DNA from: Acinetobacter sp. ANC 3832
GTDB taxonomy: Bacteria > Pseudomonadota > Gammaproteobacteria > Pseudomonadales > Moraxellaceae
Direction of reading: 5' to 3'
Assembly (NCBI RefSeq): GCF_002135415.1
Contig: NZ_NEGJ01000005.1
Span: 1 to 64,000 of the forward strand
DNA length: 64,000 bases
Made by a program: the position numbers and the translations under genes. Of the stretch, positions 1 through 64,000 are shown one piece after another. Below the pieces are notes generated by a model that was not told the origin of the DNA, did not search any database, and saw only the letters and a list, made by a program, of their open reading frames with translations. The stretch's first letter is position 1; every line of letters starts with the position of its first letter.

Positions 1-17
1 GACACAGGTATCAAGCA

Positions 18-212
18 ATGACTAAGAAAGAATTAACATTTAAAGAAGGCTATGAAGTTCTTAAGAAGAATGCTGATTTGCTAGAATCTCAAGAAGAGCC
101 TGATATTGATAATTTGATGAAGATTGTAGAAGAGTCGATGACTGCATACAAAGCCTGTAAGTCACGTGTGGATGCTGTACAACAGGCTTTAAATGAGACT
201 TTTAAAGAATAA
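18..212 (+). CDS. XseB-like small protein (exodeoxyribonuclease VII small subunit family)
   Basis: A 64-residue, highly charged, all-helical protein. The pattern from about residue 22 to 58 (LESQEEPDIDNLMKIVEES, then YKACKSRVDAV) resembles the two-helix Exo VII small subunit family, which binds the large subunit XseA and helps degrade single-stranded DNA in the cytoplasm. No xseA gene is visible in the window, so this may be an orphan copy carried by the prophage; a partner could lie to the left. The start is ATG after a weak ribosome site (AGGT, spacing 8). The family call rests on recalled sequence patterns only. Confidence 0.5.
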   Translation: MTKKELTFKEGYEVLKKNADLLESQEEPDIDNLMKIVEESMTAYKACKSRVDAVQQALNETFKE

Positions 213-259
213 TTAAATTTAAAATATTTTCATAAAATTTAAAATTCAGAGTAATTATC

Positions 260-1189
260 TTGAAAACTAACTTTAGCCTTGATTTGGCTCTTTTTTTTAC
301 ATGTTTATCAATTGTTTTGTATTCTTGTGGGTATTTTTACATCAAAAGTTATACTGAATATTTTGAATATACACATGAGTCCTTAGGCTTCGATTTTCAA
401 AACTATTTAATTTATGGTGGTCTACAGGGCAGCCAAGTGATAATTTTAGGAATTTTAATACCTATCACATTGTCTTTAATAAATAATTTAATTAAAAAGA
501 ATATTAGTAAAACTTTATCTAAAGTTTTTTCTTATATAATAATAACCATCATACTTTTTATAGTTAAAATAATTGTATGTATATTTAAAATATTCTATTA
601 CCCAGTAGAAAAAATATCAAATTTTATCTATAAATTCAATAAATTATCTACATATTTAGAAGCAGTTATTTTATTTACTTTAATGATAATTTTATCGCCA
701 ATTTTGTTATTAATAAAATTACTAATAGAAATTATTAACTTAATAAAACCTACAGTTGTATTAACACATAATATAGCCAAAACTGAGTCAAATTGGGATA
801 GCGCTGTTGATACGCCAAATGTTGATGAGGGTTTTAAAGAGCTTATAACTCACTATCTAAGCTCTCTGGTTATTTATTTGCTATTTTTTTTGGCGATTTA
901 TTACCTTATCAATATCGAAAAGGACGGACATAATGATGCACAAAAAAGAATTAAAGATAGTCAATCAATTAGCTTAATCATTAAAGATGAAAAAATAAAC
1001 CAATGGTATAGTGAAAACAAGATTAAAGAGCCTTCTACTAAAGAGGTTAAAATTTTAATCTGTGGTAAAGTTAAATGTCTAATTGCTGTAAAGGTACCTT
1101 ATAAAATATCTTATACTCAACAAAATTTAATTACTATAAAATCATACTTATACACTACGATTGACAATTATAACTATTCAGTATTTTAG
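260..1189 (+). CDS. Multi-pass membrane protein of unknown function (prophage cargo)
   Basis: I do not recognise this 309-residue protein. It begins at a TTG codon; no in-frame ATG lies near the start. Hydrophobic stretches near residues 8-27, 54-72, 85-115, 137-160 and 205-222 suggest four or more membrane segments, followed by a soluble charged C-terminal part of about 85 residues with a CGKVKCL motif. Base composition is clearly more AT-rich than the neighbouring phage genes, which suggests separate acquisition. It is convergent with the Q-like gene, in the place where lambdoid phages often carry accessory genes. A role in superinfection exclusion or defence is possible but only an inference. 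Confidence 0.6.
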   Translation: MKTNFSLDLALFFTCLSIVLYSCGYFYIKSYTEYFEYTHESLGFDFQNYLIYGGLQGSQVIILGILIPITLSLINNLIKKNISKTLSKVFSYIIITIILFIVKIIVCIFKIFYYPVEKISNFIYKFNKLSTYLEAVILFTLMIILSPILLLIKLLIEIINLIKPTVVLTHNIAKTESNWDSAVDTPNVDEGFKELITHYLSSLVIYLLFFLAIYYLINIEKDGHNDAQKRIKDSQSISLIIKDEKINQWYSENKIKEPSTKEVKILICGKVKCLIAVKVPYKISYTQQNLITIKSYLYTTIDNYNYSVF

Positions 1190-1197
1190 TATGCTAC

Positions 1198-1216
1198 AAG
1201 CACCCTATTGGTGCTT
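1198..1216. terminator. Hairpin between convergent genes
   Basis: Arms AAGCACC/GGTGCTT style (6-7 bp) around a CTATT loop lie between the membrane-protein gene and the convergent Q-like gene. There is no clear T run, so intrinsic termination is doubtful. Confidence 0.3.
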
Positions 1217-1221
1217 CCAAC

Positions 1222-1719
1222 CTAATACTCAATAAACCCATACCGACTATGCAAAGCAGCCAATCCGCACTTCACATCAGATCGTGCATCATTCTGTGTA
1301 CGATCTTCTCTTACCATTTCAGACCATGAATTCGTATAGAAATAGCGACTAATGATGGCATCCATCCAATCGTCTAATATTTCAGACTGCCCCTGTAGAT
1401 CCAAAACTAAACGCTGAACGGCGCGAGCTTCATTATCATCAATTTCACAGACCGTCTTAGACTTACGCGGTTTTGGTGGCTCATAATCACCTGCCAAGTA
1501 ATCCACAATCACCTGCAGTTGTTGATCAGCATTAAGCTTTTTACTTTTCTTGACTTTCACTGCATTATCCATCGCAACTGCAATAGGATTCACCGTACGA
1601 CCGCTTGAACCAGTGTTAGTATATAACCATGCCCCAAATTGCTGTAACCATCCTTCTAAATCAAAACGTGACCAATCAACTGATTGTAAAATATGTTGCT
1701 TTACTACTGCAGTATTCAT
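1222..1719 (-). CDS. Putative phage antitermination protein Q-like
   Basis: A 165-residue protein at the distal end of the leftward early operon, the usual position of lambdoid Q, which modifies RNA polymerase so it reads through into the late genes. The N-terminus has the W-x(n)-FGAWLYTNTG pattern (residues about 24-40). The C-terminal part (LDDWMDAIISRYFYTNSWSEM, then a helical end with LHSRYGF) resembles the HTH-like end of Q proteins. It starts with ATG three bases after the stop of the nuclease gene, so it is probably co-transcribed. The similarity is weak by eye, and position carries much of the call. Confidence 0.5.
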   Translation of the reverse strand: MNTAVVKQHILQSVDWSRFDLEGWLQQFGAWLYTNTGSSGRTVNPIAVAMDNAVKVKKSKKLNADQQLQVIVDYLAGDYEPPKPRKSKTVCEIDDNEARAVQRLVLDLQGQSEILDDWMDAIISRYFYTNSWSEMVREDRTQNDARSDVKCGLAALHSRYGFIEY

Positions 1720-1721
1720 CG

Positions 1722-2129
1722 TTATATATCCCCTACCATCTTTTCAATCTGCTGAACCGCTAAACCTGACTTCACTTGCTCTGTACTAAACCGTAATAAC
1801 TGATAACCCAACATTGTTGCCGCGTTATACTTCTCTAAATCACCTAGATAACCCTTCCCTCTTGTATGTCTTCCATTACTCCAAATCCCTCCCTCCACCT
1901 CAACTAAAATCATTTTTTCTACCAGGTGGAAATCAGCTCGCCATTTTCGTTTTGGATGAAACTTAAATTCTTGTTCAAAGCTGATTTTCAGTAATCGCAA
2001 TTGGTTGGCCAATGTAATCTCACCAATGCTTTCAACCTTTACACCCTGTGTCCTTTTTTTGCGCTTAACGGCAGTGTTACGTTTCTTGCCGTACAGTTTT
2101 TTGTATTCAGCGAGGGAAATACTAGACAC
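1722..2129 (-). CDS. Predicted PD-(D/E)XK-type endonuclease of phage early region
   Basis: A 135-residue protein. After a basic N-terminus (KKRNTAVKRKKRTQ) comes a compact nuclease-like core: helix with E36 (SIGEITLANQLRLLK), then FKFHPKRKWRADFHLVEKMILVEVEGG, which gives the D...ExE/K arrangement of the PD-(D/E)XK fold, similar to DUF559 or Vsr-like nucleases. In lambdoid phages this slot often holds a Holliday-junction or flap nuclease acting on replicating phage DNA. The start codon is GTG, three bases after the preceding gene's stop. The exact substrate is unknown. Confidence 0.6.
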   Translation of the reverse strand: MSSISLAEYKKLYGKKRNTAVKRKKRTQGVKVESIGEITLANQLRLLKISFEQEFKFHPKRKWRADFHLVEKMILVEVEGGIWSNGRHTRGKGYLGDLEKYNAATMLGYQLLRFSTEQVKSGLAVQQIEKMVGDI

Positions 2130-2132
2130 TGA

Positions 2133-2375
2133 TTACTTCACCCCAAATAATTGCTTGGTTTTATCAGTAGCCGTATAAGCTCTATTATTTTTCTTGTTGT
2201 TTGATACAAGATAATCAGCTTTTGCTAGGCGCTTCAGATGTACATTTAATTGACCTCGTGAAAACTCTGTAACTTCTTCCTCTAGTTCTTTAGCTCCAAC
2301 TTCATGATCTGCATGTGCCACGTAAATCAAGATATCTAAATAATCTTCAAACATTTGTATTGAGCCATTTCTCAT
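2133..2375 (-). CDS. Small winged-helix protein in the replication operon
   Basis: An 80-residue protein predicted to be a single winged helix: helices around residues 8-22 and 28-36, a recognition-like helix (SRGQLNVHLKRLAKADYL) at about 39-56, and a wing with a basic patch (NNKKNNRAYTAT). Its ATG overlaps the stop of the replication gene by four bases (ATGA), showing translational coupling. It occupies the position of lambda P, the helicase loader, but has no recognisable ATPase motif. It could be a DNA-binding accessory of replication. Confidence 0.5.
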   Translation of the reverse strand: MRNGSIQMFEDYLDILIYVAHADHEVGAKELEEEVTEFSRGQLNVHLKRLAKADYLVSNNKKNNRAYTATDKTKQLFGVK

Positions 2376-3325
2376 GCCATATCTCCCAATATCACACCCT
2401 CAAAGCCAACCTGTTTCAAATAAGACTCCCACTTCTTCGCTTGAGCTGGATCTTCAAGTTTCACAGCGATACGCGTTGCAAGTTTGTCGTAGGATTCACC
2501 TGGTTCTGAGAAACGGCTAATGAAATCGGAGTGATGAGAAAGTTTTTGAGCAAACATCTGAATCTGTTTTTCGCTCAGGTGTCTGGCTTGTGCGCTTGAT
2601 CCGTTCGGTTTAGCAGCATTTGAATGATGTGTATTTGAATATTTATTTCGGTATGCGTTGATCAGCCAATCTGCAAAGTGGTAAATCATCAGGTCATCAC
2701 AAAGATTTTTTTCAGCGTTATAAATTTCAAATGCCCGTTTTTCTCGATTTGCCCAATTTGATTTCATGATGGTTTCGAAGTCGATGCTCTCATCGGCCAA
2801 ATGCATTTCTTCTCGAAGTTTTTTAAAACAAAGCCACGCTTTTATATTTTTAGATTCTAATGAGAGGTTCTTTGAAAGATTCCGTGTCCCAACGTTGGGA
2901 CTGTTTAACGGAATTGTTGGGACTCTTTCATGGAATTGTTGGAACTGTTCCGTTGTTGGAACTGTTCCACTGTTGGGACTGTTTAAATCATCATTTTCAG
3001 TATTTAAGAGTACCGTTGTTGGGACTGTTTCACGTCCATTTACACCCACCAATTGATAAACTTTAACCTGTTTTGTGCGTCCTTTTCTCTCACCAGTATC
3101 TACAATTAGACCATCCTCAATGAGCTCATCGATTATTTTTAGAACTGTTTTACGATCCATTTCTGTATCTTCGACCAATCTCGCTACACTTGGATACGCG
3201 CAATGATCCTCACTTGCACGATCGGCAAGTGAGAGTAAAACGAGCTTTTTAAGTGGTTTTATACTGCCCTTAGGTTTTTGCTTTTGACGTACTTTCCACG
3301 CCCAAATACTCGCATCTAAACTCAT
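2372..3325 (-). CDS. Phage replication initiation protein (O-like, winged-helix N-terminus)
   Basis: A 317-residue protein with the layout of lambda O. Residues about 20-95 form a DNA-binding winged helix (LVLLSLADRASEDHCAYPSVARLVEDTEMDRKTVLKIIDELIEDGLI). Residues about 98-150 form a low-complexity linker rich in TVPTT and LNSPN motifs. Residues about 155-317 form a helical C-terminal domain with a conserved W (NWANREKRAFEIY, HFADWLINAYRN). The linker-coding DNA is a cluster of iterons (2894-3030), so the gene probably contains the phage origin and the product binds it and recruits the host helicase. Its ATG overlaps the preceding gene by four bases. Confidence 0.75.
   Translation of the reverse strand: MSLDASIWAWKVRQKQKPKGSIKPLKKLVLLSLADRASEDHCAYPSVARLVEDTEMDRKTVLKIIDELIEDGLIVDTGERKGRTKQVKVYQLVGVNGRETVPTTVLLNTENDDLNSPNSGTVPTTEQFQQFHERVPTIPLNSPNVGTRNLSKNLSLESKNIKAWLCFKKLREEMHLADESIDFETIMKSNWANREKRAFEIYNAEKNLCDDLMIYHFADWLINAYRNKYSNTHHSNAAKPNGSSAQARHLSEKQIQMFAQKLSHHSDFISRFSEPGESYDKLATRIAVKLEDPAQAKKWESYLKQVGFEGVILGDMA
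2894..3030. repeat. Six 13-bp iterons inside the replication gene: probable phage origin
   Basis: Six copies of GTTGGGACTGTTT or close variants start at 2894, 2916, 2938, 2955, 2972 and 3018. Start-to-start spacings are 22, 22, 17, 17 and 46 bp. Copies at 2894, 2972 and 3018 are identical. Copies at 2938 and 2955 share GTTGGAACTGTTC, and the copy at 2916 has ACTCTTT. An AT-rich stretch follows at about 2820-2880. Lambda ori has the same plan: iterons within gene O beside an AT-rich unwinding region. Function is inferred from this parallel. Confidence 0.7.
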
Positions 3326-3624
3326 TCTTGGGCCTCAACTATTTTGGGCTGAACATAGCCACCGAATGTTTTAACTTTGTCTGCTTTAATCAGACTCGTA
3401 ATTACTTCATGAGCCAACCAAATCGTAATTTTGAATCTGTATGCCATCTTTTGAGCTAGTTCTTCTTTGGTTACTGCAGCATTGTCTTCGTTATAACCAC
3501 GACGTTTGAGGTTGGCTTTTTTGATTTCATAAACTTCGTTCAACACACGTATTGCAGGTTCATAGAATGACTGCACGCTTTGCTGATGTTTAAAATCGGG
3601 CTGTCTTTGGAATTGAGTATTCAT
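3322..3624 (-). CDS. Hypothetical early phage protein
   Basis: A 100-residue, basic, helical protein I do not recognise. Residues about 20-85 could form a small helix-turn-helix-like unit (AVTKEELAQKMAYRFKITIWLAHEVITSLIKADKVKTFGGYV), with a wing-like end, so a DNA-binding role is possible. It overlaps the replication gene by four bases and its start overlaps the preceding gene's end, which places it firmly in the cro-to-Q transcript. Confidence 0.55.
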   Translation of the reverse strand: MNTQFQRQPDFKHQQSVQSFYEPAIRVLNEVYEIKKANLKRRGYNEDNAAVTKEELAQKMAYRFKITIWLAHEVITSLIKADKVKTFGGYVQPKIVEAQE

Positions 3625-3887
3625 GAAACCTCCGCGATTGAAAGTTCAATTTCATCCAAACGTCGTTTGTGAAATAACTCTGATGGTGTTGCTGAACGAA
3701 TCGCTTTTTCAGAGACACGTCCAATGTGGTGATCTGTTTCCCAATATTGGCCATCGAAGCTTTTAAGGGTGATGAGTTCCTTTACACATAACAGATCTAG
3801 TTTTTTTAAAACCACAACATCCTCAGCTAGAAAGTTACTGTCGTTGTAAGGTGTGGCTGCTTGTGCTAAATTTGATTTCATATTCAT
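3621..3887 (-). CDS. Hypothetical early phage protein
   Basis: An 88-residue protein without recognised domain. It has a short beta-rich centre (LCVKELITLKSFDGQYWETDHHIGRVSE) and a helical end. It is the first gene after the hairpin that follows the cII-like gene, so its expression may depend on read-through. Two in-frame ATGs (3887 and 3881) are possible; an AGGA lies about 10 bases before the first. Confidence 0.5.
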   Translation of the reverse strand: MNMKSNLAQAATPYNDSNFLAEDVVVLKKLDLLCVKELITLKSFDGQYWETDHHIGRVSEKAIRSATPSELFHKRRLDEIELSIAEVS

Positions 3888-3916
3888 TGGTTTTTATTCC
3901 TATTTATTGATGAATC

Positions 3917-3947
3917 AAAAGCCTGATCCCCAAGATCAGGCTTTTTT
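3917..3947. terminator. Bidirectional hairpin after the cII-like gene (tR1-like position)
   Basis: Perfect 8-bp arms GCCTGATC (3921-3928) and GATCAGGC (3934-3941) enclose CCCAA. On the minus strand the hairpin is followed by four T; on the plus strand by six. It begins five bases after the cII-like stop. In lambda a terminator at this place limits early transcription unless antitermination acts; the same is inferred here. Confidence 0.7.
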
Positions 3948-4269
3948 ATTTGAATAAGATCCGCATATATTCAGGCGAGTTAAATGCGTTTGCTAAATAG
4001 ACTCGTGTCGCTTCTGCAACCTCAACCGAGCAATACACATCCCCTTTTCTCACAAGCTTCAATCCTAAAGAATCAACAAAAGCACTTATGAATTCGACTT
4101 GAGTCAAATTGTTGCTGTCTTTTTTATCGGTTTTCATTCTTGTGATAGTGCTTGCATCAACTCCCACCAATTCCGCAATCTCTTTTTGATTTTGAGAATC
4201 AAGGCAATGCAATATGAGCGACTCGTTATTGCGAGCGCTTGCAGATAATTCAATTGATACTTTGCTCAT
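3946..4269 (-). CDS. CII-family transcriptional activator-like protein
   Basis: A 107-residue protein with an N-terminal helix-turn-helix (residues about 25-50, NQKEIAELVGVDASTITRMKTD) followed by a helical region (LTQVEFISAFVDSLGLKLV), the layout of lambda CII proteins, which activate repressor and integrase promoters during the lysogeny decision. It is the second gene of the leftward operon, directly after the cro-like gene as in lambda. A good ribosome site (AGGA, spacing about 6) precedes the ATG. The C-terminal 35 residues are not typical of lambda CII, so the target sites cannot be predicted. Confidence 0.65.
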   Translation of the reverse strand: MSKVSIELSASARNNESLILHCLDSQNQKEIAELVGVDASTITRMKTDKKDSNNLTQVEFISAFVDSLGLKLVRKGDVYCSVEVAEATRVYLANAFNSPEYMRILFK

Positions 4270-4277
4270 GATGATTC

Positions 4278-4511
4278 CTAGGCGGTTAATTGCTCAAAAC
4301 TTTCTTTTAAAGATGGGCATAGCTCGACTGCTTTAAATTCACCTTTAGTGGCAACCTGCGCTCGAATAGCTACTAGTTCAGACATTTTTTTGGTACCACA
4401 AACCCAACCAGATACTGCGGGTTGTTTTACATTGAGGGCTTTGGCGGTGTTTTCCTGACCACCAAAGTGAGCTACTAGCTTCTGGAATTTATTATCGTTT
4501 GATTCAACCAT
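4278..4511 (-). CDS. Cro/YdaS-like repressor
   Basis: A 77-residue helix-turn-helix protein (KFQKLVAHFGGQENTAKALNVKQPAVSGWVCG, residues about 8-40), of the small YdaS/Cro type that binds the switch operators to favour lytic growth. An upstream in-frame ATG at 4559 exists, but the start at 4511 is preferred because GGAGA lies 7 bases before it and the longer version would run through the operator. It is the first gene of the leftward operon and diverges from cI. Confidence 0.75.
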   Translation of the reverse strand: MVESNDNKFQKLVAHFGGQENTAKALNVKQPAVSGWVCGTKKMSELVAIRAQVATKGEFKAVELCPSLKESFEQLTA

Positions 4512-4536
4512 GGTTATATCTCCATAAAATATAACC
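4512..4536 (-). promoter_or_regulatory. Hairpin with the cro ribosome site in its loop
   Basis: On the cro transcript, arms GGTTATA and TATAACC (7 bp, perfect) flank an 11-base loop containing the Shine-Dalgarno GGAGA, and the stem ends directly before the ATG. The arms also match operator half-sites (GGTTAT), so the same bases could be a degenerate operator rather than an RNA structure. Confidence 0.45.
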
Positions 4537-4539
4537 AAT

Positions 4540-4566
4540 ATTATAACTGTAGTTATCAATAGTCAA
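4540..4566 (-). promoter_or_regulatory. Predicted cro (early leftward) promoter
   Basis: On the minus strand TTGACT (4566-4561) is followed by an overlapping TATAATAT stretch. TATAAT lies 15 bases away and TAATAT lies 17 bases away, so the exact -10 is uncertain. One operator palindrome lies between the boxes and another overlaps the -35, so repressor binding would block it. Confidence 0.6.
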
Positions 4567-4603
4567 TAACTATAGTTATTTGATTACTTATAACTAAGGT
4601 TAT
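4543..4603. promoter_or_regulatory. Three CI/Cro operator palindromes
   Basis: Three 14-bp sites of form ATAACTNNRGTTAT: 4543-4556 (centre TGTA), 4566-4579 (centre TATA, perfect palindrome) and 4590-4603 (centre TAAG, one arm with GGTTAT). Centres are 23 and 24 bp apart, near two helical turns, as in the three-site lambda operators. They overlap the divergent cro and cI promoters. Confidence 0.8.
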
Positions 4604-4608
4604 ATATT
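4580..4608 (+). promoter_or_regulatory. Predicted cI promoter (PRM-like)
   Basis: TTGATT (4580-4585), a 17-base spacer, then TATATT (4603-4608). The third operator fills the spacer, which fits negative autoregulation of cI when this site is occupied. Transcription would begin near 4615, about 19 bases before the cI ATG. Confidence 0.65.
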
Positions 4609-4633
4609 TACATAAAGCTATTTGGTGTTTGTT

Positions 4634-5305
4634 ATGACTCTCCGAGACCGTTTAAAAGAATCCAGAAAGAAAGCAGGCAAGACGCAAGCAGAAGTTGCTG
4701 AAGCTGTCAAAATTTCCCAACCTGCATATCAAGCACTTGAATCTGGCAGAAATCAAAAATCAGCATTTCTCCCAATGATTGCACAGTACTTAGGTGTTGA
4801 TCCTTACTGGCTTACCACAGGCGGTGAAGGTGATTCTTTTCAAGAGAAAGAAGTTCATAAACCAACAATTGTTGAATATGGATCTGATAATGAATTTGTC
4901 TGGATAGATGTTGTTGAGGCTAACTTCTCATGTGGATCTGGCGAGTCTATTGAGTTTCACTTTGATGCAATCAATGGAAAAATACCTTTCCCACCTTCTT
5001 TTTTAAAAGAAAGGAATGTCACTGAAAAAACAATGAAGATCATTAAAGCTAAAGGCGACAGTATGTCGGACTTTATTAAAGATGGTGATTTAGTTGGTAT
5101 AAATTTAGCCCAAACTGATGTGATAGATGGTGAAATCTATGCAGTTTATCTGGCTGGTGAAGGCATGATAAAACAAATATTCAAAGAAGCTGATGGATCA
5201 CTAATACTTCATAGTCTTAATGAAAAATATAGAGATAAATTGGTTACTGAAGAGAATGGTAAAAATTTCAAAGTGATGGGTCGTCAGATTTGGCGTGCAG
5301 GATAA
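4634..5305 (+). CDS. CI-like phage repressor with S24 autoprotease domain
   Basis: A 223-residue repressor. Residues about 3-60 are a helix-turn-helix (TLRDRLKESRKKAGKTQAEVAEAVKISQPAYQALESG is its core). Residues about 110-220 are a LexA-like S24 peptidase with catalytic Ser in KGDSMSDF and Lys in GEGMIKQIF. A Cys-Gly in NFSCGSGES is the likely self-cleavage site, so RecA-stimulated cleavage should induce the prophage. ATG 4634 is preferred over the upstream TTG 4622 and GTG 4625; GGTG gives a weak ribosome site. It should bind the palindromes at 4543-4603 and 7211-7224. Confidence 0.9.
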   Translation: MTLRDRLKESRKKAGKTQAEVAEAVKISQPAYQALESGRNQKSAFLPMIAQYLGVDPYWLTTGGEGDSFQEKEVHKPTIVEYGSDNEFVWIDVVEANFSCGSGESIEFHFDAINGKIPFPPSFLKERNVTEKTMKIIKAKGDSMSDFIKDGDLVGINLAQTDVIDGEIYAVYLAGEGMIKQIFKEADGSLILHSLNEKYRDKLVTEENGKNFKVMGRQIWRAG

Positions 5306-5331
5306 TTAAAATTTCTTAAAAAGAGAACGTA

Positions 5332-5634
5332 ATGATCGCAACACTAAATAAATCCAAAACTGCGCTAACGATTAATCGTCAAGAATTTAAATTGGCTCTA
5401 GATAAAATTAGTGCAGGAATTGATAAACAAATAACCTCGCTTAAAAAAGCCAAGCAAAACTACGATACTGCGGAAATAGCAAGCGAGGTCATTAGTGAAG
5501 CAAATATCTTTGAAGCAATTATTGAAGGCTTTAACGAAGCAGAAGAAACCAATCTAAAGCTAACTGATATAACCAATCTTGAAGTGGCTCAAGGGTGGAT
5601 AGATGAATTTTTAGAAAAGTATTCGGATGTGTAA
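5332..5634 (+). CDS. Small acidic protein downstream of cI
   Basis: A 100-residue protein of unknown function, mostly helical, basic at the start and acidic at the end (EEFLEKY-like C-terminus). It lies 26 bases after cI and ends where the next reading frame begins, so all three genes to 7084 are probably transcribed together with cI in the lysogen. No membrane segment or known motif is visible. It could be an antitoxin-like or accessory partner of the next two proteins, but nothing in the sequence proves that. Confidence 0.5.
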   Translation: MIATLNKSKTALTINRQEFKLALDKISAGIDKQITSLKKAKQNYDTAEIASEVISEANIFEAIIEGFNEAEETNLKLTDITNLEVAQGWIDEFLEKYSDV

Positions 5635-5688
5635 ATGATAATTGCGAACTCGACGCAGTCCTTTATAAATGATCGGGAGGGGAATAAA

Positions 5689-6741
5689 ATGGGCTTTGAA
5701 ATTAGAAAGTTTAAAGATATTGATTTAAATGATAAATTTTTTGATTCACTAAAAACTGATTATGCAGAGTTTTCGGATTGGTTTGAAAAAAAATCTGGAA
5801 ATGGGGCAATTATACATTTTGATAAAACAGGACAGTTGAATGGGTTTCTATATCTAAAATTAGAAGATGAAATATTGGATATCGACCCCCCTAAAAATAA
5901 AGCATTAAGATTAAAAGTTGGAACCATGAAAATTGATGCTCATGGTACTCGGCTTGGCGAAAGGTTTATTAAAAAAATATTTGATTATGCATTGCTTAAG
6001 AATGTTACAGAAATATATGTTACGATTTTTGATAAACACAGATCTCTTATAGAGTTATTTCAAAGATATAATTTCAATATAATAGGTTTAAAGCATTCTA
6101 GTAATGGTAGTGAGAGTGTTTTTTCTAGAGCCATGTCTGGGACTGTAATAGCAGAATATCCTTTTATAAAATATAATAATAAAAAAAATAATATTTATTT
6201 TTTAAGTATTTATCCTGTATACCATTCAAGATTATTTCCAGATTCTATTTTAAAAACCGAGAGTAGCAGCAGTATTGTAAAAGATATTTCATATACAAAT
6301 AGTATCCATAAAATATATATTGCTGGTATGCGAGGTATGGATCAATTAAAGAAAGACGATATAATTATCATTTACAGAACGAAAGAAGATAATCAGCTAG
6401 CTTTATATTCAGCCGTATTTACTTCGATTTGTGTTATTGAAGAAACCAAGAGTATTTTTGAATTCACGGACTATGACTCATTTTACCAATATTGTAAAAA
6501 ATATAGTATTTTTAGTGATGATGAGTTACTGACTATTTACAAAAATAAAAAGTATCCATTTATTATTAAGATGTCTTATAATGTAGCATTAACGAAAAGA
6601 ATTATAAGAAAACATTTAATTGATATGCGTATAATGTCAAACTCTTCATATTCTGGGTTTGGATTATTGGATTATGAACAGCTACTTGACGTATTTAAAG
6701 TGAGTCAAACAAATGAAAGTATTATTATCAATCAAGCCTGA
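5689..6741 (+). CDS. GNAT acetyltransferase fused to a PUA-like C-terminal domain
   Basis: A 350-residue protein. Residues about 1-150 resemble a GNAT acetyltransferase (FEIRKFKDIDLND start; acetyl-CoA loop region HGTRLGERFIKKIFDYA; then EIYVTIFDKHRSLIELFQRYNF). Residues about 160-350 form a second domain with an EVE/PUA-like feel (KIYIAGMRGMDQLKKDDIIIIYRT). The ATG at 5689 is chosen over 5635 because GGAGGGG lies 6 bases before it and the GNAT fold begins there. It overlaps the ASCH gene by 29 bases. The unit lies directly behind cI, a place where temperate phages often carry defence or exclusion genes. Its substrate is unknown. Confidence 0.65.
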   Translation: MGFEIRKFKDIDLNDKFFDSLKTDYAEFSDWFEKKSGNGAIIHFDKTGQLNGFLYLKLEDEILDIDPPKNKALRLKVGTMKIDAHGTRLGERFIKKIFDYALLKNVTEIYVTIFDKHRSLIELFQRYNFNIIGLKHSSNGSESVFSRAMSGTVIAEYPFIKYNNKKNNIYFLSIYPVYHSRLFPDSILKTESSSSIVKDISYTNSIHKIYIAGMRGMDQLKKDDIIIIYRTKEDNQLALYSAVFTSICVIEETKSIFEFTDYDSFYQYCKKYSIFSDDELLTIYKNKKYPFIIKMSYNVALTKRIIRKHLIDMRIMSNSSYSGFGLLDYEQLLDVFKVSQTNESIIINQA

Positions 6742-7084
6742 ATTTGCTAATAAAATTCTAAATGGTGAGAAAAAGTTTGAATTTCGAAAATCACTTTTCA
6801 AACGTGATGGAATTAAAACTGTTCTTATTTATGCAACTATGCCAATAGGCAAGGTTATAGGTGAATTTGATATAGAGCATATCATTTCGAACTCACCTCA
6901 AGAAATTTGGAATGAAACCAGTGAGTTTTCAGGTATATCAAAATCTTTTTTTGATGATTATTTTGAAAATAGAAAGATGGCCTATGCAATTAAGGTTAAG
7001 CATGTTAGGGAATATTTAAATCCACAAGCTCTAGAAGACATAAAAGTAGGACTCAAAGCTCCTCAGTCATATGTATACATATGA
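6713..7084 (+). CDS. ASCH-domain protein
   Basis: A 123-residue single-domain protein of the ASCH/PUA-like superfamily. It has the opening pattern LLSIKPEFANKILNGEKKFEFRKSLF (residues 4-29), the GIKTVLIYATMPIGKVIGEFDI strand pair, and a C-terminal P-Q-S-Y-VYI. ASCH domains are predicted RNA- or modified-nucleotide-binding modules; some act as nucleases or amidohydrolases. It starts inside the GNAT gene and the pair is a compact module. An intrinsic terminator follows 16 bases after its stop. Function in this setting is unknown. Confidence 0.75.
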   Translation: MKVLLSIKPEFANKILNGEKKFEFRKSLFKRDGIKTVLIYATMPIGKVIGEFDIEHIISNSPQEIWNETSEFSGISKSFFDDYFENRKMAYAIKVKHVREYLNPQALEDIKVGLKAPQSYVYI

Positions 7085-7100
7085 ATTAAAAACTCCAAAC

Positions 7101-7126
7101 AACCCACCCAGTGTGGGTTTTCTTTT
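7101..7126 (+). terminator. Terminator of the cI-cargo transcript
   Basis: Arms AACCCAC (7101-7107) and GTGGGTT (7113-7119) with a five-base loop, followed by TTTCTTTT. It closes the cI to ASCH transcript. Confidence 0.75.
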
Positions 7127-7198
7127 GCTTATTAAAGCATAAATAACAATTACAGTTATTTAAATTATAATTAAAGTAATATTATCTTTGATATATTC

Positions 7199-7227
7199 TT
7201 GACTATTAAAATAACTATAGTTATATT
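7199..7227 (+). promoter_or_regulatory. Predicted PL-like promoter of the recombination operon
   Basis: TTGACT (7199-7204), a 17-base spacer and TATATT (7222-7227), a strong sigma-70 match. A perfect copy of the CI operator lies across the spacer and -10. Transcription would begin near 7234 and run through the small genes, ERF and the excisionase-like gene. Confidence 0.75.
7211..7224. promoter_or_regulatory. Remote CI operator
   Basis: ATAACTATAGTTAT, identical to the central operator at 4566-4579. A degenerate copy with three mismatches lies at 7146-7159. The position across a promoter predicts repression in the lysogen and allows DNA looping with the cI-cro sites 2.6 kb away. Confidence 0.75.
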
Positions 7228-7297
7228 TATCTCACAAACAAACAAAAAACGCACCGACTCTCAAATCAAATGCGCTTTTGCTAACAACGAGGTAAGT

Positions 7298-7501
7298 ATG
7301 AAACAAAACCCTATTCAAAGTCAAACAACTCCACAAGGTACGCTGTACCAAAGCCCAACCTCTACCAACACAGTAAAGTACAAATCTAAATCAGGTTTGG
7401 TCTTAGCTTCAATAATTATCATTGTGATGTGCGTTGGGGGTCTCTTTAGTTGCACAGCTCATCAAAACGCTGTTGCAAAGATTGGGAGTGCTCAAGCATG
7501 A
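7298..7501 (+). CDS. Small membrane protein, first gene of the recombination operon
   Basis: A 67-residue protein with a polar N-terminal 30 residues, one membrane segment (SGLVLASIIIIVMCVGGLFSC, about residues 32-52) and a short tail. ATG 7298 is preferred because GAGG lies 5-6 bases upstream; the longer frame would begin inside the promoter. Its end overlaps the next start (ATGA). The function is unknown; small early membrane proteins of phages often act on host envelope or exclusion. Confidence 0.6.
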   Translation: MKQNPIQSQTTPQGTLYQSPTSTNTVKYKSKSGLVLASIIIIVMCVGGLFSCTAHQNAVAKIGSAQA

Positions 7502-8040
7502 ATACTCAAACCATTAAACAAACCCTCGCACCTGCTCAAGTCTTTGAAGCTTTAGCTAGAGGTTTAAATATCGACTATGCCGAAGTAGAAACTAACGATT
7601 GGGAGCTTTTAACTCCTCAAGCACGTTTAGGTTTTGCAGACTTCTTTGGTGGCTTCATTAAATTTCGCTTCTCTCAAGGTTTAGATAACGGCATTCAACG
7701 GGATCTAAAAGATAAAGCAGCTCAATACTTCTCTGAGTTTCTTAATTTAGATGGTGATAAAAATGAGCGCTATCGTGTAGGTAAAGATCGCCCTAGCTTT
7801 TATGTTCTTAAGCCTATTGGTCGAAGTGGAATCAACCTAGATGGTTTCGATATTTATAAAGAATCTCTAGGCAGTCTCATTCTTCTAGACAAAGCCACTG
7901 CTCCTGAATGGCTAATTAAAGCATTACTGGTTGCACGTAAAGCTAAGCGCAATGCTGAGTACAACCAAGTCTTAGAAAATATTGGCCACTTTCAAACACC
8001 AGAATATAAGAAATGGTCTAAAAGCCATCGTTCGGTTTAA
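7498..8040 (+). CDS. Hypothetical phage protein upstream of ERF
   Basis: A 180-residue cytoplasmic protein I do not recognise. It has acidic and helical parts (NDWELLTPQARLGFADFFGGFIKFRFSQG) and a beta-rich middle (FYVLKPIGRSGINLDGFDIYKESLGSLILLD). Start ATG 7498 overlaps the stop of the preceding gene by four bases. Placed just before the annealase gene, it is probably part of phage recombination or DNA metabolism. Confidence 0.55.
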   Translation: MNTQTIKQTLAPAQVFEALARGLNIDYAEVETNDWELLTPQARLGFADFFGGFIKFRFSQGLDNGIQRDLKDKAAQYFSEFLNLDGDKNERYRVGKDRPSFYVLKPIGRSGINLDGFDIYKESLGSLILLDKATAPEWLIKALLVARKAKRNAEYNQVLENIGHFQTPEYKKWSKSHRSV

Positions 8041-8051
8041 GGAGAATTATC

Positions 8052-8819
8052 ATGTCTACAAATACTCAAAACCAAATACCTGCTGAACAAAACATTAATG
8101 TGCTTCAACAAATTCAACTTGAATTAAAAGCACCGAAAAGTAAAAGAAATACATTTGGTAATTATAACTATCGTAACTGCGAAGACATTCTTGAAGCAGT
8201 TAAGCCACTTCTTCAAAAATACAATGCAACACTCATCATCACTGATGAAGTTCAAGAGATTGGACCTGTTGTCGTAGTCACAGCAAAAGTGATCCTAACT
8301 GATGCCAATGGTAAAGAAACGGTAGTCAAAGCCCATGCAGGTGTAGAGATTAGCAAGAAAGGTATGGATGTAGCTCAGACCTTTGGTGCATCGAGTTCTT
8401 ATGCTCGTAAATATGCACTCAATGGTTTGTTCTTAATTGATGATACCAAAGACTATGACTCTGATGAGTATCACAACCAAGTCAATAATGGCTCTGCCCG
8501 AAATAATAATCAGCAAAATAGACAGACACAGCAGTCTGCTCCTGCTCAAAATAACGCTCAACGTAACCAAACGCAGAATCAAAATAATCAACAATCAAAT
8601 AGCCAACAAAAGCCTAAACGTAGCCAATCCCAACTCTTTAATGATGCTTTGAATGCCATTAAAAGCACATCGGACAAAGGTGTTCTTAAAGCGGCTGCAA
8701 ATAGATTTAAAGGTACGACCTATGAAGCAGGTATTACCAATGCTTGTCGTGCTCGAGCAGATCAAATGGGATGGCCAACACAAAGTAATACTCAACAAAA
8801 CAATCAAATGCACCATTGA
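8052..8819 (+). CDS. ERF-family single-strand annealing protein
   Basis: A 255-residue protein. Residues about 15-140 match the ERF family: LQQIQLELKAPKSKRNTFGNYNYRNCEDILEAVKPLL, then VVTAKVIL and GVEISKKGMDVAQTFGASSSYARKYALNGLF, the family's core. ERF proteins anneal complementary single strands during phage recombination and genome circularisation. Residues about 145-195 are a glutamine/asparagine-rich linker, and the last 60 residues form a small helical domain that may contact SSB or a nuclease. A GGAG site precedes the ATG. No partner exonuclease gene is evident beside it. Confidence 0.85.
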   Translation: MSTNTQNQIPAEQNINVLQQIQLELKAPKSKRNTFGNYNYRNCEDILEAVKPLLQKYNATLIITDEVQEIGPVVVVTAKVILTDANGKETVVKAHAGVEISKKGMDVAQTFGASSSYARKYALNGLFLIDDTKDYDSDEYHNQVNNGSARNNNQQNRQTQQSAPAQNNAQRNQTQNQNNQQSNSQQKPKRSQSQLFNDALNAIKSTSDKGVLKAAANRFKGTTYEAGITNACRARADQMGWPTQSNTQQNNQMHH

Positions 8820-8837
8820 TGTGCTCGAGGAGAAGCA

Positions 8838-9008
8838 ATGAAATTTACATATTCTACGGCGACCCGAACACTCACTGTGTTCGGGGTAAAGATGACCCAC
8901 GTGTTTAGCAACGTCGGTGTGGGTGAAATTGAAGAACTAGTCACGGATGCAAAATTTAAAGAAGCGAACTGGAGGTCCAAGGATGGAAATTCTTATTTTG
9001 TGGCTTGA
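8838..9008 (+). CDS. Small phage protein (56 residues)
   Basis: A 56-residue reading frame starting MKFTYSTATRTLTVFGVKM and ending GNSYFVA, with a strong ribosome site (GAGGAGA) before the ATG. It is beta-rich at the start and acidic in the middle. Position between ERF and further small genes, the good start signal and tight spacing support it as real. Confidence 0.55.
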   Translation: MKFTYSTATRTLTVFGVKMTHVFSNVGVGEIEELVTDAKFKEANWRSKDGNSYFVA

Positions 9009-9066
9009 GTTTTCTATTGCGGTAAGTGGGTCTGTTTATATCAATTTTGAAATGTGGAGTTGGTGA
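8983..9066 (+). CDS. Possible 27-residue hydrophobic peptide
   Basis: A short frame MEILILWLEFSIAVSGSVY... that begins within the end of the preceding gene. GGAGGT lies 6 bases before the ATG, the best ribosome site in this operon, and the stop overlaps the next start (TGATG). It is hydrophobic enough to sit in a membrane. It could also act only as a translation-coupling leader. Confidence 0.4.
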   Translation: MEILILWLEFSIAVSGSVYINFEMWSW

Positions 9067-9491
9067 TGGAAATTAATAAAGAAAAAACTGCGTTTCTTAA
9101 TATCTATGTGAACTACAAAGATGATTCTCGAAAAATCCAATTCGATGAGGAAACAGAGCAATTCATGTGGCGTAAATACAATGTTAGCGACACTGAGGTT
9201 GAATACATTAGCATCATGAATCAACGTTGGTACGCATGGTTAGCTTGTGCAAAGAGAAAGGTGGTACCTGAAGGTTTTGTGCTTGTGCCGAAATTATTGA
9301 GTGATGAGCTAGCAGATGAGTTGGCAAGTGACGCATTTAATAATATTCAAAGCATGTTTGATTATGAGCACAGAGGATCAACAGCCACACACCGTGAACA
9401 AATTCGATTGCGATGGTGCACAAATAAAGCCAGGGAGTTTCAAGAAAACTACAAGATCATGATCGAAGTACAGGAGCAAAGTCATGATTGA
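9066..9491 (+). CDS. Hypothetical phage protein
   Basis: A 141-residue protein of unknown function. The first part is beta-rich (TAFLNIYVNYKDDSRKIQF) and the middle contains YAWLACAKRKVVPEGFVLVPKLLSDELADELA, a pattern seen in small phage proteins that hold a short conserved P-x-G-F-VLVP segment. GGAG lies 6 bases before ATG 9066; the ATG at 9054 has no site. It overlaps the next gene by eight bases. Confidence 0.6.
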   Translation: MEINKEKTAFLNIYVNYKDDSRKIQFDEETEQFMWRKYNVSDTEVEYISIMNQRWYAWLACAKRKVVPEGFVLVPKLLSDELADELASDAFNNIQSMFDYEHRGSTATHREQIRLRWCTNKAREFQENYKIMIEVQEQSHD

Positions 9492-9717
9492 GAAAATCCA
9501 AGTTGGTGACAAGATCAAAGCTCAGTTTGAAAATTTTCTAGGTCAAATTATTGTAGTGGAAGGCATTGTACGACGGATCGATGGGTCAGAAAACATTGTT
9601 GGAAATGATGCTGTAAGTCGTCACCCATTTTTTGTAAGTCTTGATGAGATTTTGGAAGTGAACAATGTGGCCATGATGCCAAATTCAGTTTTGGAAAGCT
9701 TAAAGGAGGTGTCATGA
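9484..9717 (+). CDS. Small hypothetical phage protein, beta-barrel-like
   Basis: A 77-residue protein predicted to be mostly strands (VGDKIKAQFENFLGQIIVVEGIVRRID), which suggests a small SH3- or OB-like barrel. It sits in the recombination operon and overlaps both neighbours by a few bases. Function unknown. Confidence 0.5.
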   Translation: MIEKIQVGDKIKAQFENFLGQIIVVEGIVRRIDGSENIVGNDAVSRHPFFVSLDEILEVNNVAMMPNSVLESLKEVS

Positions 9718-9983
9718 TGGGGCGATTAACTAAACTAGATAAAATGTCTATTGAACAAAGAACTGCAGAAGCAATTAAGTTTTGGGCCTCACCTGTTGAT
9801 GCTGCATTTCCTCCTGAAACAATTGCAATTACTTTTGAGGTTTCTTTACCATGGTTGCAATTAAAACGTTGTGATGGTGGTGGTATTCCTTTTATGAAAC
9901 CAGAAGGTACAAGAAAGGTTTTATATAAAAAAGCAGATGTAATTGATTTTTTCCACAGTAAAAAATTAAAACACACAGCATAG
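9714..9983 (+). CDS. Excisionase-like small DNA-binding protein
   Basis: An 89-residue protein. The C-terminal half (AITFEVSLPWLQLKRCDGGGIPFMKPEGTRKVLYKKADVIDFFHSK) is typical of MerR/AlpA-type winged helices used by excisionases: helix, turn with GGGIPF, a strand with basic residues, and a final YKKADVIDFF helix. It is the last gene before the integrase and is convergent with it, which fits a role in directing excision. AAAGGAGG precedes two adjacent ATGs (9714 and 9717). Confidence 0.65.
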   Translation: MMGRLTKLDKMSIEQRTAEAIKFWASPVDAAFPPETIAITFEVSLPWLQLKRCDGGGIPFMKPEGTRKVLYKKADVIDFFHSKKLKHTA

Positions 9984-10003
9984 GGGGATTTATTCCCCTT
10001 TTT
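9984..10003 (+). terminator. Terminator between the excisionase-like gene and integrase
   Basis: Arms GGGGA and TCCCC with a five-base loop followed by five T on the plus strand. It overlaps the integrase stop codon. Confidence 0.65.
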
Positions 10004-11216
10004 CATACCCTGAAAAAACAATATCTTCAATTTCTTGCATTGCCATTCTTAGTTTTTTATCGCTAATTTGAACATAACCTTCAGTCACATCAGATGAAAC
10101 TGTGTGATTTAAAAGTCGTTTTATTGTGTATTGGCCATAATCTAAATTTTCAGCAATAGAGCTAAATGTTCTGCGTAAATCATGAAAAGTAAACTCCACT
10201 CCACTCGCCTCTATTACTTTTGCTTTAGCTTCATATAAGTGTGTCGTATAGCCTTTCAATTTTGAACGTGGTGAAGCAAATACATAATCGTTATATTGTT
10301 GTTCTTTACGACTTTTCATTATTTCCCAAAGCCTATCACCCATAGGTAAAGTATGAGGGTCATCATTTTTAGGATCTAACGAAGTAATCCATCCATACTT
10401 TAAGTCGATTGCATCCCAAGTTAACGTTTCACATTCTTTACGTCTAAAACCTGTCAAAACTAATGTTAATAAAAAGTCTCTAACAGTATTTCGTTCTTGA
10501 CGTAAAGCTGTGAAATTCATAACAGCATTGACCCAATCACCTATTTGCTCTTGTTTAACGTAACCTTTTCTACGTTTTATTTTATTCCATGTTCGCTTTG
10601 CTTTAAGGGTCGCAACTGGATTGGTTGTATTTATTAGTGAATTATCTTGCTCATCAAGAAAGTGCTCTACAGAAAAGTTAAATATTGCTCTAAATACAGC
10701 CATTGCAATATTTGCTTGTGCCGGGCTATTTTCAGTGAGTTCTGCATATTTCTCATGTACATGGGTTCTGGTTATATCAATAAGCTTTAAATTTTTCCAT
10801 TCAGATAAGTATTGGTTCACTGCCCTGTTGTAATCTTCAAGACTTCTACTTTTTAATTTTCGATGTTTTAGATATTCATCATATGCAATAGTTAAAGTAG
10901 GTTGTTGTTTTGACACCTTATCATTGATGATTAATTGTTCTCTTTTTTCTTTTTTAATTTGGTTCGGATTGTAACCTTGCGCCATTTGTGAAAGTAAGCC
11001 CTGTGCTAAAATTCGTGCCTGAGCTAATGTTAGATTTCCATGTAGACCAATCGTAGACCTAATAGCCTTGCCATTAACTTTTTTCTCAACAACATAAGTT
11101 TTACAAGTTGTGTTAACACGAATAGCAAAACCAATTAACTCACTATCACGATAGATACCAGGCTCACTGAGATTATCTATATATGTTTTTGTGAGTTTTA
11201 TTCTTGTGTTAGCCAT
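9990..11216 (-). CDS. Tyrosine-recombinase integrase with DUF4102 arm-binding domain
   Basis: A 408-residue phage integrase. Residues about 1-90 are the arm-type DNA-binding domain (RIKLTKTYIDNLSEPGIYRD... ARILAQGLLSQMAQGYNP). Residues about 105-190 are the core-binding domain. Residues about 215-395 are catalytic, with R258 in LTGFRRKE, H345 and R348 in HDLRRT, H371 in LLNHT and the nucleophile Y381. All catalytic residues are present, so the enzyme looks intact. It integrates and, with an excisionase, excises the element. It is transcribed toward the prophage interior, with its 5' side facing ybgC, so the attachment site should lie between 11217 and 11385. Confidence 0.92.
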   Translation of the reverse strand: MANTRIKLTKTYIDNLSEPGIYRDSELIGFAIRVNTTCKTYVVEKKVNGKAIRSTIGLHGNLTLAQARILAQGLLSQMAQGYNPNQIKKEKREQLIINDKVSKQQPTLTIAYDEYLKHRKLKSRSLEDYNRAVNQYLSEWKNLKLIDITRTHVHEKYAELTENSPAQANIAMAVFRAIFNFSVEHFLDEQDNSLINTTNPVATLKAKRTWNKIKRRKGYVKQEQIGDWVNAVMNFTALRQERNTVRDFLLTLVLTGFRRKECETLTWDAIDLKYGWITSLDPKNDDPHTLPMGDRLWEIMKSRKEQQYNDYVFASPRSKLKGYTTHLYEAKAKVIEASGVEFTFHDLRRTFSSIAENLDYGQYTIKRLLNHTVSSDVTEGYVQISDKKLRMAMQEIEDIVFSGYEKGE

Positions 11217-11260
11217 AGTAGAATTAAGTTAAGCAATAATTCGCAATAATATACCTTATT

Positions 11261-11310
11261 ATTTTAGCGTCTACCATGGGTCTACAAATTTAAAAAGTCT
11301 ACATTTTAGC
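11261..11310. other. Short direct repeats near the predicted right attachment site
   Basis: GTCTAC occurs at 11269-11274, 11280-11285 and 11297-11302. ATTTTAGC occurs at 11261-11268 and 11303-11310, immediately flanking the outer copies. Such repeats next to an integrase gene suit recombinase binding or the core crossover. The matching left end is not in the window, so the core cannot be defined. Confidence 0.45.
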
Positions 11311-11385
11311 TCTTAATTACGTTTGATAAATATCAATTAAGATATTGAAATATATTACTATTTAATTTTATGACGGTACTAAAAA

Positions 11386-11793
11386 ATGGCGAACAAATTT
11401 GAATTCCAAATCCGTGTATATATTGAAGATACAGATGCAGGTGGAATTGTTTACCATGCGAACCATATTCGCTTTATGGAACGTGCCCGCACAGAATGGT
11501 TACGTGCTTCAGGAATTGACCACTATTGGCATCAAAAAGATTATAATTTCGTGGTGCATAAAATCTCACTGAAATATTCGCGCCCTATACTCATGGATGA
11601 CTTAATTACTGTTACTGCTCGTGTAGTTTCATGTAAAGCTACGTCTTTTGTATTGCAACAAAATATTTATCGTGGTGAAATCATGCTTGCTTCTGGCGAG
11701 GTTGAATTGGCATGCATTAGTGCAGAAATGAAACCTCGTAGAATTCCTGACGAAATCCGTGATTTAATTCAAAGAGAATTAGCTCACGAATAA
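11386..11793 (+). CDS. ybgC: Acyl-CoA thioesterase YbgC, first gene of the tol-pal cluster
   Basis: A 135-residue single hot-dog domain enzyme. The signature VYIEDTDAGGIVYHANHIRFMERARTEWL holds the catalytic Asp of the 4-hydroxybenzoyl-CoA thioesterase type; YbgC hydrolyses acyl-CoA or acyl-ACP and is tied to phospholipid metabolism at the inner membrane. It is 25 bases upstream of tolQ, the standard arrangement. The prophage lies directly upstream, so its native promoter region has been reshaped. Confidence 0.92.
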   Translation: MANKFEFQIRVYIEDTDAGGIVYHANHIRFMERARTEWLRASGIDHYWHQKDYNFVVHKISLKYSRPILMDDLITVTARVVSCKATSFVLQQNIYRGEIMLASGEVELACISAEMKPRRIPDEIRDLIQRELAHE

Positions 11794-11818
11794 AAAATAT
11801 TATTGGCACATGTAACCT

Positions 11819-12517
11819 ATGGCAACACAACTAGAATCATCGCTTCACATCTCAGATTTAATTTTACAAGCAAGTCCAGTGGTACAACTGGTCATGCTTG
11901 TTCTGGTCTTAGCATCCCTATTTAGTTGGTATCTGATTGCCAAGTTACATATGGGTTATAAAAAAGCCCAACAGGGTGATGAGCACTTCCAAAAAATCTT
12001 TTGGTCAGGCGCAGAACTCAATACTTTATTTAACAATGCGCAACTAAACTCTAAGCGTGAAGGATTGGAAGATATCTTTTATCAAGGTTTAGGTGAATTT
12101 TTTAAACTTAAAAAATGTCATGCCGATACTGCGCAAATGGTTGAAGGTACAGAACGTATTTTACGTGTCGGTTTAAGTCGTGACCAAAGCCGTCTAGAGC
12201 AAGGATTAAGCGCCCTTGCCAGTATTGGTTCAGTTGCACCTTATATCGGTTTATTTGGTACCGTTTGGGGCATTATGAATGCCTTTATTGGTTTAGCTCA
12301 GGTTGACCAAGTTACTTTAGCAACGGTTGCCCCTGGTATTGCAGAAGCATTAATTGCAACCGCAATTGGTTTATTTGCTGCAATTCCTGCTGTATTGGCA
12401 TTTAACCATTACACATCTAAAGGCGAAGAAGTTTATTCTGACCGCGCATTATTTTCAGAAGAAATGGTGGCGCTATTACAACGTCAGTCTGTGGGAACTA
12501 CACAGGAAACTGAATAA
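11819..12517 (+). CDS. tolQ: TolQ, proton channel subunit of the Tol-Pal system
   Basis: A 232-residue inner-membrane protein of the MotA/TolQ/ExbB family. Membrane segments lie near residues 20-42, 135-160 and 170-195, with the family core GLFGTVWGIMNAFIGLA and TVAPGIAEALIATAIGLFAAIPAVLA. With TolR it uses the proton gradient to energise TolA for outer-membrane constriction at division. It overlaps tolR by one base (TAATG). Confidence 0.95.
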   Translation: MATQLESSLHISDLILQASPVVQLVMLVLVLASLFSWYLIAKLHMGYKKAQQGDEHFQKIFWSGAELNTLFNNAQLNSKREGLEDIFYQGLGEFFKLKKCHADTAQMVEGTERILRVGLSRDQSRLEQGLSALASIGSVAPYIGLFGTVWGIMNAFIGLAQVDQVTLATVAPGIAEALIATAIGLFAAIPAVLAFNHYTSKGEEVYSDRALFSEEMVALLQRQSVGTTQETE

Positions 12518-12966
12518 TGGCGATTCAACGTTCTGGACGCTTTGAGCGTATTAAAAAACCATTAAAAAGTGATATGAACGTCGTACCTTATATTGACGTG
12601 ATGTTGGTTTTATTGGTCATCTTTATGGTGACAGCCCCTATGATTACCACAGGTGTTGATGTGGATTTACCACAAGCAAATAGCACGCCTATCGAATCTA
12701 AAGAAAATCTCGCGATTGTAACTTTAGATAAACAAGGTCGTTATTTGCTGAAAGATAATGACCATAAAGATGAAGCTTTAACACTTGAACAGCTTAAAGA
12801 TGCACTCAATAAAGCACAAACTGATTCTGAAACACAAAAACAGAAATTCAGTGTTTTAGTGAATGGGGATAAAGAGCGACCATATGGTGATGTCATGAGT
12901 CTCATGGCAGCTTTACAAGATGCAGGTTTAAGCCAAGTTGGATTACTGACAGAGCCGTTAAAGTAA
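12517..12966 (+). CDS. tolR: TolR, partner of TolQ
   Basis: A 149-residue ExbD/TolR protein: short cytoplasmic start, one membrane helix (residues about 23-42) with the proton-carrying Asp27 in VPYIDVMLVLL, then a periplasmic domain ending SQVGLLTEP. It acts in the TolQRA motor. Its start overlaps the tolQ stop and tolA follows after three bases. Confidence 0.95.
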   Translation: MAIQRSGRFERIKKPLKSDMNVVPYIDVMLVLLVIFMVTAPMITTGVDVDLPQANSTPIESKENLAIVTLDKQGRYLLKDNDHKDEALTLEQLKDALNKAQTDSETQKQKFSVLVNGDKERPYGDVMSLMAALQDAGLSQVGLLTEPLK

Positions 12967-12969
12967 GTT

Positions 12970-14445
12970 ATGAAAGATTTTAAGCAACCACAATCCAAAG
13001 AAAAAGCGATTGCGCTTGGGTTCACCCTTGGTGTCCATGTGGTGGCGATTGTCGGCTTACTTTTTTTAGGCATGAGTAAACCACCTGAACCACCCAAACG
13101 ATTAAAAACAGTACTAATAAAGCCTGAAGATTTGCCTCCACCAGAACCAAAACCGCTGGAACAAACTGAATCGACTGAAACCACAGATACTCAAATTGCA
13201 CCTGACATTCAACAAACAGCTGAACCTGTTGTCACAGCACCGAAGATCCCCACTGAAGCTCAGCCACAGTCTCCACCGAAAATAGATCAACGCAAAGCAG
13301 CTGAAGATGCCAAAGCTGCAGCAAAAGAAATGGCTGAAGCCACTGCTGCCCTATTGGCTGCTCAAGCTGTTAAAGATAAAGCAGTAGAAATGGCGCAGGC
13401 AAAGGCTGAAGCCAATGAAAAGGCGAAACAAGCAAAAGAAGCCACTGAATCTAAACGTAAATTAGAAGCAGCTGAAAAAGCTCGTACTGAAGCCAATGAA
13501 AAAGCTCGCCAAGCAAAAACGGCAGCTGAAAAGTCGAAGGCAGAGGCTGAAGCAAGAGCAGCAGCAACTGAAAAAGCAAAAGCAGAAATGGCTGAAAAAG
13601 TCCGTCAAGCGAAAGCAGATACCAAAGCAAAACAACTTGCCGCTGAAAAAGCTGATGCAGCAGCAAAAGCCAAGCAAGATGCTGCCGAGAAAGCTCATCA
13701 AGCGAAAGCCGATGCAGCAGCAAAAGCCAAGCAAGATGCTGCCGAGAAAGCACGTCAAGCGAAAGCCGATGCAGCAGCAAAAGCCAAGCAAGATGCTGCC
13801 GAGAAAGCTCATCAAGCGAAAGCTGATGCAGCAGCAAAAGCCAAACAAGATGCTGCAGAAAAAGCACGTCAAGCGAAAGCTGATACCGCAGCAAAAGCCA
13901 AACAAGATGCTGCAGAAAAAGCACGTCAAGCGAAAGCTGATACCGCAGCAAAAGCCAAACAAGATGCTGCAGAAAAAGCACATCAAGCGAAAGCTGATGC
14001 CGCAGCGAAAGCCAAACAAGAAGCAAATGAAAAAGCAAAAGCCGATGCTGATGCAAAAGCCAAGGCTGCTTCGGATAAACGTAAAGCTGATTTAGCCCGT
14101 GAACTTGAAGAAGAAAAGGCTTCTTCCGCTCAAAAAGCCAAAGAAGGGGCTGCAACTAAAAAAGCAGATGCCAAAAAAGTTGCTTCAACAGCTAAGCGTG
14201 ATTTTGAAGGAAAAATTCGGGGTGCTTGGCGTATGCCTTTAGACTCATCAGGTCAAAAAGCAACAGCACGAGTTACATTAACAGATAGTGGTGGTGTCGC
14301 TTCTGTGATCGTAACGGCATCGGATCCAGATGTAAAAGCCAGTGTTGAACAAGCAGTTCGTTCAGCTGCACCTTATCCAATGCCTTCCGATCCAGATGCA
14401 CGTCGGGAAGCTAAAAGCTTTACCTCAACATTTATCGTTAAGTAA
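12970..14445 (+). CDS. tolA: TolA with an enlarged, repeat-built periplasmic stalk
   Basis: A 491-residue TolA: membrane anchor near residues 14-32, a proline-rich segment (residues about 40-100), a very long alanine/lysine helical stalk (about 105-400), and the C-terminal domain (KIRGAWRMPLDSSGQKATARVTLTDSG...AAPYPMPSDP) that contacts Pal and TolB. E. coli TolA is somewhat shorter (421 residues). Between residues 228 and 341 the stalk is six exact-length 19-residue units, so stalk length may vary by repeat number. A UUCG-loop hairpin follows the gene. Confidence 0.93.
   Translation: MKDFKQPQSKEKAIALGFTLGVHVVAIVGLLFLGMSKPPEPPKRLKTVLIKPEDLPPPEPKPLEQTESTETTDTQIAPDIQQTAEPVVTAPKIPTEAQPQSPPKIDQRKAAEDAKAAAKEMAEATAALLAAQAVKDKAVEMAQAKAEANEKAKQAKEATESKRKLEAAEKARTEANEKARQAKTAAEKSKAEAEARAAATEKAKAEMAEKVRQAKADTKAKQLAAEKADAAAKAKQDAAEKAHQAKADAAAKAKQDAAEKARQAKADAAAKAKQDAAEKAHQAKADAAAKAKQDAAEKARQAKADTAAKAKQDAAEKARQAKADTAAKAKQDAAEKAHQAKADAAAKAKQEANEKAKADADAKAKAASDKRKADLARELEEEKASSAQKAKEGAATKKADAKKVASTAKRDFEGKIRGAWRMPLDSSGQKATARVTLTDSGGVASVIVTASDPDVKASVEQAVRSAAPYPMPSDPDARREAKSFTSTFIVK
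13651..13992 (+). repeat. Six tandem 57-bp repeats in tolA
   Basis: Six in-frame 57-bp units encode variants of ADAAAKAKQDAAEKAHQAK, alternating His/Arg near the end and Ala/Thr at position 3; a partial seventh follows to about 14040. Several units are nearly identical in DNA (GCCAAGCAAGATGCTGCC or GCCAAACAAGATGCTGCA versions), implying recent duplication or gene conversion. Confidence 0.9.
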
Positions 14446-14457
14446 CTTAATCAATAC

Positions 14458-14482
14458 CCCTGCTTCGGCAGGGTTGTTTATA
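14458..14482 (+). terminator. Hairpin after tolA
   Basis: Arms CCCTGC and GCAGGG (14458-14463, 14468-14473) with a TTCG tetraloop, followed by TTGTTTATATTTA. It is a moderate terminator, possibly only partial within the cluster. Confidence 0.6.
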
Positions 14483-14528
14483 TTTAGAGAGATTGAAATA
14501 AGGGATAGGGTATTTATAAGGGTTGCGA

Positions 14529-15020
14529 ATGAAGTATTTCACTTATTTATTGTTAATTTTAAACGTACCATTGGTCTATGCTGAACCCATTGAAGTTCTA
14601 ACCAATCATCTTGTTATTACAAATCAGGTTCTGAACCCAATCCCCCTTGATATTTCTGATGAAATTGTTAAACGCTCTCTTCCACCAAATGGATTACCAA
14701 ATACTGTTTCTCATCGTCCCACAACAGAAGAAGCTCTTACCCAAGATCAACAAGTGCTTTTGATTCAAAAAGAACATAGTCAAGCCATTTTTAAACATTG
14801 GCATACCCCAAAGTCTTCTACATTTGAAATTGCGCATGTTTTCATATATTTAAATGATGATGGCTCAATCAATCGTGTTGATTTGAATGGTCAATTTAGT
14901 GAAGCTTTTAAAACCTCCATTAAAGATGCAATTATGAAAACCTCTCCATTTAAAATGCCAAGTAATGTATCACTTAGACAAAGAGTGAAAGAAAATCGTA
15001 TTACATTTCAGACTAATTAA
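14529..15020 (+). CDS. Secreted TolA C-terminal-domain-like protein
   Basis: A 163-residue protein with a signal peptide (MKYFTYLLLILNVPLVYA) and no stalk. Residues about 90-160 read HWHTPKSSTF..AHVFIYLNDDGSINRVDLNG...AIMKTSPFKMPSNVSLRQRV. This follows the pattern of the TolA C-terminal domain (GAWRMP, then VTLTDSGGV, then AAPYPMPSDP). It lies between tolA and tolB, so it may be a soluble periplasmic mimic that binds Pal, TolB or porins. ATG 14529 is chosen over TTG 14523; GGG lies a few bases upstream. The family call is by eye; the position supports it. Confidence 0.6.
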   Translation: MKYFTYLLLILNVPLVYAEPIEVLTNHLVITNQVLNPIPLDISDEIVKRSLPPNGLPNTVSHRPTTEEALTQDQQVLLIQKEHSQAIFKHWHTPKSSTFEIAHVFIYLNDDGSINRVDLNGQFSEAFKTSIKDAIMKTSPFKMPSNVSLRQRVKENRITFQTN

Positions 15021-15122
15021 TCTTTTGTTCATAATTACATGCTTTATATAGATTAAAATCATGTCTTTATGCTACAAAGCTAAGCATAGATAAAAAACCA
15101 ATATTTGAGTACATGACGACCA

Positions 15123-16406
15123 ATGAAAATGATGACTAAACATCTGTTAGGATTGGCATTTATTGCAGCTTTCAGTCCTGCACTAATGACAACTGCTTAT
15201 GCACAATTACATTTAGAAATTGCGAAAGCTCCTGAATCCGCGCCTAAAATTGCGATCATCCCTTTTGGAAATGACCAATCTATTTATCCTATTGTTGAAC
15301 AGGATTTAAATCGTTCAGGCCGTTTTACCAGCGCATCTAAAAATTTGCCTGCAACAGCAAGCTTAAATAATGTCAATGCTGAGGCTTGGAAAGCAGCAGG
15401 CGTTCCTTATGTTGTTTTAGGCGATGTTAAAACCAATGCTGATGGTAGCTTAGCTGTTCAATACCAACTGTATGATGTCGAAAAACAGAAGTTTTTACTT
15501 AACGAATTATTAACTGTACCTGCTTCTCGTGTACGCTCTGCTTCACATTTAATTAGTGATGCAATCTACCAAGCACTTACAGGCATTGCAGGTGATTTTA
15601 GCGGTCGTATTGCTTATGTACTACGTAATCCTACGACACCTGCAACACGCTACACCTTACAAATTGCAGATACAGATGGTGAACAACCCAAAACTGTTTT
15701 AAGTTCACGTGACCCAATTTTGTCACCTGCTTGGACACCTGATGCAAAGAAAATCGCTTATGTTTCTTTTGAAACCAAACGCCCTGCAATCTACGTTCAA
15801 GACCTATCTACAGGACAACGTGAAGTCTTAGCAAAATTTGTAGGATTGAATGGTGCGCCAAGTTTTTCACCAGATGGTAAGAGCATGTTATTTACTGCAT
15901 CCATGAATGGTAATCCTGAAATTTACCAAATGGATCTAGATACACGTCAATTAAAACGTATGACCAATGACAGCGCGATTGACACAGAAGCTCGTTATGC
16001 TCCAGATGGTAAATCGTTTATCTTTACTTCTGATCGTGGCGGCTCTGCACAAATTTATCGCTATACGTTTGCTGATGGCTCAACCAAACGTCTCACTTTC
16101 CGTGGCGCATTCAATGCCCGTGGTACTTTAAGTGCAGACGGCAAATATGTTGCATTGGTACATCGTCCGTCTGGCAGTAATTACAAAGTCGCGATTCAAG
16201 AAATTTCGACAGGTATTACCAATATATTAACCCCAACAAGTTTAGATGAATCACCAAGCTTCTCTCCTAATGGACAGATGGTGGTATATGCGACACGTGA
16301 AGGTAACCGTGGCTTGTTGGCAATTATGTCAACCGATGGTCGTTTCCGCATGAATTTACCAAGTGAACAAGGTGAAGTTCGTGAACCTGCTTGGGCACCG
16401 AAATAA
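15123..16406 (+). CDS. tolB: TolB, periplasmic beta-propeller of Tol-Pal
   Basis: A 427-residue protein with a signal peptide (cleavage near TTAYA), an N-terminal alpha/beta domain (residues about 40-170, IPFGNDQSIYPIVEQDLNRSGRF), and a C-terminal propeller with repeated FSPDGK / YAPDGK / FSPNGQ motifs. TolB binds Pal and passes the TolA signal. ATGs at 15123, 15129 and 15132 are all possible starts. pal follows 39 bases later. Confidence 0.95.
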   Translation: MKMMTKHLLGLAFIAAFSPALMTTAYAQLHLEIAKAPESAPKIAIIPFGNDQSIYPIVEQDLNRSGRFTSASKNLPATASLNNVNAEAWKAAGVPYVVLGDVKTNADGSLAVQYQLYDVEKQKFLLNELLTVPASRVRSASHLISDAIYQALTGIAGDFSGRIAYVLRNPTTPATRYTLQIADTDGEQPKTVLSSRDPILSPAWTPDAKKIAYVSFETKRPAIYVQDLSTGQREVLAKFVGLNGAPSFSPDGKSMLFTASMNGNPEIYQMDLDTRQLKRMTNDSAIDTEARYAPDGKSFIFTSDRGGSAQIYRYTFADGSTKRLTFRGAFNARGTLSADGKYVALVHRPSGSNYKVAIQEISTGITNILTPTSLDESPSFSPNGQMVVYATREGNRGLLAIMSTDGRFRMNLPSEQGEVREPAWAPK

Positions 16407-16445
16407 GCATAGAATCAGTTTTAAGAAACCGTCATGGAGATGAAG

Positions 16446-17015
16446 ATGAATACGATTAAATACTTAGCCTTACCACTACTTGCTGTAAGCTTAATCATGA
16501 CAGGTTGTGCAAGCCGTAAACCTGCTGCTGAAATTACTACAGGAAATACGCCAACGGGTTCAACCACAGTTAGCACGGATGGTTTAAGTGAAGATGCTGC
16601 GCTAAATGCTCAAAACTTAAATGGCGCATCTTCAAAAGGTGTGACTGCTGCAAACAAAGCATTCTTAGCAAAACGTGTTGTTCATTTTGATTATGACAGC
16701 AGTGATCTTTCTAATGATGATTACCAAACATTGCAAGCACATGCACAGTTTTTAATTGCCAATGCAAATTCTAAAATTGCATTAACAGGTCATACGGATG
16801 AACGTGGTACACGTGAATACAATATGGCTTTAGGTGAGCGTCGTGCGAAAGCAGTGCAAAGCTACTTAATTACCAATGGCGTGAATGCAACTCAATTAGA
16901 AGCTGTCAGCTATGGTAAAGAAATGCCAATTAATCCAGGTCATGATGAATCTGCATGGAAAGAAAACCGTCGTGTAGAACTCAACTACGAAGCTGTTCCA
17001 CCACTATTAAAATAA
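16446..17015 (+). CDS. pal: Peptidoglycan-associated lipoprotein Pal
   Basis: A 189-residue outer-membrane lipoprotein. The signal peptide ends in a lipobox (LIMTGC, Cys22), then a flexible linker, then the OmpA-like peptidoglycan-binding domain with VHFDYDSSDLSNDDYQTL and TGHTDERGTREYNMALGERRAKAVQSYL. ATG 16446 is preferred to 16434 because GGAG is 6 bases before it. It ends the tol-pal cluster and is followed by a hairpin. Confidence 0.95.
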   Translation: MNTIKYLALPLLAVSLIMTGCASRKPAAEITTGNTPTGSTTVSTDGLSEDAALNAQNLNGASSKGVTAANKAFLAKRVVHFDYDSSDLSNDDYQTLQAHAQFLIANANSKIALTGHTDERGTREYNMALGERRAKAVQSYLITNGVNATQLEAVSYGKEMPINPGHDESAWKENRRVELNYEAVPPLLK

Positions 17016-17052
17016 ACTTTTGAATTTACTTTCCTAAATCAAAAGTTTATTA

Positions 17053-17086
17053 AAAAAAATGCTCATTAAAGATGGGCATTTTTTAT
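17053..17086 (+). terminator. Terminator of the tol-pal cluster
   Basis: An AAAATGC..CAT / ATG.GCATTTT hairpin centred near 17069 with one G-T pair, followed by a run of T. It lies about 40 bases after the pal stop. Confidence 0.7.
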
Positions 17087-17256
17087 GGAATCAAAAATAC
17101 TAGATTCATTATTAAGATAACCTATTAAAGACTCAATAATTTTTTGTGCATTAATTTCTTATTTCTCAGCACTAATATGAGTAAGTAAAATAAGAGTTAT
17201 CCCTTAAATATTATTTTCTAACAGTAATTCTTCTCATTGTATAAATATTTAGGCAT

Positions 17257-17288
17257 AAAAAAGCGCTCATATCTTATGTGCGCTTTTT
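17257..17288. terminator. Bidirectional terminator
   Basis: AAAAAGCGC and GCGCTTTTT arms with an inner CATA/TATG pairing. It lies directly after the end of the minus-strand gene at 17294 and has A/T tracts on both sides. Confidence 0.7.
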
Positions 17289-17293
17289 ATATA

Positions 17294-17485
17294 TTAAGGA
17301 TTTTTTGAATCTGGCATGGGACTATGGTTTTGCATAGATTCAATCATGTCATGTTTATTGAATGTTTTATACTCAGGTTTTGCTTCGTATTCTTTCCATG
17401 CATCTTTTACATTTTCGACACTAATATCATCTAAATCAATGCCTTCATTTGCAGATGGAGTCGCTTCAAACTTCGTCGTTGTCAT
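17294..17485 (-). CDS. Small acidic hypothetical protein
   Basis: A 63-residue hydrophilic protein (MTTTKFEATPSANEGIDLDD...) with no known domain. A clear AGGAG ribosome site lies 8 bases before the ATG and a terminator follows, so the gene looks real. It is transcribed away from fbp. Its composition is like that of small stress-linked or disordered proteins, which is only a resemblance. Confidence 0.65.
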   Translation of the reverse strand: MTTTKFEATPSANEGIDLDDISVENVKDAWKEYEAKPEYKTFNKHDMIESMQNHSPMPDSKNP

Positions 17486-17664
17486 CTTAGTGCTCCTTGG
17501 ATTCTCATATTCCGTCTCTTCAACATAGCACTTTATAAAATACTTTCAAGAGCAATTTCACGACAAATAACACAGGATAATTTCTATTTTGTGTCGAACT
17601 CATCTAAAATAGTGCGATTGTTTAATTTGCTAGAAATTCATCGCTTTATTGGAGCAACCTTGAT

Positions 17665-18639
17665 ATGTCATATCGCACATTATCCCAGTACTTAGAACTA
17701 CAACAAGGGAACCTGACGCCTGAACTTGCTGATGTGATTGAAACCATCGCAAATACCTGTAAAACCATTGATCTTGCATTACAAAAAGGTGCTTTGGCTG
17801 GTGTTTTAGGCAGTGCTGAACATGAAAATGTCCAAGGTGAAACGCAAAAGAAACTAGATGTTATTTCAAATGACTATTTAATTGATGCGCTTAAAATCAA
17901 TAAAAATGTCGGTGGATTAGCCTCTGAAGAATTGGATGATTTCACATCTGCTCAAAACAATGGTCAATATCTGGTTTTATTTGACCCATTAGATGGTTCA
18001 AGCAACATCGACATCAATATGTGCGTCGGTACAATCTTTTCTATTCTTCCTGCTAAAAATGCAGTGACTAAAGCAGAAGACTTCATGCAAGCAGGTACTG
18101 AACAAGCAGCCGCTGGTTATGTATTGTATGGTCCATCTACCATGATGGCGCTGACTGTTGGGGCAGGCACGGTATTCTTTACTTTTGATCCTGAAACTCA
18201 ACAATTTTTACTAACGTCTGAAAACATTCAAGTTGCCACAGAAACTAAAGAATATGCGATTAATGCATCAAATCAACGCCACTGGGAAGCTCCAGTAAAA
18301 CGTTATATTGATGAATTACAAGCAGGCATAACTTCAGTTCGTGAAAAAGACTTTAATATGCGTTGGGTTGCATGTATGGTGGGTGATATTCACCGTATTC
18401 TTTGCCGTAGTGGTATTTTCTTATATCCTTACGACACTAAAGACCCGAAAAAAGCAGGTCGCCTACGTTTAATGTATGAAGCAAATCCAATGAGCATGCT
18501 CATGGAGCAAGCTGGTGGCGCATCGACAACAGGTCGTGTCCGCATTATGGAAATCCAACCGACTGAACTACATCAACGTGTACCCGTTGTGATTGGTTCT
18601 AAAAATGAAGTTGAACTTGTTACCAGTTACCATAACTAA
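17665..18639 (+). CDS. fbp: Class 1 fructose-1,6-bisphosphatase
   Basis: A 324-residue cytoplasmic enzyme of gluconeogenesis, converting fructose 1,6-bisphosphate to fructose 6-phosphate. Seen motifs: SEELDD, the metal-binding [23 protein letters not shown], and [21 protein letters not shown] with the catalytic basic residues. Length is normal. It has its own upstream region of about 180 bases. Acinetobacter lack a complete classical glycolysis, so this enzyme is important for sugar synthesis from organic acids. Confidence 0.95.
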
Positions 18640-18677
18640 TTTTTCTTTCTCTCAATAATGGGAGTAAGCACATTTAA

Positions 18678-18720
18678 GGGTCTGTTGCCATATCATCAGC
18701 GATGAATTGCCAACAGACCC
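18678..18720. other. Large hairpin between fbp and the methyltransferase gene
   Basis: Perfect 10-bp arms GGGTCTGTTG (18678-18687) and CAACAGACCC (18711-18720) enclose a 23-base loop that itself contains TCATC and GATGA. No T run follows. It lies 25 bases before the methyltransferase ATG, within its probable leader. Confidence 0.6.
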
Positions 18721-18745
18721 TACTTACTTCCGTGGATGCACTCCC

Positions 18746-19522
18746 ATGCCAACAATATTTTTAGAATCTAGAGACAACCCTAAGCTTAAGCACTTACGCG
18801 GTTTAATTGAACAAAACACTTACCGTAAAAAACAAGGTCAAACCGTCCTTGAAGGTACGCATTTAACCTTAGCTTGGTTAGAAAAAAACCGTCAGATCAA
18901 ATCTATTTTCACCACTGAACATGCCCTTTCACATCCAGATTTTGAAAAAATTACGGATCAATATACAGGTATTATTTTTGTTTTAAGTGAGTCTTTATAT
19001 AAAGACTTAAGTACATTGGGAACCAGCATTGCATGTCTTGCTGTTATTGATTTACCAAATTCTAGACAAGCGCTTAATTTCACTGAAGACACACTGATTT
19101 TGGAAAATATTCAAGATCCAGGTAATGTCGGTACACTATTGCGTTCTGCAGCAGCAGCAGGTATTGAACAAATTGTTTGTACCAAAGGTTCGGCATCATT
19201 ATGGTCACCACGTGTATTGCGTGCTGGCATGGGTGCTCATTTTTCACTGTACACTTATGAAAACATTGAACTTGAAGATATTTTAAAAGAATTTAAAATC
19301 CCTGTTTATGTTACAAGCTCTCATGAATCTGAAAGCCTTTACTCTAAAAGCTTAAGAAAACAATGTGTTTGGATTCTAGGCAATGAAGGTCAAGGCGCTT
19401 CAGATTATGCTCTAGCGCATGCTGAAGCAGTTTCAATCCCTCAACCGGGTGGTCAAGAGTCACTGAATGTTGCCATTGCAGGTTCTGTATGTTTCTTTGA
19501 AATGGTGCGTCAACGCCTATAA
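18746..19522 (+). CDS. TrmH/SpoU-family RNA 2'-O-methyltransferase
   Basis: A 258-residue protein. Residues about 5-95 form the substrate-binding domain (FLESRDNPKLKHLRGL, VLEGTHLTLAW). Residues about 105-258 form the SPOUT methyltransferase with its three motifs: NVGTLLRSAAAAGIEQIVCTKGSASLWSPRVLRAGMGAHF, WILGNEGQGAS and SIPQPGGQESLNVAIAGSVCFFE. It probably methylates a ribose in rRNA with S-adenosylmethionine; the exact site is not readable. ATG 18746 is used; an in-frame TTG at 18707 lies inside the hairpin and is unlikely. Confidence 0.88.
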   Translation: MPTIFLESRDNPKLKHLRGLIEQNTYRKKQGQTVLEGTHLTLAWLEKNRQIKSIFTTEHALSHPDFEKITDQYTGIIFVLSESLYKDLSTLGTSIACLAVIDLPNSRQALNFTEDTLILENIQDPGNVGTLLRSAAAAGIEQIVCTKGSASLWSPRVLRAGMGAHFSLYTYENIELEDILKEFKIPVYVTSSHESESLYSKSLRKQCVWILGNEGQGASDYALAHAEAVSIPQPGGQESLNVAIAGSVCFFEMVRQRL

Positions 19523-19662
19523 ATCGTTAAATAATTTTACTAAAGCCCTTCGCTCAAGCAAAATCATTTACACTGACAAAAATAATTGCTTCGGTTGTCA
19601 ACCTACCATTGTTTTTAAACGTTATAGAAGTAATGATTTAAACAATAATGGTGGGTGCCCCA

Positions 19663-20304
19663 ATGACGGGATTTTCCATCTCTATGGACTTAGCACCAAA
19701 ACAGTCACAGTCTGAAGAAAGTAGTGCTCAAACGGGTACGGTTGAGCAACGCCTGAAGTTTTTTATGCAGGATGTGACGGGTCGTGCCTTGGTTATGATG
19801 GAAAGTGCGACACAAGGGCAAAATGGCATTGCAATGGATTTGGTACAGGAAGCCTTTATTTCCTTACATAAATCTTATGCAAACAAAGCCATTGAAGAAT
19901 GGTATCCACTTTTTTATACAATTTTAAATAACAAATTACAGGATTGGCGTCGTAAAGAAGCACGCAGAGCATCACCTTTTTCACTGTTCAGAAAACTTAA
20001 TTTAGATTCTGACGATGATGAGATGATGGACATTGTAGACGAATCAACGCCTAATCCATTACATTTTTTAGCCCAAGAAGTTGCGATTGAAGAAATTCAT
20101 GAAGCGATTACAAAACTTCCATTGCGACAACAGCAAGCTTTCATGCTCCGTGCTTGGGAAGGCTTTGATACACAAACGACAGCACAAATCATGAACTGTA
20201 CAGAGGGAAGCGTGAAAACACATTATCACCGTGCAATTCAAGGTTTAAAAGCGTCGCTATCTCATTTAAATCCTTTTATGGGAGGGTCATCAGATGAATC
20301 ATGA
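19663..20304 (+). CDS. ECF-type RNA polymerase sigma factor
   Basis: A 213-residue sigma-70 family factor. Region 2 (residues about 45-95) has AMDLVQEAFISLHKSYANKAIEEWYPLFYTILNNKLQDWRRKEARR. Region 4 (about 140-190) has ITKLPLRQQQAFMLRAWEGFDTQTTAQIMNCTEGSVKTHYHRAIQGLK. It directs polymerase to an unknown envelope or stress regulon. It overlaps the next gene by 11 bases, which looks like a membrane regulator. GGTGGG before ATG 19663 supports this start; ATG 19648 is an alternative. Confidence 0.88.
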   Translation: MTGFSISMDLAPKQSQSEESSAQTGTVEQRLKFFMQDVTGRALVMMESATQGQNGIAMDLVQEAFISLHKSYANKAIEEWYPLFYTILNNKLQDWRRKEARRASPFSLFRKLNLDSDDDEMMDIVDESTPNPLHFLAQEVAIEEIHEAITKLPLRQQQAFMLRAWEGFDTQTTAQIMNCTEGSVKTHYHRAIQGLKASLSHLNPFMGGSSDES

Positions 20305-20617
20305 TGATTTCACAAAGCAAGTCACCGCGAAGTTAGATGGTCTTGCAAGCAATCACAGAAATAAAGCTGTGGTGATGCATAAAGTATTGGAAAATATACA
20401 TGCCAAACCTGTGTCTCGTTTCCACTCATGGAAAATGACTGGTTTTGCGCTTGCTGCTGCCATTACTGGTTTTGTGGTAATTCCAAATGCATTTGATTTT
20501 AAGGATCAACCACAAAATCAACAAGTCATTGTCAGCCCTAAACTTTCACCGCAAATGATGGAAGATTTAGAAATGTTATCTGTATTTGGTGAGAGTAAAG
20601 CTTCCCATGGCAGCTAG
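20294..20617 (+). CDS. Probable membrane-bound anti-sigma partner
   Basis: A 107-residue protein with a helical N-terminus (MNHDDFTKQVTAKLDGLASNHRNKAVVMHKVLENIHA), one membrane segment (WKMTGFALAAAITGFVVIPNAF, residues about 46-67) and a periplasmic tail with SPQMMEDLEMLSVFG. Overlap with the sigma-factor gene and this layout suggest it holds the sigma factor at the membrane. No classic anti-sigma zinc motif is visible, so the role is inferred from context. Confidence 0.65.
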   Translation: MNHDDFTKQVTAKLDGLASNHRNKAVVMHKVLENIHAKPVSRFHSWKMTGFALAAAITGFVVIPNAFDFKDQPQNQQVIVSPKLSPQMMEDLEMLSVFGESKASHGS

Positions 20618-21017
20618 AAAATTAGTTTTGGCTTTTTGTGCAATCGGTTTTTTACAAACCAGTTTTGCAGGATTTGAACGTTTTTGGATTTTTTCTAAAG
20701 ATACAAAAAGTCAAGCCAATGAAACATGGGATGCACTCTCTGATGATGAACAACGTGCGCTGATTAAACGCTATCAGAATCTCAAAGAGATTCCTGAAAA
20801 TCAGAGTGTTGCACTGCAACAACGTATGGATTGGTTCACTCAACTTCCTGAACCAGAAAAAGAGAAAATGCGTGAAGCTTGGCAACAAATGAGTACCAGT
20901 GAACGTAGTGCTATGCGTAAAAAAATGGAAAAAGCGACAACGACAGAACAACGTACAGAAATTCGTGAACACTATTTCCAAAAATATCTACAAGCTACAA
21001 ATACCACGAATCATTAA
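20607..21017 (+). CDS. Exported DUF3106-like protein
   Basis: A 136-residue protein with a signal peptide (ending TSFAG near residue 21) and a helical, charged body rich in W-x3-P/E motifs: ANETWDALSDDEQRALIKRYQNLKEIP, MDWFTQLPEPEKEKMREAWQQMSTSERSAMRKKM. This tandem WxxLxxxER pattern is typical of DUF3106. It overlaps the membrane-regulator gene and is co-transcribed with the sigma factor, so it may sense or modulate the periplasmic signal. Confidence 0.7.
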   Translation: MAARKLVLAFCAIGFLQTSFAGFERFWIFSKDTKSQANETWDALSDDEQRALIKRYQNLKEIPENQSVALQQRMDWFTQLPEPEKEKMREAWQQMSTSERSAMRKKMEKATTTEQRTEIREHYFQKYLQATNTTNH

Positions 21018-21133
21018 TTTAAGGCTCTGCATGAGCCTTTTCATATCGATGAAGTTCCAAATCATCGCATGAATCGATTTTAATCTCACCATTCTTCTTG
21101 CATAATGTTGCTTAAATAGCATTGGTATTAAGA

Positions 21134-22675
21134 ATGAAAAGAAATCTCGCTTTATCGATCAGTTTAATCGGCTTTCCCTTTTCTGCTTGCTTTGCTTTCA
21201 ATATTAATGAAGCACCAATTCAGCATGTCACACTTTACCCAACTTCCGCAAAAATAGAACGCAATATTCCTGTTCAATCTGGTGAGCAACTTATCACTTT
21301 AGATGGACTTGCAGCTAACTTTGATATGTCACAATTGCAGTATCAAACAGTGAATATTGATGTAAATGCAGTGTCTCATAATGACAGTGCCTTAAATAAG
21401 CCTTCTGGGCAAGAATCACAAAAAATTAGCAATCAAATTGATCAAGTTCAAACTAAAATTTCTGAACAAAACTCAATTATACAAGCAGCTGAGTTACAAA
21501 ATAAATTTTTAGGAAATGTCACCGAAGGCTCAGCTGATAAGGTTCGTAAACAAGCTTATGACGCTTTCGTTGCCATTGATAAAGCTAAACTTGAAAAAGA
21601 AAAATTAGAACAACGCTTAGAAGAGCTACAACAAGATTTGAATGCAATTGGTGATCATGAGTTTAAACAACGTAGCATTAAATTTTATGTCAATGCACCG
21701 CAAAAAGGTATGATTAAACTCAGTTATATGGTGCCCTACGCACGTTGGCAACCTGTATATAAAGCCGAGTTAGATACCAATACTAAGCAAGTCAAACTGA
21801 CTCGAATGGCAATGATTGCGCAAAAAACGGGTGAAGATTGGAATAATATAAATCTCACTTTATCAACCTCATCACCGCAAAGCATTGTCCGTCAGCAAAG
21901 CCCTGAGGTATGGTGGGTCGATTATTATGAACCGCAACCTGTTCGTCCACTGTATGCCCCTGCCCCAATGGCAGAAGTTGCAATGATGGATTCGTCTGCA
22001 AAAATGGTAAGTAAAGGAAAAGGCGGGAATGCACCTCAATTTCCACAGTTTGAAAGCAATGACTTAAATTTTAGTACAGAATTTCGCTCAGAAACTAAAG
22101 CTTCTATTTCAAGTAGCCAACAACAAATTTATTTACCACTGAGTACCGAACAATATCCAGCAAAAATTTCTGCATGGGTTATCCCGAAACAAAGCACTCA
22201 AGCAACACTGAATGCAGAAATTACAAAGCTCGATCGTAATTGGCCATCTGGCTTAGTCAAACTTTATCGTGATGGCGATTATATTGGACAAAGAAACTGG
22301 GACAATAGTTCAGATGAATCAGTATCCATGAGCTTTGGTACAGATGAGCAAATTCAAGTCAAAGTCATCGACTTAACAGATCAAAAGAATGCTGTACGAG
22401 GCGCACAATCTGAAACTATTCAAAAACAACAATATAGTATTCAAAATTTGCACTCATACCCAATCCAAGTGCAACTCTTTGACGCTGTACCACAAAGTCG
22501 TAATAGTAAACTCACCACTCAGTCAACCTATAGTCAAACACCAACGGCGACAACATGGCATGATCAGCCAAATATTAATCAATGGAATTTAGAATTGAAC
22601 CCCAAACAAATATTTAAACTCGATGTTCAACATCAATTTAAATATCCTAATAAAGGACGTATTTCAGGATTCTAG
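21134..22675 (+). CDS. DUF4139 / mucoidy-inhibitor MuiA-like exported protein
   Basis: A 513-residue protein with a signal peptide (ending CFAFN), an N-terminal beta domain (APIQHVTLYPTSAKIERNIPVQSGEQLITLDGL), a coiled coil (residues about 95-175), and the DUF4139 domain (MVPYARWQPVYKAELDTNTKQVKLTRMAMIAQKTGEDWNNINLTLSTS). A proline-rich insertion follows WWVDYYEPQPVRPLY. Function in the envelope is unknown. Start ATG 21134 rather than TTG 21122. A strong terminator follows. Confidence 0.85.
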   Translation: MKRNLALSISLIGFPFSACFAFNINEAPIQHVTLYPTSAKIERNIPVQSGEQLITLDGLAANFDMSQLQYQTVNIDVNAVSHNDSALNKPSGQESQKISNQIDQVQTKISEQNSIIQAAELQNKFLGNVTEGSADKVRKQAYDAFVAIDKAKLEKEKLEQRLEELQQDLNAIGDHEFKQRSIKFYVNAPQKGMIKLSYMVPYARWQPVYKAELDTNTKQVKLTRMAMIAQKTGEDWNNINLTLSTSSPQSIVRQQSPEVWWVDYYEPQPVRPLYAPAPMAEVAMMDSSAKMVSKGKGGNAPQFPQFESNDLNFSTEFRSETKASISSSQQQIYLPLSTEQYPAKISAWVIPKQSTQATLNAEITKLDRNWPSGLVKLYRDGDYIGQRNWDNSSDESVSMSFGTDEQIQVKVIDLTDQKNAVRGAQSETIQKQQYSIQNLHSYPIQVQLFDAVPQSRNSKLTTQSTYSQTPTATTWHDQPNINQWNLELNPKQIFKLDVQHQFKYPNKGRISGF

Positions 22676-22680
22676 AAATT

Positions 22681-22708
22681 AAAGCCCAGATCAATCTCTG
22701 GGCTTTTT
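22681..22708. terminator. Terminator between convergent genes
   Basis: Perfect 10-bp arms AAAGCCCAGA and TCTGGGCTTT with a six-base loop and further T residues. It serves the DUF4139 gene and possibly rnk from the other side. Confidence 0.85.
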
Positions 22709-22729
22709 ATCATTCAACAATCATACTGA

Positions 22730-23134
22730 TTACAAATAATTCCCTTCGCGTTCAGGCTGATAAAGCACTTTTTCAATTTTGACTTTCATAATATGACCAT
22801 CTGGTTGTGGCCATTCAATTTCTTGCCCTTCTGCCAAACCTAAAATTGCAGTCCCAATCGGTGCAACAACATTCACCTGCCCTTTATCACCCTTAAAGTC
22901 ATGTGGGTAAACCAAGGTAATTTCTGTTGCTTCTTTTGCAGGTGCAATCGTGATTAATACTTTCGCATTCATGCTCACGACATTGGCAGGAACATCTTTC
23001 GGCTCAACCACTTCAGCACGTGCAAGTTCATCTTCCAAATGTTGCATCGTTGGCGTCAATTTATCTTGGTGCTCAAGCATCGTTTCTAAACGATGTAAAT
23101 CTTGTGATGAAATAATAATATTCGGTTTAGCCAT
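22730..23134 (-). CDS. rnk: Rnk-like nucleoside diphosphate kinase regulator (GreA/B family)
   Basis: A 134-residue protein. The N-terminal short coiled coil (IIISSQDLHRLETMLEHQDKL...LEDELARAEVV) is much shorter than in GreA. The C-terminal FKBP-like domain has ITLVYPHDFKGDKGQVNVVAPIGTAILGLAEGQEIEWPQPDG. Such proteins bind RNA polymerase in the secondary channel without strong cleavage activity. Length and layout fit Rnk rather than GreA or GreB. Confidence 0.85.
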   Translation of the reverse strand: MAKPNIIISSQDLHRLETMLEHQDKLTPTMQHLEDELARAEVVEPKDVPANVVSMNAKVLITIAPAKEATEITLVYPHDFKGDKGQVNVVAPIGTAILGLAEGQEIEWPQPDGHIMKVKIEKVLYQPEREGNYL

Positions 23135-23256
23135 GTACCTAATTCCTTGAATTCAATATATCTTAAGGGATACATTAATATTTTGTCGTTATCTCTCATT
23201 CTTTTATAACAGAAAATATCTTTTTGTGTACCCTACTTTGTATTTTTCACTGTGAT

Positions 23257-23285
23257 AAAAAAAGCCCCCTTGAGGGAGCTTTTTC
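23257..23285. terminator. Terminator of glyA
   Basis: AAAAAAGC..CCCT / AGGG.GCTTTTT hairpin just after the glyA stop, with seven T on the minus strand. Confidence 0.8.
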
Positions 23286-23297
23286 TCAAGTCTAAAC

Positions 23298-24551
23298 TTA
23301 GTTTACGTAAACTGGGAATTTAGCGCAAAGAGTCGATACTTTCTCTTTTATCGTATTAATCACCGCTTCGTCACCTTTGCTATCTAGAACGTCAGCAATC
23401 CAACCTGCAAGTTCACGAACTTCAGCTTCGCCAAAACCACGTGTTGTTACAGCAGGTGTACCAATACGAATACCAGACGTTACAAATGGAGAACGTGGGT
23501 CATTGGGTACAGCATTTTTGTTCACAGTAATGTGCGCAGCACCTAACCATGCATCTGCTTCTTTACCCGTTACGTCTTGTTTAATTAAAGACAATAAGAA
23601 TAAGTGATTTTCAGTACCACCAGATACGATGTCATAACCACGTGCAATCAATACTTCAGCCATTGCTTTAGCATTCACCACAACTTGTTTTTGATATTCT
23701 TTATATTCTGGTGTCATTGCTTCTTTAAAGCAAATTGCTTTAGCAGCAACAGCATGAACCAATGGACCACCTTGGTTACCAGGGAATACAGCAGATTGAA
23801 GTTTTTTCTCAATCTCTTCATTCGCTTTTGCAAGGATTAAACCTGAACGTGGACCACGAAGTGTTTTATGTGTCGTCGTTGTTGTTACATCCGCAATTTG
23901 TACTGGGCTTGGGTATACACCCGCAGCAACTAAACCAGCAACGTGAGCCATATCTACAAATAAGTAAGCGCCAACTTTATCCGCGATATCACGGAAACGT
24001 TGCCAATCTACAATTTGGCTATATGCAGAGAAACCCGCAACGATCATCCGTGGCTTATGTTCTACTGCTAAACGTTCTACTTCTTCGTAATCAATTTCGC
24101 CAGTTTCAGTATTTAAACCATACTGAATTGCATTATATGTTTTACCTGAGAAGCTTACTTTTGCACCGTGAGTCAAGTGACCACCGTGAGCAAGGCTCAT
24201 GCCTAAAACGGTATCACCCGGATTAAGAAGCGCCAAGTAAACTGCAGAATTTGCTTGTGAACCTGCATGTGGTTGAACGTTTGCATAATCTGCACCAAAC
24301 AACGCTTTAGCACGGTCAATCGCTAATTGTTCAATGACATCTACATATTCACAACCGCCATAATAGCGTTTGCCTGGATAGCCTTCCGCATATTTGTTTG
24401 TAAGTTTTGATCCTTGAGCTTCCATTACTGCTGGCGAGCAATAGTTTTCAGAAGCAATCAGCTCGATGTGCGCTTCTTGGCGAGCATCTTCCTTTGTGAT
24501 TGCTTGAGCGATTTCTGGATCAAATTCTGCAACTGATATATTGGCAAACAT
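23298..24551 (-). CDS. glyA: Serine hydroxymethyltransferase
   Basis: A 417-residue pyridoxal-phosphate enzyme that converts serine and tetrahydrofolate to glycine and methylene-THF. Seen are the N-terminal [26 protein letters not shown], the cofactor Lys region [17 protein letters not shown], and the C-terminal [34 protein letters not shown]. Full normal length. It is monocistronic between terminators. Confidence 0.97.
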
Positions 24552-24657
24552 TAGCGAGGTCCTATATAAGTAGGGCTTTTAAGCCGTGCTAAGATTGTGC
24601 GCATTGTAACATGAACTTTATGATTAAGAAGAATGAAGTTTACTCAGTTTCATATAA

Positions 24658-24692
24658 AAATCGCTCATGTTTCGATGCAACATGAGCGATTT
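24658..24692 (-). terminator. Strong terminator of the lipase-like gene
   Basis: Perfect 14-bp arms (24658-24671 and 24679-24692; AAATCGCTCATGTT and its complement) with a seven-base loop, followed by T residues on the minus strand. Confidence 0.85.
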
Positions 24693-24705
24693 AATTCAAA
24701 TTAAC

Positions 24706-25932
24706 TTATTGAGCGCTAAGCATACCTTTTACATCTGTGACAATATTTGCAATATTTGCAGTGTATGCTGTTGTGTGGCTCCAAGTGACGTCATATTTCA
24801 AATCGATTTTGGTTCCAAGTTTCGTTGCATCTGTTATAAGTTGAGCTGTTGCATTTGCAGGAACAGTTGTATCAATTCCACCTTGGTAAATTTTCACTGG
24901 AGTCGTTACTTTTACCGATAAAGGTTGAGAAGTTGTACCTAAAAATGTTGTGATTGCAGGAACTTGCATAAAATTATCTTGTGTTAAATAACCTGATAAT
25001 GTATTAGTTGTCGCCAAAGCTGTTGCCATTTTGACACCAAAAGTTTCCCCCAGTGGATCTGCGCATACTGTCTCTGCCTGCATGGCGATTGGTACTGCAT
25101 TCGTTTGAAATACTTGCGAATATGTAGCGGATGAAGATTGTCCCTGCATTCCAGCAGTAATCAAAGCCGCATAGGTATTTAACGAAGCCAATGTAGAGAT
25201 TTGATCTTTAAGCGGTAAGTTCGCTACAGCTTGTTGCCCAGTATTAAAAATCGTTTTTAAATTGGATGCAGGAGCAACGGCAACGGTTCCCATATATTTT
25301 ATATTTGCACGTGAAGCATATTGTGCTGCACCTAATGCTGCTTGCCCGCCTTGTGAATGTCCTACCGTTACCCATTTATCAGACACTTTAGCACCTAACC
25401 AACTACGCGCAGCAACAACAGCATCTGTAATTGAATAAGCTTCACTTTTTACATTTAAGAATGGATGTGGTTCTTTGCCACCATTACCTAAACCTTCATA
25501 ATCAGGCGCAACAACAACATAACCCTGTGCCAACAATTGAGCGATCATCCCCTGAATAGCAGGATTCATTACATTCTGACTCGGCGCACATACATCTGCT
25601 ACACCTGTTGTGCCATGCGCCCAAGCAACAATTGGCCAACCGCCTACGGGCGCTGCTGTTTTGGGTGTAAAGACTAATGCTGTAGCTAAAACTTCGGCTC
25701 CGCTAACCCCTTTCATTTTATAAGTCATTACAACACTACTACCAGCGACACTCGACATATCAGTTAATGCATAGGTCGAAGGTGTTCCAACCACGGGCTC
25801 TTTAATCGTATTAACATCCGATGATGTATTACCATCCCCACCGCCTAAAACATAATCATCATTGCTATCATTACATGCCGTTAATATTAAACCTGAACTG
25901 AGTAACAGAACTGTGAGTAACGTTTTTTTCAT
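24706..25932 (-). CDS. Secretory lipase/alpha-beta hydrolase lipoprotein
   Basis: A 408-residue protein with a lipoprotein signal (LILTAC, Cys20) and a Gly/Asn/Asp-rich spacer. The hydrolase domain carries an oxyanion/HGTTG motif (WAHGTTGVADVC), the nucleophile in TVGHSQGGQAALGA, an acid in IYQGGIDTTVPANA and a C-terminal His in WSHTTAYT. This fits the LIP family of secreted lipases acting on esters at the cell surface. The gene is monocistronic. Confidence 0.83.
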   Translation of the reverse strand: MKKTLLTVLLLSSGLILTACNDSNDDYVLGGGDGNTSSDVNTIKEPVVGTPSTYALTDMSSVAGSSVVMTYKMKGVSGAEVLATALVFTPKTAAPVGGWPIVAWAHGTTGVADVCAPSQNVMNPAIQGMIAQLLAQGYVVVAPDYEGLGNGGKEPHPFLNVKSEAYSITDAVVAARSWLGAKVSDKWVTVGHSQGGQAALGAAQYASRANIKYMGTVAVAPASNLKTIFNTGQQAVANLPLKDQISTLASLNTYAALITAGMQGQSSSATYSQVFQTNAVPIAMQAETVCADPLGETFGVKMATALATTNTLSGYLTQDNFMQVPAITTFLGTTSQPLSVKVTTPVKIYQGGIDTTVPANATAQLITDATKLGTKIDLKYDVTWSHTTAYTANIANIVTDVKGMLSAQ

Positions 25933-26334
25933 AAGATTTATCCTTAAACCAGTTTTTTTAATGCATATTTTTACTTTGATTAGCTTTAATAATTACGCCA
26001 ATATATCCTGCATAGCAAGTAATTTATTGAACAACTTTCAAGCAACTCAAATCTAATTAGCATACTTGGAACAACACACAATCTTGATCAAATAACCTTC
26101 ATCTATTTATACCAATATTTACTATTTAAAAAAGATCATTTGAAATAACCAAACCAATACTTTTTGCTCACAGAAATTCAAGGTAAAAATAATCTGAGTT
26201 TCACTTAAAATAGATGTTTTATTCAGCTTTCTTATAAAAAATGAAGTAAATTCGATAAAAATTGGATTTTTATTTGAAACATTCGCATGTGAGCGGTACA
26301 TTTGAATCACTTAAATCTTGCTTTGGAGCAGGTC
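25933..26334. other. Intergenic region, 402 bases
   Basis: AT-rich spacer between the divergent lipase and exonuclease genes, holding both promoters. I see no gene, strong hairpin or repeat in it. The only open frame (minus, 26122-26310) has no ribosome site. Confidence 0.6.
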
Positions 26335-27036
26335 ATGCAAGCCATCATCCTCGATACTGAAACACATACACTCAATGGCTTACCTATCGAGATTGCATAT
26401 GCACCGATTCAAATCCAAGAAGGTAAATTAAGTTTAGATCGCAATCAAATTTTTGATCAACTGTATAGCATTGGCGATGAAAAAATTTCGTTTGCATCAA
26501 TGGCTGTTCATCATATTTTAGAATCAGAAATTATTGATCAACCGAATTTCGGCACATTCAGCTTACCGCCTGAAACGGTTTATATCATTGGTCATAATAT
26601 TGACTATGATATTCGAGCGATTCAGCAATGCGGTGTGGATACGTCTCACATTAAAGCAATTTGTACACTTGCTTTAGCACGTTTGGTTTGGCCAGATGCT
26701 GAAGCTCATAATATATCAGCACTTATTTATATGATTAGTAAAGGCAGTGCAAAAGCACGTGAAATGTTAAAAGGGGCGCATAGAGCTGATGCTGATATCA
26801 TTCTAACCGCCAATATTTTAATGCATATTATTCATAAGTTGAATATTCAAAATATTGAAGAATTATTTGATGTTTCTGAAGATGCGCGAATTCCACGTAC
26901 AATTAATTTTGGTAAACATCGTGGCACAGCCATTGCAGACTTACCTTCTGACTATATGAGCTGGTTACTCCGCCAAGACGAGCTTGACCCTTACTTAAAA
27001 AAAGCATTAGAAAATGCAAAATTAATCACACTTTAA
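26335..27036 (+). CDS. Exodeoxyribonuclease X-like 3'-5' exonuclease
   Basis: A 233-residue DEDD exonuclease: ExoI motif AIILDTETHTLNGLPIEIAYAP, ExoII GHNIDYDIRAIQQCG, and ExoIII AHRADADIILTANILMHI. The C-terminal tail (INFGKHRGTAIADLPSDYMSWLLRQDELDPYLKKALE) is the DUF3820-like module found in ExoX-type proteins. It trims DNA 3' ends in repair. ATG 26335 (GGAG six bases before) is chosen over a TTG at 26302. Confidence 0.82.
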   Translation: MQAIILDTETHTLNGLPIEIAYAPIQIQEGKLSLDRNQIFDQLYSIGDEKISFASMAVHHILESEIIDQPNFGTFSLPPETVYIIGHNIDYDIRAIQQCGVDTSHIKAICTLALARLVWPDAEAHNISALIYMISKGSAKAREMLKGAHRADADIILTANILMHIIHKLNIQNIEELFDVSEDARIPRTINFGKHRGTAIADLPSDYMSWLLRQDELDPYLKKALENAKLITL

Positions 27037-27122
27037 ACGTTTGATTTGTAATATAAAAGTCATATTAGTGTAATTTTCACTCATTACAATTACTCTAATT
27101 TATTGTGGGGATAAATTAGAGT

Positions 27123-27716
27123 ATGAATCACTATTTAAAAACTGAATTGGGCATAAATGCCTTAAAACATCGTAGTTTAGATTTAAATGCTCGTCAGCGT
27201 CGTTTACTTGTTCTTATTGGCTCTGAAGACTTTCAAATTTTAAATCCTAAACTGAAAGAAAAAATAGCAACACCTACGTTATTAAGCGAACTTGAAGAAA
27301 AAGGTCTCATTTTTTCCTCACAAAAACCTATTGAGCAACACTCACATTCGATCCAGAAAGATGTTAGTGAAATTTTGCTTAAAGAAAGCCCAATGATTAT
27401 TCATGAAAGTGAAAATCACTCGAATGATCTTCAACAAAAAGCATCTACAGAAATAGAAGAACTGGCACACGTCGCATTACCAATGCTCAATTTTAATGAA
27501 CTGAAACAATGCATGATTGACTTATTGACACAATATTGTGGCTTAATGGCAAAAAGACTGGTTATCCAAATTCAAAATGCTGAAAATATTCGTGAACTTA
27601 AACTTTGCCAAATGCAATGGATTACTGCTCTACAAGAAACTCGCATTCCGCCATTAGCATTAAATCAAACGCTGCATCAAATCAATTTATCATTTCAACA
27701 TATGCAAGCGACGTAA
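27123..27716 (+). CDS. Hypothetical cytoplasmic protein
   Basis: A 197-residue protein of unknown function. The N-terminal 60 residues (ELGINALKHRSLDLNARQRRLLVLIGSEDF...LLSELEEKGLI) look like a small winged-helix-type unit seen in Acinetobacter proteins. The middle is polar and the C-terminal 90 residues are helical. A good upstream GGGG site lies before the ATG. The next gene is 209 bases downstream on the same strand. Confidence 0.65.
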   Translation: MNHYLKTELGINALKHRSLDLNARQRRLLVLIGSEDFQILNPKLKEKIATPTLLSELEEKGLIFSSQKPIEQHSHSIQKDVSEILLKESPMIIHESENHSNDLQQKASTEIEELAHVALPMLNFNELKQCMIDLLTQYCGLMAKRLVIQIQNAENIRELKLCQMQWITALQETRIPPLALNQTLHQINLSFQHMQAT

Positions 27717-27925
27717 ATTTAGCGTTTATCTGTCATACATAAGTGTTTTTTTATCTTAAAAATTGAAACGCTTAGTAAGCCACCTACTATAATTATATTA
27801 AAATCATGATGTTAGTTTTTGAGGCTAAATTAACATCTACTTTTAGCATTATTCATACAACTTAAGCCCTATCTACATTGATGATTCACTCACTTATAAC
27901 TGTTTCTTTTGGGAAGTATCTTTCT

Positions 27926-28282
27926 ATGGCTTTTCCCTTATTGATACAGTTTGCTTTATTTGATAACCCCATGCATTTAAGTAAAGTTGGCAATTGGGTG
28001 ATTACTTTTATCAGCCCTCAAGAACAACTAGAGAAAAATCAACTGGCGATTAGCTCGGTATTACCCATTCAAATGATGAATGACATTCAACCGCGTCGTA
28101 TATACATTAGCCAGATGGATGACCCTACCATTTGGAACATTGATCGTATTGAATGTTTTGATAGCGCTCAAGCTTTAGAATATGAAGTTAATGATGAAGA
28201 TGATTTATTTAAACAAATCATTGAAAGTATGATTATAGAATTTCAACGTTATGATGTTGAATTAGCAATTATTGATGCTTAA
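27926..28282 (+). CDS. Hypothetical protein
   Basis: A 118-residue cytoplasmic protein (MAFPLLIQFALFDNPMHLSKVGNWVITFISPQEQ...) with an acidic C-terminal half. No known motif. ATG 27926 has GGGAAG upstream; an earlier ATG at 27881 lacks a site. Function unknown. Confidence 0.6.
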   Translation: MAFPLLIQFALFDNPMHLSKVGNWVITFISPQEQLEKNQLAISSVLPIQMMNDIQPRRIYISQMDDPTIWNIDRIECFDSAQALEYEVNDEDDLFKQIIESMIIEFQRYDVELAIIDA

Positions 28283-28814
28283 TGACCTGTTCTTTTATCA
28301 ATGATTTATTCTTAAATATCTTACAGCCTACTTATAAGAGCTTGGTGCGAAAAAATTAAAAGATATTTATTCAAAATAACCTATTTGATTAAATATTCAA
28401 ATCCCATAAATAGGAAAACTCGCATTTCTGCGAGTTTTCTATGTTGGATGGCTAGTGCTGATTTGTTATTTAAAGTCCGTTAAAAACATACTTCAAACTC
28501 AATAAGCTGTCATTGATCCGTCCAACTTAAAAGTAGAATCTAACCTGATCTACTGTTTTTAGAATATAGCTCTAAGTGATTTTCCCCACAAGACCTAGCA
28601 ACATTTCAATACGTTTAGACCATAAAAAGTATATTGAGATCAAATCAAGAAATTTGTAAGATATTACGCTTCTTAAATCTAACGATATATCTTTAAAATT
28701 TGTTCACAGAACAAAATTGTGGGCTATAGGCTGATCAAATTTATAACGTGCTAGATTTTAAAATTAGAATAAAAAGTTATTGTTGATTGTCATTATTTTA
28801 AAAACACATATAAA
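28283..28814. other. Intergenic region before tRNA-Arg
   Basis: It holds one strong hairpin at 28414-28439 and a weak six-base inverted repeat (AGTAGA / TCTACT near 28532-28554, followed by GTTTTT). No reading frame with a credible start is seen. The rest is AT-rich. Confidence 0.55.
28414..28439. terminator. Terminator hairpin
   Basis: GAAAACTCGCA and TGCGAGTTTTC arms (11 bp) around TTTC. It is palindromic enough to work in both directions, about 130 bases after the upstream gene. Confidence 0.8.
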
Positions 28815-28890
28815 TGGTGCGCTCAGCGGGACTCGAACCCACGCCACAGGCTTCGGAGACCTGTACTCTATCCAGTTGAGCTATGAGCGC
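28815..28890 (-). tRNA. tRNA-Arg (anticodon CCG)
   Basis: On the minus strand the gene reads GCGCTCATAGCTCAACTGG... and ends ...TGAGCGCACCA. The 7-bp acceptor stem GCGCTCA/TGAGCGC pairs fully, the anticodon arm is CAGGT-CTCCGAA-GCCTG with CCG in the loop, and TTCGAGTC marks the T loop. The CCA end is encoded. It decodes CGG. Confidence 0.93.
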
Positions 28891-29076
28891 ATTTTAGATT
28901 GCGCACATCATATCAAAAAAAAACATAAGGTAAAGCATATATCAAATGTTTAAGTGCACTGCTGATCATGCTTTATACAACGTTCCATAAATGCAACACA
29001 TAATTGCTCGTCTGATGCTTGGTTTATTCACCGAGATCGCTCACAATACACACTCATAAAACCAAGTGAGTATTTC

Positions 29077-30012
29077 ATGGCTGATGCATTGACGTTAAGA
29101 GATTTGTCCAAGACATATCGAAATGGCTTTCAAGCACTCAAAGGAATAGATCTAACTGTTCCAGAAGGCGAATTCTATGCCCTTTTAGGTCCAAATGGTG
29201 CAGGCAAATCCACAACGATTAGTATTATCAGTTCTTTGACACGTAAAACTTCAGGTACAGTTGAAATTTTTGGTCATAACTTAGATACCCATCCCTCACA
29301 TGCTAAACAATGTCTTGGCGTTGTACCGCAAGAGTTTAATTTTGGTCAGTTTGAAAAAACTTTTGATATTTTAGTGACCCAAGCAGGTTATTACGGTATT
29401 CCAAGAAAAATTGCTGAACAACGTGCTGAGCACTATTTAGAAAAACTTGGTTTATGGGATAAACGTAATACTCAGGGACGCATGCTTTCTGGTGGTATGA
29501 AACGTCGTTTAATGATTGCTCGCGCAATGATGCATGAACCTAAATTATTAATTCTGGATGAACCTACAGCAGGTGTAGATATTGAACTACGTCGTTCAAT
29601 GTGGGATTTCCTAACTGAAATGAATGACAATGGTACATCGATTATTTTAACCACTCATTACTTAGAAGAAGCAGAAATGCTTTGTCGTCGTATTGCAATT
29701 ATTGACCGTGGTCTGATTAAAGAAGACACCACGATGAAATCTTTCTTAAATCAATTGAATGAAGAGTCATTTATCTTTGATTTAGAACATCCGATTGAAC
29801 CGCTGCATATCGATATTATTGGTGTGAAATTTAACTTGATTGATCCTGTGACATTAGAAGTGACTTTAGATAAAGGTCATACCTTAAATGATCTGTTCCA
29901 ACTTTTAGAAGCTCACGGAATTCGTGTCACCAGTATGCGTAATAAATCGAATCGTCTAGAAGAACTGTTCGTTAAAATGGTTGAGAAAAACCTTGAAGGA
30001 GCAGCGCAATGA
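29077..30012 (+). CDS. ABC transporter ATPase (YadG-like)
   Basis: A 311-residue ATP-binding subunit. Walker A GPNGAGKSTT (about residue 38), signature LSGGMKRRLMIARAM, Walker B LLILDEPTAGVDIELR, and H-loop TTHYLEEAEML are intact. The C-terminal extension of about 90 residues matches the drug/ABC-2 exporter subtype. It overlaps the permease gene by four bases. E. coli yadG/yadH are the closest match I recognise; the substrate is unknown. Confidence 0.9.
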   Translation: MADALTLRDLSKTYRNGFQALKGIDLTVPEGEFYALLGPNGAGKSTTISIISSLTRKTSGTVEIFGHNLDTHPSHAKQCLGVVPQEFNFGQFEKTFDILVTQAGYYGIPRKIAEQRAEHYLEKLGLWDKRNTQGRMLSGGMKRRLMIARAMMHEPKLLILDEPTAGVDIELRRSMWDFLTEMNDNGTSIILTTHYLEEAEMLCRRIAIIDRGLIKEDTTMKSFLNQLNEESFIFDLEHPIEPLHIDIIGVKFNLIDPVTLEVTLDKGHTLNDLFQLLEAHGIRVTSMRNKSNRLEELFVKMVEKNLEGAAQ

Positions 30013-30782
30013 ATTTTACTCAAATGAAAGTTGCGTTGTTTACTTTAGTTCTTAAAGAAGTCCGTCGCTTTATGCGAATTTGGCCACAAACGTTGCTCCC
30101 ACCTGCGATTACCATGAGTTTATACTTTGTGATCTTTGGTAATTTAGTCGGTTCACGCATTGGGCAAATGGGTGGCTTTAGCTATATGCAGTTTATTGTG
30201 CCTGGCTTAATTATGATGGCTGTGATTACCAACAGTTATGCCAACGTATCTTCTAGCTTTTTTAGTGCTAAATTTCAAAAAAGTATTGAAGAATTGATCA
30301 TGAGCCCTGTTCCACTACATTTAGTGCTTTGGGGATATGTGATTGGTGGTGTGTGCCGTGGTGTATTAGTCGGTGCAATTGTCACGGTGATGAGTCTCTT
30401 TTTTACAGACTTAGCCATTCATAATATTTTTGTCACGATCTATACCGTGATCGTCACTTCTTTATTGTTTTCATTGGGCGGATTAATTAATGCAGTTTAT
30501 GCAAAATCCTTTGATGATATTTCAATTATCCCAACATTCGTATTAACTCCACTTACCTATTTAGGGGGTGTGTTTTATGCGATTAGCTCGTTAAGTCCTT
30601 TTTGGCAAAATCTCTCTTTGGTTAACCCAATTGTATATATGGTCAATGCCTTCCGTTTCGGCATCTTAGGTCATAGTGATGTGAATGTGTCATTCTCTTT
30701 AATCATTGTGACACTGTGTTGTGTGGCACTGTATGGCATTGCCTACTATTTATTGTCTCGCGGTGAAGGAATGCGTGAATAA
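30009..30782 (+). CDS. ABC-2 type permease (YadH-like)
   Basis: A 257-residue inner-membrane protein with six hydrophobic segments. The start region (LKEVRRFMRIWPQTLLPPAITMSLYFVIFGNLVGSRIGQMGGFSYMQFIVPGLIMMAVITNSYANVSSSFF) closely follows YadH. It pairs with the preceding ATPase as a two-gene exporter. Its stop overlaps the queF start by one base, so queF is co-transcribed. Confidence 0.9.
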   Translation: MNFTQMKVALFTLVLKEVRRFMRIWPQTLLPPAITMSLYFVIFGNLVGSRIGQMGGFSYMQFIVPGLIMMAVITNSYANVSSSFFSAKFQKSIEELIMSPVPLHLVLWGYVIGGVCRGVLVGAIVTVMSLFFTDLAIHNIFVTIYTVIVTSLLFSLGGLINAVYAKSFDDISIIPTFVLTPLTYLGGVFYAISSLSPFWQNLSLVNPIVYMVNAFRFGILGHSDVNVSFSLIIVTLCCVALYGIAYYLLSRGEGMRE

Positions 30783-31606
30783 TGTCTGTAGAACTCTCTT
30801 TATTGGGTAAAGATACTCAGTATCCAACGACCTACCAACCTGAAATTCTGTTTCCAATTTCACGTGCTCAAGCACGTGAAAACTATGCTCATATTGAGGG
30901 CATATATAAGGGAAAGGATTGGTGGCATATTTTTGAAATTTCTTGGCTAAATGCTAAAGGTATTCCTCAAGTTGCCATTGGTCGCATGATCCTTCCTGCA
31001 TCATCGCCAAACCTTATTGAGTCAAAATCGCTGAAGTTATACTTTAATAGTATGAACTTCACTCAGTTTGACTCAAAAGAAGCATTTATTACGACAGTCG
31101 AGCAAGATTTATCTAAAGCTGCCGAAGCTGAAGTCAAACTAGACTTGTTTCAGGTCGATGATTTAGCCATCAGCCAACCTCAAGGCATTTGCATTGATGA
31201 TCAAGAACCGACCAATTTAGTCAATCATCCTGATGCATCATTATTAAGCTTAGATGAAAGTGTAGAGACTCAAGCTAAAAATATTGAAGTACAACTCTTT
31301 TCTCACTTGCTGAGAAGTAATTGTCCAGTGACTGGACAGCCAGATTGGGGCACAGTTTTTATTCGTTATCAGGGTAAAAAACCTTGTTATCGCAGTATTT
31401 TAGCTTATATTATCTCCTATCGTCAGCACAACGGTTTCCACGAACAATGTGTGGAGCAAATTTTTGCTGATATTTGGCAAATCTTAAAGCCAGAAAAGCT
31501 GATGGTATATGCAACTTATACACGTCGTGGAGGACTGGATATTAATCCTTGCCGTGTATCTGATGAATCATGGATGCCAAGCCCAATTCGATTGGCGCGA
31601 CAATAA
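30782..31606 (+). CDS. queF: QueF, preQ0 reductase (long form)
   Basis: A 274-residue enzyme of queuosine synthesis that reduces 7-cyano-7-deazaguanine to preQ1 with NADPH. The catalytic Cys lies in LLRSNCPVTGQPDWGTVFIRYQG and the C-terminal active half continues with AYIISYRQHNGFHEQCVEQIF. The two-domain length fits the bimodular, gamma-proteobacterial type. It modifies tRNA at GUN anticodons. It is in one transcript with the ABC exporter. Confidence 0.95.
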   Translation: MSVELSLLGKDTQYPTTYQPEILFPISRAQARENYAHIEGIYKGKDWWHIFEISWLNAKGIPQVAIGRMILPASSPNLIESKSLKLYFNSMNFTQFDSKEAFITTVEQDLSKAAEAEVKLDLFQVDDLAISQPQGICIDDQEPTNLVNHPDASLLSLDESVETQAKNIEVQLFSHLLRSNCPVTGQPDWGTVFIRYQGKKPCYRSILAYIISYRQHNGFHEQCVEQIFADIWQILKPEKLMVYATYTRRGGLDINPCRVSDESWMPSPIRLARQ

Positions 31607-31622
31607 CATTGAGGTTTTCAAC

Positions 31623-32273
31623 ATGCCTTTTTTTGGTTTTGTACCGTCTGAAAATTTATTGAAAAATATTCAGACTGGTATTGAGAAAAAAAATTCCAAC
31701 GAACCACTGTATCCTTTGCGAGATCAAACTGCCCTGCTCATTAATGAAGAAATTATTGATGCACTATTAACAGAGCTTGTTCGTCGCTTTCCTGCTAGTG
31801 ATAAACGTGATACTGCTGAAAAACTAGCAGGTTATGTAAAATCAACTGTGGCAGTATTGCTTAAACAATTACTCAGTAAAGCGGATAACGATGTTGTTCG
31901 CCAATCTATTGAGTTTTCTGAACGTAGCTTATTTAAAGACCCACAAGGACAATTCCGTGTTGGGACAGCATTAAATGCAAATTTAGTGACCAATTTAAAA
32001 AGTACTTTTGCTGAAATTCAAGCAGGGACTGATATTAATCGTGCAGGATTGTCTGAACTGTATAAACAGTTTGCAGACGCAACGATTACTCATTTCATGA
32101 AGGATTTTAACAAGACTTTAGATTTGGGGATGATTAAGCGTAAAGCATCAGATATCGCAGCGGCAGCAGTAGGTAAAGCAGTCCATATTGCGATTGATAA
32201 ACTGATCCCGAATTTAACCAAAGATGAATTGAAAGCGATGGCTGAATACCACGACAGCCTATTTTTCAATTGA
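31623..32273 (+). CDS. Hypothetical protein downstream of queF
   Basis: A 216-residue, helical, cytoplasmic protein (MPFFGFVPSENLLKNIQTGIEKK...) with a conserved-looking internal part (VRRFPASDKRDTAEKLAGYVKSTVAVLLKQLL). I do not know the family. GAGG lies 8 bases before ATG 31623, which follows queF by 16 bases, so it is probably co-transcribed. A strong terminator follows. Confidence 0.65.
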   Translation: MPFFGFVPSENLLKNIQTGIEKKNSNEPLYPLRDQTALLINEEIIDALLTELVRRFPASDKRDTAEKLAGYVKSTVAVLLKQLLSKADNDVVRQSIEFSERSLFKDPQGQFRVGTALNANLVTNLKSTFAEIQAGTDINRAGLSELYKQFADATITHFMKDFNKTLDLGMIKRKASDIAAAAVGKAVHIAIDKLIPNLTKDELKAMAEYHDSLFFN

Positions 32274-32290
32274 TCTAAAATATGTGATCG

Positions 32291-32317
32291 AAAACCTAGT
32301 CTAGACTAGGTTTTTTT
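32291..32317 (+). terminator. Terminator of the ABC-queF operon
   Basis: AAAACCTAGT and ACTAGGTTTT arms with a CTAG loop and a run of seven T. Confidence 0.88.
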
Positions 32318-32400
32318 ATTGCTAAATATTGATATACATTGCCTTAAATAAAGTTTGTGATAGCATTCGCAAAGCCCTTCAACAGTAATCAATAAGTCTA

Positions 32401-33543
32401 ATGGCACCAAGTTCACAATATAAATTTCTACGCCAAGCACCACGAGATGGATTAAGCACTGCCATGTTGCCCTCAAAGTGGCAACGTCTACATATAGACC
32501 CTTGGTTATGTTTATTTTTATTTCTAAATGCAATGCTGGGCTTGGTGGTCCTTTATAGCGCTTCTGCACAAGATGTCGGACTCGTTTCAAAACAAGCCAT
32601 GAGTTTTGGTATTGGCTGTTTTGTCATGTTCACCTTAGCGCAAATTCCACCCAAAGTTTATCAAGCCTTTTCGCCATACTTTTATAGCTTTGGAATCTTA
32701 TGCTTATTGGCGGTCATTGCCTTTGGTGAAATACGACTCGGTGCAAAACGTTGGATTGATATTCCTGGCTTCGGTAGTGTGCAGCCCAGTGAATTTATGA
32801 AAGTCGGAATGCCATTAATGATTGCATGGTTTTTATCACGCAATGCATTACCACCTAGTTTTAAAAACGTTTTGATTTCCTTGGTCTTAATTGGCGTCCC
32901 TTTTTTACTGATTGCAGAACAGCCCGACTTAGGTACATCTCTCCTCATTCTTGCCAGCGGTATTTTTGTACTGTTCTTAAGTGGCTTGTCTTGGAAAATG
33001 ATTATGGCAGCTTTCGCTGCTGCTGCTGTTGTGATTCCAATTGCTTGGGAATTTCTATTACATGACTATCAACGTCAACGTGTATTAACCCTATTAAATC
33101 CCGAAGCCGATGCTTTGGGGACAGGTTGGAATATTATTCAATCTAAAACTGCGATTGGTTCAGGTGGATTTGCTGGCAAAGGTTTCTTAGAAGGCACACA
33201 GTCCCATTTACACTTTTTACCAGAAGGTCATACTGACTTTATTATTGCCGCTTTCTCAGAAGAATTTGGTCTTATTGGCATCGTGATTCTTATAACTCTT
33301 TATTTTGCCATTATTTTTAGAACATTCCAAATCAGCTTACAGTGCTTCCATAACTATGGACGTTTGGTTGCAGGCGCTTTCGGAATGTCGTTTTTTGTTT
33401 ATGTATTTGTAAATGCAGGCATGGTCAGTGGTATTTTACCTGTAGTAGGTGTTCCTCTACCTTTTATGAGTTATGGAGGAACTGCAATTATTACTTTGAT
33501 GGCAACTTTTGGCATCGTGATGTCAATTCATACACATCGTTAA
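32401..33543 (+). CDS. rodA: RodA (MrdB), SEDS peptidoglycan polymerase
   Basis: A 380-residue multi-pass membrane protein of the SEDS family. Hallmarks: LYSASAQDVG, RWIDIPGFGSVQPSEFMKVGMPLMIAWFL, AEQPDLGTSLLILASGIFVLFLSG, LPEGHTDFIIAAFSEEFGLIG and VPLPFMSYGGTAIITLMATFGIVMSI. It polymerises lateral-wall glycan strands with PBP2. The gene is followed by mltB, a frequent partner in cell-wall clusters. Confidence 0.95.
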   Translation: MAPSSQYKFLRQAPRDGLSTAMLPSKWQRLHIDPWLCLFLFLNAMLGLVVLYSASAQDVGLVSKQAMSFGIGCFVMFTLAQIPPKVYQAFSPYFYSFGILCLLAVIAFGEIRLGAKRWIDIPGFGSVQPSEFMKVGMPLMIAWFLSRNALPPSFKNVLISLVLIGVPFLLIAEQPDLGTSLLILASGIFVLFLSGLSWKMIMAAFAAAAVVIPIAWEFLLHDYQRQRVLTLLNPEADALGTGWNIIQSKTAIGSGGFAGKGFLEGTQSHLHFLPEGHTDFIIAAFSEEFGLIGIVILITLYFAIIFRTFQISLQCFHNYGRLVAGAFGMSFFVYVFVNAGMVSGILPVVGVPLPFMSYGGTAIITLMATFGIVMSIHTHR

Positions 33544-33675
33544 TTTACACACATCGTTTTATACACATAAATATAGACCTCTTAAATAGCATCTCTTTAT
33601 TTGCCCTCATATGAGAAAAATAAAGAGATTATGCATCGCTATGTAAGATGTCTAATAATCAGGAATATATAACAC

Positions 33676-34677
33676 ATGTTAAAGTCTGGGCTTATTCAAA
33701 AAGTAAGAAATTTAACTTTTTGTGCAGCTGCATTTTCAGTTTCAAGTTTTTGTCAGGCAAATAGTTTTGCCAATGATCCTAATTATAACAACTTCAAAAT
33801 GAAGACCATGCAAACCTATGGTTTGAGCAGTGAACAAGTTGATTGGGCAATGAATGGTTCAAAAAACTTGCCAAGCATTATCAGCATTATGGAACGTCCA
33901 GGTGAAAGTAAGCCATGGTATTCCTATAAGTCGATGTTTGTAACTGAAGGAACCATCCAAAAAGGTGTACGTTTTAAAAACCAATATGCAGATGCTCTCA
34001 ATCGTGCTGAACAGCAATATGGTGTACCTCAGTCGATCATATTAGGGATCTTAGGCGTAGAAACGGGTTTTGGCTCAAATAAGGGCTCTTTTATCACTCG
34101 AGATGCGCTAGCGACGTTAGGGTTCGGTTACGAACGTCGTGCACAATATTTCCAAGATGAATTAGCGGCATTAATCGCATGGTCATATAAAGATGGTGTA
34201 CCGACCAATTCAATTGTAGGTTCATATGCAGGTGCCGTCGGTTACCCACAGTTCATGCCAAGTAATATTCCTAAATATGGTGTCGATTATGATGGTAATG
34301 GACATATTGATTTAAGAAATTCAGCAGTAGATGCCATTGGATCGATTGCTAACTATCTTGCACAGCATGGATGGCAACGCAATCAACCGATCGCTTTTCT
34401 TGCTCGATATAGTGGCAATAATCCTGATGCAATCATTGCAAAAGATTTAACGCAACCGACACCCTATGGTGTACTCAAATCACAAGGCATTTCGCCATTG
34501 AATCCTATTGTAAAAATTGATGACTTTGATTTGGTCAATGTTATTCAATTACAAGAAGATTATGGCCCTGCTTACTATATTACTTACCCTAATTTTCAAG
34601 TCATTACGACTTATAATAAAAGCCGAATGTACGCAACTGCGTTATGGCTTTTAGGTACGGAAATTGCGAGTCGATAA
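33676..34677 (+). CDS. mltB: Lytic murein transglycosylase B
   Basis: A 333-residue exported enzyme that cleaves glycan strands to form anhydromuropeptides. An N-terminal signal sequence (ending SFCQA near residue 28) is followed by the MltB fold: YGVPQSIILGILGVETGFGSNKGSF with the catalytic Glu, then GYPQFMPSNIPKYGVDYDGNGHIDLRNSAVDAIGSIANYL. No lipobox Cys is seen at the processing site, so it may be soluble. Confidence 0.92.
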   Translation: MLKSGLIQKVRNLTFCAAAFSVSSFCQANSFANDPNYNNFKMKTMQTYGLSSEQVDWAMNGSKNLPSIISIMERPGESKPWYSYKSMFVTEGTIQKGVRFKNQYADALNRAEQQYGVPQSIILGILGVETGFGSNKGSFITRDALATLGFGYERRAQYFQDELAALIAWSYKDGVPTNSIVGSYAGAVGYPQFMPSNIPKYGVDYDGNGHIDLRNSAVDAIGSIANYLAQHGWQRNQPIAFLARYSGNNPDAIIAKDLTQPTPYGVLKSQGISPLNPIVKIDDFDLVNVIQLQEDYGPAYYITYPNFQVITTYNKSRMYATALWLLGTEIASR

Positions 34678-34961
34678 GACTCCAATTTCTTTTTAAAACA
34701 ATAAATCAAGAAATATTTTTGAGATTCTGATCACAAAACACACTTTTTTTATATTATGTTACAATATTGATTATTTTTTAATCATATCTCGTAAGTTTTT
34801 GTCCTTTTTGTAACTGTTTATCAAATATTAGTAGACAGTTTTATTGCTGCATGAATATTATCCCCTACCGTTAAATGTGGTTGCACAAGTGAATTTACAG
34901 ACCTCTCAGGTTAATTTTCAGCGACTTAGAAAGTTAAATCGAGGTTCCAAGGAGTTAAACG

Positions 34962-35573
34962 ATGCATGCTTCGCTTAAATATATTACTGCCCTGACCATC
35001 GGTTTAGGTATGACTCAGCTTAATGCTGAAATGGTTCAGTCATCATACTTAAACAATGATTCAGACAGTTCAAGTCTCGCTTCTCGCGTGATTAGTAAAG
35101 ATTCAAACAATTTTAATGCTCACTTTTCAAATTTGAACAGTTTAGCAATCACTGAAAGTACAGGTGATAAAATTCGTCGCCAGACTATTGCAGCTAAAAT
35201 TGCAGTACCGGAAGATGAACCTTCAGTTATTGATAAATTGAATACTGTTGCTTCAAACACTGTTCGTAAATTCAGCCAGACTGGTGTTGCTTCATGGTAT
35301 GGTCGTCAATTCCACGGTCGTAAAACCGCAAGTGGCGATACATTCGATATGAATGAGCTTACAGCAGCGCACCGTAGCCTACCTTTGAACTGTTATATCC
35401 GTGTAACAAACAAAGATAATGGCAAAAGTGTAGTCGTAAAAGTTAACGATCGTGGTCCATTCCATGGCAACCGTGTTCTTGACTTATCTTACGGTGCTGC
35501 AAAACGCTTAGGTATGACCAGTTCAGGTACGGGTCGTGTAAGCATAGAACGAGTTGACGGACCTAACTCTTAA
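34962..35573 (+). CDS. rlpA: RlpA-family septal lytic transglycosylase
   Basis: A 203-residue exported protein with a double-psi barrel at residues about 105-200: GVASWYGRQFHGRKTASGDTFDMNELTAAHRSLPLNCYIRVTNKDNGKSVVVKVNDRGPFHGNRVLDLSYGAAKRLGM. It acts on denuded glycan strands near the septum. The N-terminal half is polar and unstructured; no SPOR domain is present, making it shorter than E. coli RlpA. A 284-base AT-rich leader separates it from mltB, and a terminator follows. Confidence 0.88.
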   Translation: MHASLKYITALTIGLGMTQLNAEMVQSSYLNNDSDSSSLASRVISKDSNNFNAHFSNLNSLAITESTGDKIRRQTIAAKIAVPEDEPSVIDKLNTVASNTVRKFSQTGVASWYGRQFHGRKTASGDTFDMNELTAAHRSLPLNCYIRVTNKDNGKSVVVKVNDRGPFHGNRVLDLSYGAAKRLGMTSSGTGRVSIERVDGPNS

Positions 35574-35602
35574 TCTCATTTCTAGCAACAACACTTAACG
35601 CT

Positions 35603-35630
35603 AAAAACCACTCAGCATGAGTGGTTTTTT
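35603..35630 (+). terminator. Terminator of rlpA
   Basis: AAAAACCACTCA and TGAGTGGTTTTT arms with a GCA loop and a T run. Confidence 0.85.
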
Positions 35631-35774
35631 ATTTGTTGATAAAACTATATCTACATTCTTTGTAAAAAATTTCTAAAAGTATATGATCATCAAATAGATG
35701 ATTCAATCTGACAGGATGTAGTTGAAATAAAACCAAATAATTTTCAAGATCAAAAACAAAAATTAGAGAACCAC

Positions 35775-36286
35775 ATGGAAGATCATGTTCAATCCGCAAA
35801 TGATAAAATTATGGATCATGCCAAATGAGCAGTATCTATCGGTTTTGTAGCCCAAGGTTTAGGTTATGCCACGGTCATGACTGCTCTACCCTCCATCAAA
35901 AGTAAATTCAAACTCTTAGATGATCAACTGTCTATTATTATTTTAGGGGGGATGTATTGCCTCTGTATTAGACTCATTACTTGCAGATCGGCTTGCTGTC
36001 AAATTTGGCTCGCGTCTTGCCATTATCATTGGTTTTATATTTGAAGCGATTGGAATGCTCAATGCGACGTTTAGTCATCATCTTTATATGATGGTTTTCA
36101 GCTTTATCATTTATGGAATTGGCTTAGGTTGCTTGGATGCTGCATTAAATATGCATGCGGTCATTATTGAGCAAAAGTTAGGTCGTAGCAGCCTTTCTTC
36201 GTGCACTAATCATGTCTGCTGCTATCGCCACAGCTTTCGGCGCAACAACTGCCTTATGTATTAGCTATCACCATACTAATCTCTAG
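35775..36286 (+). pseudogene. Decayed MFS transporter
   Basis: Fragments of one transporter are readable in different frames. The first frame, from ATG 35775, hits a TGA at 35826 after MDHAK and continues AVSIGFVAQGLGYATVMTALPSIKSKF. A shift near 35946-35955 at a G run is followed by ASVLDSLLADRLAVKFGSRLAIIIGF and GIGLGCLDAALNMHAVIIEQKLGRS. Another shift near 36186 precedes AAFLRALIMSAAIATAFGATTALCISYHHTNL. The first half of an MFS protein is therefore present with one stop, at least two shifts and loss of the second half. Sequence error could explain single events but not the missing half. Confidence 0.82.
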
Positions 36287-36541
36287 TTTATCTACACAAT
36301 GGTTATTTAAAGTAAAAACATCAACCATAATAAATAAGATTTTAATTGCACCAATACATCTGATATTTTTATACAAAACTTTACTTCTCACATGATTTTA
36401 AAGGCGATATTCTATTTAATTAATTCAATTTCATACTTAGATACATTGCATCAATATTCACAATCTTTTAATTGTTCTCTTCGAAAGAGAAGTTAAAAAG
36501 TTGTATGCAAGATGTCTATTTTTTCATTATTGGGGGTCATC

Positions 36542-38326
36542 ATGTCATTTACACAACCATCCAAAATATCAAAAATAGTTTTCCCTCTCATCCTTACACA
36601 ATTTTTCTTAGGATGTTCAAGCAATCCAACACAATCTAAAGATGTAACATCTGAGAATCTATCATCTCAAAATATATCATCTCAAAATTCATTGTTTATC
36701 TATGGTGGTCCAATTCTCACCATGCAAGGTGCATCGCCACATTATGTTGAAGCACTTGTGGTTGAAGATGGACGTATCAAATTTGCAGGTGATTTAAATC
36801 AAGCCGAAAAGTTAAAACAAAAAAATACCCTATCTGTCGACCTCAAAAACCAAACCATGCTCCCAGGTTTTATCGATGCGCATAGTCATCTCAACAGTGT
36901 TGGCTTACAACAAACTGTTGCTAACCTCTATCCAGAACCTGATGGTCATGTTTCTGACATTCCTTCGCTGATTCAAGCCGTGAAAGACTGGCAAGCTAAA
37001 AATCCTGAGTTTATAAAAGCCACATCTGGTTGGATTATTGGCAATGGTTATGATGATGCGCAACTGAATGAAAAAAGACATCCGACTGCAAATGAACTTG
37101 ATTTAATTTCAACAACCAATCCCATAATTATTCTGCATCAATCTGGTCACTTAGCAACGGTCAATCATAAAGCGCTTGAACTTTTAAATATTAATAAAAA
37201 TACACCAAATCCTGAAGGTGGCATTATTCGAAGAGTAAAAGGTTCACAAGAACCGAATGGAGTATTGGAAGAATCAGTGGTGTTTTCTGCAATGGGAGCC
37301 GCATTTAGTAAAGTTCCACCAGAAATTATGCAAAATATGGCGAAAACTGCACTGCAAACCTATGTTAAAAATGGTTATACCACCGTTCAAGAAGGTCGTG
37401 CAGACCATGGCACATCTGAATTATGGCGAAGTTTCGCTGCCATGAATCAGTTAAATATTGATGTGGTTGTTTATCCAGATGCCATGAATGAAAAAGACTA
37501 CATGCTTAAAAATGGTACAAGTCTCGAATATCAAAATCATTTCCGTATTGGCGGGGTAAAAATCAGCTTAGATGGTTCTCCACAAGGCAAAACCGCATGG
37601 TTGACCAAACCCTATCTTGTTCCACCTGAAGGTAAGGATAAAAACTATCGTGGTTATCCTGCATATTCACAACAAACTGTTCAAGATGCGATTAACTTAG
37701 CTTTTGAACATCATTGGCAAATTCTTGCACATGCCAATGGTGATGCAGCAATTGATCAATATCTTGATACCATCGCTGTAGCAACAAAAAAATATGGTCT
37801 CAAAGATCGTCGTAATGTCATCATCCATGCACAAACTATGCGTGAAGATCAACTTGATCGTGCGAAAGAATTAGGTCTTATCCCCTCTTTCTTCTCACTA
37901 CATACCTATTATTGGGGAGATTGGCATAAGCATGAAACTTTAGGACCTGAACGCGCAAATCGCATTTCCCCAACAGGATCGGCTTTACGCAGGGGTATGA
38001 TTTTCACAGAGCATCATGATGCGCCTGTTATTCCACCTCGTAACATGATGGTGATTGATGCAACAGTCAATCGTGTCACCCGTTCAGGTGAAGTTTTAGG
38101 CGAAGATCAGAAAGTTAGCCCTTATGTTGCACTCAAATCAGTCACAGACTGGGCGGCTTATCAATATTTTGAAGATAAAAACAAAGGAACACTTGAGGCA
38201 GGAAAGTTAGCAGATTTTGTGGTTTTAGATCATGATCCATTAAAAGTGCCGACAAATCAGCTAAAAAATATCAATATTGTTTCTGTCTATAAAGAAGGAA
38301 AATTGATTTATCAGGCGAATCCTTAA
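36542..38326 (+). CDS. YtcJ-like amidohydrolase lipoprotein
   Basis: A 594-residue amidohydrolase-3 family enzyme anchored as a lipoprotein (TQFFLGC, Cys about 24). Metal and catalytic motifs are visible: GFIDAHSHLNSVG, KISLDGSPQGKTAWLTKPY, ILAHANGDAAIDQYL, IIHAQTMREDQL and GRANRISPTGSALRRG-like loop followed by FTEHHDAPV. The C-terminal DFVVLDHDPL is typical. The natural substrate is unknown. GGGGG lies five bases before ATG 36542; an earlier ATG at 36512 lacks a site. The next gene begins directly after its stop, so the two are coupled. Confidence 0.87.
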   Translation: MSFTQPSKISKIVFPLILTQFFLGCSSNPTQSKDVTSENLSSQNISSQNSLFIYGGPILTMQGASPHYVEALVVEDGRIKFAGDLNQAEKLKQKNTLSVDLKNQTMLPGFIDAHSHLNSVGLQQTVANLYPEPDGHVSDIPSLIQAVKDWQAKNPEFIKATSGWIIGNGYDDAQLNEKRHPTANELDLISTTNPIIILHQSGHLATVNHKALELLNINKNTPNPEGGIIRRVKGSQEPNGVLEESVVFSAMGAAFSKVPPEIMQNMAKTALQTYVKNGYTTVQEGRADHGTSELWRSFAAMNQLNIDVVVYPDAMNEKDYMLKNGTSLEYQNHFRIGGVKISLDGSPQGKTAWLTKPYLVPPEGKDKNYRGYPAYSQQTVQDAINLAFEHHWQILAHANGDAAIDQYLDTIAVATKKYGLKDRRNVIIHAQTMREDQLDRAKELGLIPSFFSLHTYYWGDWHKHETLGPERANRISPTGSALRRGMIFTEHHDAPVIPPRNMMVIDATVNRVTRSGEVLGEDQKVSPYVALKSVTDWAAYQYFEDKNKGTLEAGKLADFVVLDHDPLKVPTNQLKNINIVSVYKEGKLIYQANP

Positions 38327-39094
38327 ATGGATTTTGGTCTAATCATCAGACAGACCAGTCTATTAATCATCGGTATGGGTACTTTAAGTACACATGCCGA
38401 GATTAAAAATTTTGAACCTTCATTTCCGAAATATGATCAAAATAGACAATATCATTCAGCATTTAAAGTTGAAAATATTGGGACTGCAAAACTCAATAAT
38501 ATTTCTATTCTTGCATTGGGTGTAGCTGTTGCAGACCCAACAGCAGATGATGACGAGTTTTATAAAAATTATTCGTCTTGCCAAAACCAGCAAAATTGTC
38601 AATTCAAGTTTAAGATCGAGCCTGCAATTGTCAAACAATTAAAAGCGATTTCACTCGCAGGATTTGGCACAATTTTAGTTCCTGCTGATTGGAAGATCAT
38701 GCAATCCGCCATGGGCGTCAATGGCACAGCATCCACACTGTTGATGAGCCCAAAACAAGATGAAGCCATGACTTTATATAACTCATCCGCTTGTTTAGGT
38801 TGTGGCTTACCTCCTGCCACACTCTATTTTCCAGAGTTGATAAAACAAAGTTTGGGCAATGATTATGGTGCTTATAAAGATCCAAATAAATTTTTAACTA
38901 TTGTAAAACCGAAAAAGAATATTGCTTATTTTAGCTATCAAATTCCAAACTATCCGAATAAAACACATGGTGTTGCAAGCTATACCGCGGGTGATTTCAA
39001 TTACAAGGAAATTAATCTGACCTTAAAGCCTGAACACAAGCAACTTGCCAAATACATTTTAAATTTTTATTTACTGACCAATCCAATTGAATAA
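38327..39094 (+). CDS. Exported four-cysteine protein, paralogue A
   Basis: A 255-residue secreted protein (hydrophobic start, cleavage near STHA). Four cysteines stand out: SSCQNQQNCQF (about residues 84-90) and SACLGCG (about 151-154), probably forming disulfides. It shares with the next gene the blocks PKYDQNRQ / PKFDHTQQ, LVPADWKIMQSAMGVNGTAS and IAYFSYQIPNYPNKTHGV, so the two arose by tandem duplication. I do not know the family. It starts one base after the amidohydrolase stop. Confidence 0.7.
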   Translation: MDFGLIIRQTSLLIIGMGTLSTHAEIKNFEPSFPKYDQNRQYHSAFKVENIGTAKLNNISILALGVAVADPTADDDEFYKNYSSCQNQQNCQFKFKIEPAIVKQLKAISLAGFGTILVPADWKIMQSAMGVNGTASTLLMSPKQDEAMTLYNSSACLGCGLPPATLYFPELIKQSLGNDYGAYKDPNKFLTIVKPKKNIAYFSYQIPNYPNKTHGVASYTAGDFNYKEINLTLKPEHKQLAKYILNFYLLTNPIE

Positions 39095-39097
39095 CAA

Positions 39098-39865
39098 ATG
39101 AATCCCACCATCATAAAAACAACTCTCTTGATGTCTATCCTACTTCCAAGCATGTGTTTTGCTAATGTTGAAACATTTAAACCTGAATTTCCTAAATTTG
39201 ATCACACTCAACAAAACACTCAAACAACAAAAGTTGAATACTTAGGCTTCGCTACATTAAATGCTCAAGTTAAAATACCCACCTATGTTGTTTCAATCGA
39301 TAACCCATTTAGTGGTGATGGTCTTTTTAACGATATTGCACCGTGTACTACAGCAAAAACTTGTCAATTTAACTTCAACTTGCCAAAAGCATATGAAACA
39401 CAATTCAAAATTTTATTACTCTCAGGCATCGGCCCTGTTTTGGTTCCTCAAGACTGGAACATCATTCGAAGCAGTATGGGGGCCTCAGGTGTTGCATCGG
39501 CACAACTTTTTAGCCCTGATCAGCAAGAGGTCATTACGATTGACAATACTGCTTCTTGCGCAGGATGTGGTATGCATCAAGCGACTTTGTATTTTCCTGA
39601 AATACTCAAAAAAAGTTTAAAATATGAATTCGGTGCTATTCAAGATAAAAATAAATTTCTAAACTTAGTAAAAGTGAATAAACATAAAGTCTATTTTAGC
39701 TATCAAATTCCACATTATCCGAATAAAACACATGGCATTGCCTACTATGCGGATGAAGATGATGGAAATGCTTATACCAACTTTCAAAAAATTGAAGTCT
39801 CTTTAAAACCTGAGCATAAAGAATTGACCCGTTACATTTTGAATTTTTATCAAAGCACTCATTAG
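39098..39865 (+). CDS. Exported four-cysteine protein, paralogue B
   Basis: A 255-residue secreted protein (signal ending MCFA). It has the same four cysteines as paralogue A (APCTTAKTCQF, ASCAGCG) and the same blocks (LVPQDWNIIRSSMGASGVAS, VYFSYQIPHYPNKTHGI, EHKELTRYILNFYQ). It is exactly the same length and separated by three bases. The copies have diverged substantially, so the duplication is not recent. Function unknown; possibly an envelope or adhesion role tied to the amidohydrolase. Confidence 0.7.
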   Translation: MNPTIIKTTLLMSILLPSMCFANVETFKPEFPKFDHTQQNTQTTKVEYLGFATLNAQVKIPTYVVSIDNPFSGDGLFNDIAPCTTAKTCQFNFNLPKAYETQFKILLLSGIGPVLVPQDWNIIRSSMGASGVASAQLFSPDQQEVITIDNTASCAGCGMHQATLYFPEILKKSLKYEFGAIQDKNKFLNLVKVNKHKVYFSYQIPHYPNKTHGIAYYADEDDGNAYTNFQKIEVSLKPEHKELTRYILNFYQSTH

Positions 39866-40039
39866 ATTTTCCAACAAACCTTCGTCATTTCTACTTAAAA
39901 GAAAAAATAAGGAGCGTGCAAAGCTTGGCGCAAAATATCTGTTCAACACAGCAGTCAGTTTTAATTTTGACCGCGTAAATTTTCTCAGTTATATTTCAAA
40001 ACATAATGAATAAAATAGCCAACCGCATGGAGAGCCAAA

Positions 40040-40486
40040 ATGAGAACAATCAGTGAATGGCTAGATGAATATAGTGAAAGCCATCAAAACCCAACCAATA
40101 AAGCAATCCATTGGGTCTGTGTACCCGCCATTCTTTTTTCAATCATTGGTATTTTGGCGCACTTTAATGCCATGCTAACTGCATTGCTGATTGTATTAAC
40201 CTTGGTTTTCTATGCCCGTTTAGACATTGTGCTTGCTGTTGCAATGGCTGCTCTACTATTTGTGATGGCTTGGTTAATCATCTTACTTCCAGTCGGCGTC
40301 GGCTTTTATATTGGTGTTTTTGTGGTGTCATGGATTGGACAATTCTATGGTCACAAAGTAGAAGGTAAAAAGCCTTCATTCTTTAAAGACCTCCAATTTC
40401 TCCTTATTGGCCCTGTATGGTGCATGAATGCCTATTTAGCTAAAATCCTACCTAAATGGAAAAGACGCCAACTAGTGGCTGTTTAA
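40040..40486 (+). CDS. DUF962 / Mpo1-like membrane protein
   Basis: A 148-residue protein with four membrane segments. The family features are SESHQNPTNKAIHWVCVPAIL at the start and GQFYGHKVEGKKPSFFKDLQFLLIGPVW near the end; the two His are potential iron ligands. Yeast Mpo1 of this family acts on 2-hydroxy fatty acids with iron. The bacterial role is unproven. It has its own ribosome site. Confidence 0.85.
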   Translation: MRTISEWLDEYSESHQNPTNKAIHWVCVPAILFSIIGILAHFNAMLTALLIVLTLVFYARLDIVLAVAMAALLFVMAWLIILLPVGVGFYIGVFVVSWIGQFYGHKVEGKKPSFFKDLQFLLIGPVWCMNAYLAKILPKWKRRQLVAV

Positions 40487-40536
40487 AGCTATTTTGAATA
40501 GGCTAAATATTTTTAGGATACTTAGCCTCATTTTAT

Positions 40537-40851
40537 TCAGTGAATAAAGTAATTCAACAGGTAAAAACTCAATAAACTTAGCCCTAGATTCAACAATATT
40601 TTCTTAAAAAGCACAGCAAAAATAACAGATAAAATGGCGGTTAAAAAATAGGGATCTAAAGGTAATGAACGTAATTGCTCTCCATTAAAAAAGATAATCG
40701 GTGTGCAAATAGCGGTAAGCAAACATGGTGCTGAATAGTTCAACATCTGTTGTGCAAATTTTGCCAAACGAACAGAGATATTCGGTTCTAGAAAAAAATA
40801 ACGATTGAAAAATACAACACAAGCTAAAGTCAGTAAAAGTATCCAAGTCAT
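40537..40851 (-). CDS. azlD: AzlD-like branched-chain amino acid export subunit
   Basis: A 104-residue protein with four hydrophobic segments and the AzlD pattern NRYFFLEPNISVRLAKFAQQMLNYSAPCLLTAI. It overlaps the azlC gene by four bases. The pair exports branched-chain amino acids, by family knowledge. Confidence 0.82.
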   Translation of the reverse strand: MTWILLLTLACVVFFNRYFFLEPNISVRLAKFAQQMLNYSAPCLLTAICTPIIFFNGEQLRSLPLDPYFLTAILSVIFAVLFKKILLNLGLSLLSFYLLNYFIH

Positions 40852-41579
40852 TCTTTACGCTCCAATAATTTTGCTGTACACATTGCCGTAAACATTCCCA
40901 ACAATCCTGCAAACACAGTGCCTGCTTCTATATGTAGATGATGAAAGACCAAAGCCGAAATAAGGGTGGTCATCACTCCCATTAAAGTGGCTCGGTTCTT
41001 AATCATAGGAACAATAATGCAAATAAAAACTGCAACAATTGAGAAATCCAAATGTAAGCGCTCTAAATCAGGAATCACATTTGCGAGAAAAATCCCAAGT
41101 AAACTAAATAAGCACCAAGCCAAATAAAAACATAAACCTGCACCCAATAAATAGGCAAAAGAACGCTGTGCTTTCTGTGCAATGCCCACGGCAAATAATT
41201 CATCTGTAAGTAAAAAACCAAGTACTAAACGTTTTTTTAAAGGTAGATACATTACGTCCTGTCGAAAATTTAAGGCATAAATAAAATGTTGAGCACTAAT
41301 AAAAAAGACCGTAATAACAATGGTAAAAAATGAAGCCCCAGACATCACTAACCCCAAGCTGACCAGCTGTGCAGCTCCAGCAAAAATAACTGCGGACATT
41401 GCAAAAGCTTGGGCAAAACTTAGACCTGCATTGACTGCCATTGAGCCAGCCAATATCCCCCAAGGTAAAACTGCAATTGAAAGCGGTAAAATATCAAAAG
41501 CACCTTGGTAAAATACTTTTAAATGGGTTGCTTTATTGGGTAAAGGACAATCATCCAAGGCTTTGGTCTGTAGTTCCAT
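40848..41579 (-). CDS. azlC: AzlC-like branched-chain amino acid export subunit
   Basis: A 243-residue inner-membrane protein with the AzlC core: FYQGAFDILPLSIAVLPWGILAGSMAVNAGLSFAQAFAMSAVIFAGAAQLVSL, and LTDELFAVGIAQ. It forms an exporter with AzlD. An AraC-type regulator gene lies 70 bases upstream on the same strand, a frequent arrangement that suggests control of the exporter. Confidence 0.88.
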   Translation of the reverse strand: MELQTKALDDCPLPNKATHLKVFYQGAFDILPLSIAVLPWGILAGSMAVNAGLSFAQAFAMSAVIFAGAAQLVSLGLVMSGASFFTIVITVFFISAQHFIYALNFRQDVMYLPLKKRLVLGFLLTDELFAVGIAQKAQRSFAYLLGAGLCFYLAWCLFSLLGIFLANVIPDLERLHLDFSIVAVFICIIVPMIKNRATLMGVMTTLISALVFHHLHIEAGTVFAGLLGMFTAMCTAKLLERKE

Positions 41580-41649
41580 GACATATACATACTTTTTAAG
41601 ATAAGCATCAGTGTCATCATTTTTTTATCAGATGGCTTGAATAAAATTG

Positions 41650-42489
41650 CTATGTGATCAATTTAAAATTCAGCATATATTGCGAAGGTGTTACTCCCAT
41701 TGCTTTTTTGAAGTGCCGATTAAAATGGCTTTGATCTGAAAAACCACTATTTTGGGCTGTAATTGCAATGTTATGACCTTGCTTTAATAATTGTCGTGCT
41801 TTTTGCAATCTCAATTGCACCAACCAACTATGCGGTGGTAACCCTGTATATTTTTTAAATTCTCGTAAAAAATGCCAAGGGCTTAAGCCCACATAAGCGG
41901 CTAATTCTGATAAAGAATAATCATGCTCAGGTGAACTGCTCAGTAAGTCTTTAATAACTTCTATTTTTCTCTGAGCTTCGGGTAACTCTGTAGGTGTCAA
42001 TTTAGCTTTGCCATAACGACTGATTAAACGCGCGATGGTGGATAAATACATACTTTCTTTTAATAATGAATTTTCTTTTTGTTCTAATAAATCAAAAAGT
42101 AAGCAAAGTTGTTGAGCCAAACCTAAATCACGAACAACCGCAGTGGGAAACCAAGGCACACTATTTTTAAGGGTAAAAAAATCCTGACTAATATCAAACA
42201 GCATTTCAGGTGTTGGATAAATCGCACGATAACCCCAACCCGACTCCACAGCAGATGATCCTGTATGAATTTCATCTGCATTCACCAAAATAATGTCGCC
42301 CTTCGGTGCGGTGTGTAGCTGACCTGTACGAAAAAAACTTTGAGCACCTTCCTCAATCACCCCAATGCAATAGCCTTCATGGACATGCTTAGAAAATTGC
42401 TTTTGATGATAACGCGCTTTGAGTAATTCCAAACCACCCAATTCTTTCACATGTAGAAAGTTAGCTTGCTCCAGCATTTTCATATTCAA
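41650..42489 (-). CDS. AraC-family regulator beside azlCD
   Basis: A 279-residue regulator with an N-terminal cupin-like ligand domain (HQKQFSKHVHEGYCIGVIEEGAQSFFRTGQL...GDIILVNADEIHTG) and a C-terminal AraC domain (about residues 170-270: YSLSELAAYVGLSPWHFLREFKKYTGLPPHSWLVQLRLQKARQLL, then FSDQSHFNRHFKKAMGVTPSQY). It probably activates azlCD in response to an amino acid. ATGs at 42489, 42483 and 42480 are alternative starts. Confidence 0.87.
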   Translation of the reverse strand: MNMKMLEQANFLHVKELGGLELLKARYHQKQFSKHVHEGYCIGVIEEGAQSFFRTGQLHTAPKGDIILVNADEIHTGSSAVESGWGYRAIYPTPEMLFDISQDFFTLKNSVPWFPTAVVRDLGLAQQLCLLFDLLEQKENSLLKESMYLSTIARLISRYGKAKLTPTELPEAQRKIEVIKDLLSSSPEHDYSLSELAAYVGLSPWHFLREFKKYTGLPPHSWLVQLRLQKARQLLKQGHNIAITAQNSGFSDQSHFNRHFKKAMGVTPSQYMLNFKLIT

Positions 42490-42594
42490 ATTGATTCAAC
42501 ATATTTTAAAATAACATGATTCAAAAAAACGTATAGAACAAAATTGCTATGCTCAGAGGGAATCTGTTTTTGTCAGCTAAAAGCTGAGTTGAAA

Positions 42595-43107
42595 TTATTG
42601 ATAGGTTTTTCCATTATGCTTTAACCATCCAGCTGGATGTCTTTTTTGCGGATCACGATGCGTCCAATGAATTACACCACCTTGATTGCTATATTCATAT
42701 TCACCCAAAAATTCGACTAAATCACCTTTACGTAAATTTTCAATTTTAGGTGCTAAATCAATATTATGTGCAACCAATACAGTTAAACCATTGTCTAAGT
42801 TTAGAATAAATTTTTGATGGCGCGAACCTTCATTATCATCTCGTAAAACAGCTTTCACATGACCAAAAGATTGCACTTGAACATTGCTTAACTTACTATC
42901 ATAGGCTTTACGAATAACCTCTAAACCGTGCTGACTTTGACTGCTCTGCCCCACATCGACAGTTTGAGTATTGGCTGAATTTGGTTGACTGATATTGGCT
43001 TGCTGTGAAGATGCATCAGTTTTATGTTGATTAGCATCAAAACCTAAATATGCAGCTAAAAGTAAGCCGATAACAGCACTGATCCCTAAATTTGTTTTAT
43101 TTGCCAT
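42595..43107 (-). CDS. DUF3465 protein
   Basis: A 170-residue protein with an N-terminal membrane anchor (LGISAVIGLLLAAYLGF), a Ser/Gln-rich spacer, and a C-terminal OB-like domain: VQVQSFGHVKAVLRDDNEGSRHQKFILNLDNGLTVLVAHNIDLAPKIENLRKGDLVEFLGEYEYSNQGGVIHWTHRDPQKRHPAGWLKHNGKTY. The final pattern is typical of DUF3465. Function unknown; periplasmic side likely. Confidence 0.85.
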   Translation of the reverse strand: MANKTNLGISAVIGLLLAAYLGFDANQHKTDASSQQANISQPNSANTQTVDVGQSSQSQHGLEVIRKAYDSKLSNVQVQSFGHVKAVLRDDNEGSRHQKFILNLDNGLTVLVAHNIDLAPKIENLRKGDLVEFLGEYEYSNQGGVIHWTHRDPQKRHPAGWLKHNGKTYQ

Positions 43108-43295
43108 AAGAATAATTCTATTTAATTACACTGAAATTATATTTTATTCTACTCAATAAAATACCCTCAATGTTATTAAAAAACACTCCGTACATAAAGC
43201 TTCTTGCATAAAGACTTTTGCTTTTTTTTAAAGCAAAAAATAAAGTATTTAATAACAACTAAGCAAAATATCTATTTTTATTCAATATCTTAATA

Positions 43296-43323
43296 CAAAA
43301 AAAAGCCCTCTAAATCGAGGGCT
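43296..43323 (-). terminator. Terminator of rpsB-tsf
   Basis: AGCCCTC/GAGGGCT arms with a six-base loop and eight T on the minus strand, 30 bases after the tsf stop. A second A/T-rich hairpin lies near 43215-43235. Confidence 0.85.
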
Positions 43324-43352
43324 TCTTATCATTCATACTGATTCAGTACAAA

Positions 43353-44228
43353 TTATTTTGCAGCAGCTTGAGCAGCAGCAACTTCTTCAGCGAAGCTCAT
43401 TTCTGCTTTTTTCTCAATGCCTTCGCCTACTTCGAAACGAACGAATTCAACAACAGTTGTACCCGTAGATTTCAATACATCAGCAACTTTCTTGTCGTTG
43501 TCAATCACGTACATTTGACGATCAAGTGCAACTTCATTCAAGTATTTCTCAACTGAACCAGTCACCATTTTTTCAACGATATTTGCTGGTTTACCAGATT
43601 CGATCGCTTTCGCTTCAGCAATTTCTTTTTCTTTAGCGATAAGATCTGCAGAAACACCTTCAGCAGATACAGCAACTGGGTTGAATGCAGCAACGTGCAT
43701 TGCAATACCTTTACCAGTAGCAGCATCACCAGTGTAAGATACAACAACACCAATTTTTAAACCGTGTTTGTAAACAGCTAAGTTATCGCCAGTCACAATT
43801 TTTGCACGACGAACTTGGATGTTTTCACCGATTTTTTGAACAAGAGCAATACGCGCTTCTTCAACAGTAGTGCCATCTTCAAGTTTTAATTCAGCAATTT
43901 TAGCAACATCAGTTTCATTTGCAGCCAATGCAGCAGCAGCAACTTTAGCTGAGAAACCAGCAAAGTTTTCATCTTTAGCAACGAAGTCAGTTTGGCTGTT
44001 AATTTCAACTAAAATCGCTTTATTACCTTCTTGAACGATTGTGATCGCACCGTCAGCTGCAATGTTGCCTGCTTTTTTAGCAGCTTTAGCTTGACCGGAT
44101 TTACGAAGGTTATCAATCGCTAATTCGATGTCACCATCAGCTTCTGTCAAAGCTTTTTTGCATTCCATCATTGCAAGACCAGTACGGTCACGTAATTCTT
44201 TTACCATGCTCGCAGTAACTGCAGTCAT
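43353..44228 (-). CDS. tsf: Translation elongation factor Ts
   Basis: A 291-residue nucleotide-exchange factor for EF-Tu. The opening VTASMVKELRDRTGLAMMECKKALTEADGDIELAIDNLRKSGQAKAAKKAGN and the middle EINSQTDFVAKDENF are diagnostic, and the C-terminal part is normal. It follows rpsB in the conserved order, separated by a hairpin that probably lowers its transcription relative to rpsB. Confidence 0.97.
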   Translation of the reverse strand: MTAVTASMVKELRDRTGLAMMECKKALTEADGDIELAIDNLRKSGQAKAAKKAGNIAADGAITIVQEGNKAILVEINSQTDFVAKDENFAGFSAKVAAAALAANETDVAKIAELKLEDGTTVEEARIALVQKIGENIQVRRAKIVTGDNLAVYKHGLKIGVVVSYTGDAATGKGIAMHVAAFNPVAVSAEGVSADLIAKEKEIAEAKAIESGKPANIVEKMVTGSVEKYLNEVALDRQMYVIDNDKKVADVLKSTGTTVVEFVRFEVGEGIEKKAEMSFAEEVAAAQAAAK

Positions 44229-44270
44229 GTTGTTCTCCTAAATTCGGTAGAAAAATGAATCTGATCAACA

Positions 44271-44302
44271 AAAACGGCCCAAAGTCTTCTCTGGGCCGTT
44301 TT
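44271..44302 (-). terminator. Attenuator hairpin between rpsB and tsf
   Basis: Perfect 11-bp arms AAAACGGCCCA and TGGGCCGTTTT with a ten-base loop. T residues are part of the stem rather than a long tail, which suits partial termination between the two cistrons. Confidence 0.75.
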
Positions 44303-44368
44303 GCTTGCTTGACGCTTAATTTGCCACCATTACATGTCGCAAAAATGACAAAATCACGTCAAAACGCA

Positions 44369-45124
44369 TTAAGCCTCAGGAGCTGCTTCTTTAGCAGCTT
44401 CTTCGCCTTTAGCTTGTGCATTTGCTTGAGTTTGCGCATATTCTTTACCAGCAATAATCGCATCAGCCATAGCAGAAGCATAAAGAGTTACGGCACGGAT
44501 CGCATCATCGTTACCTGGAATAACGTAATCTACGTTATCTGGGTTAGAGTTTGTATCAACGATACCAATTACAGGAATACCAAGGTTCTTAGCTTCTTTA
44601 ATTGCAATCGCTTCATGATCAACATCGATGATGAATAATGCGTCAGGTAAACCACCCATGTTTTTAACGCCGCCTAAACCACGTTCAAGTTTTTCCATCT
44701 CACGAGTACGCTCTAAAGCTTCACGTTTAGTAAGCTTAAGGAAAGTACCATCTTGAGATTGAGTTTGAAGGTCTTTTAAACGGTTGATTGATTGACGAAG
44801 AGTTTTCCAGTTCGTCAACATACCACCTAACCAACGGTGATCTACATATGGTTGACCAGCGCGTTGAGCTTGTTCACGGATGATATTAGAAGCAGCGCGT
44901 TTAGTACCAACGAACAATACTTTGTTCTTTTTGCTAGCAAGGTTGTTAACAAAATTCAAAGCATCATTTAACGCAGGAACAGTGTGCTCAAGGTTAATGA
45001 TGTGAATTCGGTTACGTGCACCAAAAATATATTGACGCATTTTTGGGTTCCAAAAACGTGTTTGGTGACCAAAGTGCGCGCCTGCTTGAAGAAGGTCACG
45101 CATGCTTACGTTGTAATCTGCCAT
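44369..45124 (-). CDS. rpsB: 30S ribosomal protein S2
   Basis: A 251-residue protein with the S2 opening [29 protein letters not shown] and later [40 protein letters not shown] and [35 protein letters not shown]. Start 45124 is chosen on family length; the frame extends upstream to 45271 but that part is leader RNA. The last 20 residues are Ala/Glu-rich. Confidence 0.97.
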
Positions 45125-45290
45125 TTTCTTTACCTTAAAGTTTGGGTTAGGCCTCCATATGTCCGCATCCTCCACCCTTTCAGGCACCCAGAGAAATGTG
45201 ACGACATATGTGCGGATTTTAAAAAATACCCCGATCAATGTCTTCCATAGAACATTCTTAACGAATGTCACGAAAAAGCATTTGATAAAT
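45125..45290 (-). promoter_or_regulatory. Candidate S2 autoregulatory leader of rpsB
   Basis: The long leader carries a G-rich conserved-looking part (GGGTGCCTGAAAGGGTGG, AGGATGCGGACATATGG) close to the start, with GGGT/ACCC able to close a structure, and two CATATG-containing blocks. S2-binding leaders of rpsB are known in gamma-proteobacteria; identity is inferred from position and pattern. Confidence 0.45.
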
Positions 45291-45300
45291 TGGGCGGCTA

Positions 45301-45330
45301 TTTATACCATAGTCACATATAAATTTCCAA
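45301..45330 (-). promoter_or_regulatory. Possible rpsB promoter
   Basis: On the minus strand TTGGAA (45330-45325), 18 bases, then TATAAA (45306-45301). It gives a leader of about 165 bases before rpsB and lies just ahead of the divergent map start. Confidence 0.4.
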
Positions 45331-45345
45331 AAGTTTTTAAAGATC

Positions 45346-46173
45346 ATGAATAGTACTTATGAAGCACCACGTCGTTTAATTAAAACTCCAGATGAAATTG
45401 AAAAAATGCGTACAGCAGGACGACTGGCGGCAGACATTCTAGATATGATCAAACCGCATATTAAACCAGGTGTTTCAACACTAGAATTAGATACGATTTG
45501 TCATGATTATATTGTGAATGTACAAGAAGCGATTCCTGCTTGTTTAGGCTATGGCGGTGCACCAGGTCGTGCTCCTTTCCAACATTCAATCTGTACTTCT
45601 GTTAATCACGTCGTCTGTCATGGCATTCCATCTGAAAGTAAAATTCTGAAAAAAGGTGACATCCTAAACATTGACGTTACTGTTATTAAAGATGGTTATC
45701 ACGGCGATACCAATATGATGTACATCGTTGGTGGTGAAACATCTATTCTTGCAGAGCGTTTATGTAAAGTTGCTCAAGAAGCCATGTATCGTGGTATGGA
45801 AACAGTGAAACCAGGTTCAACCATTGGTGATATCGGTCATGCGATTCAAAAATATGTTGAGTCTGAACGCTTTGGTGTTGTACGTGAATACTGTGGTCAT
45901 GGGATTGGTACTGTATTTCATGATGAACCACAAGTGTTGCACTACGGTCAATCAAACTCAGGCATGATTTTAGAAGAAGGCATGACTTTTACCATTGAGC
46001 CGATGGTCAATGGTGGTGATTGGAAAACCAAATTGCTCGGTGATAAATGGACTGTTGTGACGAAAGACCATACTTTATCGGCACAATATGAGCATACTTT
46101 ACTGGTCACTAAAACAGGTGTTGAAGTTCTGACTGCACGTCCGGAAGAAGATTTATCTCGTTTTAATCAGTAA
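45346..46173 (+). CDS. map: Type I methionine aminopeptidase
   Basis: A 275-residue enzyme removing the initiator Met from new proteins. Metal ligands are seen in LNIDVTVIKDGYHGDTNMMY, YCGHGIGTVFHDEPQVLHYG, TFTIEPMVN and SAQYEHTLLV. It diverges from rpsB, as in many gamma-proteobacteria, and ends in a clear terminator. Confidence 0.96.
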   Translation: MNSTYEAPRRLIKTPDEIEKMRTAGRLAADILDMIKPHIKPGVSTLELDTICHDYIVNVQEAIPACLGYGGAPGRAPFQHSICTSVNHVVCHGIPSESKILKKGDILNIDVTVIKDGYHGDTNMMYIVGGETSILAERLCKVAQEAMYRGMETVKPGSTIGDIGHAIQKYVESERFGVVREYCGHGIGTVFHDEPQVLHYGQSNSGMILEEGMTFTIEPMVNGGDWKTKLLGDKWTVVTKDHTLSAQYEHTLLVTKTGVEVLTARPEEDLSRFNQ

Positions 46174-46506
46174 AAATCATAGGCTGAATTAACCTAGAAA
46201 AATATTTTAAGGGTCACGTCAAGTGACCCTTTTTTTGCTTTTAGCATTTTTGAGCATAGCTATAAGGGATTAAATTTCTGATTTTAATAAAAACAATCAA
46301 CCTATATAACGATCATATTCATGTAATTCAAAAGTAACTTGCTTACAAATTTGGCATTTTTCTTACGATTTAGCTGATAAAAATATAAGAAATTAACATC
46401 TTCTTAAAAAAGTCCTATCAAAATCAACATAAATAATTGCATGAATATTTTAATAATAAATACGCATAAAAATGAGCATCAATAAAAGGACATGGAGTCC
46501 ACTACT
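46174..46506. other. Intergenic region before the OmpW-like gene
   Basis: It contains the map terminator (46209-46231) and then about 270 bases of AT-rich sequence without a credible reading frame. It should hold the porin promoter, but no strong operator was found. Confidence 0.55.
46209..46236 (+). terminator. Terminator of map
   Basis: AAGGGTCAC and GTGACCCTT arms with a GTCAA loop, followed by six T. Confidence 0.88.
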
Positions 46507-47625
46507 ATGAAAAAATCTATCTGTTGGTTAACTGCTTCTTGCCTTGCCTTACCCATTTTAAGCCATGCTGATTCACCTTATTTTAGTTTTAAAGATGGTG
46601 ATGATTTTAAGCGTTTTTCAGTTTCAGCAGGTTGGCTGCATGTGATGCCTCAAGGCAAAGCCAATCCATTTAATATCAGTACGACAATCCCAGAAGGAAA
46701 ACAAAGTGCTGTAGGTCGAGTCAAAGCAGATTCTGTCCTCAATGCAATTGATACTTCAACTGAAACTGGTGCTGAGAAAAAGAAAGTACTCGAAGGAGTT
46801 TTAAATTCAATATTGGCAGGGACGATTTCAGATAAAGATGAAAATGGGGTGCGTTATTTAAAACCCGAAGTTGCAGGACAAGCCACGCTGAATGGTCTCT
46901 CACAATGGACAGCAGAAGGTACTGGTTTAGAAGCAGACAATGTCGATACTTTAGGTATCATTTCTAACTATCATTTCACAGATCATGTTTCATTAGAAGT
47001 AAAAGCAGGCATTCCACCAAAAGTCGATATTAAAGGCAAAGGTGAGATTACAGCGCATCTGAGTGGATCAGCCAAACCTGGGGGTCTAGGCGCCATTATT
47101 GGTGAATTACCTTTAAAGCAAGATATTCCAATTACCGATCTATCCTCTCAAAGTTCGGCAGCATCAGCACGAGCTTGGACACCTGCTGTTGAACTCCATT
47201 ACCAATTCGGCAAGTCTGGAGTTAATAAGTTTCGACCTTATTTAGGGGTCGGTGTCATGTACGCTTATTTTAATGACCTTAAAGTAAATCCAAGTATAGA
47301 ATCAGACTTAGTTGCAGCAGGCCATATGATTCAGAATATTAATGATGGCAAAGCAGGACAAGCCTTAGATAAAGTAAATTCATCAGCTGACCCAAAGGTT
47401 AAACTTGATGCAGAAGATGCATGGGCACCCATCGTCACAGCAGGTTTTACCTATGACTTTAAACCCAATTGGTTTGCTGTTGCCTCAGTTTCTTATGCCA
47501 AGTTGAATAACAATACCAACATTGATGTTGTCGATAATCACACGGGAAATCAACTTATTCATGCAACCACGAAAATTGATATTGACCCTATTTTGACGTA
47601 TATGGGTGTTGGTTATCGTTTTTAA
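46507..47625 (+). CDS. OmpW/AlkL-like outer membrane protein with a large insertion
   Basis: A 372-residue outer-membrane barrel protein. It has a signal peptide (ending SHADS), an opening strand FKRFSVSAGWLHVMPQGKANPF, DTLGIISNYHFTDHVSLEVKAGIPPKVDIKGKG, YHFTDH-type turns, and the family end KIDIDPILTYMGVGYRF. OmpW proteins are usually near 210-230 residues; here about 90 extra residues follow the first strand (residues about 55-130) and another segment near 255-310 is also long. It may pass hydrophobic small molecules. ATG 46507 has GGAG upstream. Confidence 0.83.
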   Translation: MKKSICWLTASCLALPILSHADSPYFSFKDGDDFKRFSVSAGWLHVMPQGKANPFNISTTIPEGKQSAVGRVKADSVLNAIDTSTETGAEKKKVLEGVLNSILAGTISDKDENGVRYLKPEVAGQATLNGLSQWTAEGTGLEADNVDTLGIISNYHFTDHVSLEVKAGIPPKVDIKGKGEITAHLSGSAKPGGLGAIIGELPLKQDIPITDLSSQSSAASARAWTPAVELHYQFGKSGVNKFRPYLGVGVMYAYFNDLKVNPSIESDLVAAGHMIQNINDGKAGQALDKVNSSADPKVKLDAEDAWAPIVTAGFTYDFKPNWFAVASVSYAKLNNNTNIDVVDNHTGNQLIHATTKIDIDPILTYMGVGYRF

Positions 47626-47738
47626 AAATAGAGACCATATTTAGACTAGATCACTCATATAAGAAGCATCTAGCTTTTTATCCTTCACGGAAAATGAAAA
47701 GCTAGATACGATTGCTAATCAACTTTCCTTGAAAATTA

Positions 47739-48341
47739 TTACGTGCGATCATTGATGGTCGCATTTTGATTAAATAAAAATTGTTTAACTGAATCTAAAA
47801 TATTTAAAGCCAAATCATGATTCACTGAACGCGCAAGGATAAGCGCACCAGAAAGTAAACTGAGTTTCACAATCGCCTCCTCACTGATTTGATTCTGATC
47901 ATCAGCATTTTCAAGTTGCGTTAAAATCTTAAGTAAAGACTGTATTCCATCATCAAATGATTGTTTAACAGGTTTATCATTTTCTTCTCTAGCAACATCA
48001 ATGGTGAGTGTTGATAAGGGGCAACTTTGACTTGGGTTTTCAAGATTTTTTTCACTCAAATAGCGTTCAACAATGGTATCTAAAGCCATTTTTTCTGTAT
48101 CTGACTCTTGAATAATTTTTTTCCATTTAGCAGTTGATTGATCAAATGTGTTCTTGCATGCGATGTCTATCAGCTCATCTTTATTTTGAAAATGTTTATA
48201 AAAACCACCATGCGTAAGCCCAACTGCATGCATTAAATCAGTCACACTTACCCCAAAACCTTTATCTCTGAGTAAATGCGAACTCATTTTTTCAATATTT
48301 TTTTTATTTTCAGCAGCGAGTTGCTTTGAAACACGTGGCAT
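47739..48341 (-). CDS. TetR-family repressor
   Basis: A 200-residue regulator. The N-terminal helix-turn-helix is FGVSVTDLMHAVGLTHGGFYKHFQNKDELIDIAC (residues about 28-62); the rest is the ligand-binding domain with a CPLS motif. It diverges from an MFS transporter gene and probably represses it and itself. ATG 48341 (MPRVSK) is the usual type of start for this subfamily; an in-frame ATG at 48356 is less likely. Confidence 0.88.
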   Translation of the reverse strand: MPRVSKQLAAENKKNIEKMSSHLLRDKGFGVSVTDLMHAVGLTHGGFYKHFQNKDELIDIACKNTFDQSTAKWKKIIQESDTEKMALDTIVERYLSEKNLENPSQSCPLSTLTIDVAREENDKPVKQSFDDGIQSLLKILTQLENADDQNQISEEAIVKLSLLSGALILARSVNHDLALNILDSVKQFLFNQNATINDRT

Positions 48342-48645
48342 AGACCTAATTCCCAATTAAATAAATCATTAAATTTGAAATAATATATCTTCATTTTATT
48401 ATAGATTATGAATATAATCTATTTTTAATGTGTGCTTTAACATTTTTTGATCAGAAAATTACATTGATCTATTCAATAGGGCAATAAGTTACTGAATTTA
48501 GGTTGACTCAATATCTTGCATCAGTTTTTACAAACTTAATTTTTCTTCTTGAAGAAAAATTAAAAGAATTTATTCAAGATATTAACTGATAAAAATTACT
48601 TTCTAAGCAGAAGATAATTGTATACCCGTTCAAAAAGGATGATGT
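48342..48645. promoter_or_regulatory. Divergent control region of the TetR and MFS genes
   Basis: Two long palindromes are present. At 48401-48422, 9-bp arms ATAGATTAT and ATAATCTAT flank GAAT. At 48536-48563, 13-bp arms TTAATTTTTCTTC and GAAGAAAAATTAA flank TT. The first suits a TetR operator, 60 bases upstream of the regulator. The second lies in the MFS leader side. Confidence 0.65.
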
Positions 48646-49869
48646 ATGGAAGCAGATGTACAAGCGAATAAATTTTCCAAAACTTTAATTATCATGTTGA
48701 TTGGTAGCGCATTTATTCTAGCGCTCTCTTTAGGCATTAGACATGGTTTTGGTTTATATCTTGTTCCAATGAGCCATGAATTTGGATGGAGCCATCAAGT
48801 CTTTAGCTTAGCAATTGCGATGCAAAACTTATTTTGGGGAGCAGTTCAGCCGTTTACTGGCGCTTTAGCAGATAAATATGGCAGTAAAAAAGTTGTCGCG
48901 ATTGGTGGTGTACTTTATGTCATCGGCTTATTGCTCATGTCTATCAGTTCTAGTGCTTGGCTACTTGATCTAAGTGCTGGGCTCATCATTGGTATGGCAC
49001 TTTCTGCGACCTCATTCTCTGTTTTGCTGTCTGCTGTTGGGCGTGCAGCACATCCCTCCAGACGGAGTATGGCGATGGGTATTGCAAGTGCTGCAGGTTC
49101 ATTTGGTCAGTTCATCATGCTACCTACTACCCTACTTTTGATTAAAAATATGGGTTGGTCTTCCGCGTTAGTCATCAGTGCCATATTGGTTGCTTTAATT
49201 ATTCCATTGGCATGGACATTAAAAGCACCGATGTATATTGACCCGAATGCGAAGGCAACGACCAAACCTGCTTTAACATTTAAACAAATTTTAAATATCG
49301 CCTTTAAGCACAAACCATTTTTATGGTTAGGTTTAGGCTTTCTTGTCTGTGGCTTTCAAGTGGTTTTTCTTGGTATTCACTTACCAGGTTATTTAATTGA
49401 TCATGGCTTTGATGCATCGACTGGAACCATATTTTTAGCCTTGGTGGGTTTATTTAATATTATTGGAACTTATGGTGCAGGTTATTTAGGTGATAAATTT
49501 TCTAAACCGCATTTACTGATGTGGCTTTATGGCTTACGTGGTATCGCGATTATTACTTTCTTAGCATTACCTTTAACCATTTGGTCAGTCTATGCTTTTG
49601 GTACGGTGATGGGACTTTTATGGTTATCTACTGTTCCACTCACCAATGGTATTGTTGCCAATATGTTTGGTGTAAAATATTTAACAATGCTCAGTGGAAT
49701 TGTATTTTTCACCCATCAAGTCGGTTCATTTTTTGGTGGATGGCTCGGTGGGCTAAACCATGATATAACGGGTAATTACAATATGATTTGGGCATGTTCG
49801 ATCGTGCTTAGCTTTTTTGGCGTAATTGTACATTTCTTTGTGAATGAGAAGGCGGTGGTCGATGACTGA
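48646..49869 (+). CDS. MFS transporter
   Basis: A 407-residue permease with about 12 membrane helices (MLIGSAFILALSLGIRHGFGLYLVPMSHEFGWSHQVFSLAIAMQNLFWGAVQPFTGALADKYGSKKVVAIGGVLY, including the GALADKYGSKK loop signature). The type resembles oxalate/formate-like or aromatic-acid carriers of MFS, but the substrate is not evident. A divergent TetR gene likely controls it. It overlaps the next small ORF by 8 bases. Confidence 0.88.
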   Translation: MEADVQANKFSKTLIIMLIGSAFILALSLGIRHGFGLYLVPMSHEFGWSHQVFSLAIAMQNLFWGAVQPFTGALADKYGSKKVVAIGGVLYVIGLLLMSISSSAWLLDLSAGLIIGMALSATSFSVLLSAVGRAAHPSRRSMAMGIASAAGSFGQFIMLPTTLLLIKNMGWSSALVISAILVALIIPLAWTLKAPMYIDPNAKATTKPALTFKQILNIAFKHKPFLWLGLGFLVCGFQVVFLGIHLPGYLIDHGFDASTGTIFLALVGLFNIIGTYGAGYLGDKFSKPHLLMWLYGLRGIAIITFLALPLTIWSVYAFGTVMGLLWLSTVPLTNGIVANMFGVKYLTMLSGIVFFTHQVGSFFGGWLGGLNHDITGNYNMIWACSIVLSFFGVIVHFFVNEKAVVDD

Positions 49870-49996
49870 TACCTTAGGATGGTTAAAACTTAGTATTTGG
49901 ATTGGCATAATCGTCTTCCTAGGACTCTCTATTCTACTCTGGATGAATACGCCTGAATTATTTGAATATTTCAATATGGCTTTTTGTGCGCATTAA
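49862..49996 (+). CDS. Small membrane protein overlapping the MFS gene
   Basis: A 44-residue frame starting MTDTLGWLKLSIWIGIIVFLGLSILLWM with a single strong membrane helix and a polar tail. Its ATG lies within the last codons of the transporter and a GGTGG-like site precedes it, so it is translationally coupled. It may be a small subunit or regulator of the transporter. Confidence 0.55.
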   Translation: MTDTLGWLKLSIWIGIIVFLGLSILLWMNTPELFEYFNMAFCAH

Positions 49997-50170
49997 ACCT
50001 TTGAGATAAGACCTTTCTATTGATACAAAATCTCCAATCAAAAACTGAATCAATATAGCGAGTAATAAATTTCACAATCTGGAATTTATTACTCGCTATT
50101 AGACATCTTAGATAAGCTCTTTATCAATAAAAGAGCTATGCAAAAAGTCTCTTATTCTAAGCACATATTT

Positions 50171-51826
50171 TTAATGCATTGGTACTTTCTCTAAATCTTC
50201 TTGTTTTGCACCTAATTCAGATCTCACGACTTGTTGTTCAAAACCAGCTCTATCAATTGCAGCACGTTCGCTACGATCCATTAAAGATACCGTACAACTC
50301 ACAATAAATGCCAAAGGCATAGAGAATAATGCAGGATTATCATAAGGGAAAATAGCCGTTTCAAAACCAAAGACGCCTATCCATACCGTTGGTGATAAAA
50401 CAACAAGAAGTACCGCTGAAATAATTCCAACATAGCCACCCCAAACAGCACCCTTGGTGGTTAGATCTTTCCAATACATCGATAAAAACAGGGCAGGGAA
50501 ATTAGCAGAAGCGGCTATTCCAAAAGTTAATCCCATTAAAAATGTAATATTCATTTTTTCAAATAAAATACCACAGGAAATTGCTACGATTCCAAGCCCA
50601 ACAACTGCAAATCGTGACACCAACATTTCTTGTTTATCGGTCGCCTTACCTTTTTTAATAACTTTTTGAAATAAGTCATGTGCAATAGCAGAAGCACCTG
50701 CCAAAGTTAAACCTGCAACAACGGCTAAAATAGTTGCAAAAGCCACAGCCGATAAAAAACCTAATAATATATTTCCACCTAGTGCACCTGCTAAGTGAAT
50801 CGCAACCATATTTGAACCACCAATAAGATCTCCACCGAGGTTGCCGCCAACATAGAAATTAGGATTCGTTCCGATGATTGAAATTGCTGCAAAACCAAAT
50901 ACAACGACAATAATAAAGAAATATCCAATATAACCTGAAGCATAAAAAACTGAACGGCGTGCATCTGCTGCATTTGGTACAGTAAAGAAGCGCATTAAGA
51001 TATGAGGTAAACCCGCCAAACCAAAAATTAAGCCAATTGATGTCGATAAAGCATTAATGGGATTCGACAACATAGAACCAGGTTCAAGTACTTTTTGCCC
51101 TAAATGATGATTTTTTGCTGCGGATACCAATAAATTACCGAGGTTAAAACCAAAATATCTTAATGATAAAATGAGTAATACTGTTCCACCAAATAATAAT
51201 AAAATAGCTTTCACAATTTGGATCCATGTTGTTGCCAACATTCCCCCAAACATGACATAAACCAACATTAGACAACCGACAAGCATCACTGCAACTTTAT
51301 AATCAATACCAAATAAAAGCTTGACCAATTGCCCTGCACCAACCATTTGCAGCAGTAAATAACAACACACCACAATAAGTGAACCGCAAGTTGCAAGAAT
51401 ACGCGTTTGTACAGGTTCAAGCCGATACGATACAATATCTGCAAACGTAAACTTACCTAAATTTCGCAGACGCTCTGCCATCAAAAAAGTCAAAATAGGC
51501 CAACAAACAAAAAATCCTGCAATATAAATAAATCCATCATAACCTTTAAAGAAAACCATACTCGAAGCACCAAGCAAAGTGGATGCAGACATATAGTCCC
51601 CTGCAATTGCCAATCCATTTTGCTTAGCAGAAATTGAGTTTCCAGCCGTATAAAAATCTTCTTTTGAGTGTGTTCTTCTCGCAGCTCTCCAAGTAATAAA
51701 TAGGGTAATTAAAACAACCACACTAAACATTGCAATTGCTGTCCAATTCATTGCAGTACCATTTTGCGCAGCATAACTTTGACCGCTAAAGAGTAAAAAA
51801 CTCAATGCTAAAAAGGACTTATTCAT
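50171..51826 (-). CDS. Sodium:solute symporter, ActP-like (lva-type transporter)
   Basis: A 551-residue SSF-family protein with a signal-like start and about 13 membrane helices. The sodium-site region is present ([61 protein letters not shown]; then [10 protein letters not shown] and [40 protein letters not shown]-like). It imports short carboxylates. It overlaps the DUF485 gene, as actP does yjcH in E. coli. Located in the catabolic cluster, it is likely to import the cluster's acid substrate rather than acetate. Confidence 0.9.
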   Translation of the reverse strand: [551 protein letters not shown]

Positions 51827-52130
51827 AATGATGCTCCTTTTTAATTTTTTCTTTTAATTGATCAAAATGGCGGTTAGTCACATAGATATATACACCTGTG
51901 ATGAGCCAACTTACGATAATCACCAAAGCGGCTATCGGCATGCCGATGGTGATTGCACTATTACCCACGGTCTGAGCAAGTAACTGCGGATTGAAACTTG
52001 CAATACCAATAAAAATAAAATAAATCACCAAGACTAGAATACTTAAGATGAGTGCAAATCGATTTCTAGCACGAACCATCGTCCTAAAATTTAAATCACC
52101 CATAATGGTTGCTTCTGCTTTTCTATCCAT
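51819..52130 (-). CDS. DUF485 membrane protein, symporter partner
   Basis: A 103-residue protein with two membrane helices (FALILSILVLVIYFIFIGIAS and IGMPIAALVIIVSWLITGVYIYV) and the C-terminal RHFDQLKEKIK. DUF485 proteins are regularly encoded just before ActP-type symporters; the two genes overlap by eight bases. An assisting role in transport is inferred. Confidence 0.88.
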   Translation of the reverse strand: MDRKAEATIMGDLNFRTMVRARNRFALILSILVLVIYFIFIGIASFNPQLLAQTVGNSAITIGMPIAALVIIVSWLITGVYIYVTNRHFDQLKEKIKKEHHYE

Positions 52131-52163
52131 TTTGAAGTCCTTTTTCTATAATTTTATGTGTAT

Positions 52164-53774
52164 CTAATTGCTGAAATAATTTTGATATTGTTCTCGCAAT
52201 TGTTTCTTACTTATTTTCCCTGTAGGTGTATGTGGTATTTCCTTCACTATCATCGTTGCAGATGGCAACGCCCACTTATGTAAATGATCTGATAAATAAT
52301 CGGTCATTTCTTCATGACTCACGATTTGATTATCTTTGGCAACTAAGACAAGTAATGGACGCTCACCCCATTTGGGATGAGCAATTGCAATCACCGCAGC
52401 TTCTTGTACTTTTTGATTCCCCATCGCAGCATTTTCAACTTCAACACTACTGATCCACTCACCACCAGACTTAATCATGTCTTTCGCACGGTCTGTGATA
52501 TGCATATAACCCTTTGAATCAATTGTTGCGATATCTCCAGTATCTAACCATTGATTTTGAGTCTGCTTATCTTCTATTGGTGTATTAATATATTGCTGAA
52601 CTACGGTATGACCTCTGATCTCCAATACACCTTCACGAATACCATCATGTTCAACCAAAGAACCATCATGATGGCGTAATTGCATTTGCATCCCAAAAAC
52701 TGGACGGCCACATTTAATAGATTGCTCATCAAAATTTTCTTGAATTAACTGAGTTTGATTAATGGCACCTAAAGAACTCGTTTCAGTCATTCCCCAACCA
52801 TTTTCAAGTTGAATTCCAAGTTCTTGCATACTTTTTATGAGAGATAAAGCAGCAGAAGAACCACCTGAAATCGCACGTTTTAATTTAAGTTGAATATTTG
52901 GATTCTGTTGTAAATAATCTTTGATTGATGTCCAAATGGTTGGTACAGCCATAGAAATATCAACATCCTGTGATTGCATTAAAGCCACCATTTTGTCTGC
53001 TTGCCCTACAAACTGATTGGGCCAAACCAATTTCGCCCCACAGAGCATGGCATTGAATGGCATATCCCATGCGCTGATATGGTATAACGGCACCATTGGC
53101 ATCATCACACTTGCCGAATGCAAACCAACCACTTCAACCATACTCATAATCAGTGCATGTAAGACTGTACTACGGTGTGAATACAGCACACCTTTAGGCT
53201 GCCCTGTCGTTCCTGATGTATAGCAAAGTCCACTTGCTTGTTGCTCTGGAATGTCTTGCCAATCATAAGTATCGGGTTGTACTTGAATCAGTTCTTCATA
53301 AAACTGAAAAGAAAATGTTGCCTTAAGCTCAGGTTGAATATCTCCTAAAATAATAAAGTGTTTTACGAATGCTGAAATTTCATCATAAAAACTTTCTACT
53401 AATACAATATTCTCAGGTTCGATGAGCAAGACTTCATTACGCGCATCACAAATAATCTGCTTAATTTGTTCAGGCAGTAACTTCGGATTAATCGTGTGAT
53501 AAATACGCCCTGAACATGGAATTGAATAATGTAATTCCATGTGTTGATAAGTATTCCAAGCCAGCGTCCCTACTTTGGCAAATTGTTCAACATGCAGTAC
53601 ATCAAGTACATGTGCAAACTGTGAAACACGCTTAAAGGCTTGTTTATAGGTATATTGATGTAAGCTTTGACCATCTGATTTAAATGATACAATTTTTTGA
53701 TCTGCATGCAGCATCAAGGCATGTCGCATAATGGAAGTAATATTTAAATTACAGTTCATCATAAATCCATTCAT
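52164..53774 (-). CDS. Acyl-CoA ligase (LvaE-like)
   Basis: A 536-residue AMP-forming ligase. Motifs: [70 protein letters not shown] and the catalytic Lys in [13 protein letters not shown]. It activates a carboxylic acid with ATP and CoA, the first step of the pathway. ATG 53774 is chosen; the frame extends upstream without better signals. A sigma-54 promoter lies 50-65 bases upstream. It is the first gene of the ligase-symporter transcript. Confidence 0.88.
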
Positions 53775-53823
53775 GATTATTCTATCCTTACACAATTTCA
53801 TTTTTGAGTTATCATGTAAGCTG

Positions 53824-53839
53824 TGCAACTATAGTGCCA
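53824..53839 (-). promoter_or_regulatory. Sigma-54 promoter of the ligase-symporter unit
   Basis: TGGCACTATAGTTGCA on the minus strand exactly fits TGGCAC-N5-TTGCW (-24 GG at 53838-53837, -12 GC at 53826-53825). Start of transcription near 53813, about 39 bases before the ligase ATG. Confidence 0.85.
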
Positions 53840-53879
53840 ATATTTTTATTGTTATATTTCAGCATGATATAAATAAAAA

Positions 53880-53923
53880 TCCTATTCCAAAACTGAAACC
53901 AATTTCAACTTTGAAATAGGATT
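53880..53923 (-). terminator. Terminator-like hairpin after the sigma-54 activator gene, overlapping an activator site
   Basis: AAATCCTATT and AATAGGATTT arms bracket the palindrome at 53903-53916; T-rich sequence follows on the minus strand. Read as RNA it could end the activator transcript; read as DNA it holds the upstream activator site of the ligase promoter. Confidence 0.55.
53903..53916. promoter_or_regulatory. Predicted activator site of the ligase promoter
   Basis: TTTCAACTTTGAAA, matching the palindrome at 59970-59983 at 13 of 14 positions. Its centre is about 72 bp from the -24 element. TGAAA lies at 53894-53898, forming an overlapping TGAAA-N4-TTTCA. Confidence 0.7.
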
Positions 53924-53940
53924 TAAAGCTTTAGAATAGA

Positions 53941-55818
53941 TTAGACTTTAAGCAATTTCATCTTGCGCCATAAAGTCGTACGACTAATATTCAAATTCTG
54001 CGCTGCAATATCTAAATTTCCATCTGCTGCTTGTATTGTCTGCTCAATCAGTTGCAATTCTTGATTTATTTTGAGCACTTTTAATGGACTTAATTGTTCA
54101 ATAGAGGTCATCGTTTGGAAAAGTTCAGGAATTTGCATTTCAATAAACGATTGATTGAATATGTTATTTTCAAGCTGATACATCACGGCAATGCGCTCAA
54201 TAATATTTTCAAGTTCACGAATATTACCCGGCCAATAATATTTTTCTAATGCTTTGATTAGATAGTCAGGTAAATTTTTGACTTGAATTTGATGCTTGGC
54301 TAGAAAAGATTCAGCCAATAGTAAAATATCAACACGGCGTTGTTTTAATGCGGGAACAAAAACCCGAAGAATGTTTAAACGATAATATAAATCTGCTCTA
54401 AATTGACCTGCTTTAACTTGCTCTTCTAAATCACAATGCGTTGCAGCTAACACTCGAATATTTACATGGTGGCTCACGATTGAACCTAAACGATTAATTT
54501 GTCTTTCTTGTAAAACACGTAAGAAACGTGTTTGTAAATGTAAGGGCATATCGCCAATTTCATCTAGAAACAAAGTACCATTATGTGCAGCTTCAATAAG
54601 ACCCACTTTTCCATTTTTCTTCGCACCTGTAAATGCACCTTCCTCATAACCAAACAACTCACTTTCTAAAATGCTTTCTGGAAATGAAGCACAGTTAATT
54701 GCAACAAAAGGTGCTTTGGCTCTAGAGCTATAATGATGAATACTTTGAGCAATTAGTTCTTTACCTGTACCACTCTCACCTGTAATTAAGATTGTTGTCT
54801 CAGTTTTTGCATATTGCTTCGCAAGCTCAATACTTTGCTTTAAATGCGGATCTTGCGTAACTAAATCTGAAAAGTTATAGCGTGTATTAAATTTTCGAGA
54901 TGCAACCTTTCGAAATTCACTACTCACTTGTTCAAATGCATCTAAATCTTGAGCACTCAGAATAAAACCATCAATATGATCATTCTTCATTTTGGCTAAA
55001 TGAATGGCAAGTTTACGCGAACCCAATGATAAAACCTGATGACTATTCTCTAAATTTAAATCTAGGTGCTTAAATAGGGTATGAACAGGTTTATTTAATA
55101 TTTGAGTAATGTTTAATCCCAGTAAAGCAATCATCGATTGATTGGCGAAACTAATATTTCCATGTACAGAGATAAAACAAATACCATCATTTAAATGATT
55201 AAAAATATCGGTGAGCTTTTGATTATGATGCTTTTCTTGTTGAATTTTCTCCAAACGTTGCAATGCGCTCAGTAAATGATCTTGCAAAGAGTTCTGACTA
55301 ATTGCCAATTGCCCTGCCATTTGCATACTTAAAGCAAGCTCAACTGCAACGGGAGAACCAATCACTGCATCAAATTTTTGCAGTTTAATCTGTTCCACTG
55401 TTTTTTTTGCGGATAAATAAGAGTCATAACTAAACTGCTGAATATCGAGTGCAAATACATCTGAGTATTGGGTTAAATTGACACTGGTGGCATTACCTAA
55501 TAAAGCAATTTTTTGATGTTTTTTTAGGTTTGAAATTGCTTGAATAACATCAAAAGCACCAGTACGAATAGGATGTAATTCAATCGCCAATTTCATCTGT
55601 AAATAGTGCGCTGTTGCACCTGTGCACAATAAAATTTCACTGCCGTTTTGTACCAGTTTTTGAGCAACGTCAAGTACATCCGAAATATGACATTCAACAT
55701 AACCTATTTTATCGGAATTCAATTGCTCTAACGTCTGCTCGGCAAGTTCCCGAAAGCCATTAATACCCGGTGTTTTAATATAGCTGACCAGAATATTAAT
55801 CGGCTTTTGGTTCAACAT
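53941..55818 (-). CDS. Sigma-54-dependent activator with PrpR N-terminal domain (LvaR-like)
   Basis: A 625-residue activator. Residues about 5-175 are a PrpR_N sensory domain. About 200-290 is a PAS-like domain (FNHLNDGICFISVHGNISFANQSMIALLGL). About 325-545 is the AAA+ ATPase with GESGTGKELIAQSIH, the sigma-54 contact loop GAFTGAKK and GTLFLDEIGDMPL. The C-terminal Fis-type HTH is LDIAAQNLNISRTTLWRKMKLL. It should activate the two sigma-54 promoters in this cluster when bound to a pathway metabolite, probably a CoA ester or organic acid. Confidence 0.9.
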   Translation of the reverse strand: MLNQKPINILVSYIKTPGINGFRELAEQTLEQLNSDKIGYVECHISDVLDVAQKLVQNGSEILLCTGATAHYLQMKLAIELHPIRTGAFDVIQAISNLKKHQKIALLGNATSVNLTQYSDVFALDIQQFSYDSYLSAKKTVEQIKLQKFDAVIGSPVAVELALSMQMAGQLAISQNSLQDHLLSALQRLEKIQQEKHHNQKLTDIFNHLNDGICFISVHGNISFANQSMIALLGLNITQILNKPVHTLFKHLDLNLENSHQVLSLGSRKLAIHLAKMKNDHIDGFILSAQDLDAFEQVSSEFRKVASRKFNTRYNFSDLVTQDPHLKQSIELAKQYAKTETTILITGESGTGKELIAQSIHHYSSRAKAPFVAINCASFPESILESELFGYEEGAFTGAKKNGKVGLIEAAHNGTLFLDEIGDMPLHLQTRFLRVLQERQINRLGSIVSHHVNIRVLAATHCDLEEQVKAGQFRADLYYRLNILRVFVPALKQRRVDILLLAESFLAKHQIQVKNLPDYLIKALEKYYWPGNIRELENIIERIAVMYQLENNIFNQSFIEMQIPELFQTMTSIEQLSPLKVLKINQELQLIEQTIQAADGNLDIAAQNLNISRTTLWRKMKLLKV

Positions 55819-55830
55819 TTAATAATCATC

Positions 55831-56601
55831 CTATGAAATTGATGCGCAACTGTGCCCACAGTCAACTTTAATTTCGACACCAGTCATTCCTTTACCTGCT
55901 TCTGATGCTAACAGTAGTAATGCTCCATTTAAATCGGAAAATTCAACAAATCTTCGCATGGGCACTTTTTTCAAAATAGCTTGTCCTGCATCGCTTGTTA
56001 AATAATCTTCATTAATTTCTGTGACCATGTACCCTGGTGCAATTGCATTCACTTTAATATTAAACCGTGCAAGTTCAACAGCCATCACTTCTGTTAAATG
56101 TTTTAATCCTGCTTTCGATGCACAATAAGGCGATACACCTAAATTAATAGATTCCGACAATATAGAGGTAATATTAATAATTGACCCCACAGTTTGATGT
56201 GCAATCATATGTTGAACCACTTCCTGAGTACACATCCATGGTGCTTTTAAATTAGTATTGAGTACAACGTCCCAATCCTCATCCTTATAATCTAGAAAGC
56301 GCTGGCTCCCACTTACGCCTGCATTGTTGACTAAAACATCAATCGCAACGTTTAAACGTTCCAAATCTTTCAACATATTTTTTACAGCGTTTCGATCATT
56401 AATATCTAAAACATAAATATATGTTTTTACATTATATTGTTGCTGAATTTTCTCTTGAAGTTGCTCTAATCGATCTTTTCGTCGTGCACAAATCACCACA
56501 TTGGCACCTTGTGATGCATACAATTCTGCAATGTGTTGTCCAAGTCCACTAGAAGCACCTGTAACGATGATATTTTTTCCTTTTAAATCAAATAATTTCA
56601 T
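55831..56601 (-). CDS. Short-chain dehydrogenase/reductase (LvaD-like)
   Basis: A 256-residue SDR: NAD(P)-binding TGASSGLGQHIAELYASQGANVVICARR, NNAGVSG, active-site Ser in NITSILSES and YCASKAGLKH. By analogy with LvaD it would reduce the 4-keto group of the acyl-CoA to a hydroxyl. It lies 45 bases after the dehydrogenase gene and 12 before the activator gene in the same transcript. Confidence 0.88.
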   Translation of the reverse strand: MKLFDLKGKNIIVTGASSGLGQHIAELYASQGANVVICARRKDRLEQLQEKIQQQYNVKTYIYVLDINDRNAVKNMLKDLERLNVAIDVLVNNAGVSGSQRFLDYKDEDWDVVLNTNLKAPWMCTQEVVQHMIAHQTVGSIINITSILSESINLGVSPYCASKAGLKHLTEVMAVELARFNIKVNAIAPGYMVTEINEDYLTSDAGQAILKKVPMRRFVEFSDLNGALLLLASEAGKGMTGVEIKVDCGHSCASIS

Positions 56602-56645
56602 TTATATACCTTCTATCCTTGTTCTGATTTTGATGCTTTTAAAAT

Positions 56646-57809
56646 TCAATGATTTTTTTGATTAAGAAGCTTTTTAGAAATACTCATGCGATGCACTTCA
56701 TTTGCACCATCATAAATTCGGAAACCACGGGCATCTTGGAAAATTTTGCAAACTAAACTTTCATCCGTCATCGCCTGCCCACCGAGTACTTGCACGCTTC
56801 GATCAATGATTTTCCAAATATTTTCAGAGCTGATGACTTTAACAAGACTCGATTCATAATTGCCTTTTTCATTGGCATCTAAAACTTGCGCACAATAATG
56901 CACAGCAAGACGCGTGGTAAGAATATCCATTTCATTGTCTGCCAGCATAAACCCAACCCCTTGATGATCTCCTAAGCGTTTCCCAAAAGATTGGCGCTCT
57001 CGTGCATATTGAGTTGCAATATCATGTGCACGACGTGCTTGTCCAAGCCAACGCATACAATGCGTCAATCTTGCAGGGGCAAGACGTACTTGTGCATATT
57101 GAAAACCTTTGCCGATTTCTCCCAACACATTTTCTTTAGGCACTCTTAAATTTTCAAACCGCAATATGCCGTGACCACCAGAAAAACAAGAATCCATTGC
57201 ATTCATATTCTTTTCAAGGATAAAACCATCAACATGAGTATCACTTAAAAACATAGATGCAGAACCATCTTCCATTTTTGCCATGATAATGGCGAAACCT
57301 GCACCATCAGCACCTGTAATTAACCATTTACGCCCATTAATAATATAGTCATCACCCTCTTGCACGGCTGTAGTTACGAGCATTGAAGGATCAGAACCTG
57401 CTCCAGGCGCGGGTTCAGTCATTGCAAAACAAGAGCGAATTTCACCATTTACCAAAGGCTTTAACCAACGCTGTTTTTGCATTTCACTGGCAACGATGTC
57501 CATTAAATGAATATTACCTTCATCAGGTGCGTGAATATTCATTGCAATTGGACCCAACGGAGAATATCCAGCTTCTTCAAATGCCACAGCTTTCTGTAGA
57601 TGTGACCAAGCTTTGCCACCCATTTCGATACTGGCATGTGATGTCAGTAAATCATACTGACGCGCTTGCTCAATCAGTTCCGCACGTAATTCCGCACTTG
57701 GTCCATGACTGTCCTGACGTGGGTCTTTCTCGTAAGGAATAATAATGTTTTGAATAAAGTTACGTACTTTCTGTTGTAGATCAATGAGATCCTGACTTAA
57801 TGTTTTCAT
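56646..57809 (-). CDS. Acyl-CoA dehydrogenase-family enzyme (LvaC-like)
   Basis: A 387-residue flavoprotein-type fold. Motifs: CFAMTEPAPGAGSDPSMLVTTAVQEGDDYIINGRKWLITGADGAGFAIIMAK and ARERQSFGKRLGDHQGVGFMLADNEMDI, then VQVLGGQAMTDESLVCKIFQDARGFRIYDGANEVHRMSISKKLL. In the Pseudomonas pathway the homologue works with the phosphorylated acyl-CoA: it eliminates phosphate and rehydrates rather than oxidises. ATG 57809 is preferred to GTG 57821. Confidence 0.88.
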   Translation of the reverse strand: MKTLSQDLIDLQQKVRNFIQNIIIPYEKDPRQDSHGPSAELRAELIEQARQYDLLTSHASIEMGGKAWSHLQKAVAFEEAGYSPLGPIAMNIHAPDEGNIHLMDIVASEMQKQRWLKPLVNGEIRSCFAMTEPAPGAGSDPSMLVTTAVQEGDDYIINGRKWLITGADGAGFAIIMAKMEDGSASMFLSDTHVDGFILEKNMNAMDSCFSGGHGILRFENLRVPKENVLGEIGKGFQYAQVRLAPARLTHCMRWLGQARRAHDIATQYARERQSFGKRLGDHQGVGFMLADNEMDILTTRLAVHYCAQVLDANEKGNYESSLVKVISSENIWKIIDRSVQVLGGQAMTDESLVCKIFQDARGFRIYDGANEVHRMSISKKLLNQKNH

Positions 57810-57817
57810 AGTACTTC

Positions 57818-58528
57818 TCACTTAAATCCATTTGTTTTGACATACATGTGATACACATCATCTAAAGCATTGTGTGTTTCATTTATTTTTAAAATATTAT
57901 GTGCGGTAAAGTTCTGGAGCAGAATTCGAGCTTCAATCACTTGATCATTTTCAATAAAAAAATCAATGATATTCAAACACCCATAATTCTGTTCTTGCAC
58001 CTGAACATCATCATTTTTTCGACCATATGCCCAATTTAAAAGAACACGATTTACGGCATCATGTGATGAAACTAAAATATGCTGATGCTTGAGCGCTACT
58101 TGTTGAAGAAGCATCTTCTCCATCCATGAAACTACACGTTGCTCAAAAGCCTGCCAGCTTTCTCCTTGTAGAAAATTCCCAAGTGAATATTGACGATGGC
58201 AATATGCTTTTTTAATAACTATTTCAGCATTTTCGGCATCAATATCTTTTAAACGCCCTGATTTTATTTCACAGATTTCATCAAAAGATTCAATCTGTTG
58301 CTTCGTTTGCAACTTAGCCAATATTTCCGCTGTTTGAATTGAACGTGGCATTGTTGATGAAAAAACACCATCCATGTTGATACTTGTTAACTGCTCAGCA
58401 AGCAATCCTATCTGCTCTTCGCCCATTTTTGATAAAGGCGCATATTTAGGATTAATCGGTTGTTGATCATCATTAAAATACTGAACATGTCCATGTCTGA
58501 CTAAATAAATTCGAATACGTTCTGACAT
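57818..58528 (-). CDS. Histidine phosphatase family protein within the catabolic operon
   Basis: A 236-residue phosphoglycerate-mutase-like phosphatase: RIYLVRHGHVQYF with the phosphoryl-accepting His, SSTMPRSIQTAEIL, GESWQAFEQRV and the second catalytic His in VSSHDAVNRVLLNWAYG. It lies between the DUF6285-like and dehydrogenase genes in an operon whose chemistry proceeds through a phospho-acyl-CoA. This makes a dephosphorylation or proofreading role likely; it is not a usual member of the Pseudomonas set. Confidence 0.85.
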   Translation of the reverse strand: MSERIRIYLVRHGHVQYFNDDQQPINPKYAPLSKMGEEQIGLLAEQLTSINMDGVFSSTMPRSIQTAEILAKLQTKQQIESFDEICEIKSGRLKDIDAENAEIVIKKAYCHRQYSLGNFLQGESWQAFEQRVVSWMEKMLLQQVALKHQHILVSSHDAVNRVLLNWAYGRKNDDVQVQEQNYGCLNIIDFFIENDQVIEARILLQNFTAHNILKINETHNALDDVYHMYVKTNGFK

Positions 58529-58534
58529 AGCACA

Positions 58535-58861
58535 TCATCCTGTTTGCGTAATTTTTAAATCAAGTTGATTCAACTGTTGCAATACTTCTAGTGTATTAAA
58601 ATCAAAATCTGTTCGTATTTCTGCACAGAGTTGTTGCATACTTTGATCGAGATTTTCTACTGGAAATTTAAAATAGTTTTTAAGTAACTCAAGTTTTTCT
58701 TGCTCTTGAGACTGCGCTTGAACCATATATTTTTCAATAATACTTATGCTCTTTAACAGCATTAAAACATCGTATTTTGCCTCTGGATATTTTGCCAACA
58801 ACTCATGTTTCAAGGTGGATTGACTGGCATGAATCAGCTCTAATATTTTTTGTTGATTCAT
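58535..58861 (-). CDS. DUF6285-like partner protein (LvaB-like)
   Basis: A 108-residue helical protein (QKILELIHASQSTLKHELLAKYPEAKYDVLMLLKSISIIEKYM...). Small proteins of this kind are encoded next to phosphotransferases in such clusters and form a complex with the kinase. It overlaps the kinase gene by four bases. The family call is by eye and context. Confidence 0.75.
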   Translation of the reverse strand: MNQQKILELIHASQSTLKHELLAKYPEAKYDVLMLLKSISIIEKYMVQAQSQEQEKLELLKNYFKFPVENLDQSMQQLCAEIRTDFDFNTLEVLQQLNQLDLKITQTG

Positions 58862-59862
58862 TCTTTGTCTCCTAAAATATCCAGAATATTTTTTTCAAGT
58901 TGCGGTAGCATAAATTCAGTTAAAGCTAATTCGAGTGATGGCAAATCATTATTGACATTACGATTGGATTGTTGCATCGCAATAATTGCCCAACGTACAT
59001 GTGATAAAACATGCCAAAACTTCAATTCAAATTCTGGAATATAAACATCAGAGATTTGAGCATATGCCTGCATTAAATCTTTATACGCACCAATTCCACC
59101 TGCAATATTCTGATTTTGACCAAAGCGCCAACATTTGGCTGTAAACCAACCAATATCTTCTCTGCGATCTCCCCAATGAGTAAACTCCCAGTCTAAAATC
59201 CCTGATACATGATCCTGATCAATCATGATATTTCCAGTGCGAAAATCACCGTGAATTAGGACAAGATCATCAATTTCAGGTTGATTGTGTTGCATCCAAC
59301 TTAAAGCGAACTCAAGCACAGGGCGATGGCGTTTTAATTTATCAAGCTGTAACAAGGAATCATCGATAAGATTCTGTAAATAATGTTCTTTTGATGGTTT
59401 TTGAATAATTTTTTCAAGTTGAGGGTCAGACTCAATCTTATGAATATTTGCCAACTGCTGACCAATATCTTGCAAAATTTTAGTTTGCAATTCGGCATTG
59501 TTTAGACGCACAAGTTTGTGCCCTTCTGCAATCCCAGTAATTTTATCCATAATGAAAAAATCACTATTTAAAAAATTATCTTTTTTTGCAAAAAAAAGCG
59601 GTTGAGGAACATGTATATTGAGTTCATACAGACGATCTAATAATTCATATTCTTGTTGACGATCTGAACTTGCTTCTACAACGGTTGCAGCATTCTTACG
59701 CAATACAATTTCACATTTTGAATCGTTACTTTGACCTGAAATCGCCCAATTTTCTTGAATTGCGCCGCCACTTAATTTTTTAATATGAAGATCAGAAGCT
59801 GGATTGAAATTTAAATGATCAACCAATAACTTTTTTAAATCTTGCTGTTGTACGCTATCCAT
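58858..59862 (-). CDS. APH-type phosphotransferase (LvaA / ACAD10-11 kinase-like)
   Basis: A 334-residue kinase-like protein: LSGGAIQENWAIS, IVLRKNA, the catalytic VLIHGDFRTGNIMIDQDHVSGILDWEFTHWGDRREDIGWFTAKCWRFG. It resembles the aminoglycoside-phosphotransferase domains that phosphorylate 4-hydroxyacyl-CoA in the lva pathway and in mammalian ACAD10/11. ATG 59862 has AGGAG 8 bases before it. It is the first gene of the transcript, with a sigma-54 promoter just upstream. Confidence 0.87.
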   Translation of the reverse strand: MDSVQQQDLKKLLVDHLNFNPASDLHIKKLSGGAIQENWAISGQSNDSKCEIVLRKNAATVVEASSDRQQEYELLDRLYELNIHVPQPLFFAKKDNFLNSDFFIMDKITGIAEGHKLVRLNNAELQTKILQDIGQQLANIHKIESDPQLEKIIQKPSKEHYLQNLIDDSLLQLDKLKRHRPVLEFALSWMQHNQPEIDDLVLIHGDFRTGNIMIDQDHVSGILDWEFTHWGDRREDIGWFTAKCWRFGQNQNIAGGIGAYKDLMQAYAQISDVYIPEFELKFWHVLSHVRWAIIAMQQSNRNVNNDLPSLELALTEFMLPQLEKNILDILGDKE

Positions 59863-59888
59863 AAACAAATCTCCTTTAATGCAAATAT

Positions 59889-59904
59889 TGCAAAGAGCAT
59901 GCCA
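59889..59904 (-). promoter_or_regulatory. Sigma-54 promoter of the kinase-dehydrogenase unit
   Basis: TGGCATGCTCTTTGCA on the minus strand (GG at 59903-59902, GC at 59891-59890, spacing correct). Transcription should begin near 59878, giving a leader of only about 16 bases with the AGGAG site. Confidence 0.82.
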
Positions 59905-59969
59905 TTTAACTTTATTAATTAAATTCAAACATTTAAACAATATCCATCTTTATCATTTTTGAAATTTCA

Positions 59970-59983
59970 TTTCAATTTTGAAA
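59970..59983. promoter_or_regulatory. Predicted activator site of the kinase promoter
   Basis: TTTCAATTTTGAAA, the same palindrome as at 53903-53916 apart from one central base, centred about 74 bp from the -24 element. Confidence 0.7.
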
Positions 59984-60188
59984 AATTTTAATTCTTAAGT
60001 TCAAATATAATACGAATGCTTATAGAAAAATCCATAATCATCAGATCAAATATAGGATGCTTTCATTCGCCTTTCACATCAGCAAAACAGGAAGAGGAAA
60101 AGATCAAGTTTTGAAGTAGAAACAGATAAAGCGTTTTATCCCAACTCATTTATAAAAAAAAATTCGCTTTTTGACTTTTACAAGAGAT

Positions 60189-61112
60189 CTAATCATGATG
60201 AGAATCTTTTAAATCAAGCATTTTAAACTGCTCAATCAAATGATCTAATAATAATCTTACTGATGGCAGCATACCTAAACGAGATGTATACGCCACATGA
60301 ATCATACCTTTAGGTAAATGCCATTCAGGTACAAGTTCTATGACTTGCCCTGTCTTTAATTCTTCTCGAACAAAAACTTTCGGTAATGAAGCTATTCCAA
60401 CACCTTTTAACAATGCGGATTTCATTGCTGAAAAATTATCTGTTTTTAAACGAGGGTGAAACTCAACCTCTTGAAAAACATCATCAGCACCGCATTGTTG
60501 AAACATCCATGTTTGTTTTGGACCTTGAAAACCAATACTCGGTAATAAAGCTAAGTCTTCTAACTTTTCTGGCTTTGGATAGTGCTTAAACAGTTCAGGT
60601 ACGGCGACCAATACATGTTCCCAAGCATCCAATTCACGTACGATCAATTCACTATTTTCAAGAGGTGTATTACGCACTCGAATGGCTAAATCAATACCTT
60701 CTTCAATCAAATTAACTCGGCGGTTTGTGGCAATAAGATGGACTTGAACTTCAGAAAATTTCTGCATAAAATCTGCAATCATTTCTCCCACAGGCATTTG
60801 TATCAATGCGACAGGACAGGAAATTTTAATCAATCCAGAAGGCTCATCAGTTAATGAACTATGGATAAAACATTCCGCCGCATTCACATCTTCTAAGATT
60901 TTTTGACAATATTCATAAAACTGTTGCCCAGTTTCCGTTACTGTAAACTTACGTGTATTTCGCTGAATTAAGCGCACACCTAAACGACTTTCGAGATCTG
61001 TAATTCGTCTGGATAATTTAGACTTGGTGATGCCTAGAGTTTCACTGGCTTTGGTAAAACCCTGATATTTTACGACTTGGGCAAAAAAGTAATAATCGTT
61101 TAGATTCTGCAT
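60189..61112 (-). CDS. LysR-family regulator
   Basis: A 307-residue regulator with the N-terminal winged helix (MQNLNDYYFFAQVVKYQGFTKASETLGITKSKLSRRITDLESRLGVRLIQRNTRKFTVTETGQQFYEYC) and a substrate-binding domain from about residue 90. It diverges from the pirin gene and probably controls it. ATG 61112 has GGAAC upstream; ATG 61127 is an alternative. It is the AaeR/DsdC-like type that typically represses or activates a divergent neighbour. Confidence 0.9.
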   Translation of the reverse strand: MQNLNDYYFFAQVVKYQGFTKASETLGITKSKLSRRITDLESRLGVRLIQRNTRKFTVTETGQQFYEYCQKILEDVNAAECFIHSSLTDEPSGLIKISCPVALIQMPVGEMIADFMQKFSEVQVHLIATNRRVNLIEEGIDLAIRVRNTPLENSELIVRELDAWEHVLVAVPELFKHYPKPEKLEDLALLPSIGFQGPKQTWMFQQCGADDVFQEVEFHPRLKTDNFSAMKSALLKGVGIASLPKVFVREELKTGQVIELVPEWHLPKGMIHVAYTSRLGMLPSVRLLLDHLIEQFKMLDLKDSHHD

Positions 61113-61233
61113 TCTTGTTCCATGCATAGGGTTGTCCTATTTTTAGAATTAACTGTTGTTTTTTACAGTCTGTAATACTCAATTTATACCTCAATAATAA
61201 CAGTTAGCAAAAAACAAATTTGAGGAATATAAA

Positions 61234-62094
61234 ATGAAAACCATTGAAAAAGTACATACCAGTAACCGTAGCACTTGGGTCGGTGATGGCTTCCCAACCA
61301 ATTCAATGTTGCCTATGCATGAAATCAGTCCTGCAACCAGTCCACTCATTGTGATGGGCTATACTGAAAAATATGCGTTTGAACCGACATCGCACCAACG
61401 TGGTGTAGGCATGCATCCACACCGTGGTTTTGAAACAGTGACTATTGTTTATGATGGAGAATTGGAGCATCGCGATTCAAAAGGCAATCACGGTAAAATT
61501 GGCAAAAATGAAGTGCAATGGATGACCGCAGGCAGCGGCATTATGCATGCAGAGCATCATTCTGAGGCTTTTGCCAAATCTGGCGGTAACTTGGATATGA
61601 TTCAACTTTGGGTGAATCTACCTAATCATACCAAAATGACTGAACCACGTTATCAGGAGCTTACTGAAACCAATATTCCTGAAGTTGATCTTGGAAAAAA
61701 TGGGATTGTTCGTGTACTTTCAGGGCAATATCGTCATGAGAATCGCATCGCTAAAGGTCCAGCGAAAACATTTAGCCCAATCAATTTACTCGATGTTCGC
61801 TTAAATGCTGGCGCACAGGAAAGTTTTGACTTTAACCCGACTTGGAACAATATTGTCTTTGTTTTAAGCGGTAAAGTTAAAATTGATGGTCAAGAGTTTC
61901 ATAATCTGCAAACCGTGTATTTAACTCATGACGTATCTGTTTTAGATATTGAATGTAGTGAAGACGCGAAACTACTGATCATGAGTGGTGAACCCATTAA
62001 TGAGCCAATTGTTGCACATGGTCCATTTGTGATGAACACTGAAGCTGAAATTCAGCAAGCATTTGTTGATTTTCAAAATGGTCATTTTGCTTAA
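61234..62094 (+). CDS. Pirin-family protein
   Basis: A 286-residue double-cupin protein. Metal ligands are in GMHPHRGFETVTIVYDGELEHRDSKGNHG and MTAGSGIMHAEHHS. Bacterial pirins can act as quercetinases or as redox-linked regulators; the role here is unknown. It diverges from the LysR gene 121 bases away, and a strong terminator follows. Confidence 0.92.
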   Translation: MKTIEKVHTSNRSTWVGDGFPTNSMLPMHEISPATSPLIVMGYTEKYAFEPTSHQRGVGMHPHRGFETVTIVYDGELEHRDSKGNHGKIGKNEVQWMTAGSGIMHAEHHSEAFAKSGGNLDMIQLWVNLPNHTKMTEPRYQELTETNIPEVDLGKNGIVRVLSGQYRHENRIAKGPAKTFSPINLLDVRLNAGAQESFDFNPTWNNIVFVLSGKVKIDGQEFHNLQTVYLTHDVSVLDIECSEDAKLLIMSGEPINEPIVAHGPFVMNTEAEIQQAFVDFQNGHFA

Positions 62095-62120
62095 ATATTC
62101 AGATTGTAGAATGAAAAATA

Positions 62121-62147
62121 AAAACCCATCGAAAGATGGGTTTTTTT
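62121..62147 (+). terminator. Terminator of the pirin gene
   Basis: AAAACCCATC and GATGGGTTTT arms with a GAAA loop and a run of seven T. Confidence 0.88.
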
Positions 62148-62169
62148 ATGTCAATCAGAAAGTAGGAAT

Positions 62170-62655
62170 TTATTTCTGACAAGACAATAAATATAAATCA
62201 TGAACACCCATACTGTCATCAAAATTCTGAGCAGATTGATCTTGTTTAATTTGCGCAGTGAATGTCGATGGAGCAGATTTTAAAATATCCGTTAATTCTT
62301 TTTCATCTTCAAAAATCATCGGAATATCCGTTTTTTGCTTACAGTTGAAAAAATAGCCCATATAAAAATACTTACCTGGATTCATATCACTCGGCTGACG
62401 AACCACAGTTGCAACTGTTCCATCGGCACGTTTTGCGACAACTGCATAACTTTCATTCTCATGATTAAAAACAAAATCGTCTTGATCTTGAATTGGTTTC
62501 AAGGCAATACCATTATTTTGGAAAACCTGTGTAGGACTCATGATAATGTCAAAACTACCGATTTTTTCTACAGCCGCCAATGCTGTAACAGAGATCAAAA
62601 TAGATAAACTCAATAGTGCTATTTTCAGCATTTTAGTTTTTAAAATTAATTTCAT
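62170..62655 (-). CDS. Small exported protein of unknown function
   Basis: A 161-residue protein with a signal peptide (MLKIALLSLSILISVTALAA, cleavage near ALA) and one compact domain: IGSFDIIMSPTQVFQNNGIALKPIQDQDDFVFNHENESYAVVAKRADG...MGYFFNCKQKTD, with two Cys (FNCKQ, LLSCQK) that may pair. ATGs at 62655 and 62631 are possible. I do not recognise the family. Confidence 0.65.
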   Translation of the reverse strand: MKLILKTKMLKIALLSLSILISVTALAAVEKIGSFDIIMSPTQVFQNNGIALKPIQDQDDFVFNHENESYAVVAKRADGTVATVVRQPSDMNPGKYFYMGYFFNCKQKTDIPMIFEDEKELTDILKSAPSTFTAQIKQDQSAQNFDDSMGVHDLYLLSCQK

Positions 62656-62747
62656 TGTTCGTTATTTCACTCTTATTTATTAGGTTTAATTATCTCGAAT
62701 ACTCAAACAAAATTTAATGAGTATTCAATATCTGTATTGTATAAAGT

Positions 62748-63899
62748 TTAGTGTATTTTATCCAACACCCCATCATCCAAGATTGGGCATTGATTAAATT
62801 CAGCAAAGCGTTGTAACTCACTTTTCAATAAGGATAAAAATAAATCTCGATCCAGTATTTGATCTTCAATATGTACACTTAACACTTGTAATCTTTTCTC
62901 AGCACGATGTGCCTTACAATCTATTCTACCCACAAGCCGATCAGTATATAAAATCGGTAAGCAAAAATAACCAAATACTCGTTTGGATGGTGTGACATAA
63001 CATTCCATTCGATAATCAAATTCAAACAGTGAACTCAAACGATCGCGGTGAATCACCAAATTATCAAACGGCGAAAGAATCTTCACCGTAGCTTCAAGCT
63101 TTGGAAGCTGCTCTAATGCTGTAATATCGGCATATATAATGTCTCCATCCGCAGTATTAAATTGCTGAATAATTCCCATATCTAACTGTACATCAACCAC
63201 TTTACGCATCGCATCACGCATGTGTTGTCCTGTTTTTAAATGCAACAATTGCTTCCATGTAAATGCACCATGTGCCCTAAGCGTGGTATGAAATAAATAT
63301 TCTGCATATTCATTCAATGTTGGCACTGTTAAATCAATATTATTCGGTAAACAATTTTCTGTGAGATCAAAGGCTTTTTCCATGCCATTGCGCTCACAAA
63401 TCATCACATCACCCTGCATGAATAATTGATTTACAGCACGACGCCCTGCACTTGAATTCCACCAACCTCCCGAGCTTGCTTTATTTTTTTTATCAATATC
63501 TCTTAAACGTATTTTTCCTTCGGCTTTTATTTTCGCCAAAATTTCATTCATCAAATGTTGATCGCCATTTTTAAAGTAACGATGTTCACCTTTTCGAATC
63601 GCTTCTATCTGTGGCAAAGCATAACGATAATCCTGCATCGGCAGATAAGATGCAGCATGATACCAATATTCAAAAATCTGCTTTTCTCGAACTAAATGAT
63701 TTAAATGCTCTTGTTGATAATTCGGTACACGATTCCACAAGATATGATGATGTGCACGTTCTACCACAGATATGGTATCAATCTGGACATAGCCAAGATA
63801 TTCAATCGCACGGCGTGTTCCAACCAAGCCCTCACCAAAAATAGCTTGCTGTCCTAGACCTTGTTTAAACAAAGCCAAATACCTTAATAATTCAGTCAT
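62748..63899 (-). CDS. YcaQ-like winged-helix DNA glycosylase/cross-link repair protein
   Basis: A 383-residue protein of the DUF1006/YcaQ family: ALFKQGLGQQAIFGEGLVGTRRAIEYLGYVQIDTISVVERAHHHILWNRVPNY, WYHAASYLPMQDYRYALP, and ILSPFDNLVIHRDRLSSLFEFDYRMECYVTPSKRVFGYFCLPILY. E. coli YcaQ unhooks interstrand DNA cross-links. The catalytic QxD-type motif (VQIDTISV) is present. Length is normal. Confidence 0.88.
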   Translation of the reverse strand: MTELLRYLALFKQGLGQQAIFGEGLVGTRRAIEYLGYVQIDTISVVERAHHHILWNRVPNYQQEHLNHLVREKQIFEYWYHAASYLPMQDYRYALPQIEAIRKGEHRYFKNGDQHLMNEILAKIKAEGKIRLRDIDKKNKASSGGWWNSSAGRRAVNQLFMQGDVMICERNGMEKAFDLTENCLPNNIDLTVPTLNEYAEYLFHTTLRAHGAFTWKQLLHLKTGQHMRDAMRKVVDVQLDMGIIQQFNTADGDIIYADITALEQLPKLEATVKILSPFDNLVIHRDRLSSLFEFDYRMECYVTPSKRVFGYFCLPILYTDRLVGRIDCKAHRAEKRLQVLSVHIEDQILDRDLFLSLLKSELQRFAEFNQCPILDDGVLDKIH

Positions 63900-64000
63900 T
63901 CATATATTCACTGTTATTGTTTATGTTCTTAAATAGACTTTGGGCAAACAATCCAATCTTAGTACATCATGAATACTTTCTTCATCATTCATTTATCTAA

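Follow-up and report, generated by a model that had tools for sequence, protein, structure and literature searches.

GNAT-EVE fusion proteins encoded together with ASCH proteins were described by Bell et al. (2020) as predicted toxin-antitoxin systems that are common in prophages (PMC7641849). PADLOC lists such a pair as the candidate entry PDC-M11, and the Escherichia phage PhiR47_2 record (GenBank PV340567) labels its two genes GevT toxin and GevA antitoxin, which are the depositors' names. The literature search for these two names found no paper on the pair, and the search for PDC-M11 found no paper. The excerpt of the single near match names the phage PhiR47.1 and not the GevT/GevA pair. 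For literature from 2022 on GNAT, ASCH, antitoxin and prophage, none with ASCH was among the matches listed. According to the excerpt of its report, the ASCH protein ZmASCH of Zymomonas mobilis binds nucleic acid and cleaves ssRNA in vitro, while ssDNA is not cut, though both are bound (PMC5615036).

We analysed a window of 64,000 nt from Acinetobacter sp. ANC 3832 in which a GNAT-EVE gene and an ASCH gene lie behind a prophage cI gene. This type of pair is already known. The first-pass annotation knew of no described system with exactly these three genes, which for the pair is contradicted by PDC-M11, by the prediction of Bell et al. and by GevT/GevA in PV340567. We propose, with belief and doubt about equally balanced, that the two genes form a prophage toxin-antitoxin or abortive-infection cassette of the GevT/GevA (PDC-M11) kind, which sits in a slot of the cI operon and is expected to be expressed in the lysogen. 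Most likely the GNAT-EVE protein would act as a toxin, an acyltransferase directed at nucleic acid, which the ASCH protein would hold in check. The features of the locus are as follows.

4281–4514, minus strand: Cro-like protein (P22_Cro, also YdaS; E 2e-11)
4543–4556, 4566–4579 and 4590–4603: OR-like group of three CI-operator-like palindromes between cro and cI, spaced 23–24 bp
4634–5305, plus strand: CI-type repressor (HTH_3 and Peptidase_S24; E 5e-19)
5332–5634, plus strand: small acidic protein phrog_15679 (E 5e-56), left edge of the slot
5689–6741, plus strand: GevT-like GNAT-EVE fusion, putative toxin, 350 aa (PDC-M11A, E about 2e-125 to 3e-125)
5689–6138, plus strand: GNAT domain of GevT, residues 1–150 (AlphaFold2 model, fold matches)
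6160–6738, plus strand: EVE/PUA-like domain of GevT, residues about 158–350 (AlphaFold2 model, fold matches)
6713–6741, plus strand: 29-nt stretch shared by the GevT and GevA genes; the two conserved overlap registers are 23 and 29 nt
6713–7084, plus strand: GevA-like ASCH protein, putative antitoxin, 123 aa (PDC-M11B, E 2e-50; ASCH PF04266, E 5e-6)
7101–7119, plus strand: intrinsic terminator that forms the conserved right edge of the slot (terminator scan and locus comparison)
7146–7224: OL-like operators, with an exact palindrome at 7211–7224 identical to 4566–4579 and weaker sites at 7146–7159 and 7167–7180

The operator pattern ATAACTNTAGTTAT (at most two mismatches, both strands counted) matched 11 times in the 64 kb, and 10 of the 11 matches lay at 4543–4603 and 7146–7224. 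Shuffled sequences gave a mean of 3.3 matches (sd 2.3), and 11 were reached in 1 of 100 shuffles. Five terminator-like sites were found in 4400–7400 compared with 1.4 ± 1.1 in shuffles, three of them being alternative readings of the 7101–7119 hairpin. The Rfam search of 4400–7500 gave zero matches at gathering scores, and no structured RNA was found. The promoter scan gave 17 promoter-like sites, no excess over the 15.4 ± 4.2 in shuffles, so we claim no separate promoter for the pair. For the same reason, co-expression with cI is predicted only from the layout: the slot lies between the small gene of the cI operon and the terminator, so a lysogen that produces CI should express the pair as well. 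The first-pass annotation had the genes transcribed with cI and ending at a terminator. The terminator and the position within reach of the cI transcript were both found, and the transcription itself is predicted.

For the GNAT-EVE gene, ATG 5689 (350 aa) is a more probable start than 5635 (368 aa), because GGAGGGG at 5676–5682 lies 6 nt upstream of the former, no motif of this kind precedes 5635, and on the 368-aa form the best-scoring family profiles set in at residue 21 (one weaker profile at residue 11). The earlier calls of cI, the small ORF, the ASCH ORF and the end of the GNAT ORF at 6741, all on the plus strand, were retained, and the GNAT start was moved from 5635 to the more probable 5689.

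The AlphaFold2 model of GevT (pLDDT 92) predicts a GNAT domain followed by an EVE/PUA-like domain. The GNAT half is near the NAT and RimI enzymes, the best match being 2ob0 with Z 15.8 and an rmsd of 2.4 over 138 residues. The model also matched ZmASCH 5y6b in Foldseek with a TMt of 0.69–0.70, a match assigned to the C-terminal half from output that carries no residue range. PDC-M11A matched all 93 rows of the GevT alignment (A3). At E ≤ 0.01 the window protein matched no Pfam family, and EVE was found in 8 and Acetyltransf_10 in 22 of the 93 homologues. The second PUA-like domain proposed earlier is supported by the model, the ZmASCH matches and the EVE hits, the window protein not being among the eight. 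Although NAT and RimI enzymes head the match list, this common fold reveals no substrate, and none was assigned from it. TacT and AtaT were absent among the best 50 fold matches of the GNAT half, an absence that excludes nothing. Position 124, which corresponds to the usual GNAT tyrosine only through the motif in PaiA and Naa50 alignments, is F in 56, L in 31 and Y in 3 of the 93 sequences. In the excerpts on TacT and AtaT, the conserved tyrosine that acts on acetyl-CoA is Y140 in TacT and Y144 in AtaT. Because a tyrosine of this type is not conserved at position 124, the transfer chemistry of GevT may differ or be lost.

The AlphaFold2 model of GevA reached a pLDDT of 96.6, and its nearest solved relative is ZmASCH (profile E 2e-22, TM 0.88–0.90). 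The match to PF04266 agrees with the earlier identification as an ASCH protein. The equivalents of the ZmASCH cleft residues Arg32, Tyr47 and Gln127 are invariant in the GevA family (84/84 each), and that of Ser128 is conserved in 83/84. The Lys53 position is G46 in GevA (G in 67/84), and the adjacent K47 is K in 52/84. The window GevA also matches the tail of NF008917, a model of an L22 ribosomal-protein fusion, with E 6e-16 but well short of the cut-off of that model. The search for a genomic partner of ZmASCH, made without a positive control, gave no match at 1e-30 in 385 genomes of one class, an empty result that carries no weight.

The ASCH gene lies downstream of the GNAT-EVE gene in 153 of the 160 loci examined, so the association is beyond chance. 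The 29-nt overlap reported in the first-pass annotation is present at 6713–6741; among 92 clusters, 78 have an overlap of 23 nt and 10 one of 29 nt. The GevT and GevA distance matrices are correlated with r = 0.58, whereas 2000 permutations reached 0.13 at most. Of the 160 loci, one (L041) has GevT but no ASCH gene, and its GevT has an in-frame stop; GevA occurred without GevT once in 79. This conserved order, register and correlation bear out the earlier view that the two genes travel as a unit. Among the 92 clusters, 64 same-strand genes lie within 600 nt upstream of the pair, and 62 were scanned (L042 at a contig end and the very long L051 were omitted). HTH_3 was found in 6, Peptidase_S24 in 5 and AAA_17 in 9, and adjacency to cI was therefore rejected as a trait of the pair itself. 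In SopEPhi the pair is downstream of gene-A-like and small genes and upstream of a portal-like gene, in Lj965 it is flanked by tRNAs and terminase, and it also occurs in a Helicobacter prophage, P7.1 and psiM100.

We propose that the GNAT domain of GevT would bind acyl-CoA, while its EVE/PUA-like domain would dock on a nucleotide, probably a modified one, in RNA (tRNA or rRNA being likelier than DNA). Acylation at the docked nucleotide would stop translation. GevA, translated from the overlapping start, would silence GevT either by binding it or by masking the RNA that GevT targets, for which GevA has a Tyr-bearing PUA-type pocket of its own. Superinfection by a phage or the loss of the prophage would upset the balance, and GevT would arrest growth, by which the phage may be excluded. 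PIN-GNAT-EVE relatives point to an RNA target, with PIN-like N-termini read by eye in psiM100 (L004) and L344 and described by Bell et al. (PMC7641849). The window GevT has no N-terminal PIN: in the 350-aa form its GNAT domain begins with residue 1, and the long form adds 18 residues at most before it.

The pair occupies a sharp-edged slot, with the small gene on the left, the conserved terminator on the right and CI-like operators beyond. In 80 Acinetobacter-type loci the slot region has 64 different gene orders, and many of these include genes resembling defence or toxin-antitoxin genes. The measured slot lengths run from 65 to 3667 nt. The position does carry exchangeable, often defence- or toxin-antitoxin-like cargo, in line with the earlier statement that superinfection immunity, toxin or defence genes are common there. 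Of 30 proteins chosen from the slots of related prophages, 18 matched defence models at E ≤ 1e-5, which favours a conflict role, though it does not demonstrate one. We regard the slot as a more useful result than the pair. Its sharp edges and very different contents across the 80 loci open it to direct mining for defence and toxin-antitoxin genes expressed in the lysogen, and important hospital pathogens belong to this genus. A broader idea, which we hold only tentatively and with less trust than the cassette itself, is an "immunity dock" of Acinetobacter prophages. The small protein and the terminator would frame interchangeable lysogen-expressed toxin-antitoxin or defence cassettes, with the small protein perhaps acting as regulator for whichever cassette is present. 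GevT/GevA would be one plug, and its toxin and antitoxin would use two related PUA-type pockets to compete for one and the same modified nucleotide in RNA.

The first-pass annotation had counted the small gene into a three-gene module. Its protein is acidic as stated there, though mildly (pI 4.5; 18 D/E vs. 11 K/R). Of 64 distinct neighbours that were scanned, 62 are CI-type repressors with the small gene behind them, and the small protein is strongly conserved although the CI repressors upstream are very different. Besides this locus, one other Acinetobacter-type viral contig (L186 = L097 = L325) has the three genes side by side, with a broken GevT. When the window's small protein was searched against the GevT and GevA loci (tblastn, E ≤ 1e-8), it was found in that contig only, and just 1 of 80 loci with the small gene also has the GNAT-EVE and ASCH genes. 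The small gene, which lacks the pair in 79 of 80 loci, is therefore prophage backbone outside the cargo, and the trio was ruled out as a unit. The GC content of the pair is 27.9%, against 38.6% on both flanks, and the small gene matches the backbone better in GC and conservation; only the GNAT-EVE and ASCH genes are cargo. One functional system of all three is already largely refuted and has very little probability left. The distribution of the genes in other genomes, which the first-pass annotation had named as the point that could count against it, was random for the trio and not for the pair.

Other functions of the pair are less probable. It could merely stabilise its carrier element without any anti-phage function, as GNAT-EVE matches in 30 records of a plasmid collection (18 with at least 80% coverage) and the varied prophage positions would suggest. 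Candidate defence systems can also fail when tested, and the excerpt of PMC12409345 reports no evidence for defence activity in two other PDC candidates. We consider such plain addiction unlikely, given the defence-model matches in the same slot of related prophages. Somewhat more doubtful is that GevT acylates a (modified) DNA base and the ASCH protein reads or regulates this, so that host restriction spares the prophage's own DNA or foreign DNA receives a mark. Bell et al. suggested that GNAT-EVE might guard phages against host restriction-modification, and they report, in the excerpt concerned, a proposal of DNA-base acetylation by Iyer et al. (PMC7641849). XRE-like DNA-binding domains, read by eye, are also present on some ASCH partners (L046, L056). 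The ssRNA cleavage by ZmASCH, the PIN-fused relatives and the partner overlap typical of toxin-antitoxin pairs speak against DNA, although none is decisive. Improbable, and less credible than either, is that the two proteins are writer and eraser, GevT placing an N-acetyl group on a nucleoside (ac4C-like) and GevA hydrolysing the product like the ASCH enzyme YqfB. GevA and YqfB share the ASCH fold (Foldseek rank 19, E 2e-3, TMq 0.59), but the hhalign comparison of the GevA profile with the single YqfB sequence is not significant (probability 2.9%, 27 columns). In that alignment YqfB Thr24, which we take to be catalytic, sits opposite the invariant GevA E23 (84/84), and ZmASCH is much nearer to GevA than YqfB is.

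Read as a toxin-antitoxin cassette, the pair resembles the operons of Bell et al. (PMC7641849) in architecture, ASCH partner and gammaproteobacterial prophage setting. It differs in having neither PIN nor an AAA_17 gene, and substrate and role are predictions in both. Both proteins match PDC-M11 nearly over the full length, while some of its models are about 90–160 residues longer N-terminally (PIN in relatives), an extension absent in the window. GevA and ZmASCH (5gus, 5guq) have the ASCH fold and most of the residues of the RNA cleft in common, at 27–28% identity in the structural match and with a different residue at the Lys53 position. GevT has the GNAT fold of TacT/AtaT and, by prediction, the same place as toxin of a two-gene pair. 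However, their partner is an RHH/DUF1778 antitoxin instead of ASCH, their catalytic tyrosine is F or L at the presumed equivalent in 87 of 93 GevT sequences, and GevT has an extra EVE-like domain. The order in lambda is cI-rexA-rexB-timm-OL, and rexAB likewise lies between cI and a terminator ahead of OL/pL; this likeness is one of position, with no homology claimed. In PhiR47_2, as in the window, overlapping GNAT-EVE and ASCH genes lie directly behind cI and ahead of a kil-gam-bet-exo operon, and the two GevT proteins are 47.2% identical. PhiR47_2 differs in its 23-nt overlap (29 nt in the window) and in having no small gene between cI and GevT. The pair is a known candidate, uncharacterised as far as we found, and the window provides an example in an Acinetobacter prophage.

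The prophage region lies to the left of the integrase and is truncated by the contig end; the window opens contig 31, from a 3.8 Mb genome in 35 contigs. The features that concern us are the following:

4634-5305, + strand, cI, directly before the small gene
5332-5634, + strand, small gene (phrog_15679 by PHROGs match)
5689-6741, + strand, GNAT-like gene (GevT, a GNAT-EVE fusion), probable start 5689
6713-7084, + strand, ASCH gene (GevA)
7101-7119, + strand, terminator after the ASCH gene
9990-11216, integrase, named from its sequence

The start of the GevT gene is most likely 5689, because GGAGGGG lies at 5676-5682, 6 nt ahead of this ATG, and the best-scoring family profiles match the 368-aa form from residue 21 onwards. 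The GC content was 27.9% in the GevT/GevA pair, 38.6% in both flanks and 34.7% in the small gene. The first-pass annotation had described a three-gene cargo module behind cI, and its gene description is mostly right: the genes, their order and the 29-nt GNAT/ASCH overlap are real.

The trio as one group did not hold up, since the small gene belongs to the prophage backbone and the pair follows it in only 1 of 80 loci. These loci were the best 80 of 183 viral-contig relatives of the small gene, and the single case (L186) was found by tblastn with the window proteins (E ≤ 1e-5). The small gene was present in 31 of the 119 genomes of the genus, own genome counted. Just upstream of it, a frame of 150 aa or more ended in 79 of the 80 loci (none in L194). 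These frames represent 64 distinct proteins, of which 62 carry an S24 repressor domain (63 of 65 when the CI of the window is counted); a restriction-subunit domain was hit by one protein of the set. The upstream repressors fall to 15% identity with the window's CI. The small protein averages 92% identity between loci. Among 74 distinct DNA sequences, 400 pairs were sampled and 392 could be used; the median dN/dS was about 0.06. High identity and low dN/dS behind a divergent CI argue that the small protein is under strong selection of its own and is no partner made for the cargo. The phrog_15679 protein (window 5332-5634, L169-L248) is acidic and strongly conserved behind very divergent CI repressors, and may be worth a separate study.

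The edges of the cargo slot were mapped by comparing positions 4001-9000 of the window with each of the 80 small-gene loci and with the second small-gene copy of the same genome (L343). The small gene was common to all 81 loci. The left-hand match ended at 5620-5699 in 80 of 81, the exception being L186, the other carrier of the pair, where it ran on to 7126. A right-hand match was found in 53 loci and started at 7080-7119, the GevA end and terminator, in 51 of them. The terminator is kept although the sequence of its stem differs (window and 16 of the 53 loci aligned). Two stem pairs show compensation, and one of these two pairs has 8 gapped or broken cells as well. Downstream of the small gene, the first hairpin-and-tail motif had the form of this terminator in 64 of 80 loci, at distances of 65 to 3667 nt, in loci extending at most about 4 kb past that gene. 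Past the window terminator lies a 14-bp palindrome; of the three palindromes between cro and cI, the middle one has the same sequence. The clusters at these two places hold 10 of the 11 matches to the motif in 64 kb, although 1 of 100 shuffles also reached 11. The layout here is that of the lambda immunity region, with the cargo in the place that rexAB holds in lambda.

The slot contents varied widely, and the slot itself is of interest as an exchange site. Among the 80 loci, 64 different + strand gene orders were found within 1.3 kb, some shortened by contig ends. Thirty larger proteins were hand-picked from the listed cargo families; 18 hit PADLOC models at E ≤ 1e-5 and 12 hit nothing. The matches include PD-Lambda-5 A and B, RmrT/RmrA, NsnA, Hp1/Hp2, IetS and PDC-M68B, some of them weak or based on common ATPase or methyltransferase domains. 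The other prophage of the same genome (L343; G000 contig 34, 120500-128500) carries genes for an IrrE-type peptidase and a DUF4411 protein after its small-gene copy. An acetamidase-like gene follows these two, and terminator-region matches occur after both the DUF4411 and the acetamidase-like genes.

GevT and GevA form a conserved unit. From 260 genome and 151 viral relatives of GevT, the best 80 of each were taken; an ASCH gene lay downstream on the same strand within 1.5 kb in 75 and 78 loci, respectively. Ten loci were excluded because their GevT was split, broken or matched in part. The other 150, whose GevT match was near full length and in one frame, gave 92 clusters at 85% identity; the overlap was 23 nt in 78 clusters, 29 nt in 10 and 38 nt in 1, and 3 had no direct partner. 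Seven loci lacked a direct ASCH partner. Three of rhizobial type (L036, L046, L056) match ASCH at another place in the locus. The match is weak in L036; that of L046 and L056 sits in an XRE-like-ASCH protein, and a second GNAT-EVE-like gene is present in these two. L077, L156 and L157 have the ASCH gene elsewhere in the locus, and in L041 an in-frame stop interrupts GevT and no ASCH match was found in the locus. In L036, L046 and L056, another gene, of about 385-390 aa, directly follows GNAT-EVE in place of ASCH; the L046 copy had no Pfam match. The reverse search, from GevA, used the best 80 of 190 relatives, of which 79 were new loci; GevT was a single frame in 66 of these, fragmented in 12 and missing from 1. 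GevT and GevA distances were correlated (r = 0.58, 89 pairs); none of 2000 permutations reached this value (maximum 0.13). The orphan GevA of L274 adjoins, by eye, a second ASCH-like gene and a large opposite-strand frame with a GNAT-like stretch.

Some loci encode the GNAT and EVE halves in two frames. The linker there holds a stop codon and, close by, a new ATG or GTG, suggesting that each half can function as a chain of its own. The three-frame form (GNAT and EVE split at the linker, then ASCH) was seen in L029, L038, L040, L094, L127, L136, L260, L269, L272, L273, L275, L304 and L305. The closest GevT relative seen (69% over the best segment) is on IMGVR_UViG_3300022659_000304, an Acinetobacter-type prophage contig (L097/L186/L325), where GevT is broken into several frames and GevA is largely open.

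The AlphaFold2 model of GevT (93 sequences) had a pLDDT of 92. Its first 150 residues match N-terminal acetyltransferases and RimI (Z 13.7-15.8 among the 50 matches listed). The model also hits ZmASCH chains (target TM about 0.7), a match that we assigned to the C-terminal half. G90, the last glycine of the presumed CoA loop, is invariant, and the usual GNAT tyrosine position in the motif alignment is F in 56, L in 31 and Y in 3 of 93 sequences; an ordinary TacT/AtaT-type active site is therefore doubtful, and acyl-CoA binding is still likely. The GevA model (pLDDT 96.6) is nearest to ZmASCH (query TM 0.88-0.90; sequence E 2e-22). In the ZmASCH study, the protein bound nucleic acid and broke down single-stranded RNA in vitro, and Tyr47, Lys53 and Ser128 contributed (PMC5615036). 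The equivalents, read from the ZmASCH sequence alignment and counted over 84 sequences, are:

Tyr47: GevA Y40, 84/84
Lys53: GevA G46, G in 67/84; adjoining K47 is K in 52
Ser128: GevA S119, 83/84
Gln127: GevA Q118, 84/84
Arg32: GevA R25, 84/84

GevA (6713-7081) also matched the tail of the ribosomal protein L22 fusion model NCBIfam NF008917 (E 6e-16, far below the cut-off), perhaps a weak hint towards the ribosome.

By its database matches, the pair is of an already known kind. GevT matched PADLOC-DB model PDC-M11A (E 2e-125) and GevA matched PDC-M11B (E 2e-50), where PDC stands for phage-defence candidate. The PHROGs matches (phrog_6345/30943 and phrog_3136) have no function given. PDC-M11A was found in 6 of 369 genomes of a class-wide sample (E ≤ 1e-20) and in 2 of 119 genomes of the genus, own genome included in both. 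GevT homologues occur in 16 phage records, each below 60% identity. In Lactobacillus prophage Lj965 (L003, 3322-5417), GevT/GevA homologues come directly after four clustered phage tRNA genes. A further genome of the genus (L344, G040 contig 12) has an AAA_17 gene, a 510-aa PIN-GNAT-EVE-like protein and an ASCH gene; its neighbours resemble gatB and gatA by eye, and no phage genes were recognised within 6.5 kb.

In Bell et al. 2020, GNAT-EVE and PIN-GNAT-EVE with a neighbouring ASCH are predicted toxin-antitoxin systems, the PIN-less form is common in beta- and gammaproteobacterial prophages, and no module of these systems had been experimentally characterised at that time (PMC7641849). The first-pass annotation named no known system for the trio; for the pair, novelty gives way to PDC-M11, to that study and to the annotation of Escherichia phage PhiR47_2. 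Toxin-antitoxin action is the mechanism that we put forward as most likely for the putative GevT/GevA pair. In the paper collection searched, no paper for the names GevT and GevA was found. The PhiR47_2 pair region was covered to at least 80% at a place in 274 of 5426 E. coli genomes; in the one genome examined, it lies after a repressor and ahead of gam-bet-exo. In PhiR47_2 (PV340567), cI is immediately followed by the homologues, whose annotations read "GevT toxin" and "GevA antitoxin". This placement is the point of interest: in an E. coli lambda-like phage and in the Acinetobacter prophage alike, the pair occupies the rex-like slot.
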